Source: Actinomycetota bacterium
GTDB lineage: Bacteria > Actinomycetota > Thermoleophilia > Solirubrobacterales > Solirubrobacteraceae
NCBI GenBank assembly: GCA_005885515.1
Contig: VAWK01000016.1
Location: 55,963 to 119,962, forward strand
Direction: 5' to 3'
DNA: 64,000 bases
Part shown: positions 1 through 64,000 of the stretch, piece by piece
Layout of the letters: every line of letters begins with the position of its first letter
Position numbering within the stretch: the first letter of the stretch is position 1
The notes under the pieces: model-generated
Database searches by the model: none
What the model saw: the letters and a program-made list of their open reading frames with translations, nothing else
What the model was told of the DNA's origin: nothing
Position numbers and translations under genes: made by a program

Positions 1-770
1 ACGCGCTCGCCGTCGATCAGCTCGGCGCCGTCTCGCCACGCGTACAGCATCCCGTCACGCCTGAACACCGGACGCTCGTGCGCGAAGTAGATCGAGGGAA
101 CCTCCAGCTGCTCCTCGTCGATGTACTCCCACACGTCGAGCTCCGTCCAGTTGGAGATCGGAAACACGCGCACGTTCTCGCCCCTGCGGATGCGCCCGTT
201 GTACAGGTTCCACAACTCAGGGCGCTGGCGCTTGGGGTCCCACTGGCCGAAGTCGTCGCGGAAGGAGAACACGCGCTCCTTCGCCCGTGCGCGCTCCTCG
301 TCGCGCCGGGCGCCTCCGAGCACCGCATCGAAGCCGTGCTCGGCGATCGCATCCAGGAGCGTCACCGTCTGCAGCTGGTTGCGCGAGGCGCGCGGGCCCT
401 GCTCCTCCACCACGCGGCCCCGGTCGATCGACTCCTGCACGCTGGCCACGATCAGGTGCTCACCCAGCTCGCGCACGTGCCGGTCGCGAAACTCGATCAC
501 CTCGGGGAAGTTGTGCCCGGTGTCGACGTGCATCAGCGGGAACGGGAACGGCGCCGGGCGAAAGGCCTTCTCCGCCAGCCGCAACAGCACGATCGAGTCC
601 TTGCCGCCGCTGAACAGCAGCGCCGGGCGCTCGAATTCGGCGGCCACCTCGCGCATCACGTGTATCGCCTCGGACTCGAGCGCACGCAGGTGGCTCAGCA
701 GGGGGCGCGCTGCGTGGAGCGCGCGCGCTTGCGCCTGCGCACCGCCGAGCTGTGCCGCTGCGACGCTCAT
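1..770 (-). CDS. cysD: Sulfate adenylyltransferase subunit 2 (CysD), 3' end beyond window
   Basis: Minus-strand reading from ATG at 770: MSVAAAQLGGAQ...ESEAIHVMREVAAEFERPALLFSGGKDSIVLLRLAEKAF...; SGGKDS PP-loop; open at window edge. Confidence 0.93.
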   Translation of the reverse strand, partial: MSVAAAQLGGAQAQARALHAARPLLSHLRALESEAIHVMREVAAEFERPALLFSGGKDSIVLLRLAEKAFRPAPFPFPLMHVDTGHNFPEVIEFRDRHVRELGEHLIVASVQESIDRGRVVEEQGPRASRNQLQTVTLLDAIAEHGFDAVLGGARRDEERARAKERVFSFRDDFGQWDPKRQRPELWNLYNGRIRRGENVRVFPISNWTELDVWEYIDEEQLEVPSIYFAHERPVFRRDGMLYAWRDGAELIDGER

Positions 771-1438
771 GACTCGAGCGGCTCGTGCAGTCCGCACTCG
801 GTCTTGTCGGTTCCCGCCCAGCGCCCCTCGCGGCCGGCTCCCGGCTTGGTGCAGGGCGCGCATCCGATCGACTCGTAGCCCTGGTCGTGCAGCCGGTGGT
901 AGGGCAGGTTGCGCTCGTGGATCCGCCGCCACACGTCCTTGGCGGTCCAGTGCGCCAGCGGGTTGTACTTCCACAGGCCCCGCACCTCGTCGCGTTCGAT
1001 CAGCTCGGTGTTGGCGCGCGTGGGACCCTGCTCGCGGCGAATGCCCGTGATCCAGCCCTCGGCGCCGGCCAGCGACCGTTCCAGCGCCGCCACCTTGGCG
1101 GCCGAGCAGCAGTGCTCGGGGCCACTCCATGGCGCGCCCGGGCTGCTCGCGTCGAACACCTGGATCTTCACGCCGAAGTGCTCCTCGAAGGCCCTCCACG
1201 TGCGCAGCGTCTCCTCGAACAGCACGCCGCTGTCGATCGTCGCGATCCGCACCGCACGACCGGTTCCCTGGTCCAGGCGCAGCAGCTCGTCCAGTAGCAC
1301 CGACTCCTCCTTCTGGAAGGAGCACAACAGCACCGCGCGCTCGGAATGGCGCGCCGCCTCGCGCAGCGTGTGCGTCATCGCAAGCGCCAGGTCCGTGGGC
1401 GCCGTGAGCCGCTCGACTTTGCCACCGGCCGATCGCAT
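767..1438 (-). CDS. cysH: Assimilatory APS/PAPS reductase CysH (Fe-S type)
   Basis: 223 aa with CCSAAK, CAPC and C-terminal ECGLH motifs; ATGA overlap with cysD. Confidence 0.92.
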   Translation of the reverse strand: MRSAGGKVERLTAPTDLALAMTHTLREAARHSERAVLLCSFQKEESVLLDELLRLDQGTGRAVRIATIDSGVLFEETLRTWRAFEEHFGVKIQVFDASSPGAPWSGPEHCCSAAKVAALERSLAGAEGWITGIRREQGPTRANTELIERDEVRGLWKYNPLAHWTAKDVWRRIHERNLPYHRLHDQGYESIGCAPCTKPGAGREGRWAGTDKTECGLHEPLES

Positions 1439-1472
1439 CTTTAGATCTGCGGGCCCTTGCGTCGCATGTCGT

Positions 1473-3299
1473 CTACACCGCGCACTCGCCCTCGCCCCGT
1501 TCGACCTTGAAGGGCGCGTTGCGATTCCAGTCGATGAACTCGTTCATCGTCTCGAGACCAAAATCGACCGGCATGCTCAGATCCTTGACGATCCCCTCGA
1601 GCTGGCCCGAGCCCACCCGTGCAGCGAACACGTCCCACGGCTCGCCGTCCTCGCGCGTGGACTCGTAGTGGCGGATCCAGCGCTCGATCGCCTCCGGCAC
1701 CCGCTTGGCCGGCAGGCGCAGCTTCAGCCGCTCGCCGAAGGCCACCTCGCCGCCTTCATAGCGGCCGCCCACGTGCGGGATGTAGGCCGGGATCGTGTGC
1801 TCGCCCACTTTTATCGAGGCGCCGTAGAAGCCGATGCTGGCCACGTGGTGCTGGGCGCACCCGTTCGGGCAGCCGCTCATCTTGATGTGGATCTGACGCG
1901 TCAGCGGGTCGGTGATGCGCAGCTGCTCGATCCGCTCCTGCACCGCCTGGTTGAGCCCCATCGAGCTGGTGATGCCCAGCTTGCACGAGTCGGTGCCCGG
2001 GCAGGCCACCACGTCGCTGATCTCGCGCGAGCCCGGTTCGCCCAGCCCGAGCTCGCACAGCGCGCGCCACACGTCGTAGCAGCTCTCGTGCCGAACCCAT
2101 CGCAGCACCAGGTTCTGCTGCACGGTGGTGCGCGCATAGCCGCCCGCGTAGGTGCGCATGATGTCCGCCAGGCCCCTGAGCTGGTCGGGCTGCAGATCCC
2201 CGCGCGTGATCTTCACCTCGATGGTGACGAAGCCGTCCTGCTTCTGCTCGGCCACGTTGGCGGCGCGGAAGCGCTCGAACTCCGATGCGTCGCCGTTGGG
2301 CGTGCCGAACGTGCGCGGCGGCGCCGGCGCCGACTCGCGCTCGTCATCCGAGAAGCGCCGCTGCTCGATTGAGAAGTCCCGTTCGCTCACCCACTCGCCC
2401 TGCAGCTCCTCCTCGACCTGCGTGCGCAGCTCGTCGATGCCGTACTTGTCAACGAACACCTTGATGCGCGCGCGGGCGCGGTTTGCGCGCAGCCACTCTT
2501 GACGATCGAAGATCCGCATCACGGCCTCCGTGATGCGCAGGTAGTCGCCGTTGTCGAGCTCCACGAACTCGTACAGCACCGGCGCCGTGCGCGGCATGAT
2601 CGAGGTGCCGCCGCCGACCAGCATCTGCACGCCGCGCACCTCCCCGCGGCCCTCGATCTCACGCACCCGCGCGCGGAACGCGATGTCGTGGATTTCCGCG
2701 ATCGCCCGTCCCTGCGGACTCGCGTCGAACGCCGTCTTGACCTTGCGCGGCATCGCCTGGGTGGTGGGGTGGCGCACGAAGTAGCGCACGTACGCACCCG
2801 CGTACGGGGTGAGGTCGAACAGCTCGTCCTTGGCCACGCCCGCCCACGGGTCGCCGGTGACGTTGCGCATCGTGTTGCCGCACCCCTCTCGGCTGGACAG
2901 GCCGGCCTCGCCCAGCTCGCGGATCGCCTTCTCGGCGTCAAGCAGCGGAACGTGGTGCATCTGGATGTTCTGGCGCGTGGTGATGTGGCCCTTGTTCAGC
3001 GGCACGTACTTTTCGATCACGTCCGCGAAGGCCTCCATCTGCTCCGGCGTGATCCCTCCGAAGGGCAGCTTCACGCGGATCATCTGCACGTCGGCCTGGC
3101 GCTGGCCGTACACGCCCTGCTTGAGGCGGAACTTGATGAACTGGTCCTCCGCCAGCTCGCCGTCGAGGAAGCGCGTGGCCTCGGTCTTGAAGTCGTCGAA
3201 CTCGCGCTGCAGGATCGGGATCACGTGGCCAGGCACGTTCTGCAGGACCTCTGGGTCCTCGAGCGTGCCCCGCCGTGCGGGAATGGAAACTGGCTCCAT
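1473..3299 (-). CDS. Ferredoxin-dependent sulfite/nitrite reductase
   Basis: MEPVSIPARRGTLEDPE start; siroheme/4Fe-4S motifs CPGTDSCKLGITSSMG and SGCPNGCAQHHVASIGFYG; upstream of cysH-cysD. Confidence 0.92.
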   Translation of the reverse strand: MEPVSIPARRGTLEDPEVLQNVPGHVIPILQREFDDFKTEATRFLDGELAEDQFIKFRLKQGVYGQRQADVQMIRVKLPFGGITPEQMEAFADVIEKYVPLNKGHITTRQNIQMHHVPLLDAEKAIRELGEAGLSSREGCGNTMRNVTGDPWAGVAKDELFDLTPYAGAYVRYFVRHPTTQAMPRKVKTAFDASPQGRAIAEIHDIAFRARVREIEGRGEVRGVQMLVGGGTSIMPRTAPVLYEFVELDNGDYLRITEAVMRIFDRQEWLRANRARARIKVFVDKYGIDELRTQVEEELQGEWVSERDFSIEQRRFSDDERESAPAPPRTFGTPNGDASEFERFRAANVAEQKQDGFVTIEVKITRGDLQPDQLRGLADIMRTYAGGYARTTVQQNLVLRWVRHESCYDVWRALCELGLGEPGSREISDVVACPGTDSCKLGITSSMGLNQAVQERIEQLRITDPLTRQIHIKMSGCPNGCAQHHVASIGFYGASIKVGEHTIPAYIPHVGGRYEGGEVAFGERLKLRLPAKRVPEAIERWIRHYESTREDGEPWDVFAARVGSGQLEGIVKDLSMPVDFGLETMNEFIDWNRNAPFKVERGEGECAV

Positions 3300-3384
3300 T
3301 GCGTAACCTCCTGATCCGGGTAGCCCGGCCCCTCCGCGGCGCCACCGGCGATGGGAACAAATTGATCCCAAAGCCTAGCGGCTT

Positions 3385-3666
3385 TTAGGTATTTATCCAG
3401 GGGTCTGAACCACCCCGGTCGTCCTCCCTCGTCACGCCCTCGAGGATAGCCGCCCGCCGCCACAAATCCGAGCCGGAGCTGGTGGCGGGGGATGGGGGGG
3501 CGGTGGCGCGCATGAAGCGCTCGAGCGCGGCCACGATCGCGGCCGCCTCCTCGGTCGACGGCGCCGGCGCGATCAACTCGAGCTTCGGGAGCCCGCCCGC
3601 CGCCACGCTCCTGGCGCGGGAGCCGGCGCCGCGGCGGGGGTCGGGGCGCGTCGCGTCTTTGCTCAT
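3385..3666 (-). CDS. Acyl-CoA carboxylase epsilon subunit-like small protein
   Basis: PKLELIAPAPSTEEAAAIVAALERFM...DLWRRAAILEGVTRED resembles AccE-type small subunits; ORF extends further upstream, start uncertain. Confidence 0.5.
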   Translation of the reverse strand: MSKDATRPDPRRGAGSRARSVAAGGLPKLELIAPAPSTEEAAAIVAALERFMRATAPPSPATSSGSDLWRRAAILEGVTREDDRGGSDPWINT

Positions 3667-3875
3667 CTTGGGTGGCCGACCTGCGGGGATGGGTGTGCCC
3701 GGTGGCGGTGGTCGCGAGCGTTCAGGCGCGGGCGTCCGGCGGCCGAGCCCTCCCATTGTGCACCTGCGCCCCTGCCGCCGTCGCGCGGCCGGGCCACGCC
3801 CTTCGGCTCGCGCGGCCCCAGATCGCGCAGTTGGTCGGAGTTACGGTGTTCGGAACTTTGATACGCTCGCCCGTC

Positions 3876-4556
3876 ATGGCGTCGCCGATACCGCGCGCGT
3901 CGGTGCCCGATCACGTCTTCGCGCAGCTGCGCGAGGCGATCATCCTCGGCCGCTACCTGCCGGGAGAGCGCCTGCCGCCGCAGCGGGCCCTGGCCGCGGA
4001 GCTCGAGGTGAACATGGCGTCGGCGCGCGAGGCGCTCAAGCGGCTCGAGCAGCTGCGCCTGGTGGAGGTGCGGCACGGCGATGGGACCCGGGTTCTCGAC
4101 TGGCGGCGCTCGGGCTGCCTCGAGGCGCTGGTGCTGCGAGGTGGCATCGACCAGCCGTTCGTGCGCGACCTGTTCGAGGCGCGCCGACTGCTGCTCGTCG
4201 AGGCCGCCCGCCTCGCCGCCGTGCGTCGCTCCGACGAGCAGGCGCGCTCGCTGCGCGAGCTGGCCGACGCGGTCGCGTCGGCCGGCGATGATGGCGCCAG
4301 GCTGCGGGCCGACTGGGCGTTCATGGCCGGCCTGGTCGAGTCGGCGGGAAACCTCGTGTTTCAGCTGATCATGAACTCCGTGCGCGAGCTCTACCTCGAG
4401 CGCGCCGAGGCCTTCACCGCGCTCGTCGCCGAGGGGGGCTCGCTGACCGGTCTGTACGCCCGGGCCGCAGCCGCTGTTCAGGCTGCCGATCCCGAGGCAG
4501 CGGCCACGGCGATCGACACGCTGGCCGCTGCACAGGCGGCGGCGATGCTGACGTGA
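3876..4556 (+). CDS. GntR/FadR-family transcriptional regulator
   Basis: N-terminal wHTH VPDHVFAQLREAIILGRYLPGERLPPQRALAAELEVNMASAREALKRLEQLRLVEVRHGDGTRV plus FCD-like C-terminus. Confidence 0.88.
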   Translation: MASPIPRASVPDHVFAQLREAIILGRYLPGERLPPQRALAAELEVNMASAREALKRLEQLRLVEVRHGDGTRVLDWRRSGCLEALVLRGGIDQPFVRDLFEARRLLLVEAARLAAVRRSDEQARSLRELADAVASAGDDGARLRADWAFMAGLVESAGNLVFQLIMNSVRELYLERAEAFTALVAEGGSLTGLYARAAAAVQAADPEAAATAIDTLAAAQAAAMLT

Positions 4557-4810
4557 GCACCGGTCTCGACAGCTTCATCGCCGCCGCTCCCTGGCCCCAG
4601 CGGACGGGCCTGAGACTGCTGCTCGCGCTCGTGCGCCGGCGGCGGGGCGCCGCGCTGCTTGCGCGCGCGCCCGGCGCCCAGCAGCTCGCGAGGTCGCTGG
4701 TCGCGCTCGGCCACTACGACGAGCCGGCGGTGGCGCGGTCGCTCGGCTGGGACGCCGACGCGGTCATCGCCCGCGGCCGCGACCTGCGCCGCCGCGAGGG
4801 CCGGCCATGA
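4553..4810 (+). CDS. Small hypothetical protein (85 aa) between the regulator and the GMC oxidoreductase
   Basis: ATGA overlaps at both ends with neighbours. Confidence 0.7.
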   Translation: MSTGLDSFIAAAPWPQRTGLRLLLALVRRRRGAALLARAPGAQQLARSLVALGHYDEPAVARSLGWDADAVIARGRDLRRREGRP

Positions 4811-6351
4811 GCGCTGGCCGCGATGCTGGGCGATCCGCCACGGGCGGTGCCCGCGTCGGTACAGCGAGGACCACAGGTGCCCCGTCGCTGCTCGAGGGCG
4901 ACTTCTGCGTCGTTGGCGCCGGTGCCGGCGGCGCCGTGGTGGCGGCCGAGCTGGCCGAGGGCGGCGCGCGGGTCATCCTGCTCGAGCAGGGGCCGTGGCA
5001 CGATCCGGACGCGTTCACGGCGCGCCCGCCGGAGATGCTCGGCCGGCTCTATCGCGACGGCGGCCAGACGATGACGCTGGGCTTGCCGCCGATACTGCTG
5101 CCGCTGGGTCGCGGTCTGGGGGGCACTACGCTCGTCAACTCTGGCACCTGCTTCCGCACGCCGCCGCACGTGCTGGCGCGCTGGAGGCGCGAGTTCGGGC
5201 TGGACCTCGACGAGGCTTCGCTCGCGCCCTGCTTCGAGCGCGTCGAGCGGGCGCTGTCGGTGGCGACCGTGACGCCCGAGCTGGCGGGCGCCAACGCCGC
5301 GGCGGCCCGGCGCGGCGCCGAGCGGCTGGGGTGGTCGCACGGCTTCCTGCGGCGCAACGCGCGCGGCTGCGTGGGCTCCGGCGTGTGCGTGCTCGGCTGT
5401 CCCACCTCGGCCAAGCAGCACACCGGCATCACCTACATCCCGCGCGCCGCTGCCGCCGGAGCGCAGATCCTCACGGGAGCGGACGTGCAAGAGCTTCTCG
5501 TGCAGGGGGGCGCCGTGCGCGGCGTGCGGGCGCGAATCGGAGGGTCACGCCGCGTGCGCGTGCGGGCCTCGGCGGTGATCCTCGCGTGCGGCACGATCCA
5601 TACCCCGCTGCTGCTGGAGCGAAGCGGGATTCCCGATCCCTCGGGGCAGCGCGGCAGGAACCTGTCCCTGCATCCCGCGACCGCGGCGTTCGCGCTGATG
5701 GACGAGATCGTCGACATGGCGCGCGGCGTTCCGCAGAGCTTCTTCGTGGACGAGTTCGCGCCCGAGGGCATCATGCTCGAGACGATCGCCGGGCCGCCCG
5801 CCTACGCGGCCGCGGCGCTCCCGCTCCAGGGCGCCGCTCACGCGGCGGCCATGGCGAACTACCGTCATCTGGCGCAGATCGGGCTGATGGTCAGCGACGC
5901 CTCGCGCGGCCGGGTACGTGCGCTGGCCGGGCGGCCGCTGATCCACTACCAGCTCGGTGCGGCGGACGTGGCGAAGTTCCGGGCCGGTCTGGCCCGGCTG
6001 CGGCAGCTGTTCGCAGCCGCCGGCGCGCACGATGTGTATCTGCCGCTGCCCCCCGGGGTGGCACCGGAGCGGGCCCGCGCCCGCGATCTCAAGCTGATGG
6101 CGTTCCATCCGCTCGGCACCGCGCGCGCGCACGCGCGCGCGACGCGCGGCGTGACCGACGGCCGTCTCGCGGTGCACGGCGTGCGCGGCCTGTACATCGC
6201 CGACGGCTCGGTGGTGCCGAGCGCGCTGGGAGTGAATCCGCAAATTACGATCATGGCGCTCGCGACCCGGCTGGCCTTCCAGCTGCTCGGCAGGCAGCTC
6301 ACCGCCGTGGCGCCCGACACCGACAAGGAGCAGAGCGCATGTCTTTCCTGA
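4807..6351 (+). CDS. GMC-family FAD oxidoreductase
   Basis: FCVVGAGAGGAVVAAELAEGGARVILLEQG dinucleotide fold; C-terminal HPLGTARAHA...DGSVVPSALGVNPQITIMALATR. Confidence 0.9.
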   Translation: MSAGRDAGRSATGGARVGTARTTGAPSLLEGDFCVVGAGAGGAVVAAELAEGGARVILLEQGPWHDPDAFTARPPEMLGRLYRDGGQTMTLGLPPILLPLGRGLGGTTLVNSGTCFRTPPHVLARWRREFGLDLDEASLAPCFERVERALSVATVTPELAGANAAAARRGAERLGWSHGFLRRNARGCVGSGVCVLGCPTSAKQHTGITYIPRAAAAGAQILTGADVQELLVQGGAVRGVRARIGGSRRVRVRASAVILACGTIHTPLLLERSGIPDPSGQRGRNLSLHPATAAFALMDEIVDMARGVPQSFFVDEFAPEGIMLETIAGPPAYAAAALPLQGAAHAAAMANYRHLAQIGLMVSDASRGRVRALAGRPLIHYQLGAADVAKFRAGLARLRQLFAAAGAHDVYLPLPPGVAPERARARDLKLMAFHPLGTARAHARATRGVTDGRLAVHGVRGLYIADGSVVPSALGVNPQITIMALATRLAFQLLGRQLTAVAPDTDKEQSACLS

Positions 6352-6674
6352 TCGATCCTCCGTGGCTGTACGCGACGGGCCAGATGTACGGCCGCCTGCT
6401 GCCGGAGCGCACGCCTGCCGCCCGCGTGCTCGAGAAGGCGACTGCCGGCGTGTTCCTCGCGACGAGCATCTCGTTGTACCTGGACCGGCCGTGGACGCGG
6501 CCGATATGGAAGGCGTGCCGCGCCCAGGACGGGCGCGACTGGATGCTCAACTCGGGCGTCTTTCGCATCGACCACCGCCGGGCCGGAGCGCGTACGCACG
6601 CCGTCGCGGCGCTGCTGTTTGCGACCTACCCGCTGTGGCTGCGGCTCGGCGAACGCGCCGCACGCAAACGCTAG
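6339..6674 (+). CDS. Hypothetical protein (111 aa) coupled to the GMC oxidoreductase
   Basis: [21 protein letters not shown]...; overlaps the GMC gene end by 13 nt. Confidence 0.7.
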
Positions 6675-8311
6675 AGCGGGATGTTGCCGTGCTTGCGCTT
6701 CGGCCCCGGCTGGCGCTTGCTCTGCAGCGTGTGCAGGGCCAGGACCAGCTTTGGCCGCGTCTCGCTCGGCACGATCACGTCGTCTATGTACCCGCGCTCG
6801 GCGGCCGTGTACGGGTTGGCGAAGCGCGCCTTGTAGTCGGCCATCAGCTTGCCCCGCCGCTCGTCCGGCGTGGGGCTGCCCGTGATGTCGCGCCGGTAGA
6901 TGATGTTGACCGCTCCCTCCGGTCCCATCACCGCGACCTCGGCGGTCGGCCAGGCGAAGTTGAAGTCCGCGAGCATGTGCTTTGAGGCCATCACGTCGTA
7001 GGCACCGCCGTAGGCCTTGCGTGTGATCACCGTCAGCTTCGGCACCGTGGCCTCGGTGAACGCATACAACAGCTTGGCCCCGTGGCGGATGATCCCGCCC
7101 CACTCCTGGCTGGTCCCCGGCAGGAAGCCCGGCACGTCCACGAACGTCAGCAGGGGGATGTTGAACGCGTCGCACGTGCGCACGAAGCGCGCGGCCTTGC
7201 ACGAGGCGTCGATGTCCAGCACGCCCGCCAGCGCGGCCGGCTGATTGCCCACCACGCCGATCGAGAACCCATCGAGGCGAGCGAACCCGCACACGATGTT
7301 CCTCGCGTAGTGCTCGTGCACCTCGAAGAACTCCCCATCGTCCACGATCAGGCGCACCGCATCGCGCATGTCATACGGTTTGTTGGGACTGTCGGGCACC
7401 ACCCGGTCGAGCTCCGGGTCCATCCGCTGCGGGTCATCCGTGGGCTGCACCCGCGGCGCGCTCTGCAGGTTGTTCTGGGGAAGGAAGCTGATCAGGTAGC
7501 GGCAGTCCTCGAGGCATTCGTCCTCGTCCTCGGAGGCAAAGTGAGCGACCCCGGACTTGGTGTTGTGCGACATCGCGCCTCCCAGCTCCTCGAAGCCCAC
7601 CTCCTCGCCGGTCACCGTCTTGATCACGTCGGGGCCGGTGATGAACATGTGCGAGGTCTCCTTGACCATGAACACGAAGTCGGTAATCGCGGGCGAATAC
7701 ACGGCGCCGCCCGCGCACGGCCCCATGACGAGGCTGATCTGGGGGATCACCCCCGAGCACATCACGTTGCGCACGAACACGTCGCCGTAAGCGCCGAGCG
7801 ACACCACGCCCTCCTGGATGCGCGCACCGCCCGAGTCGTTGATGCCGATCACCGGGCAGCCGATCTTGGCCGCGAGGTCCATCAGCTTGCACATCTTCTC
7901 GCCCATCACCTCGCCCAGCGAGCCTCCGAACACGGTGAAGTCCTGACTGAACACGCATACCCGGCGGCCGTCGATGGTGCCGTGTCCGGTGACGACCGCG
8001 TCGCCCCAGGGGCGGTTTTTCTGCATGTCGAAGTCGTACGTGCGGTGGCGTACGAACGTGTCCAGCTCCTGGAAGGAGCCCGGGTCGAGCAGCTTCTCGA
8101 CGCGCTCCCGCGCCGTGTACTTGCCGCGCGCGTGCTGCTTCTCCTCCGCCTCGGGCGCCGGATGCAGCGCCGCCACTCGCAGCTCCTGCAGCTGGGCCAG
8201 CTTCTCCTCGTAGGTCTCCGGCGCCTGCTGGCGCGGCGGGCGCCGGTGCCCACCGCGTGAGCTGGCAAGCAGCGCCGCATCGCTTTGTCGATCGTGCGAG
8301 CTGCTCGCCAT
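6671..8311 (-). CDS. Acyl-CoA (acetyl/propionyl-CoA) carboxylase beta subunit
   Basis: 546 aa carboxyltransferase: [39 protein letters not shown]...GGARIQEGV...[22 protein letters not shown]. Confidence 0.95.
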
Positions 8312-8429
8312 CCACGCCGGATGTTATCCGCGCGTCCGCCCGCTGCCAGACCCGGCCGCCGGCGCGCGAGGGCGGCCTGTCCCCCGCGTCAAGCCCCGGT
8401 GCTCCTTCGGCAGTGGCCTCCGCTGGGCC

Positions 8430-9647
8430 CTAGGACCGCGAGAACGGCCTGTGGTGGGCTGCCCCGAGGCTGTCCAGCACGGATGTGAGCACCGCCGTCA
8501 CCTCGTCCGGTCGCTCACGCCGCGGCGTGCTCGTCGCGGGAACCTCGGGCATCTCCGCGGCCAGGCGCTCGAGCGGCGCAGGAGCGATGACCCCGGCCGG
8601 CTCCGATGCTGGCGGCTCCTCTTTCGCCGGCCCCGGAGCGATGGCCTTGGTCGGCTCGGGCGTGGGCAGCCCGGCTGGCGGCCGCGCCTCTCTCGGCGGC
8701 GCCGGACGGCTCGCGTTGGTGGGCGCGGGCGACGGCAACCCGGCTGGCTGTGCCTCTTTCGACGGCGCCGGAGCGATCGACTTGGTCGGCTCGGGCGTCG
8801 GCAACGCGGCTGGCGGCCGCGCCTTCAGTTTCACATGCCCCTCGTGCGAGGCCGCGCGGGGTGACGCCGCGGGCACCACGGGCTTCTGCGGCACCTGCGT
8901 CCCGCGGGCAAATGCCTCATCGAGCTCCGGGCCGCGGAGCCAGCGGCGCAGTCGCGCGCGGAATCCGCGCACCGGCTTGACCGCCGCCGGCTTCTCCGAA
9001 GACGGCGGCTCTGCCTCGGCGCTCGGCGGTCCCGCTTGGGCGGCGGGCTTCGGCGCGGCGGCGCTCGGCGGGGGCGGCGCGGCGGCGCTCGGCGGCGTGG
9101 CGGGCGCCTTTGCTGCGGCGACCGGCGGCTTGGTTGGAGCGGTCGAAGGCGTGGCGGCGATCGGAGGCGTTGTTTGGGGGGAGCCTGTGGCCTCGCCGCG
9201 GCCGGATGAATGAAGGGAGTCGCTCTCAGCGGCCGAGGGCCGGGGGGGAGTCTCGGGGGGCGAGGGCCGGGGGTCGCTCTCGGGGGCTGACCTGGGGGGC
9301 AAGGGCCGGGGATCGCTCTTGGGGGGCGAGGGCCGGGCGGGAGTTTGTCCCGCTGCCTGCAGAGGACGGGGCGGCTGGGGCGCGCTGGCGTGGGGCGCTG
9401 ACTCGGGCTCGCCGGAGCTGCGGCTCGCGGTGAGCGTGACACGCGTTCCCCAGGCCGACGGCTTGATCAGCACCGTCCCGCTGGCGCCCTCGGCTGTCCA
9501 CTCGACCTTGTGTTCGGGCTCGATGCGGGTGATGCGGATCTCGCCGAGCTCGCCCAGATGGCGAGCCAGCGCGGCGGGATCGCTGAGCTCAGCCCACAGC
9601 TCCGGAGGCGACTTCACGAGGGTGCGCTCGACCTGCGCGGAGGTCAT
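8430..9647 (-). CDS. SRPBCC-like N-terminal domain protein with long Pro/Ala-rich low-complexity tail
   Basis: MTSAQVERTLVKSPPELWAELSDPAALARHLGELGEIRITRIEPEHKVEWTAEGASGTVLIKPSAWGTRVTLT then P/A-rich repeats. Confidence 0.65.
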   Translation of the reverse strand: MTSAQVERTLVKSPPELWAELSDPAALARHLGELGEIRITRIEPEHKVEWTAEGASGTVLIKPSAWGTRVTLTASRSSGEPESAPHASAPQPPRPLQAAGQTPARPSPPKSDPRPLPPRSAPESDPRPSPPETPPRPSAAESDSLHSSGRGEATGSPQTTPPIAATPSTAPTKPPVAAAKAPATPPSAAAPPPPSAAAPKPAAQAGPPSAEAEPPSSEKPAAVKPVRGFRARLRRWLRGPELDEAFARGTQVPQKPVVPAASPRAASHEGHVKLKARPPAALPTPEPTKSIAPAPSKEAQPAGLPSPAPTNASRPAPPREARPPAGLPTPEPTKAIAPGPAKEEPPASEPAGVIAPAPLERLAAEMPEVPATSTPRRERPDEVTAVLTSVLDSLGAAHHRPFSRS

Positions 9648-9694
9648 CCCTGCGGACTTCGAGCGATCCGGCGCGACTCCTTCCGGATCGACGC

Positions 9695-10771
9695 TCAGGC
9701 AGCGGAGCGTGCGGTGCTCGCTCCCGGGGCGGGCACCCCCGCGAGAAGGCCGCGCGCGTGAAGCAGCTCGGCCAGCTGCAGGGCGTTGGTGGCGGCGCCC
9801 TTGCGCAGGTTGTCGGCCACGATCCACAGGTCGAGCGCGCGCTCGTGGCTGGGGTCGCGGCGAATGCGCCCGACGTACACGTCGTCGCGGCCGGCCGCGT
9901 CGATTGCCTGTGGGTAGCTTGCGCTACGCGGGTCATCGACCACGGTCAGGCCGGGCGCCTCGCGCAGCAGCTCGCGAGCTCGCGCAGGCGACAGCGGCAC
10001 TCGCGTCTGCACGTTGACCGACTCGGAATGACCGGTCACGACCGGCACGCGCACGCACGTGGCGCTGATGCGGATCGCAGGATCGCCGAGGATCTTTCGC
10101 GTCTCGTTCATCAGCTTGCGCTCCTCGTCGGTGTGGTCGTCTCCGTCGGCGAAGCGGCCGGCGTGGGGCAGGGCGTTGAAGGCGACCTGGTGGGCGTACT
10201 CCTGCGGCGGTTCGATCTCGCGATCGTTCAGCAGGGCGTGCGACTGCGCCAGCAACTCCTCAACCGCCCGCCTGCCGGTGCCGGACACGGCCTGGTAGGT
10301 GCTGATCACGAGCCGCTCGATTCCCGCCTCGTCGTGGATCGGCTTGAGCGCCACGACCATCTGCATCGTCGAGCAGTTGGGGTTGGCGACGATGCCGCGG
10401 CGCCCGTCGGCGTGGAGCAGGTCGAGCGCCTCGGGGTTGACCTCGCTGACCACCAGCGGCACGTCTGCCTCCATGCGCCAGCGCGAGGAGTTGTCGATCA
10501 CGATCGCCCCAGCCTCGGCGAACCGGGGAGCCCACTCGCCCGAGGTGGATCCCCCGGCCGAGAACAGAGCGAGGTCGAAGCCCTCGATCGTCTCGTCGGT
10601 CAGCGGGAGCACTATGAGGCCGCCGTCGAGCTCGCGGCCGGCCGAGCGCTCCGAGGCGAACGGAACGGTCTCGCGCGCAGGGAACCGGCGCTCGCGCAGG
10701 AGGCGCAGCATCAGCGAACCCACCTGCCCGGTGGCCCCGACGACGGCTACGCGGTACCCCTCGCTTCTCAC
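9695..10771 (-). CDS. asd: Aspartate-semialdehyde dehydrogenase
   Basis: GTG start, RVAVVGATGQVGSLMLRLL; VANPNCSTMQMVVALKPI active-site Cys. Confidence 0.94.
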   Translation of the reverse strand: MRSEGYRVAVVGATGQVGSLMLRLLRERRFPARETVPFASERSAGRELDGGLIVLPLTDETIEGFDLALFSAGGSTSGEWAPRFAEAGAIVIDNSSRWRMEADVPLVVSEVNPEALDLLHADGRRGIVANPNCSTMQMVVALKPIHDEAGIERLVISTYQAVSGTGRRAVEELLAQSHALLNDREIEPPQEYAHQVAFNALPHAGRFADGDDHTDEERKLMNETRKILGDPAIRISATCVRVPVVTGHSESVNVQTRVPLSPARARELLREAPGLTVVDDPRSASYPQAIDAAGRDDVYVGRIRRDPSHERALDLWIVADNLRKGAATNALQLAELLHARGLLAGVPAPGASTARSAA

Positions 10772-10829
10772 ACGGGTCAGGGTACCGCGACCGTTGCTGG
10801 CCCGGTGAGAAAAGCGCTGCGCCGCACCG

Positions 10830-11519
10830 TCAGCCGTGGCGCTGCACGCGGGAGTACAGCCGCTGGGCCGCGGACACAAGCGAAGCGCGGCTGGGCGCAC
10901 CTGGAGATCCAGTGGCATAGCCCACGCCTACGAGGTAGTAGTAACGGCCCACCGCGTACGCCACGTTGTAGCCCGTGGTGGCCCCGTTCGCGCCACCGAA
11001 GCCCCTCGCCCCGGGGATCCCGGGTGCCGGGAACGGCGGGGCGCCGTGCGCTTCTCCCATCTGCGCTTCGGCGGCCAGGTCGGCGCGCGCTCCGCGCGCC
11101 GATCGAAACTGCACCACTATGGAGATAGCTTCCGGGCCGGTTTCGCTGGCTGGCGCGAGACGCTCGCGCACCGCCCGCACGAAGCCGAGGCCAGTCAGCC
11201 TGCGCACCTCCTTCGCCCGCTCGAACCCCGGGAGTCCCTCCTCGCTGACCCAGTTTTCGGCGCTGGTGCCGAGCGTGCGCTGACCCTGGGGCGCGAGACC
11301 CGGCAGGTCGCCCGCGATGAGCACCCGCCCGGCGACCGCGCGCACCGCCGCCGGAGCGTTGGGCGGCACCGCGTTGGGCGACGGAGGAGGCGTGGCCACG
11401 GACGCCGACGAGCTGGTCGTGCTTGTCGTCTTGTGGCTCGACCCGCCACAGCCGGCCATCGCGATCGCGCTCACGCCAACCAGCGTCGCCAGCGCCCGTC
11501 GCGTCTCCATGGCGGCCAT
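10830..11519 (-). CDS. Putative lipoprotein
   Basis: Signal peptide with lipobox-like VSAIAMAGCGGSS; Ser/Thr-rich linker. Confidence 0.72.
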   Translation of the reverse strand: MAAMETRRALATLVGVSAIAMAGCGGSSHKTTSTTSSSASVATPPPSPNAVPPNAPAAVRAVAGRVLIAGDLPGLAPQGQRTLGTSAENWVSEEGLPGFERAKEVRRLTGLGFVRAVRERLAPASETGPEAISIVVQFRSARGARADLAAEAQMGEAHGAPPFPAPGIPGARGFGGANGATTGYNVAYAVGRYYYLVGVGYATGSPGAPSRASLVSAAQRLYSRVQRHG

Positions 11520-11557
11520 GCTTACTACGCACGGCGCGCGCGGTCAAGCGTCGCGGC

Positions 11558-12058
11558 TCACGGCTTGATGACCATGAACGCGATCGTCACCAGCACGAGC
11601 GCGCTCGACAGCCCACCCGCGAGCGACAGGCGGCGGACCGCGGTGCGGTAGTCCTCGCTCCGATCCGGAGCGGCCTCGCCGGCCGCCGCGACGGCGGCCT
11701 GCGCGAGCGCCTCGGCGCGTTTTGCCGTCGGGATCATCACCGACCCGACGAGCCCGCCGATCACGATCGTCGCTGCGAGGCCCCACTGCACGAAGAACTG
11801 GCCCCAGCGATGACCTTCGCTCGCCAGATAGATGCCGGCGCCCAGCACCACGAGCAGGCCGGGATTGATGAGCCAGCGCTCGATCGTGTACTCGACCCGG
11901 TGAAGCGTTGGCAGGCTGCGAGGGTCGCGCTTGGCCCCAACCGCGAACATGATCGGATAGGCGAACGTGACGCCAAACGCCACCACGGTGGCCATCACGT
12001 GGACGGCGAGCACCACTTCGTAGGCCGACGCGGCAGGGACGGGGGTCACGGGTCGCAA
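11558..12058 (-). CDS. DUF2269-like small integral membrane protein
   Basis: 166 aa, about four hydrophobic segments. Confidence 0.65.
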   Translation of the reverse strand: MRPVTPVPAASAYEVVLAVHVMATVVAFGVTFAYPIMFAVGAKRDPRSLPTLHRVEYTIERWLINPGLLVVLGAGIYLASEGHRWGQFFVQWGLAATIVIGGLVGSVMIPTAKRAEALAQAAVAAAGEAAPDRSEDYRTAVRRLSLAGGLSSALVLVTIAFMVIKP

Positions 12059-12166
12059 AGCCTAGCCTCCAAACCTTGCGCGCAAGCGTCCCTGCGCACT
12101 CGCGCGGGCCGAGCGTGCAGCGCGGCGGGCTTCAACGATAGGCCGGCAACGGCGGCGCGGGGCCGG

Positions 12167-13810
12167 TCAGAAGGTAGGCGCGTAGCGACCGAAGACGTCC
12201 TGCATCGCTCCGCACACCTCGCCCAGCGAACAGCGGTCCTTGAGCGCCTGGCGGATGGGGCGGAGCAGGTTCTCGCTGCCCTGGGCGACGGCGCGCAGCT
12301 CCTCCAGGCGCCGCTGCACGAGCTCGTGGTCGCGCGCGGCCTTGAAGCTACGCAGGCGCTCGACCTGCAGGCGCTCTGACTCGGGATCGACACGCAGCAG
12401 GTCGGGGACCTCGACGTCGTCCTCCTGGTAGGCGTTGACCCCCACGACGACGTCCTGGCCGATGCGGTAGCGCTCCTGGTAGCCCCAGGCGGAGTCGTCG
12501 ATCTCGCCGGTGATGAACTCGATCGCGCCCACGGAGCCACCGAGCGAGTCGATTCGCTCGATCAGCTCGCGCGCGCGGCTTTCGATCTCGTCGGTGAGGG
12601 CCTCGACGAAGTAGGAGCCCGCGAAGGGGTCAGCCGTGTCGGCAGCGCCGGACTCGTGGGCGAGGATCTGCTGCGTTCGCACCGCGATTTTCGCCGCGCG
12701 CTCGCTCGGCAGGGCGAGAGCCTCGTCGAAGCCGTTGGTATGCAGCGACTGCGTGCCCCCACAGACCGCGGCGAAGCCCTGGAGCGCCACGCGGACGATG
12801 TTGTTCTCCGGTTGCTGCGCGGTGAGCGTGACGCCCCCGGTCTGGGTGTGGAAGCGCAGCATCGTGGCCCTGGGACTGGTCGCTCCGAAGCGCTCGCGCA
12901 TGATGTGCGCCCACATGCGCCGCGCGGCGCGGAACTTGGCGACCTCCTGGAAGACGTTGTTGTGGCCGTTGAAGAAGAACGCCAGGCGGGGCGCGAACTC
13001 ATCGACCGACAGGCCCGCCTCGATCGCCGCCTGCACGTAGGCGATGCCGGACGACAGCGTGAAGGCCACCTCCTGCACCGCCGAGCATCCCTTCTCGCGG
13101 AAGTGGTAGCCGGAGATCGAGATCGTGTTCCATTTGGGCACGCGCTCGTGGCAGTAGCGGAACAGGTCCGTGGTTAGGCGCATGGTGGGGCCGGGCGGGT
13201 AGATGTAGTTTCCGCGCGCGATGTACTCCTTGAGCACGTCGTTCTGCGTGGTTCCGCGCAGCTTCTCGCTCGGCACCCCTTGCTCCTCGCCGACGAGCTC
13301 GTACAGCAGCAGCAGGCACGCCGCGGGCGCATTGATCGTCATCGACGTCGAGACCTCGTCCAGGGGGATGCCGTCGAAGGCCGTGCGCATGTCCTCGATC
13401 GTGTCGATCGCCACGCCCGTGCGTCCAACCTCGCCGAGGCTGCGCGGATTGTCCGAGTCCAGTCCCAGCTGGGTGGGAAGGTCGAACGCCATCGACAGGC
13501 CGGTCGTGCCCTTCGAGAGCAGGTAGCGGTAGCGTTCGTTCGACTCCCTGGCGGAGGCATAGCCGGCGTACTGGCGCATCGTCCAGGTCTGCCTGCGGTA
13601 CATGCCGGGATGGATCCCGCGCGTGTAGGGAAACTCTCCCGGCTCGCCGAGGTCGAGCCGCTCGGGCAGGTCCCGTTCGGTGTACAGCTCCGCGATCTCG
13701 ACGCCGGAGTCGGTGAACCGGCGCGGGTCATCGGGGCCGACGACGGGGGCGACCGTCAGGCGCTCGGCCCCGTCGTCCGTACCGCCGGCGCGGCGCTCGG
13801 TCGTTGCCAT
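12167..13810 (-). CDS. Methylmalonyl-CoA mutase family large-subunit-type protein
   Basis: [55 protein letters not shown]...[47 protein letters not shown]. Confidence 0.95.
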
Positions 13811-13991
13811 GTCAAGGATGATAAGGACAGCTAGGGGCCGCGGCCGGGCTAGGGGGGGCGACCGCGCGAGCGGGCGCCGGTCGGCGTCGCCGGGCACACC
13901 GCGTTCGGGCACGGCCGCCGCGACGCAGCGGCGGCTTGCCTGGCGCGCGCCAGCGCGCCGAGGACCCCGCGGGCGCGGGTATCCTGCCGCT

Positions 13992-14945
13992 GTGCCCACG
14001 TGTCTGGTTACGGGCGGTGCCGGCTTTCTCGGCTCGCACCTGTGCGATGAGCTGCTCGCGCGCGGGCACCGCGTGATCTGCGTCGACAACCTCGAGACCG
14101 GCTCGCTAGCGAACATCGAGCACATCCGCGACCCCGAGCGCTTCCTGCACCTGAACGTGGACATCATCGACCCCTACCACGTCGATGAGCCGGTGGACTT
14201 CGTCTACCACCTGGCCTCGCCGGCTTCGCCGATCGACTACCTGCTCCTGCCGCTGCACACGCTGAAGGTCGGCTCCTACGGGACTCACCACACGCTCGGC
14301 GTGGCGAAGCACAAGCGGGCGCGCTTCCTGCTCGCGTCGACGAGCGAGGTGTACGGCGATCCGCTCGAGCACCCTCAGCCCGAGAGCTACTGGGGACACG
14401 TCAATCCGATCGGTCCGCGTGGCGTGTACGACGAGGCCAAGCGCTACGCGGAGGCGCTCACGATGGCCTACCACCGCCAGCAGGGAGTCGACACCGCGAT
14501 CGTGAGGATCTTCAATACCTTCGGCCCTCGTATGAGGCCCCACGACGGGCGCGCGATCCCCACGTTCCTGCGCCAGGCCCTGGCCAACCGCCCGATCACG
14601 GTGTTCGGCGACGGCAGCCAGACGCGCTCCTTCTGCTACGTCAGCGACGAGATCCGCGGGATCATTGCGTTGGCGGAGTCCGGCTACCACGATCCTGTGA
14701 ACATCGGCAACCCCGACGAGTTCACGCTGCTGGAGCTGGCCGAAACCGTCAAGGAGGTGACCGGAGCGGGCTCGGAGATCGTCCACGAGGCGCTGCCGGT
14801 CGATGACCCGAAGCAGCGCAAGCCCGACATCACGCTCGCGCGCGAACTGCTCGGCTGGGCGCCCGAGGTGTCGCTGCGCGAGGGGCTGCAGCTCACGATC
14901 GAGCGGTCGGGCGTGGAGCTGCTCGTCGGCGGAAGTCCCTCCTGA
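13992..14945 (+). CDS. NAD-dependent epimerase/UDP-glucuronate decarboxylase-like
   Basis: [57 protein letters not shown] (UXS-type); GTG start. Confidence 0.9.
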
Positions 14946-15023
14946 GCCGGGCTGGGCGCACCCCGCCTGGGCGATCTCGCCCAGCCTGCAGGCCGACCGC
15001 TACATCTGCGAGGCTGCGGGGTT

Positions 15024-16652
15024 GTGAGCAGCGACATGGGACCCCGTCCCTCGGGTACGTCTGCCCAGCCCGTCAGCCGCGAGCGCGCACGTCGCGAGCT
15101 CTCTCGCTCGGTCGCCCACGCATCCTCGCCCGCGGCCGCCCGGCGGGCGCGGATCACTCAGGGCAGGTCGGTGCTGTCCGAGGCCACGGTGCGCAGGCAG
15201 CCGTCGGATCACGACATGCGCCGCAAGCGCCCGCCCGCGCTCGCCTTCCTGCTGCGCGCCGCCACCGCCCGCCGCGCGGCGCGCGTGATCTCGCTGCTGG
15301 CGCTCGACTTCGCCGGGGTCTCGCTCGCGATCCTCACGGCGCTGCTGTTGAAGGCGGCGGTGCGCGACCACGTGCAGCTCACCCCCGCGCTGCATGAAAC
15401 CGAACGCATCCTCGCGTTCGCATACCTGATCACCGCGCTGCTGTTCGCGCGCTCGGGGCTGTACGCCGAGCGAGCTCAGCGTCCGGGGCTCTCGCGCATC
15501 GTGGGATCGCTCTTCCAGGTCGCGTTCGTGGCGCTCCTGTTCGCCGTTGTCAACGGCGAACACTTCTCGAGCTACTACCTCTTCTATGGCTCACTGGCAT
15601 TCGCGCTGCTGTACGTGTCGCTGTTGCGCGCGGGCTACGAGTGGGTCACGGGCGCGCTGCTGCGGGCGGCCGGCTACCGGCGCCGCGCGGTGCTGGTGGG
15701 GACCGGCCAGCACATCCGCGACGTCGCGCATGCGCTCCGCGACTCCAGCCGCTCGCCGATCGAGGTGGTTGGCTTCTTGTCGCCCAACGCGCTCCCCGCG
15801 AACGGCCTCAGGTCGCTCGGCGCGCTGCGGGATCTGGACGACGTGCTGCGCAGCCACACGATCGACGAGCTGATCATCGCCGACCCCGAGTTCCCTCAGG
15901 TCGAGGCGGTCGAGCTGGTCGACCAGTGCAACCGGCATGGCGTGCGCGTGCGGCTGGCTCCGTCGACGATGGAGATCCTGATCCACCGCGCCGAGTTCGT
16001 ACCCGGGCAGTCGGTGCCCCTGTTCGAGCTCGGGCCGCCCGTGTTCGAGGGGGTCGACTTCGCGCTCAAGCGGACCTTCGACCTGATCGGGGCGACGCTG
16101 TTGCTGGTCGTGCTCAGCCCGCTGCTGCTCGCGATCGTGCTCGCGGTGCGCGTGTCGTCGCGCGGGCCGATCGTGTTTCGCTCCACGCGCCGCGGCATCG
16201 GTCAGCGTCCGTTCGAGTGCCTGAAGTTCCGCACCATGCACACCAACGCCGAGGAGCTGCAGGCGGAGCTCGAAGCGCTGAACGAGGCCACCGGCGCGCT
16301 GTTCAAGATCCGGCGCGACCCCCGCCTGACGCGCGTCGGGCGCGTGCTGCGGCGCTTCTCACTGGACGAGCTGCCGCAGCTGGTCAACGTGCTGCGTGGC
16401 GAGATGTCGCTCGTCGGCCCGCGCCCGCTGCCCCAGCGGGACTACGAGAAGCTCGAGGACTGGCACCGCAAGCGCTATCTCGTGCTGCCCGGCATAACCG
16501 GCCTGTGGCAGGTGTCAGGTCGCTCCGAGCTTGACTTCGACGACCTCGTGCACCTCGACTTCATCTATCTGGAGCGTTGGTCGCTGGCGCTTGACTTGAC
16601 CATCCTCCTGAAGACGATCCCGGCCGTGCTGTCCCGGCGCGGCGCCTACTGA
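15024..16652 (+). CDS. Exopolysaccharide biosynthesis polyprenyl glycosylphosphotransferase
   Basis: C-terminal bacterial sugar transferase domain: RPFECLKFRTMHTNAEELQ...LRRFSLDELPQLVNVLRGEMSLVGPRPLPQRDY. Confidence 0.93.
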   Translation: MSSDMGPRPSGTSAQPVSRERARRELSRSVAHASSPAAARRARITQGRSVLSEATVRRQPSDHDMRRKRPPALAFLLRAATARRAARVISLLALDFAGVSLAILTALLLKAAVRDHVQLTPALHETERILAFAYLITALLFARSGLYAERAQRPGLSRIVGSLFQVAFVALLFAVVNGEHFSSYYLFYGSLAFALLYVSLLRAGYEWVTGALLRAAGYRRRAVLVGTGQHIRDVAHALRDSSRSPIEVVGFLSPNALPANGLRSLGALRDLDDVLRSHTIDELIIADPEFPQVEAVELVDQCNRHGVRVRLAPSTMEILIHRAEFVPGQSVPLFELGPPVFEGVDFALKRTFDLIGATLLLVVLSPLLLAIVLAVRVSSRGPIVFRSTRRGIGQRPFECLKFRTMHTNAEELQAELEALNEATGALFKIRRDPRLTRVGRVLRRFSLDELPQLVNVLRGEMSLVGPRPLPQRDYEKLEDWHRKRYLVLPGITGLWQVSGRSELDFDDLVHLDFIYLERWSLALDLTILLKTIPAVLSRRGAY

Positions 16653-17574
16653 GCTCGGCCGCGGCGGCCTGCTCATACACGCCCCAGGTCGCGCGTGCGG
16701 CGTCCTGCCAGCTCCACGCAGGGGGCGCCGGCGCGGGGCGCTGCGAGCGCTGCGCCGCCCCGATCAGGGCAGGCAGGTCGCCCGCCTGCACGAACGTGAC
16801 GCGGGTGTCCAGCACCTCCCGCAGCGCCGGCAGCTCGCAGGCGACCACCGGCGTGCCGCACGCGAGCGCCTCGACCGCCGGCATCCCGAATCCCTCGTCC
16901 TCGGATGGGAGCACTAGCGCGTGCGCACCGCTGTAGATGGCCGCCAGGTCCGCGTCGTCCACCTGCCCCGTGAGGATGACGTCGGGCAGCTCGTGCGCCC
17001 ACGGGCGCGTGGGCCCGACGAGCACCAGCGGCAGCTCGCGAGTCGTGGCGGCGAGCTTGGCCACGTGCTTGGTGGGGTCGGGGTGCAAGAGGCTGCCGAC
17101 CCAGACCAGATACCGCTCGGGCAACCGATAGCGCGCACGCGCCGAGGCGATCTCCTGGGGCGTACGCCGGTACATCGTCGCGTCGGGCGCCTCCGGGATG
17201 ACCACCACCCGCGCGGGCTCGAGCCCGAGCCGGCTGATCGCGTCCTCGGCGAGCACCTTGGTGGGAACGATCACGCGCGCCGCGCGCTGGACCGCAAGCT
17301 GGCGCAGCCGCGGCCGCACGCTCGTGCGCAGGAGCTCGCTGCGGCGCTTGAGCGCGGTGAGCCGGTGCAGCGTGACCACCATCGGACACGGGCTGTGCAG
17401 CATCGCACCCTCCATCCACGGCGAGTGGAAAACGTCGGCTCCCCGGGGACGGTGGGTCTCGACGATCTCTGCGCCCGTGTCGGCGGTGTCGTTCAGCGCG
17501 CGCAGCAGGCAGCGGCAGTAGCGCCCGACGCCGTCGGGATCGCCAAGTCGCTGGCAGTCGAACGCGACTCTCAC
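16561..17574 (-). CDS. Glycosyltransferase family 4/group 1
   Basis: VRVAFDCQRLGDPDGVGRYCRCLLRAL...VLPSEDEGFGMPAVEALACGTPVVACELPALREVL. Confidence 0.88.
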   Translation of the reverse strand: MRVAFDCQRLGDPDGVGRYCRCLLRALNDTADTGAEIVETHRPRGADVFHSPWMEGAMLHSPCPMVVTLHRLTALKRRSELLRTSVRPRLRQLAVQRAARVIVPTKVLAEDAISRLGLEPARVVVIPEAPDATMYRRTPQEIASARARYRLPERYLVWVGSLLHPDPTKHVAKLAATTRELPLVLVGPTRPWAHELPDVILTGQVDDADLAAIYSGAHALVLPSEDEGFGMPAVEALACGTPVVACELPALREVLDTRVTFVQAGDLPALIGAAQRSQRPAPAPPAWSWQDAARATWGVYEQAAAAELSRRRAGTARPGSSSGGWSSQAPATNAPDR

Positions 17575-17745
17575 GGCCGAGCGCCCGCGTCGAGCTCCAT
17601 CTCCCAGAGCAGCACACCGGCAAAATAGTCGTTTTGCAGAGGTTTGTGCAGCGATGAGCGCGCGATTGCGCGCTCGGGCGACCCGAGGCAAGCCACCGCT
17701 GGTGGGCCACCGCCGCCCTGCCGCTGTCTCTAGCCTTGCGCTGCG

Positions 17746-18393
17746 ATGGCTTTCGACAGCTATCACGAGGCCATCTGGGAAAGCGTGCCCGAGGGGCTCG
17801 ATCCCCCGCACGCCGAGCTGCGGGAAAGGTTTTTGCTGGAGCAGGTGCGCGTGCTGGCCCGCGAGCGCGGCGAGCCGCCGCGCGTGCTGGACCTCGGCTG
17901 CGGCGAGGGTCACTTCGCCGCGCAGCTGGCGCGCGCCGGTGCAGTCGCCGTGGGCGCCGATGTCTCGCGGGAGGCGCTGCGGCGGGCGCGCGCGCGCCAC
18001 CCCGAGCTCGACCTGCAGGTCATCCCCCTATGCGGCCCGTGGCCGCTTGCGGACGCGCGCTTTGACCTCGTGTGGGCGGGCGAGACGATCGAGCACGTCG
18101 TCGACACCGCAGCGTGGCTGTCGGAGGTGCGCCGCGTGCTGCGCCCGGGCGGCAGCCTGCTCCTGAGCACGCCGGCGCACGGGCGCGTCGCGATGCTCGC
18201 GCTCGCACTCTCGCCGCGGCGCTTCGCGGAGCACTTCGATCCGCGCTCCGATCACCTGCGCTTCTACTCCGCCCGCACGTTGAGGCGCCTGCTCGAGGAC
18301 TTCGACTTCGAGCACATCGATGTGCGCGGGGCCGCAGGCGTGCCCGGTGCGCGCTCGCTGCTGCTCGCGTGCGCTCGGCGCGCGCGTCTCTGA
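17746..18393 (+). CDS. Class I SAM-dependent methyltransferase
   Basis: VLDLGCGEGHFAAQLARAGAVAVGADVS...VRRVLRPGGSLLLSTPAHGR. Confidence 0.9.
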   Translation: MAFDSYHEAIWESVPEGLDPPHAELRERFLLEQVRVLARERGEPPRVLDLGCGEGHFAAQLARAGAVAVGADVSREALRRARARHPELDLQVIPLCGPWPLADARFDLVWAGETIEHVVDTAAWLSEVRRVLRPGGSLLLSTPAHGRVAMLALALSPRRFAEHFDPRSDHLRFYSARTLRRLLEDFDFEHIDVRGAAGVPGARSLLLACARRARL

Positions 18394-18402
18394 GTGGTCC
18401 GC

Positions 18403-20787
18403 TCAGCCGCCGCCCGCCGCGGCGGCGGGCATGCTCGCCCGCAGCGCTTCGACGTAGTCGTTCTGGGCCGTGATCGCTTCCCGATTGCCGCTCGCGATAG
18501 CCTCCGGCGCGATCAGCTCGGGGTTGAGGTAGATGGCCGCGCCGATCTCGTGGAGTGCCGCCTGGGCTCCGGCCGCGCCCAAGCTCCCCGCACGCGCCTG
18601 GGCGAGGTCGAACTCTCCCAGCGTCAGCCACGTCTGCGGGTTGGACGGCTGCAGGCGCACGGCCCGCTGCAGCGTGGCGCGCGCGATCGCCGGGCGCCCG
18701 CCCGCCCGTTGCACGGTCGCGAGCGTGAACAGCGCCTGCGCCGAGACCGGGTCGCGGGCCACGGCGGCGCGCGCGGCCACTTCGGCATCGCTCGCATCGC
18801 GCGCGAGCAGCGCCAGGGCGCGCTGTGAGGCATCCGCCGAGCGCTGAGGCTGCCACTGCGCCCAGCCGGCGAGCAGCGCGGCGATCATGGCCGCACACGC
18901 GACAGCGGCTGACCGCCAGCTCGGGCTCACCTGGCCCAGCCCCGGCAGGGTCATGCGCAACGGCGCACGAGAGGCGCCCGCCTCCGCCGACGCGCGCCCA
19001 TCCCGGCCGCCCAGGCGGGGCGTAGCCTCGCGCGTACGCGTTCGGCGGCCGCGCGGCGCCTCTGCGGCTGGCTCATATCCGTCCCGCCCTGCCTCGGTTA
19101 GCTCTCCACGGCCCGCCAGCCAGCCGGCGCACAGCAGCGCCACGCAGGCGTCTCCGGGCACGTACCAGGTCCAGTCCACGAGCGAATGGATGCCGAACAC
19201 GACCACGAGCGCAAGCATCGTCAGCAGGCCGATGCGCTCGTGCGTGTACGGCAGCGGCGCGCGGCGCCAGCCGGGCCGGGCGCCGGCGCGCCACGACGCG
19301 GGCGTCGGCCACGCGCTCCAGCGCCGGTTGAATGGATGCGTGCTGCGCCCGCTGGCGGCCATCCAGCACAACAGCAGCGCGAGCGTCAGCGCCAGCCCCA
19401 CGAGGCCGAGGTCGGCTAGCGTCTGCACGACGTAACCGTGGGCGTGCCTCACTTCCAGCGTCTCGGTGCGATAGCGCAGCCGCGCCGTGGCGTACCCTTC
19501 CGCTCCGCTGCCCAGCGCCGGGTGCGCCTGGAACACCTTCAGCGCCTCGTTCCAGTAGCGCGCGCGCACGCTGGCGATCGCGGTCAGACGGCCGGGCGTG
19601 TTCGGCGGCACCGGCGCGTGTGGGTCGGTGAGCGAGTTGAACGCGTGGCTCACGCTCCCGCCCAGGCCGCGGTGGCTGGCCGCCACGGCTCCCACGAGGC
19701 CGAGCAGCGCGAGCGCGAGCACGCTCAGCAGGATCGCTCCGGCGCGCCTGCGGATTGCGGGCGGGTGCGGCCGGCGCCCGCCGAAGAAGCCGATCGCCAG
19801 CCCCGCGATCGTCAGCAGGAGCAGCATCGCGGCCACCAGCGCGCCGAGCTGGTGACCCGCGGACGTCCTGATGTCGAGGGCGACGTTGTCGCTGGCGAGC
19901 GCATGACGGGTGAAGGCGAACGCCACAACCCCGGCGGCGCCCGCGGCGCCGCTGAGCAGCACCGCCGCGCCGCGCAGGCGCAGCGGCACCAGGCAGAACC
20001 ACAGCACCAGGCCGACGACCAGCGCCGCCAGCGCCCCGCGCGAATAGGCCAGCATCAGGGTGAGCAGCGTCAGCCCCATCGCCGGGTATGCCAGCGCGCT
20101 CAGCAGCGCATGTCCTGCGCGGCGCGAGCCGAGCCACAGGCAGCCGATCGCTCCCATGGCCGCGGTCAGGCCGATGGCGTTCCAGTAGCTGTACGGCGCG
20201 CGCAGGCGCGCGTACACGTCGTGCGCGTCGAGCTGATCGGGGAACACCTTGGTCAGCACCGCCCAGCCGCACACGATCGCCGCCGCCAGGATCACGCCGC
20301 CGAGCACCGCCGGCCAGCGCGCGGGAGCCGCACGCGCCAGCGCGATCGCGGCCCCGAACACGGCGCCGAAGGCAAACATGCGTCCGGCGTCCTGCCAGCT
20401 GTTGTCGGGCTGCACCGACCACACGATCGACGCCGCGGTGAGCCCGCACAGGGCGATCAGCAGGCCGAGCGACCACGCTCCGTGCGCCGGCGTGGCGGCA
20501 GGGGTGAGCAGGACCGCGACGCCGGCCACGACGGCCGAGCCGATCGTAAGCGCGATCTCGACCGTCGTAAGATGCGCGAGGTTGAGTCCGCCCTTGGCCA
20601 GGAATGCCACCCAGCACAGGACCGCCGCGATCAGCAGCGCGGGCAGCCATGCGGCCAACCGCCTGGTCGCACGGCGGCGGTCAGCTCGCGCGGGCCCGCC
20701 GACCGCCGGGCCCGTCGCCGGGAGGGGCGAAGGCGGCCAGGCGCGCGGGCCGGTGACCCGCTCAGCCTGAGCGGTGGGCGCGGACAC
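18403..20787 (-). CDS. O-antigen ligase/polymerase-family membrane protein with C-terminal TPR-like region
   Basis: Multiple TM segments, NAIGLTAAMGAIG, LGSGAEGYATARLRYR...HAHGYVVQTLADLGLVG. Confidence 0.85.
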   Translation of the reverse strand: MSAPTAQAERVTGPRAWPPSPLPATGPAVGGPARADRRRATRRLAAWLPALLIAAVLCWVAFLAKGGLNLAHLTTVEIALTIGSAVVAGVAVLLTPAATPAHGAWSLGLLIALCGLTAASIVWSVQPDNSWQDAGRMFAFGAVFGAAIALARAAPARWPAVLGGVILAAAIVCGWAVLTKVFPDQLDAHDVYARLRAPYSYWNAIGLTAAMGAIGCLWLGSRRAGHALLSALAYPAMGLTLLTLMLAYSRGALAALVVGLVLWFCLVPLRLRGAAVLLSGAAGAAGVVAFAFTRHALASDNVALDIRTSAGHQLGALVAAMLLLLTIAGLAIGFFGGRRPHPPAIRRRAGAILLSVLALALLGLVGAVAASHRGLGGSVSHAFNSLTDPHAPVPPNTPGRLTAIASVRARYWNEALKVFQAHPALGSGAEGYATARLRYRTETLEVRHAHGYVVQTLADLGLVGLALTLALLLCWMAASGRSTHPFNRRWSAWPTPASWRAGARPGWRRAPLPYTHERIGLLTMLALVVVFGIHSLVDWTWYVPGDACVALLCAGWLAGRGELTEAGRDGYEPAAEAPRGRRTRTREATPRLGGRDGRASAEAGASRAPLRMTLPGLGQVSPSWRSAAVACAAMIAALLAGWAQWQPQRSADASQRALALLARDASDAEVAARAAVARDPVSAQALFTLATVQRAGGRPAIARATLQRAVRLQPSNPQTWLTLGEFDLAQARAGSLGAAGAQAALHEIGAAIYLNPELIAPEAIASGNREAITAQNDYVEALRASMPAAAAGGG

Positions 20788-21334
20788 CGTTTCTGATCGA
20801 GCGCCCAGCGAGCAGCAGCGCGCACGCGAGCATGAACGCCAGGATCGCCAGCACGGGCGACGGGAGCGAGCTGAGCGCCGAGGCGACGCTGGCGTGCACG
20901 ACGCCGGGGCTGATCAGCCGCCCGCCGACGCGCAGCGGCGCCGCGCCGGTCTTGGGGATCCCCCGCAGCGCGGCGCGCTCGGACGGCGTGAGCGGTAGGG
21001 CTCTCGCGCCTTCGCCACCGGCCCCGCCCGACCCGCCTCCGCCCGCCGCCGCCAGCTGGGCACGGCGGATGAGGTTGGCGCAGTCCGAGTACTCTTCGAC
21101 TTCGGCCGGCAGCTCCTGTAGCGCGCGGCGGTAGTCCTGCTGGGAAAAACCACCCAGCGACTGCCCGTGCGTGCAGCGTTCGATGATCGTCGCACCCACG
21201 TCTGCACGCGCTGGGAGAACGATCGACAGGAACACCAGCAGCATGACCGGCAACGCCAAACGGCGCGCCAAACGGCCGGTCAGCGCCGGCCGATCCTCGA
21301 TCGGTCGTCGGCTCTGAAGGACGGCGAATGTCAT
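20762..21334 (-). CDS. Secreted/membrane-anchored hypothetical protein
   Basis: Signal peptide (LALPVMLLVFLSIVLPARA), Gly-rich linker, C-terminal TM. Confidence 0.65.
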   Translation of the reverse strand: MTFAVLQSRRPIEDRPALTGRLARRLALPVMLLVFLSIVLPARADVGATIIERCTHGQSLGGFSQQDYRRALQELPAEVEEYSDCANLIRRAQLAAAGGGGSGGAGGEGARALPLTPSERAALRGIPKTGAAPLRVGGRLISPGVVHASVASALSSLPSPVLAILAFMLACALLLAGRSIRNGVRAHRSG

Positions 21335-21351
21335 CAATCGGGCCCCCAACG

Positions 21352-22464
21352 CTACCAGCGCTCGCGGGCGATGCCGACGGTAAGGAAGGCTTGCGAGAAG
21401 CCCTCGGCCCACGTCTCATGGCTGAACGCCCGTACGTCCTCGGCCCCCGCGCGGCCCAGGCGGGTGCGCAACGCAGCGTCCCCAGCGAGGCGCCGCAGCG
21501 CGTTCGCGAGCGCCTCGTGGTCGCCGGCGGGCACGACCAGGCCGTTGACCCCGTCACGCACCAGGCCGCCGGCGGCGGCGCCGACGGCGTCGCTCGCGAT
21601 CACGGGAAGTCCGCGGTTCATCGCCTCGTTGACCACCAGGCCCCAGGGCTCGCGAAAGGTGCGCGTGGCGATCGACGGCAGCACCAGCACATCGCAGGCC
21701 GCGTACATCGAGCGGAGCTCGAGCGCGCCCATGCGTTGCAGACAGACCACGCCCTCTGCTCGCCGGCGCAGGCCGCCGGCGCGGGCTCGTACGGCCAGCG
21801 GCAGCTCCGCCCCGACGCCGACCAGCATGAGCGCCGCTCGCTGCGCAAGCGCGGCTCCCGCCCACGCGCGCAACAGCACCGCCAGCCCCTTCTCGCGATC
21901 CGGCCTGCCGACGAACAGGAACCTCGTCACGGCGCGCGGTGGCCAGCCCGCCGCATCGCGAGGCGCGGGCGCGGGAGCGGGAGCGCTCCAGAAGGCGTTG
22001 TCCACGGATTGCGGCGCCACGTGCACGTTGCGCGCTCCGCGCGCGCGCACGTAGGCGCTGACGTGCGGCCCGTAGGTGACAACCGCGTCGGCCGCGCGAT
22101 ACAAGCGTCGCAGGGGCAGATAGGTGACGGCATGGGCGGCCCTGCGCGGGTGCGCCCAAAGCGACGCCCACAGGATCACGGGCACGCGCGCGCGACGCGC
22201 TCCCGCCCAGCTGGCTAGGGGTGCCAGCCGGCCGCCCGTGGGGCACACCACGGCGCGATAGTCCCCGCTCGCAGCGAGCGGCGCGAGCTCGTGCGGGCGC
22301 AGATGGCGGTGGGGGAGCGGGAGCTCCCCCGCGTAGGCCTCGCCGGCGTGCTTTGAGCTGCCGCCGAACAGCGCGAGCTCGATGCCCTCGCGCGCGTGCA
22401 GGCATGCGAATGCCCCCACGCGGTACGCGGGCGCGTGCCCGGTGACGAACAGCACCGGCTTCAC
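21352..22464 (-). CDS. Glycosyltransferase family 4
   Basis: VKPVLFVTGHAPAYRVGAFACL...FLFVGRPDREKGLAVLLRAW...EPWGLVVNEAMNRGLPVIASDAVGAAAGG; GTG start. Confidence 0.88.
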   Translation of the reverse strand: MKPVLFVTGHAPAYRVGAFACLHAREGIELALFGGSSKHAGEAYAGELPLPHRHLRPHELAPLAASGDYRAVVCPTGGRLAPLASWAGARRARVPVILWASLWAHPRRAAHAVTYLPLRRLYRAADAVVTYGPHVSAYVRARGARNVHVAPQSVDNAFWSAPAPAPAPRDAAGWPPRAVTRFLFVGRPDREKGLAVLLRAWAGAALAQRAALMLVGVGAELPLAVRARAGGLRRRAEGVVCLQRMGALELRSMYAACDVLVLPSIATRTFREPWGLVVNEAMNRGLPVIASDAVGAAAGGLVRDGVNGLVVPAGDHEALANALRRLAGDAALRTRLGRAGAEDVRAFSHETWAEGFSQAFLTVGIARERW

Positions 22465-23672
22465 CGTTCGTAGGCGGCGAGCGTCTGGCGCCCGCAGCGC
22501 TCCCATGTGAAGTTGGCGGCGACGGTCTCGCGCGCTCGCTGCCCCGCCTCGCGCAGACGGTGGGGGTCGGACAGCAGCTCGTCGATGCGCTGGCTGAGGC
22601 GCTCGATGTCGCCTGGAGGGACCAGCACCATCCCGTCGCCCGCGGCTGCGATCTCCTCCGGTCCGGGCTCGCCACGGCACCCGATCGCAGGTACGCCGCC
22701 GGCCATCGCCTCCACGTAGCCCGCGCCGAACGCCTCCTCGGTGGACGGCATCACGAACAGCGTCGCTCGTCGAGCCTGCGCGATCGCATCCGGCGGTTCC
22801 AGCTGGCCGAGGAACTGCACGCGCGCGGCCACGCCCAGCTGCACCGCGAGCCCCTCCAGCGCGATGCGCTCGGGGCCATCGCCGACGATCGCGTAGCGGA
22901 GCGTGGAGTGGCGCTGGCTCAGCACCGCCAGCGCTCGCAGCACGTCCCCGTGCCGCTTGCGGGGGATCAGGTGTGCAACCGTCACCAGCGTCGGCGGAGC
23001 CTCTCGCCGCTGCGCCGGCGCGGCGGCGGGAACGTCGCTGCCGAGGCGGGGAACGTCGCTGCCGAGGTGCACGACCAGCGTCTCGCCGGCGCCGTGGGCG
23101 CGCGAGAGCTCGGCGATGCCCTGGCTGTTGGCGAGCACCAGCCGGGCTGCGCCCAGGCCGCGCGCGACGGCGGCGGCGCCGGTTCTGAACCGGCTGACGG
23201 TGTAGAGCACGTCGCCGCCGTGCACCGAGACGACCAGCGGCACGCGCAGATGCGGCAGCGCCGCGAGCGCCCGGCGAACAGCGTCGCCCGCGGGCACGGC
23301 GTTGTGCGCGTGCACGAGGTCGAACGCAAAGCTCCGGTGCAGCCGCTGCAGGGCGACCCCGAGCGCGGGCGCGGCCCACGCGCCCCACGCCGGATAGGAG
23401 CGGCGTCGAGCCGGTGACAGGTAGGGCAGGTAGCTGACCTCCAGTCCATCGCGCAGCTGCCGTCGCGGCTCGCGCAGACGCTCCGCCAGCGCCGCGAGTG
23501 CTCCCGCGGGACCGGTGCCCAGGGCCGACCGGGGCGGGACGACGCGATGCAGCACGAGCACCCGGACATCCGCACCCGCGTCGCGCGCGGCGAGGGCCTG
23601 GCGGTGCGTCCAGATCCCGAGCACCGGATCGCGGCGGCTGGGATAGAACTCGGCGACGACGGCGACCTTCAC
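22461..23672 (-). CDS. Glycosyltransferase family 4
   Basis: VKVAVVAEFYPSRRDPVLGIWTHRQALAARDAGADVRVLVLH...TLVTVAHLIPRKRHGDVLRALA...EEAFGAGYVEAMAGGVPAIG. Confidence 0.9.
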   Translation of the reverse strand: MKVAVVAEFYPSRRDPVLGIWTHRQALAARDAGADVRVLVLHRVVPPRSALGTGPAGALAALAERLREPRRQLRDGLEVSYLPYLSPARRRSYPAWGAWAAPALGVALQRLHRSFAFDLVHAHNAVPAGDAVRRALAALPHLRVPLVVSVHGGDVLYTVSRFRTGAAAVARGLGAARLVLANSQGIAELSRAHGAGETLVVHLGSDVPRLGSDVPAAAPAQRREAPPTLVTVAHLIPRKRHGDVLRALAVLSQRHSTLRYAIVGDGPERIALEGLAVQLGVAARVQFLGQLEPPDAIAQARRATLFVMPSTEEAFGAGYVEAMAGGVPAIGCRGEPGPEEIAAAGDGMVLVPPGDIERLSQRIDELLSDPHRLREAGQRARETVAANFTWERCGRQTLAAYER

Positions 23673-25420
23673 CAGCGGCGATGGGTCACGAGCGTGCGGT
23701 GCGCCTCCGCGGCCCTGAGGTACGGCCGCTCGGCGAGAAACTGGCGCGCCTCCGCGATCGCCTGCTGGCGCGAATAGCGCTCGGCAGCCGGCGCGGCGCG
23801 ATGGCGGATGGTCACCGCGTCGATCACGCCGCAACGCCAGCCCTGCGAGCGAGCCAGCGCGGCCCAGTGCATGTCGAGGCCCCAGCCCATGCGCAGGGGC
23901 GGAAAGGGCAGCAGTGTGGAGAAGGTCGCAGCTGCGAACAACGTCACCGGTCCGATCTCCACGAACGCGGTCTCACGCACCACGCTGCGCGGGCGTCGCC
24001 GCGTCTGCAGCCAGGCCGCGTGCGAGTTCAGGCGGTGGGCGGGCTGGGCGAGCTGCAGCTCGAAGCGCTCGCACAGGAACAGCAGGCGGTCGAGAAAGCC
24101 GCGAGGCAGCGCCACGTCGTCATCGACGACGAGCAGCCAGTCTTGACCCTCGGCCGGGTGGTCGGCGAGCAGCCGGTTGAGGTTCTCGAACTTGCCCATG
24201 CCAGCGGGCTCGCACGTGTGCAGCTCCACCCGGTGGCGGGAGCGCAGCAGCTCCGCGTGTGCTCGTGCGGCCAGCGCGCGGCGCTCCGCTCGCTCGATCC
24301 CGAGCACCAGCACGCGTCGCCGTGGCGGAAACTGTCGAGCGCAGCGAGCCAGGCGCAGGCGCCTGCCGCTGGTGATCTCCCAACCTGCGCGGGTCGCGTC
24401 GCGGACGCCCCGCCGCCACGAGTCGAAGCCGCCGACCGTGCCGCTGGCGCCGGAGAGGAAGTCATCCAGCTGCTCGCGCGCGCCGACGTCGCCTGGCGCC
24501 GGGTCGGCGCCCGGGCTCGAGCCGTCCGTCCGAGCAGCAGGCGCCTGCGACGAGAAGCCGGGCGGGCGAGCGGGCAGCGCTTCACGCATCGCCTCGCGCA
24601 GACGCCCGGCGCTGTGGGCGACCTGTGCCACGCCGGCCGGGCAGCGGCGCCGAGCCACGTGGCCCACGCAGCCCAGGAGCGTTAGCAGCTCCCCGCCAAG
24701 TGAAGGCGGGGAGCCGCGGTGGGCATCGAAGCGCCGCGCGCCGCGCCCGCGCGCGTGGGCGCCGCGCGCGAGCGAGCGCAGACGGGCGTCGGGCCCAGCG
24801 CGGCGGTGATCGACGCTCGCTGCGGCGACGTAGCGCACGGACGCCCCGCCCGCGCGCCGGTGACGCTCCTGCCACTCCTGCTCGTCGCCGCCGTGCTCCA
24901 GGGAGACATCGAACGGCCCCACGCGCACGAGCGCGCTGCGGCGGATGGCCATGTTCGCCCCCCACGCGTAACGGGCGTCCGCGTCCTGCGCTCCGAGGTC
25001 CAGCGCGGTGATCGGCGGACCCTCCCGCCCGCAGCTGCGCGGCGCGCGGCCTTCCAGGCGGGGCCTGATGGGCCCGGCGAAGACATCCGCGCGCGGGTAG
25101 GCGCCGGCGGCGCGCAGCAACGCCTGCAGCCAGCCCGGCGCGGCGCGGACGTCGTCGTCCACGAACACGACCAGCTCGCCCGCGGAGCGCTCCACGCCGG
25201 TGTTGCGGGCGACATTCAAACCCAGCGGCTGGGGATGGGGCTCGTAGCGCGCGTCAAAGCTGGCGGCGAGCGCGCGGGCCTCGGGGGTGGGGCCGGCGTC
25301 ATCGATGACCAGCACCTCCGCGCCGGCGGCGGCGGCCTGGGGGGCGATCGAGGCGAGCGCCACCTTCAGGTAGCAAGGACGCCCGCGCGTGGGAATCACG
25401 ATTGAGGCCGTCGGTGCCAT
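23669..25420 (-). CDS. Glycosyltransferase family 2, probably two catalytic modules
   Basis: MAPTASIVIPTRGRPCYLKVALASIAPQ...VFVDDDVRAAPGWL, then a second GT-like segment WLLVVDDDVALPRGFLDRLLF. Confidence 0.85.
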   Translation of the reverse strand: MAPTASIVIPTRGRPCYLKVALASIAPQAAAAGAEVLVIDDAGPTPEARALAASFDARYEPHPQPLGLNVARNTGVERSAGELVVFVDDDVRAAPGWLQALLRAAGAYPRADVFAGPIRPRLEGRAPRSCGREGPPITALDLGAQDADARYAWGANMAIRRSALVRVGPFDVSLEHGGDEQEWQERHRRAGGASVRYVAAASVDHRRAGPDARLRSLARGAHARGRGARRFDAHRGSPPSLGGELLTLLGCVGHVARRRCPAGVAQVAHSAGRLREAMREALPARPPGFSSQAPAARTDGSSPGADPAPGDVGAREQLDDFLSGASGTVGGFDSWRRGVRDATRAGWEITSGRRLRLARCARQFPPRRRVLVLGIERAERRALAARAHAELLRSRHRVELHTCEPAGMGKFENLNRLLADHPAEGQDWLLVVDDDVALPRGFLDRLLFLCERFELQLAQPAHRLNSHAAWLQTRRRPRSVVRETAFVEIGPVTLFAAATFSTLLPFPPLRMGWGLDMHWAALARSQGWRCGVIDAVTIRHRAAPAAERYSRQQAIAEARQFLAERPYLRAAEAHRTLVTHRRW

Positions 25421-25489
25421 CGCCGGGACAGTCTAGGTTTGCAGCACCGGCCGCCGTGCAGGCGGCGGCACTAGGCTGGCCGCCAGAGC

Positions 25490-26647
25490 ATGGTCCTGTT
25501 CCTGCACAACCGCTATCGCACGACCGGCGGCGAGGAGCGCGTGGTGGACGACCTGATGTGGCTGGTGCGCGAGCAGCTCGGCGAGCCGGCGGAGCTGCTG
25601 ACCCGGGACTCCAGCGCCCTGTCGCGCGGCGCGGCGGCGGCGGCGCTGCTGCGCGGTGGAGCGCACCCGGCCGACGTCAGCCGCGCCGTGCGTCTCGCCG
25701 GTGCGCGCGTCGTGCACGCCCACAACCTGCAGCCGGCCTTCGGCTGGCGGGCGCTGGCGGCGGCGAGAGCGGCGGGCGCGCGGGTCGTGCTGCACCTGCA
25801 CCAGTACCGGCTGGTGTGCGCGATCGGCGTGTGCTACACGCGGGGTGCGGACTGCACCCGCTGTCACGGACGGCGCACGCTGCCGGGGGTTCGCCTGAAT
25901 TGCCGCGGTAGCGCGGGCGAGGCCCTCGCTTACGGCGCCGCCCTGGCGTTGTGGCAGCGTCGCGTGGTGGCGCAGGCCCACGCCGTGATCGTGCCGAGCG
26001 CGTTCGCGCGCGAGCGGCTGCGCGAGCTCGGCGCTCCCCTGCGGTGGGAGCGCGTGCACGTGCTCCCACCGCCTCTGCCCGCGCTCTCCGGAGGGCCCGG
26101 GCAGCGAGCGCGCGGCGAGCGGTCGCGCGAAGCCGGCGCAGGCCGCTATGCGCTCGTCGTGTCGCGCCTGGCGCCCGAGAAGGGCATCGACGTTGCGATC
26201 GAGGCCTGCCGCCGGATCGGCTTGCCCCTGGTCGTGGCGGGGGAGGGACCCGAGCGCCAGGCGCTGCGCGCGCGGGCTGGCGCGGCCGACGTGCGCATCG
26301 CCGGGCGCGTGGGGGAGCAAGAGCTGGCGCGGCTGCGCGCCGGAGCGGCCATCGCCGTGGTGCCGTCGCGCTCGGCTGAGACGTTCGGGCTGGCGGCCGC
26401 CGAGGCGATGGCGGCCGGCGTGCCCGTGGCCGCGAGCAGGGTGGGCGCTCTGCCAGAGCTGGTGGAGGAGGAGGCGCTCGCCCCCGCCGGCGACGCGGCG
26501 GCGCTGGCGCGGGCGATCACGCGCCAGCTGTCTGACCCGCGGGCGGGCGAGCGCGGACGCGAGCGCGTGCAGGCGATGTGCGCGCCCGCGGTGGTCGCGT
26601 CCGGGCTCGCGAGCGTCTATCGGTGCGGCGACGAGCGTGGCCCGTAA
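25490..26647 (+). CDS. Glycosyltransferase family 4
   Basis: MVLFLHNRYRTTGGEERVVDDLMWLV...VVSRLAPEKGIDVAIEACRRIGLPLVVAGEGPER...AETFGLAAAEAMAAGVPVAASRVGALPELV. Confidence 0.92.
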   Translation: MVLFLHNRYRTTGGEERVVDDLMWLVREQLGEPAELLTRDSSALSRGAAAAALLRGGAHPADVSRAVRLAGARVVHAHNLQPAFGWRALAAARAAGARVVLHLHQYRLVCAIGVCYTRGADCTRCHGRRTLPGVRLNCRGSAGEALAYGAALALWQRRVVAQAHAVIVPSAFARERLRELGAPLRWERVHVLPPPLPALSGGPGQRARGERSREAGAGRYALVVSRLAPEKGIDVAIEACRRIGLPLVVAGEGPERQALRARAGAADVRIAGRVGEQELARLRAGAAIAVVPSRSAETFGLAAAEAMAAGVPVAASRVGALPELVEEEALAPAGDAAALARAITRQLSDPRAGERGRERVQAMCAPAVVASGLASVYRCGDERGP

Positions 26648-26656
26648 GCTGCGCTC

Positions 26657-27640
26657 GTGTTCGCTGCCAGGCGCGCGCTGATCACCGGCTTCACCGGACA
26701 GGACGGCTCGTTTCTCGCGGAGCTGCTGCTGGAGAAGGGATACCTCGTGTGCGGGCTCGTGCGGGGCGCGCCCGAGCGCGCGCTGGGCTGCGCCGAGCAC
26801 CTGCGCAGGAGCGTCGAGCTCGTGCACGGCGATCTGCTCGAGCCGGACACGCTACGGGCCGCGATCGAGAGCGTGCGGCCGGACGAGCTGTATCACCTGG
26901 CCGGCCCCACGTTCGTACCCCCTTCCTGGCAGCACCCGGGCGAGACGTTGGGGGCGATCACAGTGTCGGCGGCGGCGACCCTCGAGGCGGTGCGCGATCT
27001 CGATTCCGGCGTGCGCGTGTTCATGCCCGCCTCCGGGTCGATCTTCGGCGAGGCGCCAGAAAGCCCGCAGCGAGAGGACACTCCGTGCCGGCCGGCGACG
27101 CCATATGCGATCGCGAAGCTGGCCGCGCATCAGCTCGTGGGCGCCATGCGCGAGCGCTTCGGCTTGCACGCCAGCTCGGGCATCACGTTCAATCACGAGT
27201 CCGAGCGGCGGCCCGAGCAGTTCGTCACGCGCAAGGTCACGCGCGGCGCGGCCGCGATCGCGCTCGGCCTGCAGCGGGAGCTGAAGCTGGGTGCGCTGGA
27301 CGCGGTGCGCGACTGGTCGTTCGCGGGCGACATCGTGCGGGGCGCTTGGCTGATGCTGCAGCAGGAGCACGGCGACGACTACGTGCTCGCGAGCGGAGTG
27401 CCCCACACCGTGGCCGAACTGACGCGCACCGCGTTCGCGTGCGTGCAGCTGGACGCCGACCGCTACGTGCGGGTGGACGCAGCGCTGGTGCGCCCCACCG
27501 AGGCAACCCCGAGCGTGGGGGACGCAGGCAAGGCGCGCGAGCGTCTGGGATGGGAGCCAGAGGTGAGCTTCGAGGAGCTGATCGAGCGCATGGTCCGTGC
27601 GGACCTGCGCTCGCTAGAAGGCGTGGCGGCGGGATCGTAG
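26657..27640 (+). CDS. GDP-mannose 4,6-dehydratase-like NAD-dependent epimerase
   Basis: RRALITGFTGQDGSFLAELLLEKGYLVCGLVR...GSIFGEAPESPQREDTPCRPATPYAIAKLAAHQL. Confidence 0.88.
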   Translation: MFAARRALITGFTGQDGSFLAELLLEKGYLVCGLVRGAPERALGCAEHLRRSVELVHGDLLEPDTLRAAIESVRPDELYHLAGPTFVPPSWQHPGETLGAITVSAAATLEAVRDLDSGVRVFMPASGSIFGEAPESPQREDTPCRPATPYAIAKLAAHQLVGAMRERFGLHASSGITFNHESERRPEQFVTRKVTRGAAAIALGLQRELKLGALDAVRDWSFAGDIVRGAWLMLQQEHGDDYVLASGVPHTVAELTRTAFACVQLDADRYVRVDAALVRPTEATPSVGDAGKARERLGWEPEVSFEELIERMVRADLRSLEGVAAGS

Positions 27641-27743
27641 GCGACCGTGCGCTTCCTAGGCCGATCGCGCGCTTCCGAGGCCGATCGCCGCGCTACGCGC
27701 CGGCGTTGGCCCGTCCAAGGCAGCGCCTACACTTGGCTGCTGG

Positions 27744-28994
27744 ATGGCCACCGTGGGCATCATCGGAGCCGGCTACGTGGGGCTCCCGCTAGCCGTGGCG
27801 TTCGCCGAAGAGGGCTGCGAGGTGGTCGCCGTCGACGTGGACTCACGCAAGGTCGATGCGATCGTGGCCGGCGACTCCTACGTCGAGGACGTGCCTTCCG
27901 AGGCGCTGCGGCGGCTGTCCGTGCGAATCCACGCGACCACCCGCTACGCGCGGCTCGCGAAGGCGGACGCGGTGCTGATCTGCGTGCCGACGCCGCTGAG
28001 CCCCAACCGCGAGCCCGACCTGGGCCCGCTGATGGAAGCGACGCGCGCGCTCGCCGAGGTGCTCCAGGCGGATCAGCTGGTGGTACTCGAGTCCACGACC
28101 TACCCTGGCACCACGCGCGAGCGGGTCGCGCCGCTGCTCGAGGAGGCCGGCCTGGCGGCGGGCAGGGACTTTCACCTGGTGTTCTCGCCCGAGCGCGTCG
28201 ACCCGGGCCGCACCGACTTCACGCTGCGCAATACGCCCAAGGTGATCGGCGGGCTGACGCCGGCGTGCGCGGAGCGCGCCGAAGCTCTTTACAGCATGGT
28301 GTGCGACCGGATCGTTCAGGTGTCGAGCCCCGAGGCGGCCGAGCTGACGAAGCTGCTGGAGAACATCTTCCGCTCCGTCAACATCGCGCTCGTCAACGAG
28401 CTGGCGATGCTTACCGACCGCATGGGCATCGACGTATGGGAGGTCGTCGAGGCGGCGGCCACCAAGCCCTACGGGTTCATGCGCTTCGAGCCGGGCCCGG
28501 GCATGGGAGGCCACTGCCTGCCGGTTGACCCCTTCTATCTGAGCTGGCGCGCGCGCGAGTTCGACATCGCCACCGAGTTCATCGAGCTGGCCGGCAAGGT
28601 CAACCAGCAGATGCCCTACCACTGCGTCGCCAAGGTACAGCGTGCGCTCAACCAGGTCGGCCTGTCGGTCAAGGGCGCGCGCGTGGCGGTGCTCGGCGTC
28701 GGCTACAAGCCAGGGGTCAGTGACCTGCGCGAGTCGCCGGCGCTGAAGATCATGACGCTGCTGGGAGAGCTCGGGGCGCAGCTCCGCTACCACGATCCGC
28801 ACGTCCCGGAGCTCGCTGACTTCGGGCTCAGCAGCGAGCCGCTGGAGGAGCTCGTGACGGACTCAGACCTCGTCCTGATCGTGACCGCGCATCCTGGCGT
28901 GGACTACGACCTGGTTGCCAAGCGCGCGCGGCTGCTCCTGGATCTGCGCGGCGTGACCCGCTCGATCGCCGCTGCCAACGTGGTGCGCCTCTGA
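27744..28994 (+). CDS. Nucleotide sugar (UDP-glucose/ManNAc) dehydrogenase
   Basis: VGIIGAGYVGLPLAVAFAEEGCEVVAVDVDSRKVDAI...ESTTYPGTTRE...GMGGHCLPVDPFYLSWRARE. Confidence 0.93.
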   Translation: MATVGIIGAGYVGLPLAVAFAEEGCEVVAVDVDSRKVDAIVAGDSYVEDVPSEALRRLSVRIHATTRYARLAKADAVLICVPTPLSPNREPDLGPLMEATRALAEVLQADQLVVLESTTYPGTTRERVAPLLEEAGLAAGRDFHLVFSPERVDPGRTDFTLRNTPKVIGGLTPACAERAEALYSMVCDRIVQVSSPEAAELTKLLENIFRSVNIALVNELAMLTDRMGIDVWEVVEAAATKPYGFMRFEPGPGMGGHCLPVDPFYLSWRAREFDIATEFIELAGKVNQQMPYHCVAKVQRALNQVGLSVKGARVAVLGVGYKPGVSDLRESPALKIMTLLGELGAQLRYHDPHVPELADFGLSSEPLEELVTDSDLVLIVTAHPGVDYDLVAKRARLLLDLRGVTRSIAAANVVRL

Positions 28995-29014
28995 GTGCCG
29001 CGCGCTCGCACGGT

Positions 29015-29737
29015 GTGAGCGACGCTCGCGACCTGTGCCCCGACGCGCGCGCGCCCGGGCTGCTGGTCGGCGAGAACGTGCACATCGGCGCGGGCGTGTC
29101 GTTCGGCGCCTACGTGGTCATCCACGCAGGCACCCGGATCGGCGCCGCGTGTGCGATCGAAGACCACGTCGTGCTAGGCAAGCGGCCGCGGCTCGCCGAC
29201 GGGTCCTCGGCGACGGGCGAGGTCTCCCAGCTCGAGCTCTGCGACCGCGTGACCGTGTGCGCGGGGGCGATCGTGCTGGCTGGGGCGCGCCTCGGCGAGG
29301 GCACGATCGTCGGAGACCAGGCGTTCGTGCGCGAGCGCTCCTCGGTTGGCGCCGGGTCGCTCATCGGCCGCGCAAGCGTGGTCGACAACGACGTCTCCAT
29401 CGGCGCGCGCGCGCGCGTGCAGAGCGGCGTGTACATGACCGCGTTCACGCTGGTCGAGGACGACGTGTTCGTCGGGCCCGGGGTGGTGATGACGAACGAT
29501 CACACGATGGCGCGGCATCCCCGGCAGGCCGAGCTGCGCGGCCCAACGCTGCGACGTGCCTGCCGCGTCGGCGGCGGTGCCGTGCTGGCTCCCGGCGTGG
29601 AGGTCGGCGAGGAGGCGTTCGTGGCGGCAGGAGCGCTCGTGATTTCAGACGTGCCCGCGCGAGCCGTGGTGATGGGTGTCCCCGCGCGCGTCGTGCGCGA
29701 GGTGGCCGACGAGGACCTGCTCGAGCGCTGGCGCTGA
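29015..29737 (+). CDS. Hexapeptide-repeat acyl/acetyltransferase
   Basis: Left-handed beta-helix hexapeptides (IGAGVSFGAYVVIHAGTRIGAACAI...), VFVGPGVVMTNDHTMARHPRQ. Confidence 0.88.
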   Translation: MSDARDLCPDARAPGLLVGENVHIGAGVSFGAYVVIHAGTRIGAACAIEDHVVLGKRPRLADGSSATGEVSQLELCDRVTVCAGAIVLAGARLGEGTIVGDQAFVRERSSVGAGSLIGRASVVDNDVSIGARARVQSGVYMTAFTLVEDDVFVGPGVVMTNDHTMARHPRQAELRGPTLRRACRVGGGAVLAPGVEVGEEAFVAAGALVISDVPARAVVMGVPARVVREVADEDLLERWR

Positions 29738-29750
29738 GGCTCGCGGTGCC

Positions 29751-30830
29751 TCACGCGGGGCGCGCGGCGGCGACGACCTCCTCGGCTTGCGCCGTGGTCA
29801 GCAGCGGGCTCATGGGGATCGCGAGGTGGGCTCGCGCCGCCTGCTCGGTAGCAGGCAGCTCCACGCCCTCGCCCCACTCGCGCATCGGCGGCTGGCGATG
29901 GACCGGCGTGCGGTAGTAGGGCTTGCAGCCGACGCCGGCCGCCTGCAAGGCGGCCTGCAGAGCGTCCACGTGCCGGTGCGCGATCGCGTAGACGTGCCAC
30001 GCGGGCGCCACGCCGCGCTCGGCCAGCGGCAGCTGGGCGAGCTCGGCCAGTCCGGCCTCGCGGTAGAGGCGCTCCGCCTCGCGGCGGCCCCGCGCCCACG
30101 CATCCAGGTGAGGAAGCTGCACCCGCAGGACGGCCGCCTGCAGCTCGTCCAGCCTCGAGTTGTAGCCGAGCGCCTCGTAGCCGACCTTGTCGCGCGAGCC
30201 GTGGAAGCGCAGGATCCGGGCCCGTTGGGCCAGCTCGGGGTCGGACGTCACGATCGCGCCGCCGTCGCCGAAGCAGGCCAGGTTCTTGGAGGGGTAGAAC
30301 GAGAACGTGCCCGCGGCGCCCAGCGCGCCGGGTCGTCCGGCCGGGGAGTCCGAGCCGGCGGCCTGCGCGGCGTCCTCCAGGACGGGCACCCCGAGCGCCG
30401 CGATCTCGGGCACCGGAGCCACGTTCCCGAACAGGTGAACGGCGATCACGGCCTTCGTGCGGGGGGTCAGGGCGGCGCGCACCGTCTCGGCGGTCACGCA
30501 GTAGGTGCGGGCGTCGATGTCGCAGAACACCGGCCTGGCACCGGTCGGGGCGATCGCCTCGACCGAGGCGTAGAACGTGAACGAGGGGACGACCACGTCA
30601 TCGCCCGGACCCACACCCATCGCCCGCAGCGCGATCGTGATCGCATCGGTCCCGTTGGCCACGCCCACGGCGTGATCCACGCCGCAGTAGGCGGCCAGCT
30701 CGCGCTCGAATGCGCTGACCTCGGGTCCCAGGATGTAGCGCTCGCTGTCGAGCACGCGCGCGACCGCCTCGCGCAGCTGCTCGCGCAGCGGCCGCAGCGG
30801 CGAGGAGTTGTCGAACAGAGGGACCGCCAT
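29751..30830 (-). CDS. DegT/DnrJ/EryC1/StrS-family sugar aminotransferase
   Basis: MAVPLFDNSSPLRPLREQLREAVARVLDSERYILGPEVSAFERELAAYCGVDHAVGVANGTDAI...FSFYPSKNLACFGDGGAIVTSD. Confidence 0.94.
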   Translation of the reverse strand: MAVPLFDNSSPLRPLREQLREAVARVLDSERYILGPEVSAFERELAAYCGVDHAVGVANGTDAITIALRAMGVGPGDDVVVPSFTFYASVEAIAPTGARPVFCDIDARTYCVTAETVRAALTPRTKAVIAVHLFGNVAPVPEIAALGVPVLEDAAQAAGSDSPAGRPGALGAAGTFSFYPSKNLACFGDGGAIVTSDPELAQRARILRFHGSRDKVGYEALGYNSRLDELQAAVLRVQLPHLDAWARGRREAERLYREAGLAELAQLPLAERGVAPAWHVYAIAHRHVDALQAALQAAGVGCKPYYRTPVHRQPPMREWGEGVELPATEQAARAHLAIPMSPLLTTAQAEEVVAAARPA

Positions 30831-30834
30831 GCGC

Positions 30835-31821
<987 letters not shown>

Positions 31822-31861
31822 CTATACAGCGCCGGCGATGCGCCCGTCGACACCCGGACGC

Positions 31862-32890
31862 TCACGCCTGCCGTGCGTGCTCGGTGCGACGGCGGCGCGG
31901 CCTGGTCGCTCGCTTGGGCCGCACGCTCTCCAGCAGCGCGTTGCGCTCGCGCAGCCACCTGACGGTCGCGGCGATCCCCTCCTCGGGCTCGATGCGCGCC
32001 TGCCAGCCGAGCATGCTGCGCGCCTTCTCGACCGACGGCCAGCGGCGCTGCACGTCGACCGGGAAGCTAGGCAGGTGCTCGAGCTCGAACGCCGCGGGAT
32101 CCTGACCGCAGGCCTCCCAGACGATGCGCGCGATCTCCGCCACGCTGAGCTCGCGCGAGGCCGAGATGTTGAAATCCTCGTTCAGCCCCGACGGTGAGCG
32201 CATCGCGGCGACGATCCCGGCGGCGACGTCTTCCACGTGGGTGAGGGTTCGCGTCTGCTCGCCCGAGCCGAAGATCTGCAGCGGGCGCTGGCCGGCGAGC
32301 GCCTTGCCGATGAGGTCGGGCACCGCGTGGGCGAGCCCGGGCTCGCGATCGGGAAGCTCCCCCGGACCGTAGGCGTTGAACGGGCGGCAGATCGTGTAGG
32401 GCAGGCCGTGCTCGGCATGCGCGGCGCGGCAGTACACCTCGCCGGTCAGCTTGGAGAAGCCGTAGGCCGACAGCGGCACCGGGCACTGCGGCAGGTACTC
32501 CTCCGGCGTCGGGAACAGCTCCGCCCGCTCGAACACCATCGATGAGGACACGTATACGTAGCGCTCCACCTCGCACTCCAGCGCCGCGCGCACGACCGCG
32601 TTGTAGAGCGCGTTGTTCACCTCCGTGAGTGTGTGCGGAAGGCGATGGAAGTTGGCGATCCCTCCGACCACCGCGGCCAGGTGGATCACGTGCGTGCAGC
32701 CCTTCGCCGCCTCCAGCGCCTCCGCGGGCACGCGCAGATCGCCGGTGTGCACCGCGCAGCCTTCGCGCATCCAGTGCGGCGCCGGACGCTGGTCTGAGAC
32801 GCGCACCTCGAACTCGGGGTCGGAAAGCAGCCGCCTGACCACGGCGGCGCCGATCATGCCGACGCCACCCGTGACCAGCACCCGGCTCAT
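31862..32890 (-). CDS. NAD-dependent nucleotide-sugar epimerase
   Basis: MSRVLVTGGVGMIGAAVVRRLLSD...YVSSSMVFERAELFPTPEEYLPQCPVPLSAYGFSKLTGEVYCRA. Confidence 0.92.
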   Translation of the reverse strand: MSRVLVTGGVGMIGAAVVRRLLSDPEFEVRVSDQRPAPHWMREGCAVHTGDLRVPAEALEAAKGCTHVIHLAAVVGGIANFHRLPHTLTEVNNALYNAVVRAALECEVERYVYVSSSMVFERAELFPTPEEYLPQCPVPLSAYGFSKLTGEVYCRAAHAEHGLPYTICRPFNAYGPGELPDREPGLAHAVPDLIGKALAGQRPLQIFGSGEQTRTLTHVEDVAAGIVAAMRSPSGLNEDFNISASRELSVAEIARIVWEACGQDPAAFELEHLPSFPVDVQRRWPSVEKARSMLGWQARIEPEEGIAATVRWLRERNALLESVRPKRATRPRRRRTEHARQA

Positions 32891-34161
32891 CGGCTTGCGA
32901 GCAGCGCGGCGATCTCCGAGCTGTAGGCGAACACCTGCGCCGCGCCCCAGCAGTTCCAGGGATCGATCACGAGGCAGTCGCTGCATGCGCGCTCGGTGAT
33001 CGCCGCGAGCGTGCCGGCGTCGCGGAACTCCGAATGGTTCGTGGCCACAACGACCGCGGCGGCGCCGTCCAGCGCGTCCTGCAGGGAGGCCGTGGGTGTG
33101 GGCACGCGGGGGTCGTGCACGGCGACGTCTGCGAGCTCGCGCTCGAGCAGCCGGATCAGCTTGTGGGACAGCGAGTCGCGCTCGTCGTCGGTGTCGGCCT
33201 TGAAGGCGAGCCCCAGCACGGCGACCTTCCGGCCGGCTAGCGCACCGAGGCGCCGCTTGAGCCCTTCGAGCAGGAACAGCGGCACCGACTCGTTCACGCG
33301 CGAGACCGCGAGCAGCATGCCGGGAGCGGCGGAGCGCTCCTCGGAGAAGGCGAAGTCCTTGCGCAGGCAGCTTCCCGCCGTCAGGCCGGGCTGGGCGATG
33401 CCTCCGCGCGGGTAGTCGCGGTTGATCAGATCGATGACCTCGAACACGTTGGCGGAGTGGCGCTCGCAGTCCATCATCAGCAGGTTGGGCAAGGCGAAGT
33501 TGGTGTAGCGCAAGATGTTCGTCCAGATCTTCGCCAGCTCCGCCTGAACGGGCGAGGTCTGCACGATCGGCGCCGCGAAGCTCGAGAACAGCTCCGCCAC
33601 CACGTCCCCCGAGCGACCCCCGACGCCACCGACGATGCACGGCAGCGTGTCGATCTCCTCGAGAAAGCGCCCGGCCGCGATGCGCTCGGGCGCGTGCGCC
33701 ACGAACATGTCCTCGCCGACCCGAAAGCCACGGTGCTTGGCGACGTAGCCGGCGACGAACTCGGTTGTCCCCGGCGCGACGGTCGAGCGCAGGATCAGCG
33801 ACTGACCGACCGCGAGCACCCCGAGGAGGTCGTCCAGAGCCGATCGGATGTCACGCATGTCGATCTCGATATGCGAGAACGACGGGGTGCCGAGCGTGAT
33901 CACGATGTGGCGCGCCCGCGCCGCGTCCGGGACACGCTCGGACAGCGACAGGCGTCCACTCGCGCCCGCGCGCTCGAGCAGCGCCTGGGCGCCGGTCTCA
34001 GCGAACGGCATGCGCGCTTCGCGCACCGCCTGCAGGCGCGCGGGGTCCTTGTCGATGCCGATCACCCTGAGCCCGCGGTCGGCGAACGACAGCGCCAGCG
34101 GCAGCCCGACCCTGCCGAGGCCTACGATCGACACATCGGCGGTGGTCTGGGAGGCGTTCAT
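32887..34161 (-). CDS. Nucleotide sugar dehydrogenase
   Basis: ADVSIVGLGRVGLPLALSFADRGLRVIGIDKD...LRSTVAPGTTEFV...RKVAVLGLAFKADTDDERDSLSHKLIRLL. Confidence 0.92.
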   Translation of the reverse strand: MNASQTTADVSIVGLGRVGLPLALSFADRGLRVIGIDKDPARLQAVREARMPFAETGAQALLERAGASGRLSLSERVPDAARARHIVITLGTPSFSHIEIDMRDIRSALDDLLGVLAVGQSLILRSTVAPGTTEFVAGYVAKHRGFRVGEDMFVAHAPERIAAGRFLEEIDTLPCIVGGVGGRSGDVVAELFSSFAAPIVQTSPVQAELAKIWTNILRYTNFALPNLLMMDCERHSANVFEVIDLINRDYPRGGIAQPGLTAGSCLRKDFAFSEERSAAPGMLLAVSRVNESVPLFLLEGLKRRLGALAGRKVAVLGLAFKADTDDERDSLSHKLIRLLERELADVAVHDPRVPTPTASLQDALDGAAAVVVATNHSEFRDAGTLAAITERACSDCLVIDPWNCWGAAQVFAYSSEIAALLASR

Positions 34162-34174
34162 CCCCGCCAAGAGA

Positions 34175-34993
34175 TTAGCGGCGACGGTCGCGCAGGTGGC
34201 GCAGGTACTGTCGCACGAAGCCGACGATGAAGCGGGGGTTATAGCGCGCATAGCGGGGCCACAGGCGGCGCGGCTCGCGCGCCAGGCGGTAGCTCCACTC
34301 AAGGCCCGCGCGCTGCATCCAGGGCGGCGCCTGTGGCACCAGGCCGGCGTGGAAATCGAACGCGGCGCCGACGCCGACCAGCAAGGGGGCCGACAGGTGA
34401 GGGCGCATGCGCAGCATCCACTTCTCCTGCTTGGGCTGCCCGGTTCCGACCCACACGACCTGCGCGCCCGACGAGTTGATCTCGGCGGCCACCGCCCGCT
34501 CCTCCTCGAGGCTGAGCTCGCGGAATGGCGGTGAGTGGGCGCCGGCGATCTGCAGGCCCGGGAAGCGCGCCAGCAGGCGCCGTTCCAGCAGCCCCAGGGC
34601 GTCCGGCGTGCGCCCCCCGTACAGGAACACCGGCCTGCCGGTCGCGGCGGCGCGCCCGCAAGCGAGCGCCATGAGCTGGGGGCCGTACACGCGCGTGGCC
34701 GAGGAGTGCCCGAGCGCGCGCAGCGCCCACACCAGCGGCTGGCCGTCGGGCACCGCGAGAGTTGCCCCCAGCACCGCCGCGCGCGCGGCCGCATCCTCCT
34801 GTGCGGACATGACCAGGTTGACCGCCGCGGCCGTCACGTACGCGCGCGCGCCAGCGACGATCGTGCCGTCCATCCAGTTGAGCACCTGATCGTAGTCGGA
34901 CACCGCCAGGGGTATTCCGAGCACCTCGGCGGTCGGCGGGACGGCTGGAAGCTGCGGTGGCGGCGGCGCGGCGATCTGCGTGAAGATAACCAC
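34175..34993 (-). CDS. WecG/TagA/CpsF-family glycosyltransferase
   Basis: VTAAAVNLVMSAQEDAAARAAVLGATLAVPDGQPLVWALRALG...VWVGTGQPKQEKWM...GVGAAFDFHAGLVPQAPPWMQRAGLEWSYRLAREPRRLWPRYARYNPRFI. Confidence 0.94.
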   Translation of the reverse strand: MVIFTQIAAPPPPQLPAVPPTAEVLGIPLAVSDYDQVLNWMDGTIVAGARAYVTAAAVNLVMSAQEDAAARAAVLGATLAVPDGQPLVWALRALGHSSATRVYGPQLMALACGRAAATGRPVFLYGGRTPDALGLLERRLLARFPGLQIAGAHSPPFRELSLEEERAVAAEINSSGAQVVWVGTGQPKQEKWMLRMRPHLSAPLLVGVGAAFDFHAGLVPQAPPWMQRAGLEWSYRLAREPRRLWPRYARYNPRFIVGFVRQYLRHLRDRRR

Positions 34994-35105
34994 CGCCAGG
35001 CGTCGCGACGAGGGACGCTCTCGCGCCAGGACGCGCAGACAACCCGCAATTTGCGCACGCGCTCGCCTGGCAGGTTCCGACCGGTATCCATAATCCGGCG
35101 CGTCG

Positions 35106-36641
35106 ATGAGCCCTGCCAGCCTGCGACGCTACCGCGCTGAGCGTCTGCTGCGCGAGGAGTTTCGCGCTCTGCGCGCCTGCGTGCTCGCCAGCGCGCGCGG
35201 GAGCCTGCGCGCGTGCGGGGCCGAGCTCGACGAGAGCGATCTGGAGGCCTGCTACGCCCAAGCGTGGCAGGGCCTGTACGCGGCCACGCTTGGCGGCCAG
35301 CGGATCGTCAACCCTGCCGGCTGGCTCGCCACGGTCACGTTTCGCCGCGCGATCGACGAGTACCGCTCACGCGCACGCACCGGTCTGCGCGATCGCACGT
35401 CGCAGCTCGCGCCAGACGCGCGCGAGGGCGCCGTAGGCGCCGGCGACGCTGCCGGCAGTGGGCCGCAGTGCGACATCGCATCGCAGCTTGACCAGCGCAG
35501 GAAGCTGCGCGACCTGTTCGAGGCACTGCGCCTGCAGCTCAGCGTTCGCGAGCAGCAAGCCGCGACCCTCTGCTACCTGCAGGGGCTCTCGCGCTCGCAG
35601 GCGGCGCGAACCATGGGCGTGAGCGAGGCGCGCATGCGCAAGCTCATGGAGGGGACGGGGTCGGGCCGCCCCGGCGTCGCAGCGAAGGTAACGGCGCTGC
35701 TGGACACGATCGGCGAGGGCGAGTGGTGCGCCGCGCAGGGCTCGCTCATGCGGGGCCTCGCGTACGGCATTCTCGACCCCGCCGGCGAGCGTCATCGGTT
35801 GGCGCTGATTCACACCAGCGCGTGCCCTGCGTGTCGCGCCTACGTCGCTTCACTGCGGGGGCTGGCGGCGCTCCTGCCGCCGGCGCCATCGCTGCTTCCG
35901 CTGCTGCTCGCCGGCGGCGCGGGCGCGAAGGCGACCGGACTTGGCGCCGGACTCGCCCGAGGAGCGGCCTGGGGACCCGGCATGGAAGCCGCGAGCGGCG
36001 GGGGCGCCACGAGCGCGGCCCCGCACGGCACCGGTGCGGGTGGAGCGCTGTTCGGCCCCGGCGCGATGAGTCCCGCTGCCGCGGGCGCGGGCGCCGCGGG
36101 CGCGGGCGCCGCGGGTGGAGGCTGGTTGCTTGCGGGCGGCGGCGTGAGCGCCAAGCTCGCGGCCGGCTGTCTGCTCGCGCTCGGCGTGGGTGCGGGCTGC
36201 GCGGTGCTCGGCACGAGCCACGGAGCGGCGTGGAGCTCCTCGCGCGCGCATGCGCGAGCGCGCGCCGAGAGAGCCTCACGTGGCTCGGCCTCAGCCGCCG
36301 CGCCCGCAGCTGAGCTCAGGCGCCGTGCCAGCCCGGCTCCGGGCGCGGCCGGGTCCGCGCCGGCAATCACGACGCCCGTGCGCTCGCCGGCCGCGAGCAG
36401 CCGCGCAAGCCGCGAGTTCGGGCCGGAGCAGGTCGGGGCACCATCTGGCGGCCGACCGGCCCGACCGTCACACTCGCCGGCGGCGCCCACGGCGGTCGCG
36501 GCCAGCAGTGCCAGCGGGAGCGCCGAGTTCGCCCCCGGAGCGTCGCCCTCGACGTCGGCCGCCGCGGCGGCGCGAGGGAGCACGGTGACGCGGTCATCGG
36601 GCGCCAGCTCGGCGGCGCAGCGCGAGTTCTCGCCCGGCTAG
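35106..36641 (+). CDS. ECF-like sigma factor fused to Cys-containing, transmembrane and low-complexity C-terminal extension
   Basis: Sigma2/sigma4-like N-terminus (LSVREQQAATLCYLQGLSRSQAARTMGVSEARMRKLMEG), HTSACPACRAYVASLRGLAAL, hydrophobic segment KLAAGCLLALGVGAGCAVL, repeated xEFxPx motifs to the end. Confidence 0.75.
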   Translation: MSPASLRRYRAERLLREEFRALRACVLASARGSLRACGAELDESDLEACYAQAWQGLYAATLGGQRIVNPAGWLATVTFRRAIDEYRSRARTGLRDRTSQLAPDAREGAVGAGDAAGSGPQCDIASQLDQRRKLRDLFEALRLQLSVREQQAATLCYLQGLSRSQAARTMGVSEARMRKLMEGTGSGRPGVAAKVTALLDTIGEGEWCAAQGSLMRGLAYGILDPAGERHRLALIHTSACPACRAYVASLRGLAALLPPAPSLLPLLLAGGAGAKATGLGAGLARGAAWGPGMEAASGGGATSAAPHGTGAGGALFGPGAMSPAAAGAGAAGAGAAGGGWLLAGGGVSAKLAAGCLLALGVGAGCAVLGTSHGAAWSSSRAHARARAERASRGSASAAAPAAELRRRASPAPGAAGSAPAITTPVRSPAASSRASREFGPEQVGAPSGGRPARPSHSPAAPTAVAASSASGSAEFAPGASPSTSAAAAARGSTVTRSSGASSAAQREFSPG

Positions 36642-36740
36642 CCGAGCCGCTCAGCGCGATTGGCGCGCCCAGTCTGATCTCGGTCCGCTCGGGGCTGCGG
36701 GTCCCCCGGCAAGCCGCGGCCGACCGCATGCCGAGGCCGC

Positions 36741-38063
36741 TCAGCGGCGAGGAAACACCTTGGCGAGGCGGGCGAGCGCGAGCGGATTGCCGCGCGGGCG
36801 CAGCCTGCCGGTGGCGACGGCGCGCAGCGGATCAAGGCGTTCGCCGACGATGTCGGCCCAGTCCTGGTAGGCGAGCCGCAGGCGCAGGTCGGGATTTGGC
36901 GCATTGCCCTGCGAGACCGCGCTCGAGCCGTTTTCGACCGTCAGGTGCCACGTGGGGATGTCCGGATCGGTGAACTCCCACTGGAACGTGATCGGCTTGG
37001 CGAGGCCGTGATCCGGGTTGATCTGGCGGCGAAGCGTGTCGAACATCAACGCGACCGTGTCCGGGTCGCGCGCGGTCGGGCCCTGGCGAACGCCGATCAC
37101 GCCCGCCTTGGCGAGCGCGCGCCCGCGCTGTGAGAGCTCGAGTGGCGACAGCCCCGGCGGCAGCAGCGGCGGTCCCGGCAGCGACTCGATCGGCATGCCG
37201 GCCGAGCGCAGCTTGGTCGTCATCGAGGTCAGCCCCTCGACGCCGACGGTGTCGAAAGTGGCGTTGAACACGGTGATGTAGCGCTCATCCCATCCCGGCG
37301 GCATCAGCACCTGGGAGGTGAAGCGCGTAACTTCGCGCAGCACGCGGGCGACCGCCTTGGGCACGCCGACGGGGTCTTCGCGCTTCAGGTCTGACAGCAG
37401 CTTCACGCCGAAGCCGATGTGTCGCTGCTCATCGGCCGCGATGTTATCCATGCCCTGGCGGAAGGCGGGCAGCTGCTCGCGTTCCTCGAGATAGCTGCAG
37501 ATGAAGTGCTGGCCAGGCTGCGCCAGCGCGGCCTCGATGACGATGTGGTACAGCGCCACCGCGGCGGCGAGGTTGCAACGCGACGGGTCGGCACGGAGCT
37601 CATCGGCCATGCGATCGAGGCGGCCGAAGATGCGACGGAATCCAGGCGTGAGCTGCGGCTTGACCGCCAGTAGGCCGCTTGACAGGGAGCCGTCGCCGAT
37701 TCCACACACCTCCTGCATGAAGCGCTTGAAGAAGACCGCGTGTCGCGCCTCGTCGACCTGCTGCGTGGTGAGGAAGTACTTCTGCTCCTCGAGTGGCGCC
37801 GCGTCGATGTACGGCGAGAGGTTGTCTGCGACGGCGTCCTCGCCCCAGAAGAACAGGCAGTAGTTCCACAGCGCCGCCTGGCGCTCGAACTCGGTGAAGT
37901 CCTCGCGCCACTGGCGTGCGTCCTCGCTGAAGTCGAGCTCGGTGGCGCGCCAGTTTCCGCGCTCCCAGCGAGCGTAGAGGTCGGCGTATGTGATGGCGTC
38001 GGTTGGCAGGCTGCTGCCAGCGCTCGAATCGGCGGAGGCGGGTGGCGTGGTGGCGGTGGCCAT
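36741..38063 (-). CDS. Ribonucleotide reductase R2-like diiron protein with C-terminal SCP2-like domain
   Basis: DFTEFERQAALWNYCLFFWGEDAVADNLSPYIDAAPLEEQKYFLTTQQVDEARHAVFFKRFM...DEQRHIGFGVKLL; C-terminal FTDPDIPTWHLTVENGSSAVSQGNAPNPDLRLRLAYQDWADIVGERLDPLRAVATGRLRPRGNPLAL. Confidence 0.85.
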   Translation of the reverse strand: MATATTPPASADSSAGSSLPTDAITYADLYARWERGNWRATELDFSEDARQWREDFTEFERQAALWNYCLFFWGEDAVADNLSPYIDAAPLEEQKYFLTTQQVDEARHAVFFKRFMQEVCGIGDGSLSSGLLAVKPQLTPGFRRIFGRLDRMADELRADPSRCNLAAAVALYHIVIEAALAQPGQHFICSYLEEREQLPAFRQGMDNIAADEQRHIGFGVKLLSDLKREDPVGVPKAVARVLREVTRFTSQVLMPPGWDERYITVFNATFDTVGVEGLTSMTTKLRSAGMPIESLPGPPLLPPGLSPLELSQRGRALAKAGVIGVRQGPTARDPDTVALMFDTLRRQINPDHGLAKPITFQWEFTDPDIPTWHLTVENGSSAVSQGNAPNPDLRLRLAYQDWADIVGERLDPLRAVATGRLRPRGNPLALARLAKVFPRR

Positions 38064-38180
38064 GGTGCTGCTCCTATCCCCGGGCGGGTTGCCCGTGTTG
38101 CGCTCGTTGCCCCATTCACGACCGGGCGCTCGCCGGGGCGGGGCGCGCGCTCGGCAGTGTGACGGCTGCCCTAGCGAACA

Positions 38181-38201
38181 GATAACAAACATTATCGTAA
38201 T
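38181..38201. promoter_or_regulatory. Candidate TetR-type operator between divergent genes
   Basis: GATAA-CAAACA-TTATC (38181-38196) and ATTA-TCG-TAAT (38191-38201) nested inverted repeats in an AT-rich patch. Confidence 0.4.
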
Positions 38202-38231
38202 AGCAGTCGCTCTGTCAAGTACGATGACGGG

Positions 38232-38903
38232 ATGCCGATCGCGCACACCGACGGGACCGCGCCCGCGCCCGGCGTCCGCATGACGCGCGAGCAGAGCAAG
38301 GCCAACACCCGCGAGCGCCTGCTCGACGCGGCGCGCAGGGTATTCGCCAGCAGCGGCTTCCACGGCGCGTCGGTGGAGGAGATCGCATCCGCGGCCGGCT
38401 TCTCGACCGGTGCGCTGTATTCCAACTTCGATGGCAAGGAGGATCTGTTCCTGGCCCTGATGGAGCGCGAGATCGAGGAGCACGCGCGCGAGATCGGCGA
38501 AGCGGTTGCGCGGCGGACGTCGGTCGCCGAGCGCGCCGCGGGGGGCGCACGGGTGTGGATGACCATGATCGAGCGCGAGCCCGAGCTGCTGCTGCTGTTC
38601 ATGGAGTTTTGGGCCTACGGCGTGCGCGACCCGCACGTGCGGCCAAAGGTCGCCGCGCGCTTCGCACAGATGCGCAACCTGCTCACCACGTTGATCGCCG
38701 ACAGCGCGCACGAGTTCGACCTCGAGCTGCAGATCCCGGCCGAGCAACTGGCGGTGGCGATCGATGCGCTCGCCGACGGCATCGCGCGCCAGAAGCTCGC
38801 CGATCCCGCTGCCGTGCCGGACGACCTGATGGGCAGGGTGCTGTCGCTGCTGCTCGGCGCCGCTAGCCGTCCGGCAGGCACAGGCACGCGTAGTGGACCG
38901 TGA
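38232..38903 (+). CDS. TetR-family transcriptional regulator
   Basis: NTRERLLDAARRVFASSGFHGASVEEIASAAGFSTGALYSNFDGKEDLFLALME. Confidence 0.93.
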   Translation: MPIAHTDGTAPAPGVRMTREQSKANTRERLLDAARRVFASSGFHGASVEEIASAAGFSTGALYSNFDGKEDLFLALMEREIEEHAREIGEAVARRTSVAERAAGGARVWMTMIEREPELLLLFMEFWAYGVRDPHVRPKVAARFAQMRNLLTTLIADSAHEFDLELQIPAEQLAVAIDALADGIARQKLADPAAVPDDLMGRVLSLLLGAASRPAGTGTRSGP

Positions 38904-39612
38904 ACAGGCGCCGCGCCAGGCGCGAGGATGCGTGATGAAGCCCGTTGCGCAACGCCCACTTCGCCGCGGCCGACGCTCGCCCGCGTGGGCCGGCGGCGAA
39001 GAACAGGTGCACCTCGAGGGGCAGCGGATCCTCGAGCTCGCAGGCCACCGCCAGCCGCGCGCGTGAGGCGATCTCGCGTACCGCGCCGCGATCCAGCCGC
39101 TGCAGGTGCCCGATCTCGGCCGCCCGCGCGCGCCTGCTGGCCCGTCGCGCCGACCAGTTCGCCTCCAGCGGAACCTCGAGCACGACCGCGCGGCACGCGC
39201 GCGCGACCTCCTTCAGCAACGCAACCGGGTCGGGCACGTGCTCGAGCACGTGCGACAGGATGCCCAGGTCATACGCGCCGCCGCAGGCGGCCAGATGCGC
39301 GCCGTCATACAGCAGCACGGCGTCGATCTGCGGACGCGAGCGAGCGATCGCGACGGCCGCCTGGCTGATCTCCGCGCCGTGCAGGCGCCCGCCGAAGCGG
39401 CGCGCGCGCAGCTCGCACAGCAGCGCGCCGTCGCCGCACCCCACCTCGAGCGTGCTGGTGGGGCGGATGCCAGCGCGCGCGCACAGCGCGACCACGTGGT
39501 TGGCCTTGCCGATCGCCCCCAGCGCGCGCCAGCGCGCATGGGCCGCGGACGCGGCTGGGTCCTCCGAGTAGGCGCGCTCGTAGAAGCCCGCTAGCTGGGC
39601 GGTGTCCGGCAC
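38863..39612 (-). CDS. Class I SAM-dependent methyltransferase
   Basis: STLEVGCGDGALLCELRARRFGGRLHGAEISQAAVAIARSR...YDLGILSHVLEHVPDPVALLKEVARACRAVVLEVPLE; start uncertain. Confidence 0.85.
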   Translation of the reverse strand: MPDTAQLAGFYERAYSEDPAASAAHARWRALGAIGKANHVVALCARAGIRPTSTLEVGCGDGALLCELRARRFGGRLHGAEISQAAVAIARSRPQIDAVLLYDGAHLAACGGAYDLGILSHVLEHVPDPVALLKEVARACRAVVLEVPLEANWSARRASRRARAAEIGHLQRLDRGAVREIASRARLAVACELEDPLPLEVHLFFAAGPRGRASAAAKWALRNGLHHASSRLARRLFTVHYACLCLPDG

Positions 39613-41749
39613 AGCGACGATTATTGTGACCTCGATGGCCAGCAGGCTCACGACGTCGCTGCGCGAGGCGCCGGCGACGGTGCCGGGGCTTGCCGTCATG
39701 GCGCTGTTCCTGCTCTGGGCCACCGACCAGGCGGGGTTCCCGCTCACGCACTGGGCGCCCGGCGCCCTGATCGTGCTCGCACTGCTCGCGTTGGCGCTCG
39801 TCACGATCGGGATCCGCGTAAGCGAGATCCCGGTGGCGGTGAGGATCGCGCTCGCCTGCCTGGCTGCGTACACGGCGCTCAGCTTCCTCTCGATCCTGTG
39901 GGCCGGCGTGCCCGGCGATGCCTGGGAAGGGGCCAACCGCACGCTGCTGTACCTGCTCGTGTTCGCGCTGTTTGCCTGCTGGCGCCAGAACGGGCGCGCG
40001 GCCGCGCTGCTCCTGAGCGTGTGGGCGCTGGCGATGACTGTGCTGGCCGCGTTCGTGGCGCTGCACGTGGCAACCGCCTCGAGCGGCGCCCTGCAGCGCC
40101 TGCTCCCGTTCGGGCGCCTGGTGTACCCCACGGGCTATGTGAACGCGAACGCGGCGCTGTGGCTGATCGCGTTCTGGCCCGCCGTGCTGCTCGCGCGCAG
40201 CGCGCGGCTCCCATGGGGGCTGCGCGGCGCGCTGGCCGGCGGCGCGGTGCTGCTGGCGGAGGTCGGGTTGCTGGGGCAGAGCCGGGGGTCGCTGTATGCG
40301 ACGCCGATCATGCTGGTGCTCGTGTTCGCGCTGGTGCCGCGGCGCGCGCGCACGTTCGCGCTGCTAGTGCCGGTCGCGGCTGGGATCGGCGCCGCGGCGC
40401 CGGCCGTGCTGCGCGTGAGCGATCACCTCCAGCACGGCGAGGTCGTGGCGGCCACGCTCCATGCCGCGGTGGGCACGATGTTCATCGCCGCCGCGGCGGT
40501 CGGCCTGGCGGTCGCGCTCGCCGCCGCCGTGGAGCAGCGCCGGCTGCTTTCCGAGCCCGCGATGGGGCGCCTGCGCACGGCGGTGGGGATCTGCGCGCTG
40601 CTCACGCTGATCGGCCTGCTCGGCGGTGGCTGGGCCGCGGCTGGCGACCCGCTCGCACGCCTGCGGCACGGCTGGGACACGTTCAAGAGCGTGAAGGGCT
40701 ACGCGGCGAACGGCTCCGGCAACCGGCTCACGAGCGGCCTCGGCAGCAATCGCTACGACTTCTATCGGGTGGCGTTGGATGAGTTCGTCGCGCACCCGGT
40801 CGCCGGCATCGGCGCCGACAACTTCCAGCAGCAGTACCTGCGCCACGGCCGCAGCAATGAGACCCCCCATTACCCCCACAGCGTGGAGTTGCGCACCCTC
40901 ACCCAGACCGGGCTCGTGGGCTGCGCGCTGGCGCTGGCCGGCCTCGCCGCTGCGCTCGCGGCCGGGTGGCGCGCGTCCCGCGCCTGGCGCGCTCACGACC
41001 CGCTGGCGCGCGACGTCGCCGTGGCGGCGCTGGGCGGGTTCGCCTACTGGCTGCTGCACGGCTCCTTCGACTGGTTCTGGGAGTTCGCCGGACTGGGAGC
41101 GCCGGCGTTCGCGCTGCTCGGCCTGACCTGTGCGCTGGCGCCCGCGGCGACCACGCTGGATGCGAGCTCCGGACCGCGTTTGCCCGCCGGCGCGCGTGCC
41201 GGACCGCCTTTGCGCGCCGGCGCGCGGGCGCGGCGAGGGGGCCGGGCGCGGCGAGGGGGCCCGGCGATCGGGCGCTGGGTGGGCGTCGTCGGGGGCGTGC
41301 TCGCCATCGCGCTCGTGGCCGCGTCGCTGATCGCGCCATGGCTGAGTCAGCTCGAGATCGAGAGCGCGGCCAGAATCTGGCCGCGCGCCCCGCGCGTCGC
41401 CTACTCCCGCTTGCAGGACGCGGCGGCACTGAATCCCCTCAGCGACGCGGCCGACCTCCTGGCGGGCAGCATCGCCGTGCGCTTCGGCGACCTCGCGCTG
41501 GCCGATCGGCGCTTCTCGCAGGCGCTCGCGCGCTCGCCGGATGACGCCTATGCGACGCTCGAGCGCGGCGCCATCGCATCCAGCCGCGGCCGGCAGGACG
41601 CTGCGCTGCGGCTGTTGGCGCGTGCGGCGCAGCTACAGCCACGCGACCCGGTTAGCAGGCGGGCGCTCGCGCTTGCGCGGGCCGGGCGTCGGGTCAGCGT
41701 CGCCGAGCTGAACCGTTCAATCCTCGCGCAGGCGCAGCAGTTTCGCTAA
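39602..41749 (+). CDS. O-antigen ligase-family membrane protein with TPR-like C-terminus
   Basis: 715 aa, multi-TM, YVNANAALWLIAFWPA, HPVAGIGADNFQQQYLRHGRSNETPHYPHSVELRTLTQTGLVG; start could be the Met at 39635. Confidence 0.88.
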   Translation: MSGTATIIVTSMASRLTTSLREAPATVPGLAVMALFLLWATDQAGFPLTHWAPGALIVLALLALALVTIGIRVSEIPVAVRIALACLAAYTALSFLSILWAGVPGDAWEGANRTLLYLLVFALFACWRQNGRAAALLLSVWALAMTVLAAFVALHVATASSGALQRLLPFGRLVYPTGYVNANAALWLIAFWPAVLLARSARLPWGLRGALAGGAVLLAEVGLLGQSRGSLYATPIMLVLVFALVPRRARTFALLVPVAAGIGAAAPAVLRVSDHLQHGEVVAATLHAAVGTMFIAAAAVGLAVALAAAVEQRRLLSEPAMGRLRTAVGICALLTLIGLLGGGWAAAGDPLARLRHGWDTFKSVKGYAANGSGNRLTSGLGSNRYDFYRVALDEFVAHPVAGIGADNFQQQYLRHGRSNETPHYPHSVELRTLTQTGLVGCALALAGLAAALAAGWRASRAWRAHDPLARDVAVAALGGFAYWLLHGSFDWFWEFAGLGAPAFALLGLTCALAPAATTLDASSGPRLPAGARAGPPLRAGARARRGGRARRGGPAIGRWVGVVGGVLAIALVAASLIAPWLSQLEIESAARIWPRAPRVAYSRLQDAAALNPLSDAADLLAGSIAVRFGDLALADRRFSQALARSPDDAYATLERGAIASSRGRQDAALRLLARAAQLQPRDPVSRRALALARAGRRVSVAELNRSILAQAQQFR

Positions 41750-41945
41750 ATCCATCATTCCGGCCCTCTGCCGGGCGGCACTTAAGACTCGACATCGGCG
41801 CTCGCATTCGCTAGCCTTCGCAGGGCTCGTGCCGCCTCCTCGGTGCTCCTCGCCGGGGCAGGCCGGCAGGGGGGCCGGGGCGATGCCGGGCACTAGGCAC
41901 GGAGGTCGACGCGGCTGGGGTTCATAGCTTTTAGCCGGGGGGGCA

Positions 41946-42458
41946 ATGCAGGGAAGCATGAAAACTGATCGCATCACGATCCGAACCGCAGCGCTCGCGC
42001 TGGTTGCGGCACTGGCCGTTTCAGCAGCCGCGCCGCTCGTCGCGCACGCCGGCCCGCTGCTGAGCGGCTACGGCGGTCCAGGGCAGGGAAACCAGGCGAT
42101 CCTGGGCTCGACGCTGCTGGGCGGACCCGGCGGCGGGGCGTCCGGCGGCGGCGGGGCAGGCGGCAGCCAGGAAGCGGCGCCCACCGGCGCGGCCGGCCTC
42201 GCCACGGCGGGCAGCAGCCACGCGAGTGCGCCCGCACGTGCAGCTTCGGGCGCCCACCCAGCGGCACGGCCCGCTCATGCGCGCCTGGTGGGGCTTGCCT
42301 CCGGCTCATACCCGGCATTCGAACGGACCGCCTCGACCAGCAGGTTCGGCCTGTCGGGCGCGGACATCTCCTATGTCGTGCTCGCGGCTGCCGCCCTGGC
42401 GTTCGCGGGCGTGCTGATGAGGCGCATGGTGCGCCCGAGAACGGCGAAAGGCCACTGA
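41946..42458 (+). CDS. Gly/Ala-rich exported protein with C-terminal TM anchor
   Basis: Signal peptide MKTDRITIRTAALALVAALAVSAAAPLVAHA, GPLLSGYGGPGQGNQAILGSTLLGGPGGG, C-terminal YVVLAAAALAFAGVLMRRMVRPR; likely start Met at 41958. Confidence 0.75.
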   Translation: MQGSMKTDRITIRTAALALVAALAVSAAAPLVAHAGPLLSGYGGPGQGNQAILGSTLLGGPGGGASGGGGAGGSQEAAPTGAAGLATAGSSHASAPARAASGAHPAARPAHARLVGLASGSYPAFERTASTSRFGLSGADISYVVLAAAALAFAGVLMRRMVRPRTAKGH

Positions 42459-42543
42459 CGGTCGGGCCATGCGACAGGCACGGATAGCCAGCACGGCGTC
42501 ACTCGCGATCCGAGTGAGCGGAACCGACTAGGAGGGCTAGCGG

Positions 42544-44082
42544 ATGGCCCCTACGAACATCACGCAGCAGACCTCGACCGCGCTTGCGCTGCAGGGCGAA
42601 CTGGCGCGCGCAGCGCCAGCCCCCAGGCCGCTCGCGCGCAGGTCTCTGGTCGGCCGCCTGCAATGGGCGCTGGAGGGCCCCGGCTGGAGCGTGCTGCGCC
42701 CGGCGCTGGATTTCGTGCTCATGTGCGTCGCGCTGACGGTGGCGATGGGCGGCTTTCAGGCCGCGGTTGATCCGGACCCGCATCGCGCGCCGCTGCTGGC
42801 GATGCCTCTGCTCGTGATGATTCTGTTCTATCTCCGCGGCCTCTACCGCACGCGCCTGCGCGCGCTCGTGCTCGATGGACTGGTGCCCGTCTTGAGCGCG
42901 GTCTCGGTGGCGGCGATGGCGGTCGCGATGATCGGCATCTACGCCAACGGGGCGATCCCGGACCACTTCGTGCGTACCTGGCTGCTCGCCGTGCTCGTCG
43001 TGGGCGGCGGCCGCGCGCTGCTGTCGTTGCTGCAGCGCTGGGCGCGCGCGCGGCGCCTCGTCGGCAAGCCGGTCCTGATCATGGGCGCCGGCGTGGTTGG
43101 GGCGCAGGTCGCGCGTCGGCTGGAGAGCCACCCCGAGTACGGCCTGGTGCCGGTCGGCTTCCTCGACGAGGACCCGCGCTCGGTCGCCGAGGTGGGCGGG
43201 CGCGACGTGCCCGTGCTGGGAACCGTGGAGGACCTGGACGACGCCGTGAGCAGCACCGGCGTGCGCAACCTGATCGTTGCCTTCTCCTCGGTCGCCGACG
43301 CGCGTGTCAGCCGTCTCATCCAGCGCTGCCAGGAACTCGGCATCGAGGTGTCGGTGGTGCCGCGCATGTTCGACACGATCAACAATCGCGTCGGCTACGA
43401 GACGGTCGGGGGCTTGCCGCTGATGTCGTTCACGAGCGTCAATCCGCGCGGCCTGCAGTTCGCGATCAAGCACGGCCTCGATCGCGTGCTCGCGCTGGCG
43501 TTCCTGGTGGTGCTCTCGCCCCTGATCATCGGCGCGGCGTTGGCCGTACGCCTGACCTCGCGCGGCCCGGTGCTGTTCCGCCAGCGTCGCGTGGGCCGCG
43601 ACGGCAAGGCCTTCGACCTCTTCAAGTTCCGCTCAATGGGCGTTCCGCCCGGCGGCGAGCTCCAGGAGGACGAGGACGAGGATGGCAGCCCGCTGCGGTT
43701 CCTGCTGGGCGGAGACACCGCTCCCGGCGGAGTCGAGGGCGACGATCGCCGCACCGCCGTGGGCCGTTTTCTGCGGCGCACCTCGCTGGATGAGCTGCCA
43801 CAGCTGCTCAACGTGCTCAAAGGCGAGATGAGCCTCATCGGTCCCCGGCCCGAGCGTCCCGAGTTCGTGGAGCTGTTCATGCACGACATCGTCCGCTACG
43901 GCGACCGGCACCGCGTGAAGTCCGGCATCACCGGCTGGGCGCAGGTGCACGGGCTGCGCGGGCAGACCTCGCTTGCCGAACGGGTGGAGTGGGACAACTA
44001 CTACATCGCCCACTGGTCGCTCGGCCTGGACGCCAAGATCCTCGCGCTCACGCTGGCCGCGCTGTTCCACAGCACCGAGTAG
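42544..44082 (+). CDS. Exopolysaccharide biosynthesis polyprenyl glycosylphosphotransferase
   Basis: FDLFKFRSM...LRRTSLDELPQLLNVLKGEMSLIGPRPERPEFVELFMHDIVRYGDRHRVKSGITGWAQVHGLRG; AGGAGGG upstream. Confidence 0.94.
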   Translation: MAPTNITQQTSTALALQGELARAAPAPRPLARRSLVGRLQWALEGPGWSVLRPALDFVLMCVALTVAMGGFQAAVDPDPHRAPLLAMPLLVMILFYLRGLYRTRLRALVLDGLVPVLSAVSVAAMAVAMIGIYANGAIPDHFVRTWLLAVLVVGGGRALLSLLQRWARARRLVGKPVLIMGAGVVGAQVARRLESHPEYGLVPVGFLDEDPRSVAEVGGRDVPVLGTVEDLDDAVSSTGVRNLIVAFSSVADARVSRLIQRCQELGIEVSVVPRMFDTINNRVGYETVGGLPLMSFTSVNPRGLQFAIKHGLDRVLALAFLVVLSPLIIGAALAVRLTSRGPVLFRQRRVGRDGKAFDLFKFRSMGVPPGGELQEDEDEDGSPLRFLLGGDTAPGGVEGDDRRTAVGRFLRRTSLDELPQLLNVLKGEMSLIGPRPERPEFVELFMHDIVRYGDRHRVKSGITGWAQVHGLRGQTSLAERVEWDNYYIAHWSLGLDAKILALTLAALFHSTE

Positions 44083-44145
44083 GGGAAAGCACCGCCGTGG
44101 TCGGAGGGCAGCTGGCCCGCCGACCGGATCGGCCAGACGCCTTAC

Positions 44146-45480
44146 TCAGATGCCCGCCAGGGCCGCCCCGGCGAGACCGGCCCAGTACTGATACACGCGC
44201 ACCTGGATCGCGCGCGTGCCGAGCACCCGCGGCAGGGGGATCGTGTAGCGGTTGAAGCGGTTGAGGATGAACAGCGCCCGGTAGCGGAGCACGCCGCCGA
44301 CGAATGCTTCCAACTCCATGTAGTCGCCGACTGGTCCGGAACCGGCGGCGACGATCTTCGCGCCGCGGCGGAGTAGCGCGAGCGTGACGCGGTGAGGCCT
44401 CGCGTAGGGCCGCAGCAGAGCCTGCGAGAGGGCCGCGAAGGCCGGCTTGCGGCGACCGGAGGCAGCGATCAAGCCGAAGTTCTCATGCGCGGTGTCCTGC
44501 AGGTGGTAGACCACCGCGGCGGCAACCCAGGGAGTCCCGGACAGCGAGCGGATCGCGTCGGCCAGGTTCTGCGCCTGGATTCTCGCCGTCACGCAGGCCT
44601 GTTCTTCCTGTATGCGCTGCGCGGGGAAGCAGCTGCTCCAGCCGAACTCGTCAAGCCACAGTGGCCGGCTGTCCCCGTTGGCTAGCTGCACTTCATGGAT
44701 CGCGCGAACGGATGCGAGCGTGAGGCTGTAGAAGTGCACCGACAGCCCGTCGTAGTAGCCCTTGATGCCTCGCGCGTAGAGCGCGCGCAGGAACAACCCG
44801 TTGGAGCCCACGAGCGAGCCGGCGAGCACGCGCACGCTGGGATCTGCCTGCTTGATCGAGGTGTACGCGGCCTTGAGGATGGCCGCGTAGCGCTGCGCCT
44901 TGTTGGGACCGGCGAAGTACACCTGGTTGCTCTGATCGGGCTCGTTCCAGATCTCGATCCCGGCCAGCTTGGCGCCGTAGCGGTGGGCGAGGTAGGCGAC
45001 GGCGGCCGCGTAGGAGGCGGGGTCCGTGGGGGGCCAGGCGTTGGCCGGGGTGGATTTTCGCGGCACGCAGTTGCGCAGCAGCGACGCGGGCGCCGAGGAC
45101 GCCCAGCACGGGGTGCTGTCGACCGTGAAGATCACGCGGATGCCAGCCGCCGCGGCGGCGCCGACGAGGCGGTCGGTGAAGGCCAGCGCCGCGGCATCGA
45201 CGTCGTTCGGCCGCACGGGCTCGAGCGTCGACCACCGCAGTTCGGCGCGCACCACCTTGGCGTGCAGCTTGCGCGCGGCGGCGATCTGGCGATCGGCGAC
45301 CGCCGGGCTGACGCCGCTGTACAGGCCGATCACGTTGACGCCGCCAAGCGGCCCGGTGGCGGGCCGCTGCGAGCTGGTTGCGCCGTGTGCCCGGCACGGC
45401 GCCGCCGCGCACACCGCGAGCGCGAGCGCGACGGTCATGCCGGCGCGCCAGGAGGCCGGCATGCGGAGGCGTCCTGCCAT
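44146..45480 (-). CDS. Secreted glycoside hydrolase (GH5/GH39-like TIM barrel)
   Basis: Signal peptide; VRAELRWSTLEPVRPNDVDAAAL...KLAGIEIWNEPDQSNQVYFAGP...RPLWLDEFGWSS. Confidence 0.82.
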   Translation of the reverse strand: MAGRLRMPASWRAGMTVALALAVCAAAPCRAHGATSSQRPATGPLGGVNVIGLYSGVSPAVADRQIAAARKLHAKVVRAELRWSTLEPVRPNDVDAAALAFTDRLVGAAAAAGIRVIFTVDSTPCWASSAPASLLRNCVPRKSTPANAWPPTDPASYAAAVAYLAHRYGAKLAGIEIWNEPDQSNQVYFAGPNKAQRYAAILKAAYTSIKQADPSVRVLAGSLVGSNGLFLRALYARGIKGYYDGLSVHFYSLTLASVRAIHEVQLANGDSRPLWLDEFGWSSCFPAQRIQEEQACVTARIQAQNLADAIRSLSGTPWVAAAVVYHLQDTAHENFGLIAASGRRKPAFAALSQALLRPYARPHRVTLALLRRGAKIVAAGSGPVGDYMELEAFVGGVLRYRALFILNRFNRYTIPLPRVLGTRAIQVRVYQYWAGLAGAALAGI

Positions 45481-45542
45481 GGTCACACCATATTCACCCG
45501 CCGTGCGGCGTGCGCAGGGTGCCTCGCAGTAGCCTGTGCCAC

Positions 45543-45629
45543 ATGTCGCCAACCTGGCTCTGGACGCAGATCGCGATCGTCGTGTTCGTGCTCATCGGCA
45601 TGGTCATCGCCATCACCAAGCTCGCGTAA
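45543..45629 (+). CDS. 28-aa putative single-span membrane peptide
   Basis: MSPTWLWTQIAIVVFVLIGMVIAITKLA; immediately upstream of the usp gene. Confidence 0.45.
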   Translation: MSPTWLWTQIAIVVFVLIGMVIAITKLA

Positions 45630-45660
45630 GGCGAGCTTTGGCGTCGGCTATGATCGGCGC

Positions 45661-46104
45661 GTGTTCAGATCTATCGTGGTGGGGACCGATGGCTCGGACA
45701 CGGCGACGCAGGCTGTCAGTCAGGCAGTCGATCTAGCCAGCGCGGTGGGGGCCAAGCTCGAGCTGGTGAGCGCGTATGAGCCGGTGCCCGAGCAGCGCCT
45801 CGCCGAGGAACGGCGCAATGCGCCTGAGGACCTGCAGTGGGCGATCGGCCCGCGCGAGGACGTCGACGCGAAGCTCGAGGCCGCCGCTGCGATCGCCCGC
45901 GAGGCGGGGGTGAGCGTCGAGCTGTGCCCCCGTCAGGGCGACCCCGCCGACGCGATCCTGGACGTCGCCGAGGAGCGCGACGCGGACCTGATCGTGGTCG
46001 GCAACAAGGGCATGACCGGCGCCAAGCGCTTCCTGCTCGGATCGGTGCCGAACAAGGTCTCCCACCACGCCCCCTGCTCCGTGCTGATCATCCGCACGAC
46101 CTGA
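45661..46104 (+). CDS. Universal stress protein (UspA family)
   Basis: SIVVGTDGSDTATQAVSQAVDLASAVGAKLELVSAYEP...DADLIVVGNKGMTGAKRFLLGSVPNKVSHHAPCSVLIIR; GTG start. Confidence 0.94.
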   Translation: MFRSIVVGTDGSDTATQAVSQAVDLASAVGAKLELVSAYEPVPEQRLAEERRNAPEDLQWAIGPREDVDAKLEAAAAIAREAGVSVELCPRQGDPADAILDVAEERDADLIVVGNKGMTGAKRFLLGSVPNKVSHHAPCSVLIIRTT

Positions 46105-46119
46105 GCTGGGCTCGCGAGC

Positions 46120-47691
46120 TCAGCCCACCTTGAGCGCGGGGGCCTCCGCCGCCGAGCCATCGGCTGCGTAGTAGGGCGATCCGGTCAGGCGTGTGCCGAT
46201 CACTACGATCCCCACCGCGTTGACGTCGAGGCGGTCGAGCGTCTCGCGCAAATCGATCGCGTCGGAGGTGCGCAGGCGGTCCAGGCGCGAGACGACGAGC
46301 ACCTCGTCGCAGAACTGGGCCAGCATCTGTGCGTCGGCGACGCCCAGTATGGGGGGCGAGTCGATCAGCACGTACGTGTAGGAGCTGTGGCGCAGCGCCT
46401 CGATCAGGGACGGCAGGGCCGGCGTGTGCAGCAGCTCCGAGGCGTCGCCGCCGTGGCGGCCGGCCGGAAGCACGTCGAGCTCGCCGCGACCCGACCAGAT
46501 CTCCCCGCCGGCTGGCATGATCAGCTTGGCGACCTCGTCGAAGTGCATCGCCCGTCCCTCTGGGTTGAGCGTGAGCAGTTCGCGCATGCCCGGGCGGCCG
46601 CTGACTTTGAACGCGTCGTCGAGCTTTGGCCAGCGCAGGTCGCCGGAGATCACCAGCGTCTTGTGGCCGGCCTGGGCGAGCACGCGGCCGAGGCGCATGG
46701 TCACGGTCGTCTTGCCCTCCCCGTGCGTGGCGCTGGTCACGAGCATCACATGGGGATGCCCCGCCGGTGGCAGCGCCAGGCGCAGCGCCGCCGACAGCGT
46801 CTGGTAGGTCTCGTACTCGGCTCGCGCATACCGCGCGTCGACGCGCCGGCGCAGGTACGGGATGCCGCTGAGCACGGGCAGTCCGAGCAGGTGACTGATC
46901 TCGCGCTGGCTGGTCACCCGCGGCGTGAGCTGCTCGCGGCCAAGCGCCACCAGCACTGCCAGGAAGATCGAAGCGAACAGCGCGATCACGCCGTTGCGAA
47001 GCGGACGCGGCGAGCTCGGCGACGAGGGCACGTCGGGACGCTGGATGAGCTGCAGCTCGGAGCCCGCGCGGGCGCTGGCCGCTTCAAGTTCAGCTGCCCG
47101 TGCCTGGAGCGTGCTCAGTTGCGCCGCGACGGACGGTTCGGACGCAGAGCGAGCGCGCACCGATGCGATCTGGTCGTTGATCAGCGACAGCGCGGTGGAG
47201 GTCTGCGCTCGCTGCGAGGATGCGTGCTGGCTGAGAAACGCGCGCGCCACAGCGTACGCGAGCGTGGCCGCGTCGGAGGCGCTGCGGTCGGAGACCTTGA
47301 TGTTGATGATGTTCGCGTTTTCGGCGACCTCGGCGGTCACGCGCTTGGCCAGTGAGGCCCGCGTTTCACCGCGCACCGCGCCGGCGGCTTCGCTCAGCAC
47401 CGCGGCGGTGGTGGCGAGAGTGGCCGTGGTCGCGAGGTTGCGCTGAACCGTCTGCGTTTCGTTCGAGCTGACGAGCCCCGATGCGTTGTCCACGACGATG
47501 CTGGCGGTTGCTTCGTACGTCTTGGGCAGCGTCACCGAGAAGGCCAGAACCCCGGCCGTGATCACGACCACCATCGTTACGATCAGCCAGCGGCTCCGTC
47601 GCAGTGCCTCCAGGTAGCGCCCGACCTCGATCGGGTCCTCACCCAGCGATCCGCCGCCACCTTGCCGCCGGCCATTAGCATCAGTGCTCAT
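46120..47691 (-). CDS. Wzz-domain / CpsD-CapB-like BY-kinase fusion
   Basis: N-terminal EVGRYLEALRRSRWLIVTMVVVITAGV...; C-terminal Walker A LVTSATHGEGKTTVTMRLGRVLAQAGHKTLVISGDLRWP. Confidence 0.88.
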   Translation of the reverse strand: MSTDANGRRQGGGGSLGEDPIEVGRYLEALRRSRWLIVTMVVVITAGVLAFSVTLPKTYEATASIVVDNASGLVSSNETQTVQRNLATTATLATTAAVLSEAAGAVRGETRASLAKRVTAEVAENANIINIKVSDRSASDAATLAYAVARAFLSQHASSQRAQTSTALSLINDQIASVRARSASEPSVAAQLSTLQARAAELEAASARAGSELQLIQRPDVPSSPSSPRPLRNGVIALFASIFLAVLVALGREQLTPRVTSQREISHLLGLPVLSGIPYLRRRVDARYARAEYETYQTLSAALRLALPPAGHPHVMLVTSATHGEGKTTVTMRLGRVLAQAGHKTLVISGDLRWPKLDDAFKVSGRPGMRELLTLNPEGRAMHFDEVAKLIMPAGGEIWSGRGELDVLPAGRHGGDASELLHTPALPSLIEALRHSSYTYVLIDSPPILGVADAQMLAQFCDEVLVVSRLDRLRTSDAIDLRETLDRLDVNAVGIVVIGTRLTGSPYYAADGSAAEAPALKVG

Positions 47692-47875
47692 TTGGTCCCG
47701 TGGGTTAGGCGTGAACGAGTGGGAGGGCATGATTATAGACCTGCTTGATTGATCGGCCGCCGGTTCTGGCACGAAAGCCGCGGGCGCGATCTTGCGTCCG
47801 CCTGCGAGCTCGGGCGCGGGCCATGTCGCCCGCCGGCCGGCGTGAAGCTACACTCACCGTCGCTGTCGGAGCCCG

Positions 47876-49348
47876 TCAGCGCGTGCGCGCGGTTGGGGCT
47901 CGCGGCTGGACGATCGTTCGAGCGCCGAACGGATGGCGCGAGCGCCCGCCGTTTGGCCGTGCCAGCCCGAGCGCGACCCAGACCCCCTCAGATCGTTGCG
48001 GCGCGCGGCGGGCCGCGCCCGCCCAGATCAACGCGGCGACTACCCACAGATGCCGCCAGTGCAGCGTGTCGACCACCGTGCTGTTGAAGATCAGCCCGCA
48101 CCACGCGCCCAGCAGGGCGGCCGAGCCGATCCCGTGCGTATCCCTGCCCAGCACCACGTTGCGCAGCGCGAGCACGAGCGTGGCCACCAGCAGCGCCACC
48201 CACAGCAGCAGCCCGAGGAAGCCCTGCTCGGCGAACACGCGCACGAAGGTCGAGTGGCTGGCGATGTGGGAGTAGTGCAGGAACTGCCCGGGCCCGACGC
48301 CGACGGGGTGCGTCCAGCCTAGGTTCCAGCCATAGGTCTGCGCTGCGAACCGCTGGGTGTCGTAGGACTGCAGGTGAGCGCGCTCTTCCAGGAAGTGAAT
48401 CGACCCGCTGGCGCTCAGGATGACCACGGTCAAGCCGCCCACGAGCAGCAGCGCGGTCAGCGCCCGCAGCGCGCGGCGCGCGCCGGCCCGGCGCATGCTC
48501 GAAGCGGTCAGCATCACCACCAGGGCGATCACGAAGTCGGCCCAGGCGGCGCGGGAGTAAGAGAACAGGACGCCGAGCGTGAGCGCGAGCAGGCACAGCC
48601 AGATGCTGGCGGCGCGCAGCCGCAGCAGCCGCGGCGCCTTCGGCGCGATGTGCTGCTCGAGCAGGATCAACGCGATCGGGATCAGAAACGGGCCGAACAC
48701 GTTGGGGTCCTTGAACAGGCCGCTGGCGCGTTCGCCGTTGTCCGCGCTGCCGTTGATGAACTGGCGGCCGGGGATCGGGACGTGCAGCGCCAACGAGGCG
48801 AGCACGGCCGAGGCAACTGCGATCACGAGCCAGGTCACGACCACCAGGCGCGCGCGCGAGGAGGAATTGACGAAGGCGGTCAGCCACAGGGCGAAGACCG
48901 CGAGATAGACCGTGATGAACAGGAAGCGCAGCGCGACGGAAACCGATACGACGTCGATCATCGAGGCCAGGTTGACGACCAGCAGCACCGCGACCATCCA
49001 GCGCAGCAGCACGGGAACGCGGCCCAGGCGGAAGCGCCCGGTCACGGCGGCCACGCACATGATCACCGCGAAGGCGATGTCGGGCGGAGCGGGCTCGAAG
49101 CGCACCACCCCCATCAGCAGCAGTGCGATCGCGATCGCCGTGTCGTAGTGCCTGACCGCAAGCAGCAGGAATCCGGTTAGGGCAAGCCCGCCGGCCAGCG
49201 CGAGCGCCAACGGCAGGCTGGTGGTGTCGAGCGCGTTCACCAGCCCGACCGCGACCAGGCCCAGCACCACGGCGCCGACGCTCGCGCGTGAGAGCCGAAG
49301 CAGCGCGCCGGGCCGGGGAACGGGCTGCCTTGCGACCAGCTCAGTCAT
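47876..49348 (-). CDS. O-antigen ligase-family membrane protein
   Basis: Multi-TM; SADNGERASGLFKDPNVFGPFLIPIALILLEQ; WTHPVGVGPGQFLHYSHIASHSTFVRVFAEQGFLGLLLWVALL. Confidence 0.88.
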   Translation of the reverse strand: MTELVARQPVPRPGALLRLSRASVGAVVLGLVAVGLVNALDTTSLPLALALAGGLALTGFLLLAVRHYDTAIAIALLLMGVVRFEPAPPDIAFAVIMCVAAVTGRFRLGRVPVLLRWMVAVLLVVNLASMIDVVSVSVALRFLFITVYLAVFALWLTAFVNSSSRARLVVVTWLVIAVASAVLASLALHVPIPGRQFINGSADNGERASGLFKDPNVFGPFLIPIALILLEQHIAPKAPRLLRLRAASIWLCLLALTLGVLFSYSRAAWADFVIALVVMLTASSMRRAGARRALRALTALLLVGGLTVVILSASGSIHFLEERAHLQSYDTQRFAAQTYGWNLGWTHPVGVGPGQFLHYSHIASHSTFVRVFAEQGFLGLLLWVALLVATLVLALRNVVLGRDTHGIGSAALLGAWCGLIFNSTVVDTLHWRHLWVVAALIWAGAARRAPQRSEGVWVALGLARPNGGRSRHPFGARTIVQPRAPTARTR

Positions 49349-50495
49349 GTCCCGGTAATGATCGACGCTCGCGCGATCGGAGTAAAGGGCGGACCGCTGC
49401 CCGCGGCGGCACGATCTCGGCGTAGGCGCTGCTCAGTCGCTCGATCATCCGCTCGCGCGGAAAGCAGCCGGAGCGCAGCAGGGCGCCGCGGGCCAGCTGC
49501 GCCGCGCGCTCGCGGTCGCTCAGCAGCTGGTGAAGCGCCCCGGCCAGCGCCCGCTCGTCGCGCGGTGGCGCCAGCAGGCCACTCTCGCCGTGCACGATCG
49601 CCTCGCCGATGCCGCCCACGTCGCTGGCGACGATCGCCAGACCCAGCGCCATGGCTTCGAGGATGACATACGGGAACGCCTCGGCCCAGGAGGGATGCAC
49701 GAACACGTCCATGCCTCGCAGCGCGCGCAGCGGATCGTCCCGCGGCCCGACGAAATGCACGGCGCCGGCGACGCCGAGCGCGTGCGCCTGCTCGCGCAGC
49801 TGCTCGAGGTCTGGCCCCTCGCCCACGATCGCCAGCTGGACATTCGCATGGCGCTCGAGCACTAGCGGCGCGGCGGCGAGCAGCGTGGGAAGCCCCTTGC
49901 CGGGCCGCAGCTGCGTCAGCGTCCCGATCACCGGCCCTCGCCGCCCCAGCTCGGCCAGCCGTGGGTCGACTCCGCCGGGCGTGGGCGGCGCGATGCCGTT
50001 GTGAATCACGCGCACCCGGCTGGGCGGGCCGATCGTCCGCGCGAGCCGTGCCTCGGCCTCGCACACGCACACCACGCGCGCCGCCAGCGGCGAAAGCGCG
50101 CGCTCGATGCCCCTGTACAGCCGCCGCTCGGCGGCATGCGAGAAGAAGCCCGCGAAGGCATAGCCGTGCGGCGTGTAGACCACTGGCGTCCGCGGCGAGG
50201 CGATCCGCGCGAGGCGCGCAATCGCGCCCGCCTTGGAGCTGTGGGCGTGGATCAGCTCGGGCCGCACGTCGCGCACGATGCGCCCGAAGCGCGTGATCGC
50301 GGCCGCATCAGCGCGCGGCGCAACCGCACGGCGCAGGTCCAGCTGCACGTGGCGGACGCTCGCACGCAGCCCGCCAGGCATGGCCGGCGAGCACACGATC
50401 AGCTCGTGGCCCGCGCCCGTGAGCCCGTCGATCAGGTCCGCGATGTGGCGCCCGACGCCACCGTCGGTCGGCTGATGGCAAAGCAGCACGCGCAT
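49341..50495 (-). CDS. Glycosyltransferase family 4
   Basis: MRVLLCHQPTDGGVGRHIADLIDGLTGAGHELIVCSP...GTLTQLRPGKGLPTLLAAAP...AEAFPYVILEAMALGLAIVASDVGGIGEAIVHGESGLL. Confidence 0.93.
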   Translation of the reverse strand: MRVLLCHQPTDGGVGRHIADLIDGLTGAGHELIVCSPAMPGGLRASVRHVQLDLRRAVAPRADAAAITRFGRIVRDVRPELIHAHSSKAGAIARLARIASPRTPVVYTPHGYAFAGFFSHAAERRLYRGIERALSPLAARVVCVCEAEARLARTIGPPSRVRVIHNGIAPPTPGGVDPRLAELGRRGPVIGTLTQLRPGKGLPTLLAAAPLVLERHANVQLAIVGEGPDLEQLREQAHALGVAGAVHFVGPRDDPLRALRGMDVFVHPSWAEAFPYVILEAMALGLAIVASDVGGIGEAIVHGESGLLAPPRDERALAGALHQLLSDRERAAQLARGALLRSGCFPRERMIERLSSAYAEIVPPRAAVRPLLRSRERRSLPGHD

Positions 50496-50530
50496 CGCAC
50501 GAGCCCACCCTACACGCCCGCGCGTCAGGG

Positions 50531-52189
50531 TCAGCGCGCCCGCAGCGCGAGCAGCCGGTAGCCCGACCACGACGGACGGTAGCCGGCGCTGCCCGTGTAG
50601 GTGGCGGAGACGCGGTAGCGTGCGCCCGCGCGTAGCCGCAACAGGCTGAAGAAGCGCCCCGCGGGGTTCACGCTCAGCGCTATGCGCCGCGCCGCGATCC
50701 AGCGGCCGTGGCGCCGCACCTCGACCTTGATCACGACGCTGCCCCTGGTTGCCCTGCGGACGACGCCCGAGATCCTTGCCAGCGGCCCCCCTCCGTGCCT
50801 CGCTCGTGCGAGCCGCCGGGCCGCGCGTCCCTTCGCGTGGCGCCCGTGCTGGCGCCCGCGGGCGTGCGAGCTCGGGCCGCGCGAGCGCTTCCTGCCGCGC
50901 AAGCCTGCCGGCGCCCTGCGCGCTTTCGAGCCATGACGCGCGCCCACCAACCTGGTTTCGAGCGTCGTCCGTGTGGCCGCGGCCGCAGCTTCGGCCGCGC
51001 TCGACGGCGAGCCCTGCACGGTGCCGCTCAGCACCGCCCCGGAGGCCGGGGGGAGCGTGAGCGAGCTGACCCAGCTCCCACTCGCGTCTCGCATCGCGTT
51101 CGGGAGCGTGATCGTCTGGGTGGCCGAACCCGGCGGATTGACGAGCACCATCCCGCCGGTGAAGTCGCGCCGCAGCAGGTTGCTCCACGGGTGCCTCGCG
51201 TTGGTTGCTTCCCCGAGGTTCACGTTGAAGCCCTGCCACCAGCTGGTGGGCGTCTGTTCCTTTGCGCTGACGGCGTCGTTGCCCGTGGAGATCTCAAAGT
51301 AGCTGGCGAGGTTGTACTCCATGCCACGAGGATCCGAGGCCGATCCATCCATCACCACGCCGCGGCCGAGGCTGTGAACCTGGTCCACGAAGGCGAGCAG
51401 CGCATTCAGCGACCACCGTCCGCTCCCGCCTGTGAGGCCCGAGTCGTTCACGCCGCGCTCGAGCAGGATGTAGTTGGCCGATTCGATCTCACGGCGGATG
51501 CTCGGGTCGCTGGGGCCGGCGTCGCCGTTGGCAAACCAGAGCGCGTTGTGCACTATCTCCGCGGCCGGCAACGCGGCTCGGATTTCGGCCATGAATTGAG
51601 CCATGTACGCGCTCCACGCCGCCGGCGTGATCACGGCACCGCCGGCGCCGACGGGGGCGACATCCGTTTCGCTGGCGTCTCCCACTCGCTCTTCCATGTT
51701 GACGTCGTCCACGAACAGGCCGCGGTAGCCGTGCGCGAGGTGCCCCCGCGCCTGTTCGATCCAGTAGTGGCGGAAGGCGGGGTTCGAGATGTCGCCCGCG
51801 TACTGCGGGCAGGTTCCGTTCCCGCAGCCATAGGGGATGAACAGCTTGTTGCCCGCCGTGTCCCTGAGGATCCATTCGGGATGCTGCGAGGCGAGCGAGC
51901 TTTCGGTGTAGATCGCGTAGGCGTCGTCGTACATCCAGCCCTGCTGGTACCAGGCGGTCTTGTCGTCGAAGAACGGCGACCACACGATCATGCGCCACAT
52001 GTGTGCGCGCAACCAGGCCTGGGTTTCGAGCGATGCGCTGCTCGTGAAGGAGTCGAAGGACGAGTCGGCCGAGCGCACGAAGTGCACGCTGCCAGCCACG
52101 TCGGCCGATGCGCGACCGCCGAGGCCGCAGGCAAGTGCCGTGACGGTCAGCAAGGCGATGCTGGTCGCTTGACGGAGACCTCGACGCAT
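50531..52189 (-). CDS. Secreted glycoside-hydrolase-like (GHL15-type) protein with Arg-rich linker and C-terminal beta-sandwich-like domain
   Basis: Signal peptide; WSPFFDDKTAWYQQGWMYDDAYAIYTESSLASQHPEWILRDTAGNKLFIPYGCGNGTCPQYAGDISNPAFRHYWIEQARGHLAHGYRGLFVDDVNME. Confidence 0.8.
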   Translation of the reverse strand: MRRGLRQATSIALLTVTALACGLGGRASADVAGSVHFVRSADSSFDSFTSSASLETQAWLRAHMWRMIVWSPFFDDKTAWYQQGWMYDDAYAIYTESSLASQHPEWILRDTAGNKLFIPYGCGNGTCPQYAGDISNPAFRHYWIEQARGHLAHGYRGLFVDDVNMEERVGDASETDVAPVGAGGAVITPAAWSAYMAQFMAEIRAALPAAEIVHNALWFANGDAGPSDPSIRREIESANYILLERGVNDSGLTGGSGRWSLNALLAFVDQVHSLGRGVVMDGSASDPRGMEYNLASYFEISTGNDAVSAKEQTPTSWWQGFNVNLGEATNARHPWSNLLRRDFTGGMVLVNPPGSATQTITLPNAMRDASGSWVSSLTLPPASGAVLSGTVQGSPSSAAEAAAAATRTTLETRLVGARHGSKARRAPAGLRGRKRSRGPSSHARGRQHGRHAKGRAARRLARARHGGGPLARISGVVRRATRGSVVIKVEVRRHGRWIAARRIALSVNPAGRFFSLLRLRAGARYRVSATYTGSAGYRPSWSGYRLLALRAR

Positions 52190-52415
52190 GCGCTCTCCCT
52201 TCGGTAGCTGGGCGATCTCGCAGGAGACCCCTGGCTTTGCGCCCCCGGCTCACACCGGGTATGCCTTTGTCGTGGGCGAGCCCGCTCGCCCGCTCCGCGA
52301 TCACCTCCAACCTCGGACGCAGCGGCTCCAATGGCGAGCCCACGCGAGCGGCAGATGGACGCATGTTCGAGGCGGGCACGGCGCAGAGCACCGCGCCGGC
52401 CGGCATCGGGCGAGA

Positions 52416-53234
52416 TCAGTGCGCGGGTCGTGCCCGCTGCTGAACGCGTCCGCGCAGCTGTTTGCTTGCCCGTCTCAGGACACGCATCGGCGGGCTCTTC
52501 AGCAACGGCTCATAGCGATCGGTCAGCTTCAGCAGCACGATCGGCAGCGGGTCCGCGGCGCCGATCATCGCCCGCGTGATCTCATACGGCGCCCAGCTGC
52601 CCGAGCCGGTCGTCACGGCCGCGATCAAGCCGCTGTCGCGCGCCGCCGCGATCGCCTCCGGGCCGTACCGCCCGAACGGGTACGCGAAGGTCTGCACCGG
52701 GGCCCCGCCGATCTGTTCGAGCGCTGCCCGGCTTTCGCTGATCTCCCGCAGGCAAGCGTCGTAGTCCAGCGTCGAGAGATCCGGATGGGTCATCGTGTGC
52801 GCGCCCAGCTCCCATCCCTCGGCAACGAGCTCGCGCAGCTGGCTGCGGGTCATCATCGCGCCGTCGCCGCCCGGACCGATCCACGGGCTCGTCCGATCGA
52901 TGAAACCGATCGTCACGTACACGGTGGCCTTGATCGCGTACTCGCGCAGGATCGGCAGCGCCACCTCGTGGTTGTTGCGCATGCCGTCGTCGAAGGTCAG
53001 TGCCGCCAGGCCGGGCGGAGGCATGCCGCCGGCGCCGAGCCGTGCCAGCTCGGCCAGCGTGACGAAGCTGAAGCCGGCGGCCAGCAGCATCTCGACCTGC
53101 GCGCGAAAGCGATCGGGGGCCACGAGCAGCATGCTGAGGTCATCGCGCCTGCGCGACGGCGCCACGCCGTGATAGCCGAGCACGATCGGGCGGCGCCGGC
53201 GGATCTTCGTGAGCGTGTGGACGGCGGGCGTCAT
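52416..53234 (-). CDS. Polysaccharide deacetylase (NodB homology)
   Basis: VLGYHGVAPSRRRDDLSMLLV...AALTFDDGMRNNHEVALPILREYAIKATVYVTIGFID...ELGAHTMTHPDLS. Confidence 0.93.
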   Translation of the reverse strand: MTPAVHTLTKIRRRRPIVLGYHGVAPSRRRDDLSMLLVAPDRFRAQVEMLLAAGFSFVTLAELARLGAGGMPPPGLAALTFDDGMRNNHEVALPILREYAIKATVYVTIGFIDRTSPWIGPGGDGAMMTRSQLRELVAEGWELGAHTMTHPDLSTLDYDACLREISESRAALEQIGGAPVQTFAYPFGRYGPEAIAAARDSGLIAAVTTGSGSWAPYEITRAMIGAADPLPIVLLKLTDRYEPLLKSPPMRVLRRASKQLRGRVQQRARPAH

Positions 53235-53929
53235 GTTGACGGTGATGCGGCGCCGCGCGGCGCCGGCGCTCGCCGGGCAATTCGCGCACGCAGCTGGTCG
53301 AGCGCCGTGCTCACCACCGAGAAGTCATCGGAGAACGCGCTTCGCTCGTAGGAGAACAGAACGGCGAAATACGCCACGATCCCGGCGGGGACGGCGGCGG
53401 CGAAGTGGTGCCGCAGCAGGAACATGAGCCCGCCCGCGACGGCGCTGGCAAGCACCGGTCCGGCGAGCAGGCGGCAAGCTTGCACCCTGCCCCGCAGCTC
53501 GCCCGTGAGGAGGATGAGCGCCCCGGCCAGCGCGTCGGAGTAGTACTCCTCCAGGCGCGAATGATCGCGCGACACCTCGCGCGTCAGGACGATGTCCTGG
53601 CCGAAGAACCCGACCACGGTCACGATGCCCACGAACGAGAGCCCGAATGAGAAGATGCCGAGCTCGGAGGCGCCGAGCTTCCGCGCCAGGACGATGCACA
53701 GCGCCGCCGTTGCGATCTTCGAGCCGATGTCGGCGGTCGCGCGGAAGCCGGCGTTAAGCAGGATGCGCGAGGAGCGGGCGCCGGCGCCCACGCGCGGGCC
53801 GGCAGGGTCGCCGCGATCGCCGGCGGCGAGCTCGCTCTCGGCTCGCGTGCGGGCGACTGGCGGTCCCGGCCGGGCGCCGGCGTTGGGAGCGGGGTCCTCT
53901 CGCGCCTGCCCGGCGCCTGCTTGGCTCAT
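53231..53929 (-). pseudogene. Internally deleted oligosaccharide flippase (Wzx/MATE-like)
   Basis: N-terminal flippase segment (RILLNAGFRATADIGSKIATAALCIVLARKLGASELGIFSFGLSFVGIVTVVGFFGQDIVLTREVSRDHSRLEEYYSDALAGALIL) joins directly to a C-terminal-like segment (LLAGPVLASAVAGGLMFLLRHHF...YFAVLFSYERSAFSDDFSVV); 232 aa in total. Confidence 0.65.
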
Positions 53930-54402
53930 GCGCCCGGCCCCTTCGATTCGCGCTGGGACGGCGCGGACCGCGACGGCGCTGGCGCCAGGACCGTAGCCAG
54001 TGCGGGGGCAGCTCGATCATCTCCTTTGCGTCGCCCACACCGAGCCCGAAATGACGATACAGATCGGTTCGCCGAGCGAGGCCGGTGAGTGTGGCGTGTC
54101 GCTCTCATCGGATGGTTCCTCGCGTGTCTCAAGGGCCGGGGGGCGAGAGGGGCCGGCTACTCATCGCCGGGGGCCTGACGCCCTGGTCTCAGATCAGACC
54201 TGCGTCGGCACAACCGATCGCGGCAGCCACGCTCTGAGCCACACCACACCGTGCCTGGGGATGCGCGCGGCTAGCTGACGGCGCGACGTTGACCGGAACG
54301 GAGGTGTCGCGGCGTCGGTGGGCTGCAGCTAGTCTGGGGGGCCGTGAGGTCGCCGGTCTTTGAACGCGGTCCGCGAGCCCGCCCTCCCGGGGACGACCGA
54401 CG

Positions 54403-55221
54403 ATGAGCACGGGCCCGGAACGCTCGATCACCGCGCGCTACCTGGAGCGCATCGGGGTGCGCGAGACCCCGCGCGCGACCTGTCCCTTCGACCCCGGCTA
54501 TGACTTGGCGACCCTCGAGGGGCACATGGAGCAGAGCGGGCATCTGATGGGCAGCGTGAAGATCTCGATGGCCTGCTGGATGGTGGCTGCTGAGAGCGTG
54601 AGTCGTCGAAAGATCCGCGCCGTTACGCGGCTTGGCATCCCGGCCGTGGCCGGTGGCGGGCCGTTCGAGGTCGCCGTGGCACAGCATGCCCTGCCAGCCT
54701 ACCTGGACCTGTGCGCGGACATGGGGATCACTCGCATCGAGTGTGGGGAAGGCTTCACCGGGCTGAAGCTGCGGCCCGAGGAGGTCGTCGGCCTGGCCCG
54801 GGAGCGCGGGCTGGAGGTTGAGTTCGAGCTGGGCGAGAAGCACGCCGGACGCTTCACTGACGAGGCGACCGATGAGCTCATCGCGAACGGCAAGCGCTGG
54901 CTTCAGGCCGGCGCGGTACGCTTCGTTGTCGAGGCGCGCGAGAGCGCGGAGGATGTGGGCCTGTTCGTCGCTCCCGGTGGGTTGGATGCTCGCCAGGCCG
55001 ACCGGCTGGCCGAGGCCTTCGGCCTGGAGCAATTGCTGTTCGAGGCCCCCAACAAGGCCAGCCAGTTCGCGTTGATCGACCATTTCGGCCCCAACGTTCA
55101 GCTCGGCAACGTACGCCTCGAGGAGGTGCTGCGCGTGGAGATCTACCGCCGCGGGCTTCACTCGGACGCCTTTAGGCGCAGCGGCCTCCGCCCGCGCCCG
55201 CCGGCGGGCGCCGCCGCCTGA
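54403..55221 (+). CDS. comA: Phosphosulfolactate synthase (ComA family)
   Basis: SVKISMACWMVAAESVSRRKIRAVTRLGIPAVAGGGPFEVAVAQ...MGITRIECGEGFTGL...RFVVEARESAEDVGLF...LLFEAPNKASQFALIDHFGPNVQLGNV. Confidence 0.88.
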   Translation: MSTGPERSITARYLERIGVRETPRATCPFDPGYDLATLEGHMEQSGHLMGSVKISMACWMVAAESVSRRKIRAVTRLGIPAVAGGGPFEVAVAQHALPAYLDLCADMGITRIECGEGFTGLKLRPEEVVGLARERGLEVEFELGEKHAGRFTDEATDELIANGKRWLQAGAVRFVVEARESAEDVGLFVAPGGLDARQADRLAEAFGLEQLLFEAPNKASQFALIDHFGPNVQLGNVRLEEVLRVEIYRRGLHSDAFRRSGLRPRPPAGAAA

Positions 55222-55224
55222 ACC

Positions 55225-55951
55225 ATGCGCCAGGTGACGATCGGCTGTTTTGACGAACACCTGCCCTCGGTGGCGCGTGAATCCACGGTCGTGGCGATCG
55301 ACGTGATCCGCGCCACCACGACTGCGATCACGGGCTGTGGCCGCCGGACATCGCGTGTATCCGGCGGGCAGCATGGAGGCAGCCGTGAGGCTCGCAGCAG
55401 ACCTCGATCGACCGATACTCGCGGGCGAGCTCGGGGGCGTCCGGCCATACGGCTTTGACATGCAGAACAGCCCGTGCGAAATGCATGACATGAAGGACTG
55501 CTCGCGGCCCATGATCGTGCTTTCGACGTCGGGCACGCGCTTGATGATCGAGGGGGCCGACCGCGGCGTGTGTCATCCGGCGTGCCTGCGCAATGCAAGC
55601 GCGCAGGCCCGACATCTCGTGCGCGCCGGCGCCGACGTGGTGCTTCTCGCCGCAGACAGTCGCGGGGAGTTCCGCGAGGAGGACCGCCTTTGCGCCGCAC
55701 GCATCACCCGCGTGCTGGTGGAAGCGGGTCACAGCCTCAGCGCCCGGCTCACCGCGGAGGTGCTCGAGCGCTGGGGCGACGCCCCCGACGATGCCTTCCT
55801 GCACGGGCGCAGCGCACGGTACCTGCGCGACACGGCGCAGGAGCACGACCTGGACTTCGTGCTCGAGCACATCGACGACCTCTCGTCCGTCTACGCCGTT
55901 GAAAACGGCGAGGTCCGCGAGCTGACTAGCTCCGCAGCGCGAGCTCGCTGA
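55225..55951 (+). pseudogene. comB: 2-phosphosulfolactate phosphatase (ComB family), interrupted by a 1-nt frameshift
   Basis: Frame from 55225 encodes MRQVTIGCFDEHLPSVARESTVVAIDVIRATTTAIT; reading continues in the frame of 55337 as AVAAGHRVYPAGSMEAAVRLAADLDRPILAGELGGVRPYGFDMQNSPCEM...; extra G in GGG at 55332-55334. Confidence 0.8.
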
Positions 55952-57224
55952 TGGGTGGGCGGCGGCCGCCCCAGCGACCGAGCATGTGCCGGGGAAGCCA
56001 GTAGATGAGCACCCCAAGCCACAGCGCGAGGAAGGGCTGCGGATCGTCGGCCGCGAACCACGCCGCCTCGCGCACGCCCCGCAGCGAGCGCACCCAATCC
56101 CGCATCGTGAGCTCCCCGCGCCGGCGGTAGACGGCCGAAGAGGTCAGGTCCAGTGGCTCGACGATCCACCGCCGGCCCTCGGGCACGCTCGTGTTGGGCA
56201 CCTGTCGACCAGTGAGGTCGAGATACATCGCGCGCAGTACGTCGGTGCCGTCGGCGCTCACGAATAGGCGGAAGCTGCCGCCGATGCGCGGATTGACATC
56301 GAGCAGCTTGTACTGGCCGTCGCGGTGGTCGAAACGGTAGCCGATATCGAGGATTCCCCGGTAGCCGATCGCCTGGATTCCCCGGTAGCCGATCGCCTTC
56401 ATCAGGCGTGTAGTGATGTCATGCACCGAGCGATTGACTCCGCACACACCGAGGGTGGTGGCGCCGGTGTAGGGTGGGGATTGCCTGTTCTTCTTGCCAG
56501 TGAATCCAACCTTGCACTCGGATCGATCGTCGAAGTAGCCGTTGAACATCCACACGCTTTCCGGCGTGCCCGGGATGTATTCCTGGACCATCACGTTGGA
56601 ACCCTTGGGTGACTCCATGAGCCGGTAAGCGTGAAGTAGCTGGTCGCGGTCCTTGACGATGGCGACTCGCGGCGATGCCGACGGCGTGTCGCAGGCGTGG
56701 ACGCACTTGAGCACCGTCGGATAGCTCGTTCGATCGGCGAGTTGCAGCATATCGGCTTCAGAGCGAGGGAACAGCGACGCCGGTGTGGGCACGTCGTGCT
56801 TCTTGCACAGTTCATACATCTGGCGCTTGCAGGAGAGTTCTTGTGCAAGTCCGGCGCGCTGTCTGGGGAATAGAAACTCGCTCTCGAGCGCGGCCGCGTG
56901 GGTATCCACAAAGACGCTGCCAGCATCGTCGACCGGAACCAGGATCGGTCGGCCGAGCTTGCGTGCGAGCGTTTGCAGGGCATTCAGGGTCTGTTGGTCG
57001 CTTGAATCCCGTGGCAGCGATATCCAACCGCTGCTGTAACGCGAAACCCTTGGCGGTACCCAGCGCTCGCGGCAGACCCGATACACGGCCACGCCCATGC
57101 GGCCGGCGCTGCGCGCGATTGCCAGCGCGCCGTGGTTCAGGACGCCTCGGCTCAGCCCAAACACGACGATCGGCGTGCTGGCATCGAATGCGGCCGCTGG
57201 CGTTGCGCGTGGGGAATCCATCAC
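55926..57224 (-). CDS. ATP-grasp domain protein (carboxylate-amine ligase-like)
   Basis: SCKRQMYELCKKHDVPTPASLFPRS...VMVQEYIPGTPESVWMFNGYFD...YKLLDVNPRIGGSFRLFVSADG. Confidence 0.85.
   Translation of the reverse strand: MMDSPRATPAAAFDASTPIVVFGLSRGVLNHGALAIARSAGRMGVAVYRVCRERWVPPRVSRYSSGWISLPRDSSDQQTLNALQTLARKLGRPILVPVDDAGSVFVDTHAAALESEFLFPRQRAGLAQELSCKRQMYELCKKHDVPTPASLFPRSEADMLQLADRTSYPTVLKCVHACDTPSASPRVAIVKDRDQLLHAYRLMESPKGSNVMVQEYIPGTPESVWMFNGYFDDRSECKVGFTGKKNRQSPPYTGATTLGVCGVNRSVHDITTRLMKAIGYRGIQAIGYRGILDIGYRFDHRDGQYKLLDVNPRIGGSFRLFVSADGTDVLRAMYLDLTGRQVPNTSVPEGRRWIVEPLDLTSSAVYRRRGELTMRDWVRSLRGVREAAWFAADDPQPFLALWLGVLIYWLPRHMLGRWGGRRPPISELALRS
56351..56398. repeat. Exact 24-bp tandem duplication (2 copies)
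   Basis: GGATTCCCCGGTAGCCGATCGCCT at 56351-56374 and again at 56375-56398; encodes AIGYRGIQ-AIGYRGIL on the minus strand. Confidence 0.95.
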
Positions 57225-57414
57225 GTGGGGAGGAGACGTGGCTTGGAAAGGGGTCTCGTGTGGGCGTGAAACTGCTCGCTTGCGGTAAGTCCGCCGCTGC
57301 GCCCGAGGCGTTTGCCGAATTGTTCACCTCGGCTAGTCGAACGACGTACGCGGTATGAATTCACCTATTAACAAACTCGTTCGCGGCTAACCCGCGAGGC
57401 GGCGCGCTCTGGCA

Positions 57415-58263
57415 TTCAGGAGAATGTCAACACCCATTTCGATGTGACCGTATCATATTGGGACGCCGTCTATCGAGGTAAGGATCCACAGGAGTTATCT
57501 ATCAGCAGCGGCAGGCGGGCGTGCCCGAGTATGTTGATGACGGAGGCCTTCCGCCCGGAAAGCGAGTGCTGGAGATCGGATGCGGCGCAGGGCAACTTCA
57601 CCGTGCGGCTTGCGGAACGCAAGCTAATGATTTAACGCGCTCGACGCCAGCTCTGGAATGGTGGAGCTCGCCACGCGTCAGGCGCGCGAGGCGGGGTACG
57701 CGGACCATGTGTCAGTTTCACGGGCTGATTCGCACTCGCTTCCATTTGAGACAGGCCATTTTGACCTCGTGGTGGCCGTGGGCGTGATTGCCTGGCTGCA
57801 CTCGCCGGCGCAAGCGGCGGCGGAGGTGGCAGCGTGCCGACATCGGGGGGCAGTTGGTGCTCACGGCCGATAATGGCGCGCGTCTGTCCTCGTTCACCGA
57901 TCCTCGCCGAATGCCCGCCCTGACCCCCCTGCGGCGTCCGTACCACAAGCTGCGCAAGGGACCCGAGCAGGCCGTCTCGCACCTGCACTTCCCCGCCGGA
58001 TCGACCGCCTCGTGTCCGATGCCGGCCTGCAGACCATCGCGCGCCGAACGATCGGCTTTGGCCCGCTGACGCTGCCGGGTCGCCCGCTCCTTGGCGAGGC
58101 GCCTGCGATTCGCCGCCTCAGCAACCGGCTGCAGGCGCTCGCCGACGCGGACGCTCCGGGGCTGCAGCGGACCGGGTGGCACTACCTGGTGCGCGCCGTC
58201 AAGCGCTCACGCTGGTGGGCGTCGTCATCGCGGCCGGTCGTTGCGCGATGGCCGCGGCGGTAG
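57415..58263 (+). pseudogene. Decayed SAM-dependent methyltransferase with several frameshifts
   Basis: Consecutive pieces in alternating frames: TVSYWDAVYRGKDPQ / LPPGKRVLEIGCGAGQLH / MVELATRQAREAGYADHVSVSRADSHSLPFETGHFDLVVAVGVIAWLHSP / GGQLVLTADNGARLSSFTDPRRMPALTPLRRPYHKLR / RIDRLVSDAGLQTIARRTIGFGPLTLPGRPLLGEAP...GWHYLVRAVKR. Confidence 0.88.
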
Positions 58264-58989
58264 CGGCTCGCCGGCCAGGATCGCCGCGGGTGCGAGCAGG
58301 GTGAGCCATTCCTGCTGGCGACTTATCCCAGGCAGCTCCGGCTCGGCGCTGGCAAGCGCGTCGCGGATTCCCGGCGGTCGTTTGAAGTGGTCGTGCGCGT
58401 CGGAGGAGAGGTCGTGCACCAGCCCTTCACGCAGCAGCTCGATGCTGAAGCGGCGCACCGTCTGCCCGAACACGCCGGTGATCGACCCGGCCGTGATCGA
58501 GCAGAGCAGGCCAGCCTCGACTAGCCGCTGCAGGCGCGCGGGCTCCTGCTGAAACAGCGGTGAGCGCTCGGGATGGGCCAGCACGATCGACTCCTCCTGG
58601 CTGTGGATAGCCCGCAGCATCAAGTCGAAGTCACCGGCTGCCGTGGTGAGCGGGCACTCGAGCAGCAGATAGGGGCCGCTGCCAAGGCGAAGGCCGGCGA
58701 GCTCGCTGCGAGTTAGCTCTGTCAGGCGCGAGATCGCGATCTCGGCGCCGGTCTCGATCTGGAGGTCGATCCCCCGATCGCGCAGCGCATCCTGCAGCAT
58801 GACTGCGCGCTGGGGAATGAGCTGCGGCCGCACGCGCCACGTGTGATCGATGTGGGGGGTGGCGACCATCATGGTCGTTCCCGAGGCGGCCGCGGCCCCC
58901 GCCATGGCAAGTGCCTCGGGCAGGTTCGCAGGCCCGTCGTCGAGACCGGGCAGCACGTGGCAGTGGATGTCGATCACGCCTGCCACCAA
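58225..58989 (-). CDS. CpsB/CapC-type (PHP) tyrosine-protein phosphatase
   Basis: VIDIHCHVLPGLDDGPANLPEALAMAGAAAASGTTMMVATPHID...IVLAHPERSPLFQQEP...HDLSSDAHDHFKRPP. Confidence 0.92.
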   Translation of the reverse strand: MVAGVIDIHCHVLPGLDDGPANLPEALAMAGAAAASGTTMMVATPHIDHTWRVRPQLIPQRAVMLQDALRDRGIDLQIETGAEIAISRLTELTRSELAGLRLGSGPYLLLECPLTTAAGDFDLMLRAIHSQEESIVLAHPERSPLFQQEPARLQRLVEAGLLCSITAGSITGVFGQTVRRFSIELLREGLVHDLSSDAHDHFKRPPGIRDALASAEPELPGISRQQEWLTLLAPAAILAGEPLPPRPSRNDRPR

Positions 58990-59087
58990 CCTAGCTCGCA
59001 GAAGCCGGCGGCGCGAGGTGACCGTGCGGCACTTGCCTCCTGCGCACGGCCCTCGCGCGGTGTGGGCAGGCCGCCCAGGCGTGGCGC

Positions 59088-60341
59088 TCAGGCGGCCAGG
59101 TCGAACAGTTTGCGCGCCTCATCCGCCACGTGCCGCGCGATCGCAAGTGAGGCGCTCGCGCCGGGGGAGGGCGCATTGCGCACATGCAGCGCCCGCTCGG
59201 TGGCCGAGAAGACGAAGTCGTCGAGCAGCGTTCCATCGCGGCCGAGCGCCTGCGCCCGAACTCCCGTCGGCCCGGGCTGCACGTCCTCGGGGCGCAGCGC
59301 GGGAACGTACCGGGCGGCGGCCCGCACCAGCGCTCGGCGCGAGGCGGCGTGGTGCAGCTCGGTTGCGCCCGTGCGCCACCATCGCCGCAGCATCCGCCAC
59401 GTGCCAGGCCAGGCGAGTGTGTCGAGCAGGTCGGCCCCGCGCACCGTGGCCAAGCGGTAGGCATCGCGCGCGCCGACCATCAGCGCGGTCGGTCCGATCA
59501 GTACCTCACCGTCGATGTGCCGGCTGAGGTGCACGCCCAGGAACGGGAGCGAGGGGTCCGGAACGGGGTAGATGAGCGCGTGCACCAAGTGCCGGCGGTC
59601 GGGCCGCAGACGCAGATAGGCCCCGCGGAAGGGCACGATGCGCGGATCGGCGCCGGCCCCGCTGGCGATCGCCAGGCGATCGGCCCAGGCACCGGCGCAG
59701 AAGATCGCGTGCCCGGCCTCGACCGTTGCGGTGGCGCACGACAAACGCAGGCCACGGGCGCATCTGTCGAGGCCACTGATCTCCCAGCCGGTCGCGATCG
59801 TGCCGCCGGCCTCCTCGATGTCGCGAGCGTAAGCGTGCGCGACCGCGGCAAAGTCCACGATTCCCGTGTCCGGCGAGTACAGGCCTTCGAGCGCGCACGC
59901 GTTGGGCTCCAGACGAGCTAGCTCGCGACCGGCGACGCGGCGCAGTCCGCGTACGCCGTTGGTGGTCCCGCGACGCTCGAGCTCGGCCAGCTGGCCGAGC
60001 TCGCGGGTCGTGGTGGCAAGGATCACCTTTCCACATCGCTCGTGCGGTATTTCGTTGCGGGTGCAGTACTCATAGAGCTCGCGCGCGCCCTGGACGCATA
60101 GGCGAGCCTTGAGCGAGCCCGGGCGGTAGTAGATGCCGGCGTGAATGACGCCCGAGCTGTGCCCGCTCTGGTGGGCTGCGAGCCGGTGCTCGCGCTCGAG
60201 TACGCACACGCTCGGCGGCTGCTTGCGCCGGGTCAGCTCGCGCGCTACCGCGAGCCCCAGAATCCCGCCGCCGACGACCGCGACGTCGCATCTCGCCGGC
60301 GCGCTCGACGGGCCGGAATGGTGTGGCGCCGCCGCCGGCAC
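59088..60341 (-). CDS. lhgO: L-2-hydroxyglutarate oxidase
   Basis: CDVAVVGGGILGLAVARELTRRKQPPSVCVLERE...AAHQSGHSSGVIHAGIYYRPGSLKARLCVQGARELYEYC...VPDPSLPFLGVHLSRHIDGEVLIGPTAL. Confidence 0.93.
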   Translation of the reverse strand: MPAAAPHHSGPSSAPARCDVAVVGGGILGLAVARELTRRKQPPSVCVLEREHRLAAHQSGHSSGVIHAGIYYRPGSLKARLCVQGARELYEYCTRNEIPHERCGKVILATTTRELGQLAELERRGTTNGVRGLRRVAGRELARLEPNACALEGLYSPDTGIVDFAAVAHAYARDIEEAGGTIATGWEISGLDRCARGLRLSCATATVEAGHAIFCAGAWADRLAIASGAGADPRIVPFRGAYLRLRPDRRHLVHALIYPVPDPSLPFLGVHLSRHIDGEVLIGPTALMVGARDAYRLATVRGADLLDTLAWPGTWRMLRRWWRTGATELHHAASRRALVRAAARYVPALRPEDVQPGPTGVRAQALGRDGTLLDDFVFSATERALHVRNAPSPGASASLAIARHVADEARKLFDLAA

Positions 60342-60346
60342 GCCCG

Positions 60347-61771
60347 CTATCGGGCCACTGCGCCGGGCCCGCCCGGCCTCGTGGCCGCGCCGACATCGAG
60401 CAGCCCGGCGCCGTAGAGGCCTTCATCACCGCCGCCGCCCAGCTTGCGCGCAGTCGCCCGCAGCCTGGCGGTGATCTGTGCGGGCGTCGGGTGGCGTCCC
60501 AGCACGCGGCTGGCGATGATCAGCGCAGCGGCGGCGGCGACGTGGGGAGCGGCCATCGAGGTGCCTTCGTAGCCCGAGGGGATGCCGAAGCGGCGGACCG
60601 AGGATCCGGTGAACGTGACCTGAAAGATGTCCCGGCCGGCCTGCTGTTCGGGACGGCAGTTGGGATCCCCCGCGAGGTTCGCATCGGCGCCCCCTCCGGG
60701 CGCCACGAGCGTCAGCCCCGAGCCGTCGTTGGAGTAGTCCGCTAGGCAGCCGTGTTCGGTTGTGGCGCCGACGGCGACGACGTAGCGAGCGCGCGCCGGA
60801 TATGCGATCGCTGCGTGTGCCTCGTTGCCCGCGGCTCCGTCCACGAACACCCCGTGGCGCGTGGCGTAGCGCAGCGCGTCGATCAGCTCGGGGATGTCCG
60901 AGGCGGTAACACTGCTCGAGAACTCGAGGCTGAGGTTGATCACGCGAGCGCCGTGGTTGACGGCGAAGCGTACGCCTTCGGCGATCGTGGATGCTTCGCC
61001 TTCGCCGTCTGCGTCGAGCACGCGGACTGGCATGATGCGCGCGCCGTAAGCCAAGCCGGTGAGGCCGTAGCGGTTGTTGGTGGACTCGGCGATCGTGCCG
61101 GCAACAAAGGTCCCGTGACCGTTTCGGTCGTTGGGGAGGGTGTTGTGGGCGATGAAGTCATAGCCGGCGACGAACTGAAAGCGCGAGAAGTCCGGTGATC
61201 GCCTGAACGCGCCGCGGTTCGCGTATGCGACCCCAGTGTCGAGTACGGCGACCACGACTCCGCGCCCTCCCGGCGCGCCAGCGGCGGCGACGTTGGCCCA
61301 TGCTTCGGGAGCGTTCACGCTGTCCAGGCCGCTGAAGTTCCACTGCAGCTGCTGCCAGCCACCCGGGACCGCTGCCGTCCCGATGTCGTTCGGAACCAGC
61401 TGGCCAGCGGCATGGGCGCGGTAGTCGGGCACCGCCCAGACCACGTTGCGCTCATGGCGCAGGCGCCACAACGCGCGCGGAACGCTTTCGCCGCTGGGCA
61501 GGCGGACAAGCCGTGTGTCCGGCGCGGGTTCGCCGGCTTGCGGCTGCCCGCCGGCCTGCGCGCTGGCCGTGCGTGCCGGCTGCGCGTGGCCGGACGCATA
61601 CTTGACGACGACTTGCTGAGGCGAGTAGTCCTGTGGTTCGCTCGCGCGAGCCAGGGGGGCGGGTAGCACCGCGAGGGCAGCGCAAGCGAAAGCCGGCGCC
61701 CACCATGCCCGCACACGGGCGCGCCGGCGCACATGCGGCTGAGGCGAAGCGGTGTGGGTGCGGGGAGGCAT
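60347..61771 (-). CDS. Secreted S8-family (subtilisin-like) serine peptidase
   Basis: Catalytic motifs VAVLDTGVAY (Asp), RNGHGTFVAGTIAES (His), YEGTSMAAPHVAAAAALI (Ser); N-terminal signal region. Confidence 0.93.
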   Translation of the reverse strand: MPPRTHTASPQPHVRRRARVRAWWAPAFACAALAVLPAPLARASEPQDYSPQQVVVKYASGHAQPARTASAQAGGQPQAGEPAPDTRLVRLPSGESVPRALWRLRHERNVVWAVPDYRAHAAGQLVPNDIGTAAVPGGWQQLQWNFSGLDSVNAPEAWANVAAAGAPGGRGVVVAVLDTGVAYANRGAFRRSPDFSRFQFVAGYDFIAHNTLPNDRNGHGTFVAGTIAESTNNRYGLTGLAYGARIMPVRVLDADGEGEASTIAEGVRFAVNHGARVINLSLEFSSSVTASDIPELIDALRYATRHGVFVDGAAGNEAHAAIAYPARARYVVAVGATTEHGCLADYSNDGSGLTLVAPGGGADANLAGDPNCRPEQQAGRDIFQVTFTGSSVRRFGIPSGYEGTSMAAPHVAAAAALIIASRVLGRHPTPAQITARLRATARKLGGGGDEGLYGAGLLDVGAATRPGGPGAVAR

Positions 61772-61841
61772 CTGGTCTGAGCAATGATGATTGACAGCCC
61801 TGCTGGCCAGACCCACTGTCGCAGACTGCTTGGCAAATTCG

Positions 61842-62306
61842 ATGAGCGAGCGCTTCTTCCCACGCGATGACTACTTCATGCGGCTCGCGCTTCGCGAGGC
61901 CGAGCTGGCGCCCGCGCACGAGGACGTGCCGATCGGCATCGTGATCGTTCGCGGCGGAGAGGTGGTGGCGGCCGCGCACAACGAGCGCGAGCTGCGCGGC
62001 GACCCCACGGCCCACGCCGAGATCATCGCCCTGCGCGAGGCGGCCCGTGTGATCGGCAGCTGGCGCCTGCCGGACACGGTCACCTACGTGACCCTGGAGC
62101 CGTGCGCGATGTGCGCCGGCGCGTTGGTGCTCGCGCGTGTGGCGCGCGTGGTGTATGGCGCACCCGATCCCAAGGCGGGAGCATGCGGCAGCGTGCTCGA
62201 TGTGCTCTCTGAGCCGCGCCTCAACCATCGGCCGGAGGTAGCCGGGGGCCTGCTGGCGGTCGAGTGCGGAGACCTGTTGAGCGCCTTCTTCGCTCCTAGG
62301 CGCTAG
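61842..62306 (+). CDS. tadA: tRNA adenosine(34) deaminase
   Basis: DPTAHAEIIALREAARVIGSWRLPDTVTYVTLEPCAMCAGALVLARVARVVYGAPDPKAGACGS. Confidence 0.93.
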   Translation: MSERFFPRDDYFMRLALREAELAPAHEDVPIGIVIVRGGEVVAAAHNERELRGDPTAHAEIIALREAARVIGSWRLPDTVTYVTLEPCAMCAGALVLARVARVVYGAPDPKAGACGSVLDVLSEPRLNHRPEVAGGLLAVECGDLLSAFFAPRR

Positions 62307-62428
62307 GCCAGCCCGGGTCGCCGCCGGCAAAGCCCCCACGGCGACGGCCTCAGCGAGCTGAAACACGGCCGCGCGACGAGGCCGAGCCAGCGGGAAGACG
62401 AAGATCATCTAGCCTAGACGCGACCCCG

Positions 62429-62518
62429 GGAGGGGTGGCAGAGCGGTTGAATGCGGCGGTCTCGAAAACCGTTTCAGGGGGTTTTCCTCTGACGAGGGTT
62501 CGAATCCCTCCCCCTCCG
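62429..62518 (+). tRNA. tRNA-Ser (anticodon CGA), CCA not encoded
   Basis: GGAGGGG...CCCCTCC acceptor, loop CTCGAAA with CGA anticodon, long variable arm, T-arm GAGGGTTCGAATCCCTC. Confidence 0.95.
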
Positions 62519-62784
62519 TTTTTTCGGCGAATTTGGCTTGTTTACAGGAGAAATGGACTGGCTGGTTGCTCGGGCTGACCCGGGGCCGGCGCGTCAACGA
62601 ACGTCCACAAACGCCCTCCTGGCAGATTTCGTTCCCCCGCCGTTCCCCCCAAGGGCGTGCTCGCAAGCGCGCCGCCCTGGCCACCGGCCACCTCTCCGAG
62701 TGGGTAGTCGCCGGCCTCCCAAATGAGTCTGACCGAGCCCGGCGTCGGTAGGCGACGCACCAATGCCGCCGCTGTGCCGATGCG

Positions 62785-63268
62785 GTGAGCGAGCCATTCG
62801 CGGATCCGGCGAATCTGCGTGTACACCGCGCCCGCGTGCTTCGCCTGGCCAAGGCAGCGGTATGCGATGACGGCGACAAGCCCGTAATGTGTTCCTTCAA
62901 CATCGAGGCGCTCGCGCTCGAGCACGTGATCACGGTCCGACCGACGTTTGCCGAGAGTCTCGAGACGCTCTTCGCGGGCGCCGCAGCGAGCATCGCGAAG
63001 GAGCTCACGCCTGACCCTGCCGGCGTGAGCAAGCCGATCAAGCTGCCCGAGGGGCGTGACTCGCGACGCCGCGTCTCGCAGGCGCGCGTTCTTTGCCGCG
63101 TGCGTAGCCGAGATCTACAGGCCGCAGCTGCCGTCAGTGCCGCCGTCGCCGAAGTCGAAGATCGCCGACGAGCTGCGCCGTAGCGAGCGCGGCGCTGCCA
63201 CGACCGGCGCCTTCGGCGGAGCGGCGGCGGCGTTGAAGCCCACGCGCTCGTTCGGCGGCGACATCTGA
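62785..63268 (+). pseudogene. N-terminally truncated, frameshifted nucleotidyltransferase-like protein
   Basis: FADPANLRVHRARVLRLAKAAVCDDGDKPVMCSFNIEALALEHVITVRPTFAESLETLFAGAAASIAKELTPDPAGVSKPIKLPEG in the frame of 62785; continues in the frame of 63056 as SRRRAFFAACVAEIYRPQLPSVPPSPKSKIADELRRSERGAATTGAFGGAAAALKPTRSFGGDI*. Confidence 0.55.
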
Positions 63269-63273
63269 TCGCC

Positions 63274-64000
63274 ATGCGTAGACGCAAGGGCACGCCCTGG
63301 TTTCAGGACATCCCGCGCCGCGCGCGCTTTGAGGCGGGAGTACACCCAGCGTATGAGATCAAGAGCCGCTGCAGCGGGCGCTCGACGAGCAGTCTGGTGA
63401 CCTATCAGGTCGTCGTGCCGGTGCCGGAATACGAAGCGCGCAGGGTGACGATCACGCTCTACAACACGTTCACGCCCATCCTCAAGAGCGTGATCGCCGA
63501 CGGCCCAGCCGAGTCGCTTCACCGCTACGGCAGCGGCACGCTGTGCCTGTGGTACCCCGACGACCCACCCGAGAAACGATGGCTTCACGAGGACGGCCTC
63601 CTACAGCTCATCCTCCATGCGCGTGTGCATCTGTTCAAGGAGGCTTGGTGGCGCGAGACCGGCGAGTGGCTGGGGGATCAGGCACCGCATGGCGCCGACT
63701 GGACGATCGTGCCCATCGCCGTAGGCGCGGTTACAGCGATCGGGACGGCCATCGCTGGCGTCGTGACGTGGTTCGTTAGCGGTGTACGGGCCGAGCGCGC
63801 ACGGCTGCAGAAGCTCTACGCCGACGCCTACTCGGCGGTTGTGTCCTACCAGGAGTTTCCTTACATCATTCGACGCAGGCGGACTCCGACTCCGGGCCAC
63901 GAGGAGATCGGCGGGGAGGAACGTCTACGGATCTCAGCTGCCCTCCACGCCGTTCAGGAAGCGCTCAACAACTACCGGGCGCAGATCAGTACGGAATCGA
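63274..64000 (+). CDS. E2-like domain protein with TM segment and cytosolic tail (partial, runs off window)
   Basis: Open frame from ATG 63274: MRRRKGTPWFQDIPRRARFEAGVHPAYEIK...SLHRYGSGTLCLWYPDDPPEKRWLHEDGLLQLILHARVHLFKEAWWRETGEWLGDQAPHG-(TM)TIVPIAVGAVTAIGTAIAGVVTWFV-RAERARLQKLYADAYSAVVSYQEFPYIIRRRRTP...EERLRISAALHAVQEALNNYRAQISTES. Confidence 0.65.
   Translation, partial: MRRRKGTPWFQDIPRRARFEAGVHPAYEIKSRCSGRSTSSLVTYQVVVPVPEYEARRVTITLYNTFTPILKSVIADGPAESLHRYGSGTLCLWYPDDPPEKRWLHEDGLLQLILHARVHLFKEAWWRETGEWLGDQAPHGADWTIVPIAVGAVTAIGTAIAGVVTWFVSGVRAERARLQKLYADAYSAVVSYQEFPYIIRRRRTPTPGHEEIGGEERLRISAALHAVQEALNNYRAQISTES

Follow-up and report, generated by a model that had tools for sequence, protein, structure and literature searches.

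A probable degenerate copy of an E2-only CBASS operon next to tRNA-Ser(CGA) in a Solirubrobacteraceae genome

Introduction

The classification of CBASS is said to be that of Millman et al. 2020, and the type II short form, in which the C terminus of the cyclase is reportedly processed by an E2 of the kind discussed here, that of Yan et al. 2024. By analogy, an intact operon of this form would serve in anti-phage defence. Upon phage infection, conjugation of the cyclase by the E2, by way of the C-terminal tail, would activate the CD-NTase, which would then produce a cyclic nucleotide. This nucleotide would switch on a one-TM effector, causing membrane damage and death of the infected cell.

In type II CBASS with Cap2 (E1-E2) and Cap3 (JAB), according to work on the systems of Bacillus cereus (PMC11153139) and E. 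coli TW11681 (PMC10097602) and a commentary on the latter (PMC10449767), the cysteines of both E2 and E1 are required for defence and the cyclase is conjugated by Cap2 via its C-terminal residue (PMC11153139; PMC10449767). An E2 active-site cysteine is common to that type and to the locus described here, but its effector is a phospholipase or a Nuc-SAVED protein, whereas the triads that we examined have a one-TM effector, with no E1 or JAB gene noticed.

Here we describe a locus within 1.2 kb of a contig end, at the close of a 64,000-nucleotide stretch of DNA, hereafter the window. Very probably it is what is left, in degenerate form, of an E2-only (type II short) CBASS operon, and it would lie just inside one end of a putative integrative element at tRNA-Ser(CGA).

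Results

The host assembly is a 2.69-Mb draft in 79 contigs, 92.4% complete. The contig of interest, C27, finishes with the window (position 64,000, contig position 119962), and the assembly holds no sequence past that point. The proximity of the gene set to tRNA-Ser(CGA), already pointed out in the initial annotation, was borne out by ARAGORN, and the CBASS-like sequence starts 282 bp past the tRNA. The features are as follows.

62429..62518, + strand: intact tRNA-Ser(CGA), integration target (ARAGORN; 3′-half copies downstream of the same tRNA in congeners G244, G288 and G362 and on contig C45 of the same assembly)
62519..62799, no strand assigned: probable integrative-element end, with GATTTCGTTCCCCCGCCGTTCCCCC at 62625-62649 (recurrence of this 25-bp motif; resemblance to G288)
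62800..63063, + strand: first frame of the CD-NTase remnant, from the helical C-terminal half (profile positions 175-262 of 347; PADLOC, profile)
63095..63268, + strand: CD-NTase remnant in a shifted frame, profile positions 286-344, tail KPTRSFGGDI (PADLOC, alignment, profile match at 63095-63259)
63274..63693, + strand: E2 (UBC-like) domain, residues 1-140 (PDLC00867 at 9.8e-32, alignments, AlphaFold2, Foldseek)
63694..63999, + strand: residues 141-242, 1TM effector domain in frame with the E2 and truncated where the contig stops (PDLC00666 at 4e-8, alignment, Kyte-Doolittle)

The first ORF matches an oligonucleotide cyclase over its C-terminal half (PADLOC PDLC00777, E-value 6.7e-16, profile positions 171-264 of 341), and an overlapping ORF in another frame weakly matches the last part of the cyclase (PADLOC, 0.023). 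We built a cyclase profile of 347 positions from the cyclases of 13 relatives, leaving the window rows out. Positions 1-174 of that profile had no match in any of the six frames between 62401 and 63330. Alignment of the relatives places the GS...DAD motif and a later VDL carboxylate in this absent half; accordingly, neither the GS...DxD catalytic motif nor the third carboxylate has a match in those frames, although both are found in intact relatives. The frame shifts between 63063 and 63095, with a net loss of about 24 codons, so that, judging from the profile matches, the two cyclase pieces are separated by a frame-breaking deletion. The C-terminal helical half and the tail are thus retained but divided over two frames. 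The tail itself, KPTRSFGGDI, fits a motif present in 13 of the 15 cyclases listed, R[SA][FYW]G followed by 2 to 8 further variable residues. The nearest solved structures by sequence to the intact cyclase of genome G124 are the CD-NTases 6p8u, 6p82 and 6p8j (E-values 0.0024 to 0.012), which are very distant from it; the window cyclase lacks the catalytic half. Neither a second member of the same cyclase family nor a SMODS cyclase was found in the rest of the 92.4%-complete assembly.

The initial annotation had described the first gene as the C-terminal half of a nucleotidyltransferase, with the second gene starting 5 nt after its stop. The identity is right, but what was taken for a single gene occupies two frames. 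The peptide quoted in support sits in the frame that ends at 63183, and the stop ending at 63268 closes a separate frame, 63056-63268, with the CD-NTase C terminus. The distance from that stop to the ATG at 63274 is therefore correct, but the stop belongs to another frame than the quoted peptide.

The second ORF, which begins at this ATG, codes for an E2 fused to an effector. Its E2 part (residues 7-140; PADLOC PDLC00867, 9.8e-32), in which an E2-like signature had been proposed, also has a UBC-like predicted fold. The AlphaFold2 model was obtained with a pLDDT of 86.7 and a pTM of 0.80. In a Foldseek comparison with the PDB no match reached an E-value of 0.001, and the best value, 0.13, is not significant alone; UBC E2s nevertheless make up the top two matches (probabilities 0.93 and 0.84) and many of those further down. 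The model thus supports a UBC-like fold, short of proof. Searching PDB sequences with the E2 profile returned nothing relevant. Six residues are invariant in our alignment of 18 E2 sequences, H83, C91, W103, G108, H119 and E123, and the window copy has kept them all, the codon of Cys91 being at 63544-63546.

The 1TM effector match covers residues 137-206 of the same ORF (PADLOC PDLC00666, 4e-8). Only the N-terminal half of the effector is present, the contig end truncating it, and the remainder was not found elsewhere in the assembly. This part contains one hydrophobic segment at about residues 145-165 (Kyte-Doolittle peak 2.08) and a YxEFPYxIRRRR motif recognized in the alignment. At the fusion point, the tail of the E2 and the leader of the effector that are present in relatives are missing. 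The E2-TM ORF stays open over at least 242 codons, its codon-position GC contents of 0.65/0.50/0.79 are coding-like, and the terminal branch of the window E2 measures 0.57 against a median of 0.47. By these measures of sequence, the E2-TM part is not visibly decayed.

PADLOC matches for cyclase, E2 and 1TM effector are far above chance level, and intact relatives match the same models over their full length. The family assignment is carried by PADLOC because no Pfam model matches the window parts or the intact relatives. A class-level search detected the protein in 8 of 399 genomes, including that of the host, and in none of the 16 congeneric genomes listed; in several of the class genomes E2 and TM were separate matches. 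Other loci came from plasmids, GTDB contigs and a phylum-level search, and phage records and a viral contig collection yielded no relative. We applied the cyclase, E2 and TM profiles to 27 reference loci and to the window. A CD-NTase/E2/1TM triad is present in 25 of the 27, mostly in Actinomycetota, which speaks for the pairing proposed in the initial annotation. Of the other two, L025 is without the TM effector and L028 without the E2. The effector is a separate gene in every triad found, with E2 and TM in different frames in all 25, and the one-ORF fusion occurs in the window only. As to intact nucleotidyltransferases in homologous loci, the cyclases are full-length in nearly all triads, and the GS...DAD region is present in those that were aligned.

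Three related loci show peculiarities of their own. In Amycolatopsis sp. NBRC 101858 (L037, 6111-6854), which is counted among the 25, the cyclase was detected over profile positions 166-345 only, not in its N-terminal half. Another locus (L025, contig C1 of G122, 6016-8366) has a CD-NTase and an E2 without a TM effector; the ORF beside its E2 looks TIR-like by eye. In L024 (contig C100 of G171), the E2 frame shifts at about position 7978, ahead of the conserved AWWRETGEW, which resumes in another frame.

In the E2 tree, the window sequence belongs to a group of 12, with weak support, whose members come from Actinomycetota, Dormiibacterota, Chloroflexota and a Bacillota bin. Its neighbour there is a copy on a Rhodococcus plasmid (92/73), and the E2 of G157, a member of the same family as the host, is placed elsewhere. 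This placement suggests horizontal spread, with modest supports and G157 as a long branch.

No E1 or JAB gene was noticed in the ORFs listed for several loci, which is the basis on which we speak of an E2-only class. The window has the three components of type II short CBASS (PDLC00777, PDLC00867 and PDLC00666) in the same order, on the same strand and with the same profiles, and its cyclase has the C-terminal R[SA][FYW]G tail; it differs in the frame-broken cyclase lacking its catalytic half, the fusion of E2 and effector, and the cut of the effector by the contig end. The sequence data thus support the view that the locus consists of pieces of an E2-only CBASS operon. We rejected the E1-E2 Cap2 type invoked in the initial annotation, since no E1 was noticed among the ORFs listed for several of the relatives' operons. 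In a type I-like CBASS of genome G386, from the same family as the host, the 1TM effector is related, but the SMODS cyclase is of a different clade and there is no E2. That locus (L028, contig C28, 6031-9816) adjoins an integrase-like ORF and a tRNA-Met.

The 3′ half of the tRNA-Ser recurs as a 65-bp copy on contig C45 of the host assembly, which is not joined to the window contig. The 25-bp motif GATTTCGTTCCCCCGCCGTTCCCCC occurs only twice in the genome, in the window and 3′ of that copy, slightly more than 100 bp beyond the tRNA in one case and beyond the copy in the other. In congeners G244, G288 and G362 the intact tRNA and a partial 3′ copy lie together on one contig, the copy being located ~6.5 kb, 3.9 kb and 6.1 kb downstream, respectively. 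Between the tRNA and about 62650, the window DNA is similar to what follows this tRNA on its 3′ side in G288. On the strength of the tRNA 3′ copies, the recurrence of GATTTCGTTCCCCCGCCGTTCCCCC and the congener arrangement, we infer that the remnant is carried by an integrative element with its insertion site at tRNA-Ser(CGA). The far end of the element and an integrase were not located beside the window; integrase-like genes are present on other contigs of the assembly.

The neighborhoods of these tRNA copies differ in gene content. On C45 (L007, 6890-9272), the copy lies between a PemK/MazF-like toxin gene and a pRiA4b ORF-3-like gene. The 3.9-kb stretch of G288 (L080, contig C167, 1904-6002) has a Fic gene between the intact tRNA and a 71-bp 3′ copy, and an element end similar to that of the window. 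In G362 (L081, contig C164, 486-6738), an AbiEi/AbiEii toxin-antitoxin pair, a NERD protein and a reverse-transcriptase-like ORF sit between the tRNA and a 32-bp 3′ copy. The ORFs seen in the corresponding interval of G244 are ordinary-looking.

Discussion

The window locus is probably an identifiable but dead copy of a known system. Its pathway would not be expected to run, which would amount to a loss of function, because the cyclase has lost its catalytic half and has a broken frame in the remainder, and because E2 and effector are joined in one ORF; with no catalytic cyclase, the pathway could not start in the window. The initial annotation had left the choice between a compact E2-containing CBASS-like system and its remnant. 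The PADLOC matches, the predicted UBC-like fold and the 25 triads bear out the family assignment, and of the two options the remnant is the right one. A compact working two-gene system is ruled out by the absence of the catalytic half, the broken frame of the rest and an E2-TM fusion peculiar to the window.

Several observations count against a remnant. The contig ends inside the effector, placing the rest of the locus outside the assembly, and a 92.4% draft may simply not include an intact cyclase that the organism has. The E2-TM part is not visibly decayed, and the inferred element has its tRNA copy on another contig, with neither far end nor integrase located. The breaks might be metagenome-type assembly errors near a contig end, the operon being intact in the organism. 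The location of the locus at the very end of a contig in a draft of 79 contigs would agree with this, as would the frame break in the E2 of L024. However, base errors poorly explain three separate departures: 174 profile positions are missing, ~24 codons have been lost, and the fusion lacks both the E2 tail and the effector leader. Moreover, the junction does not appear to be random, because the DNA ahead of the breakpoint resembles the element end of G288. We thus regard assembly error as extremely unlikely.

It is also conceivable that the cyclase alone decayed and that the E2-TM fusion was kept as a functional gene with a new role, for example as an E2 anchored in the membrane or as an orphan effector that responds to another cyclase. 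The long open frame with its coding-like composition, the six invariant E2 residues and the ordinary branch length are in keeping with retention. However, long open frames are common at such GC contents, and a recent loss leaves residues intact. The fusion has no counterpart in 25 triads, and the two profiles searched detected no other cyclase in the assembly. In addition, by the positive-inside rule, the single TM segment and the positive residues that follow it would put the E2 on one side of the membrane and the C-terminal part on the other. Retention of the fusion is therefore very unlikely in our view, and we hold it to be highly improbable that it represents a real, selected gene for a CBASS-derived membrane-anchored E2 whose conjugating role was kept or changed after the loss of the cyclase.

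The reading of the locus as a degenerate E2-only CBASS operon would mean that such operons reach, and decay in, this host lineage at the tRNA-Ser(CGA) site, which elsewhere in the genus adjoins other defence-type genes, AbiE, Fic and NERD. The comparison also has a by-product that may be of wider use, a set of 25 cyclase-E2-TM loci and the R[SA][FYW]G tail in 13 of the 15 cyclases listed. This motif and its short variable extension would fit processing of the cyclase tail by the E2, and such a tail is the sign to be expected if E2-only systems process it without an E1.
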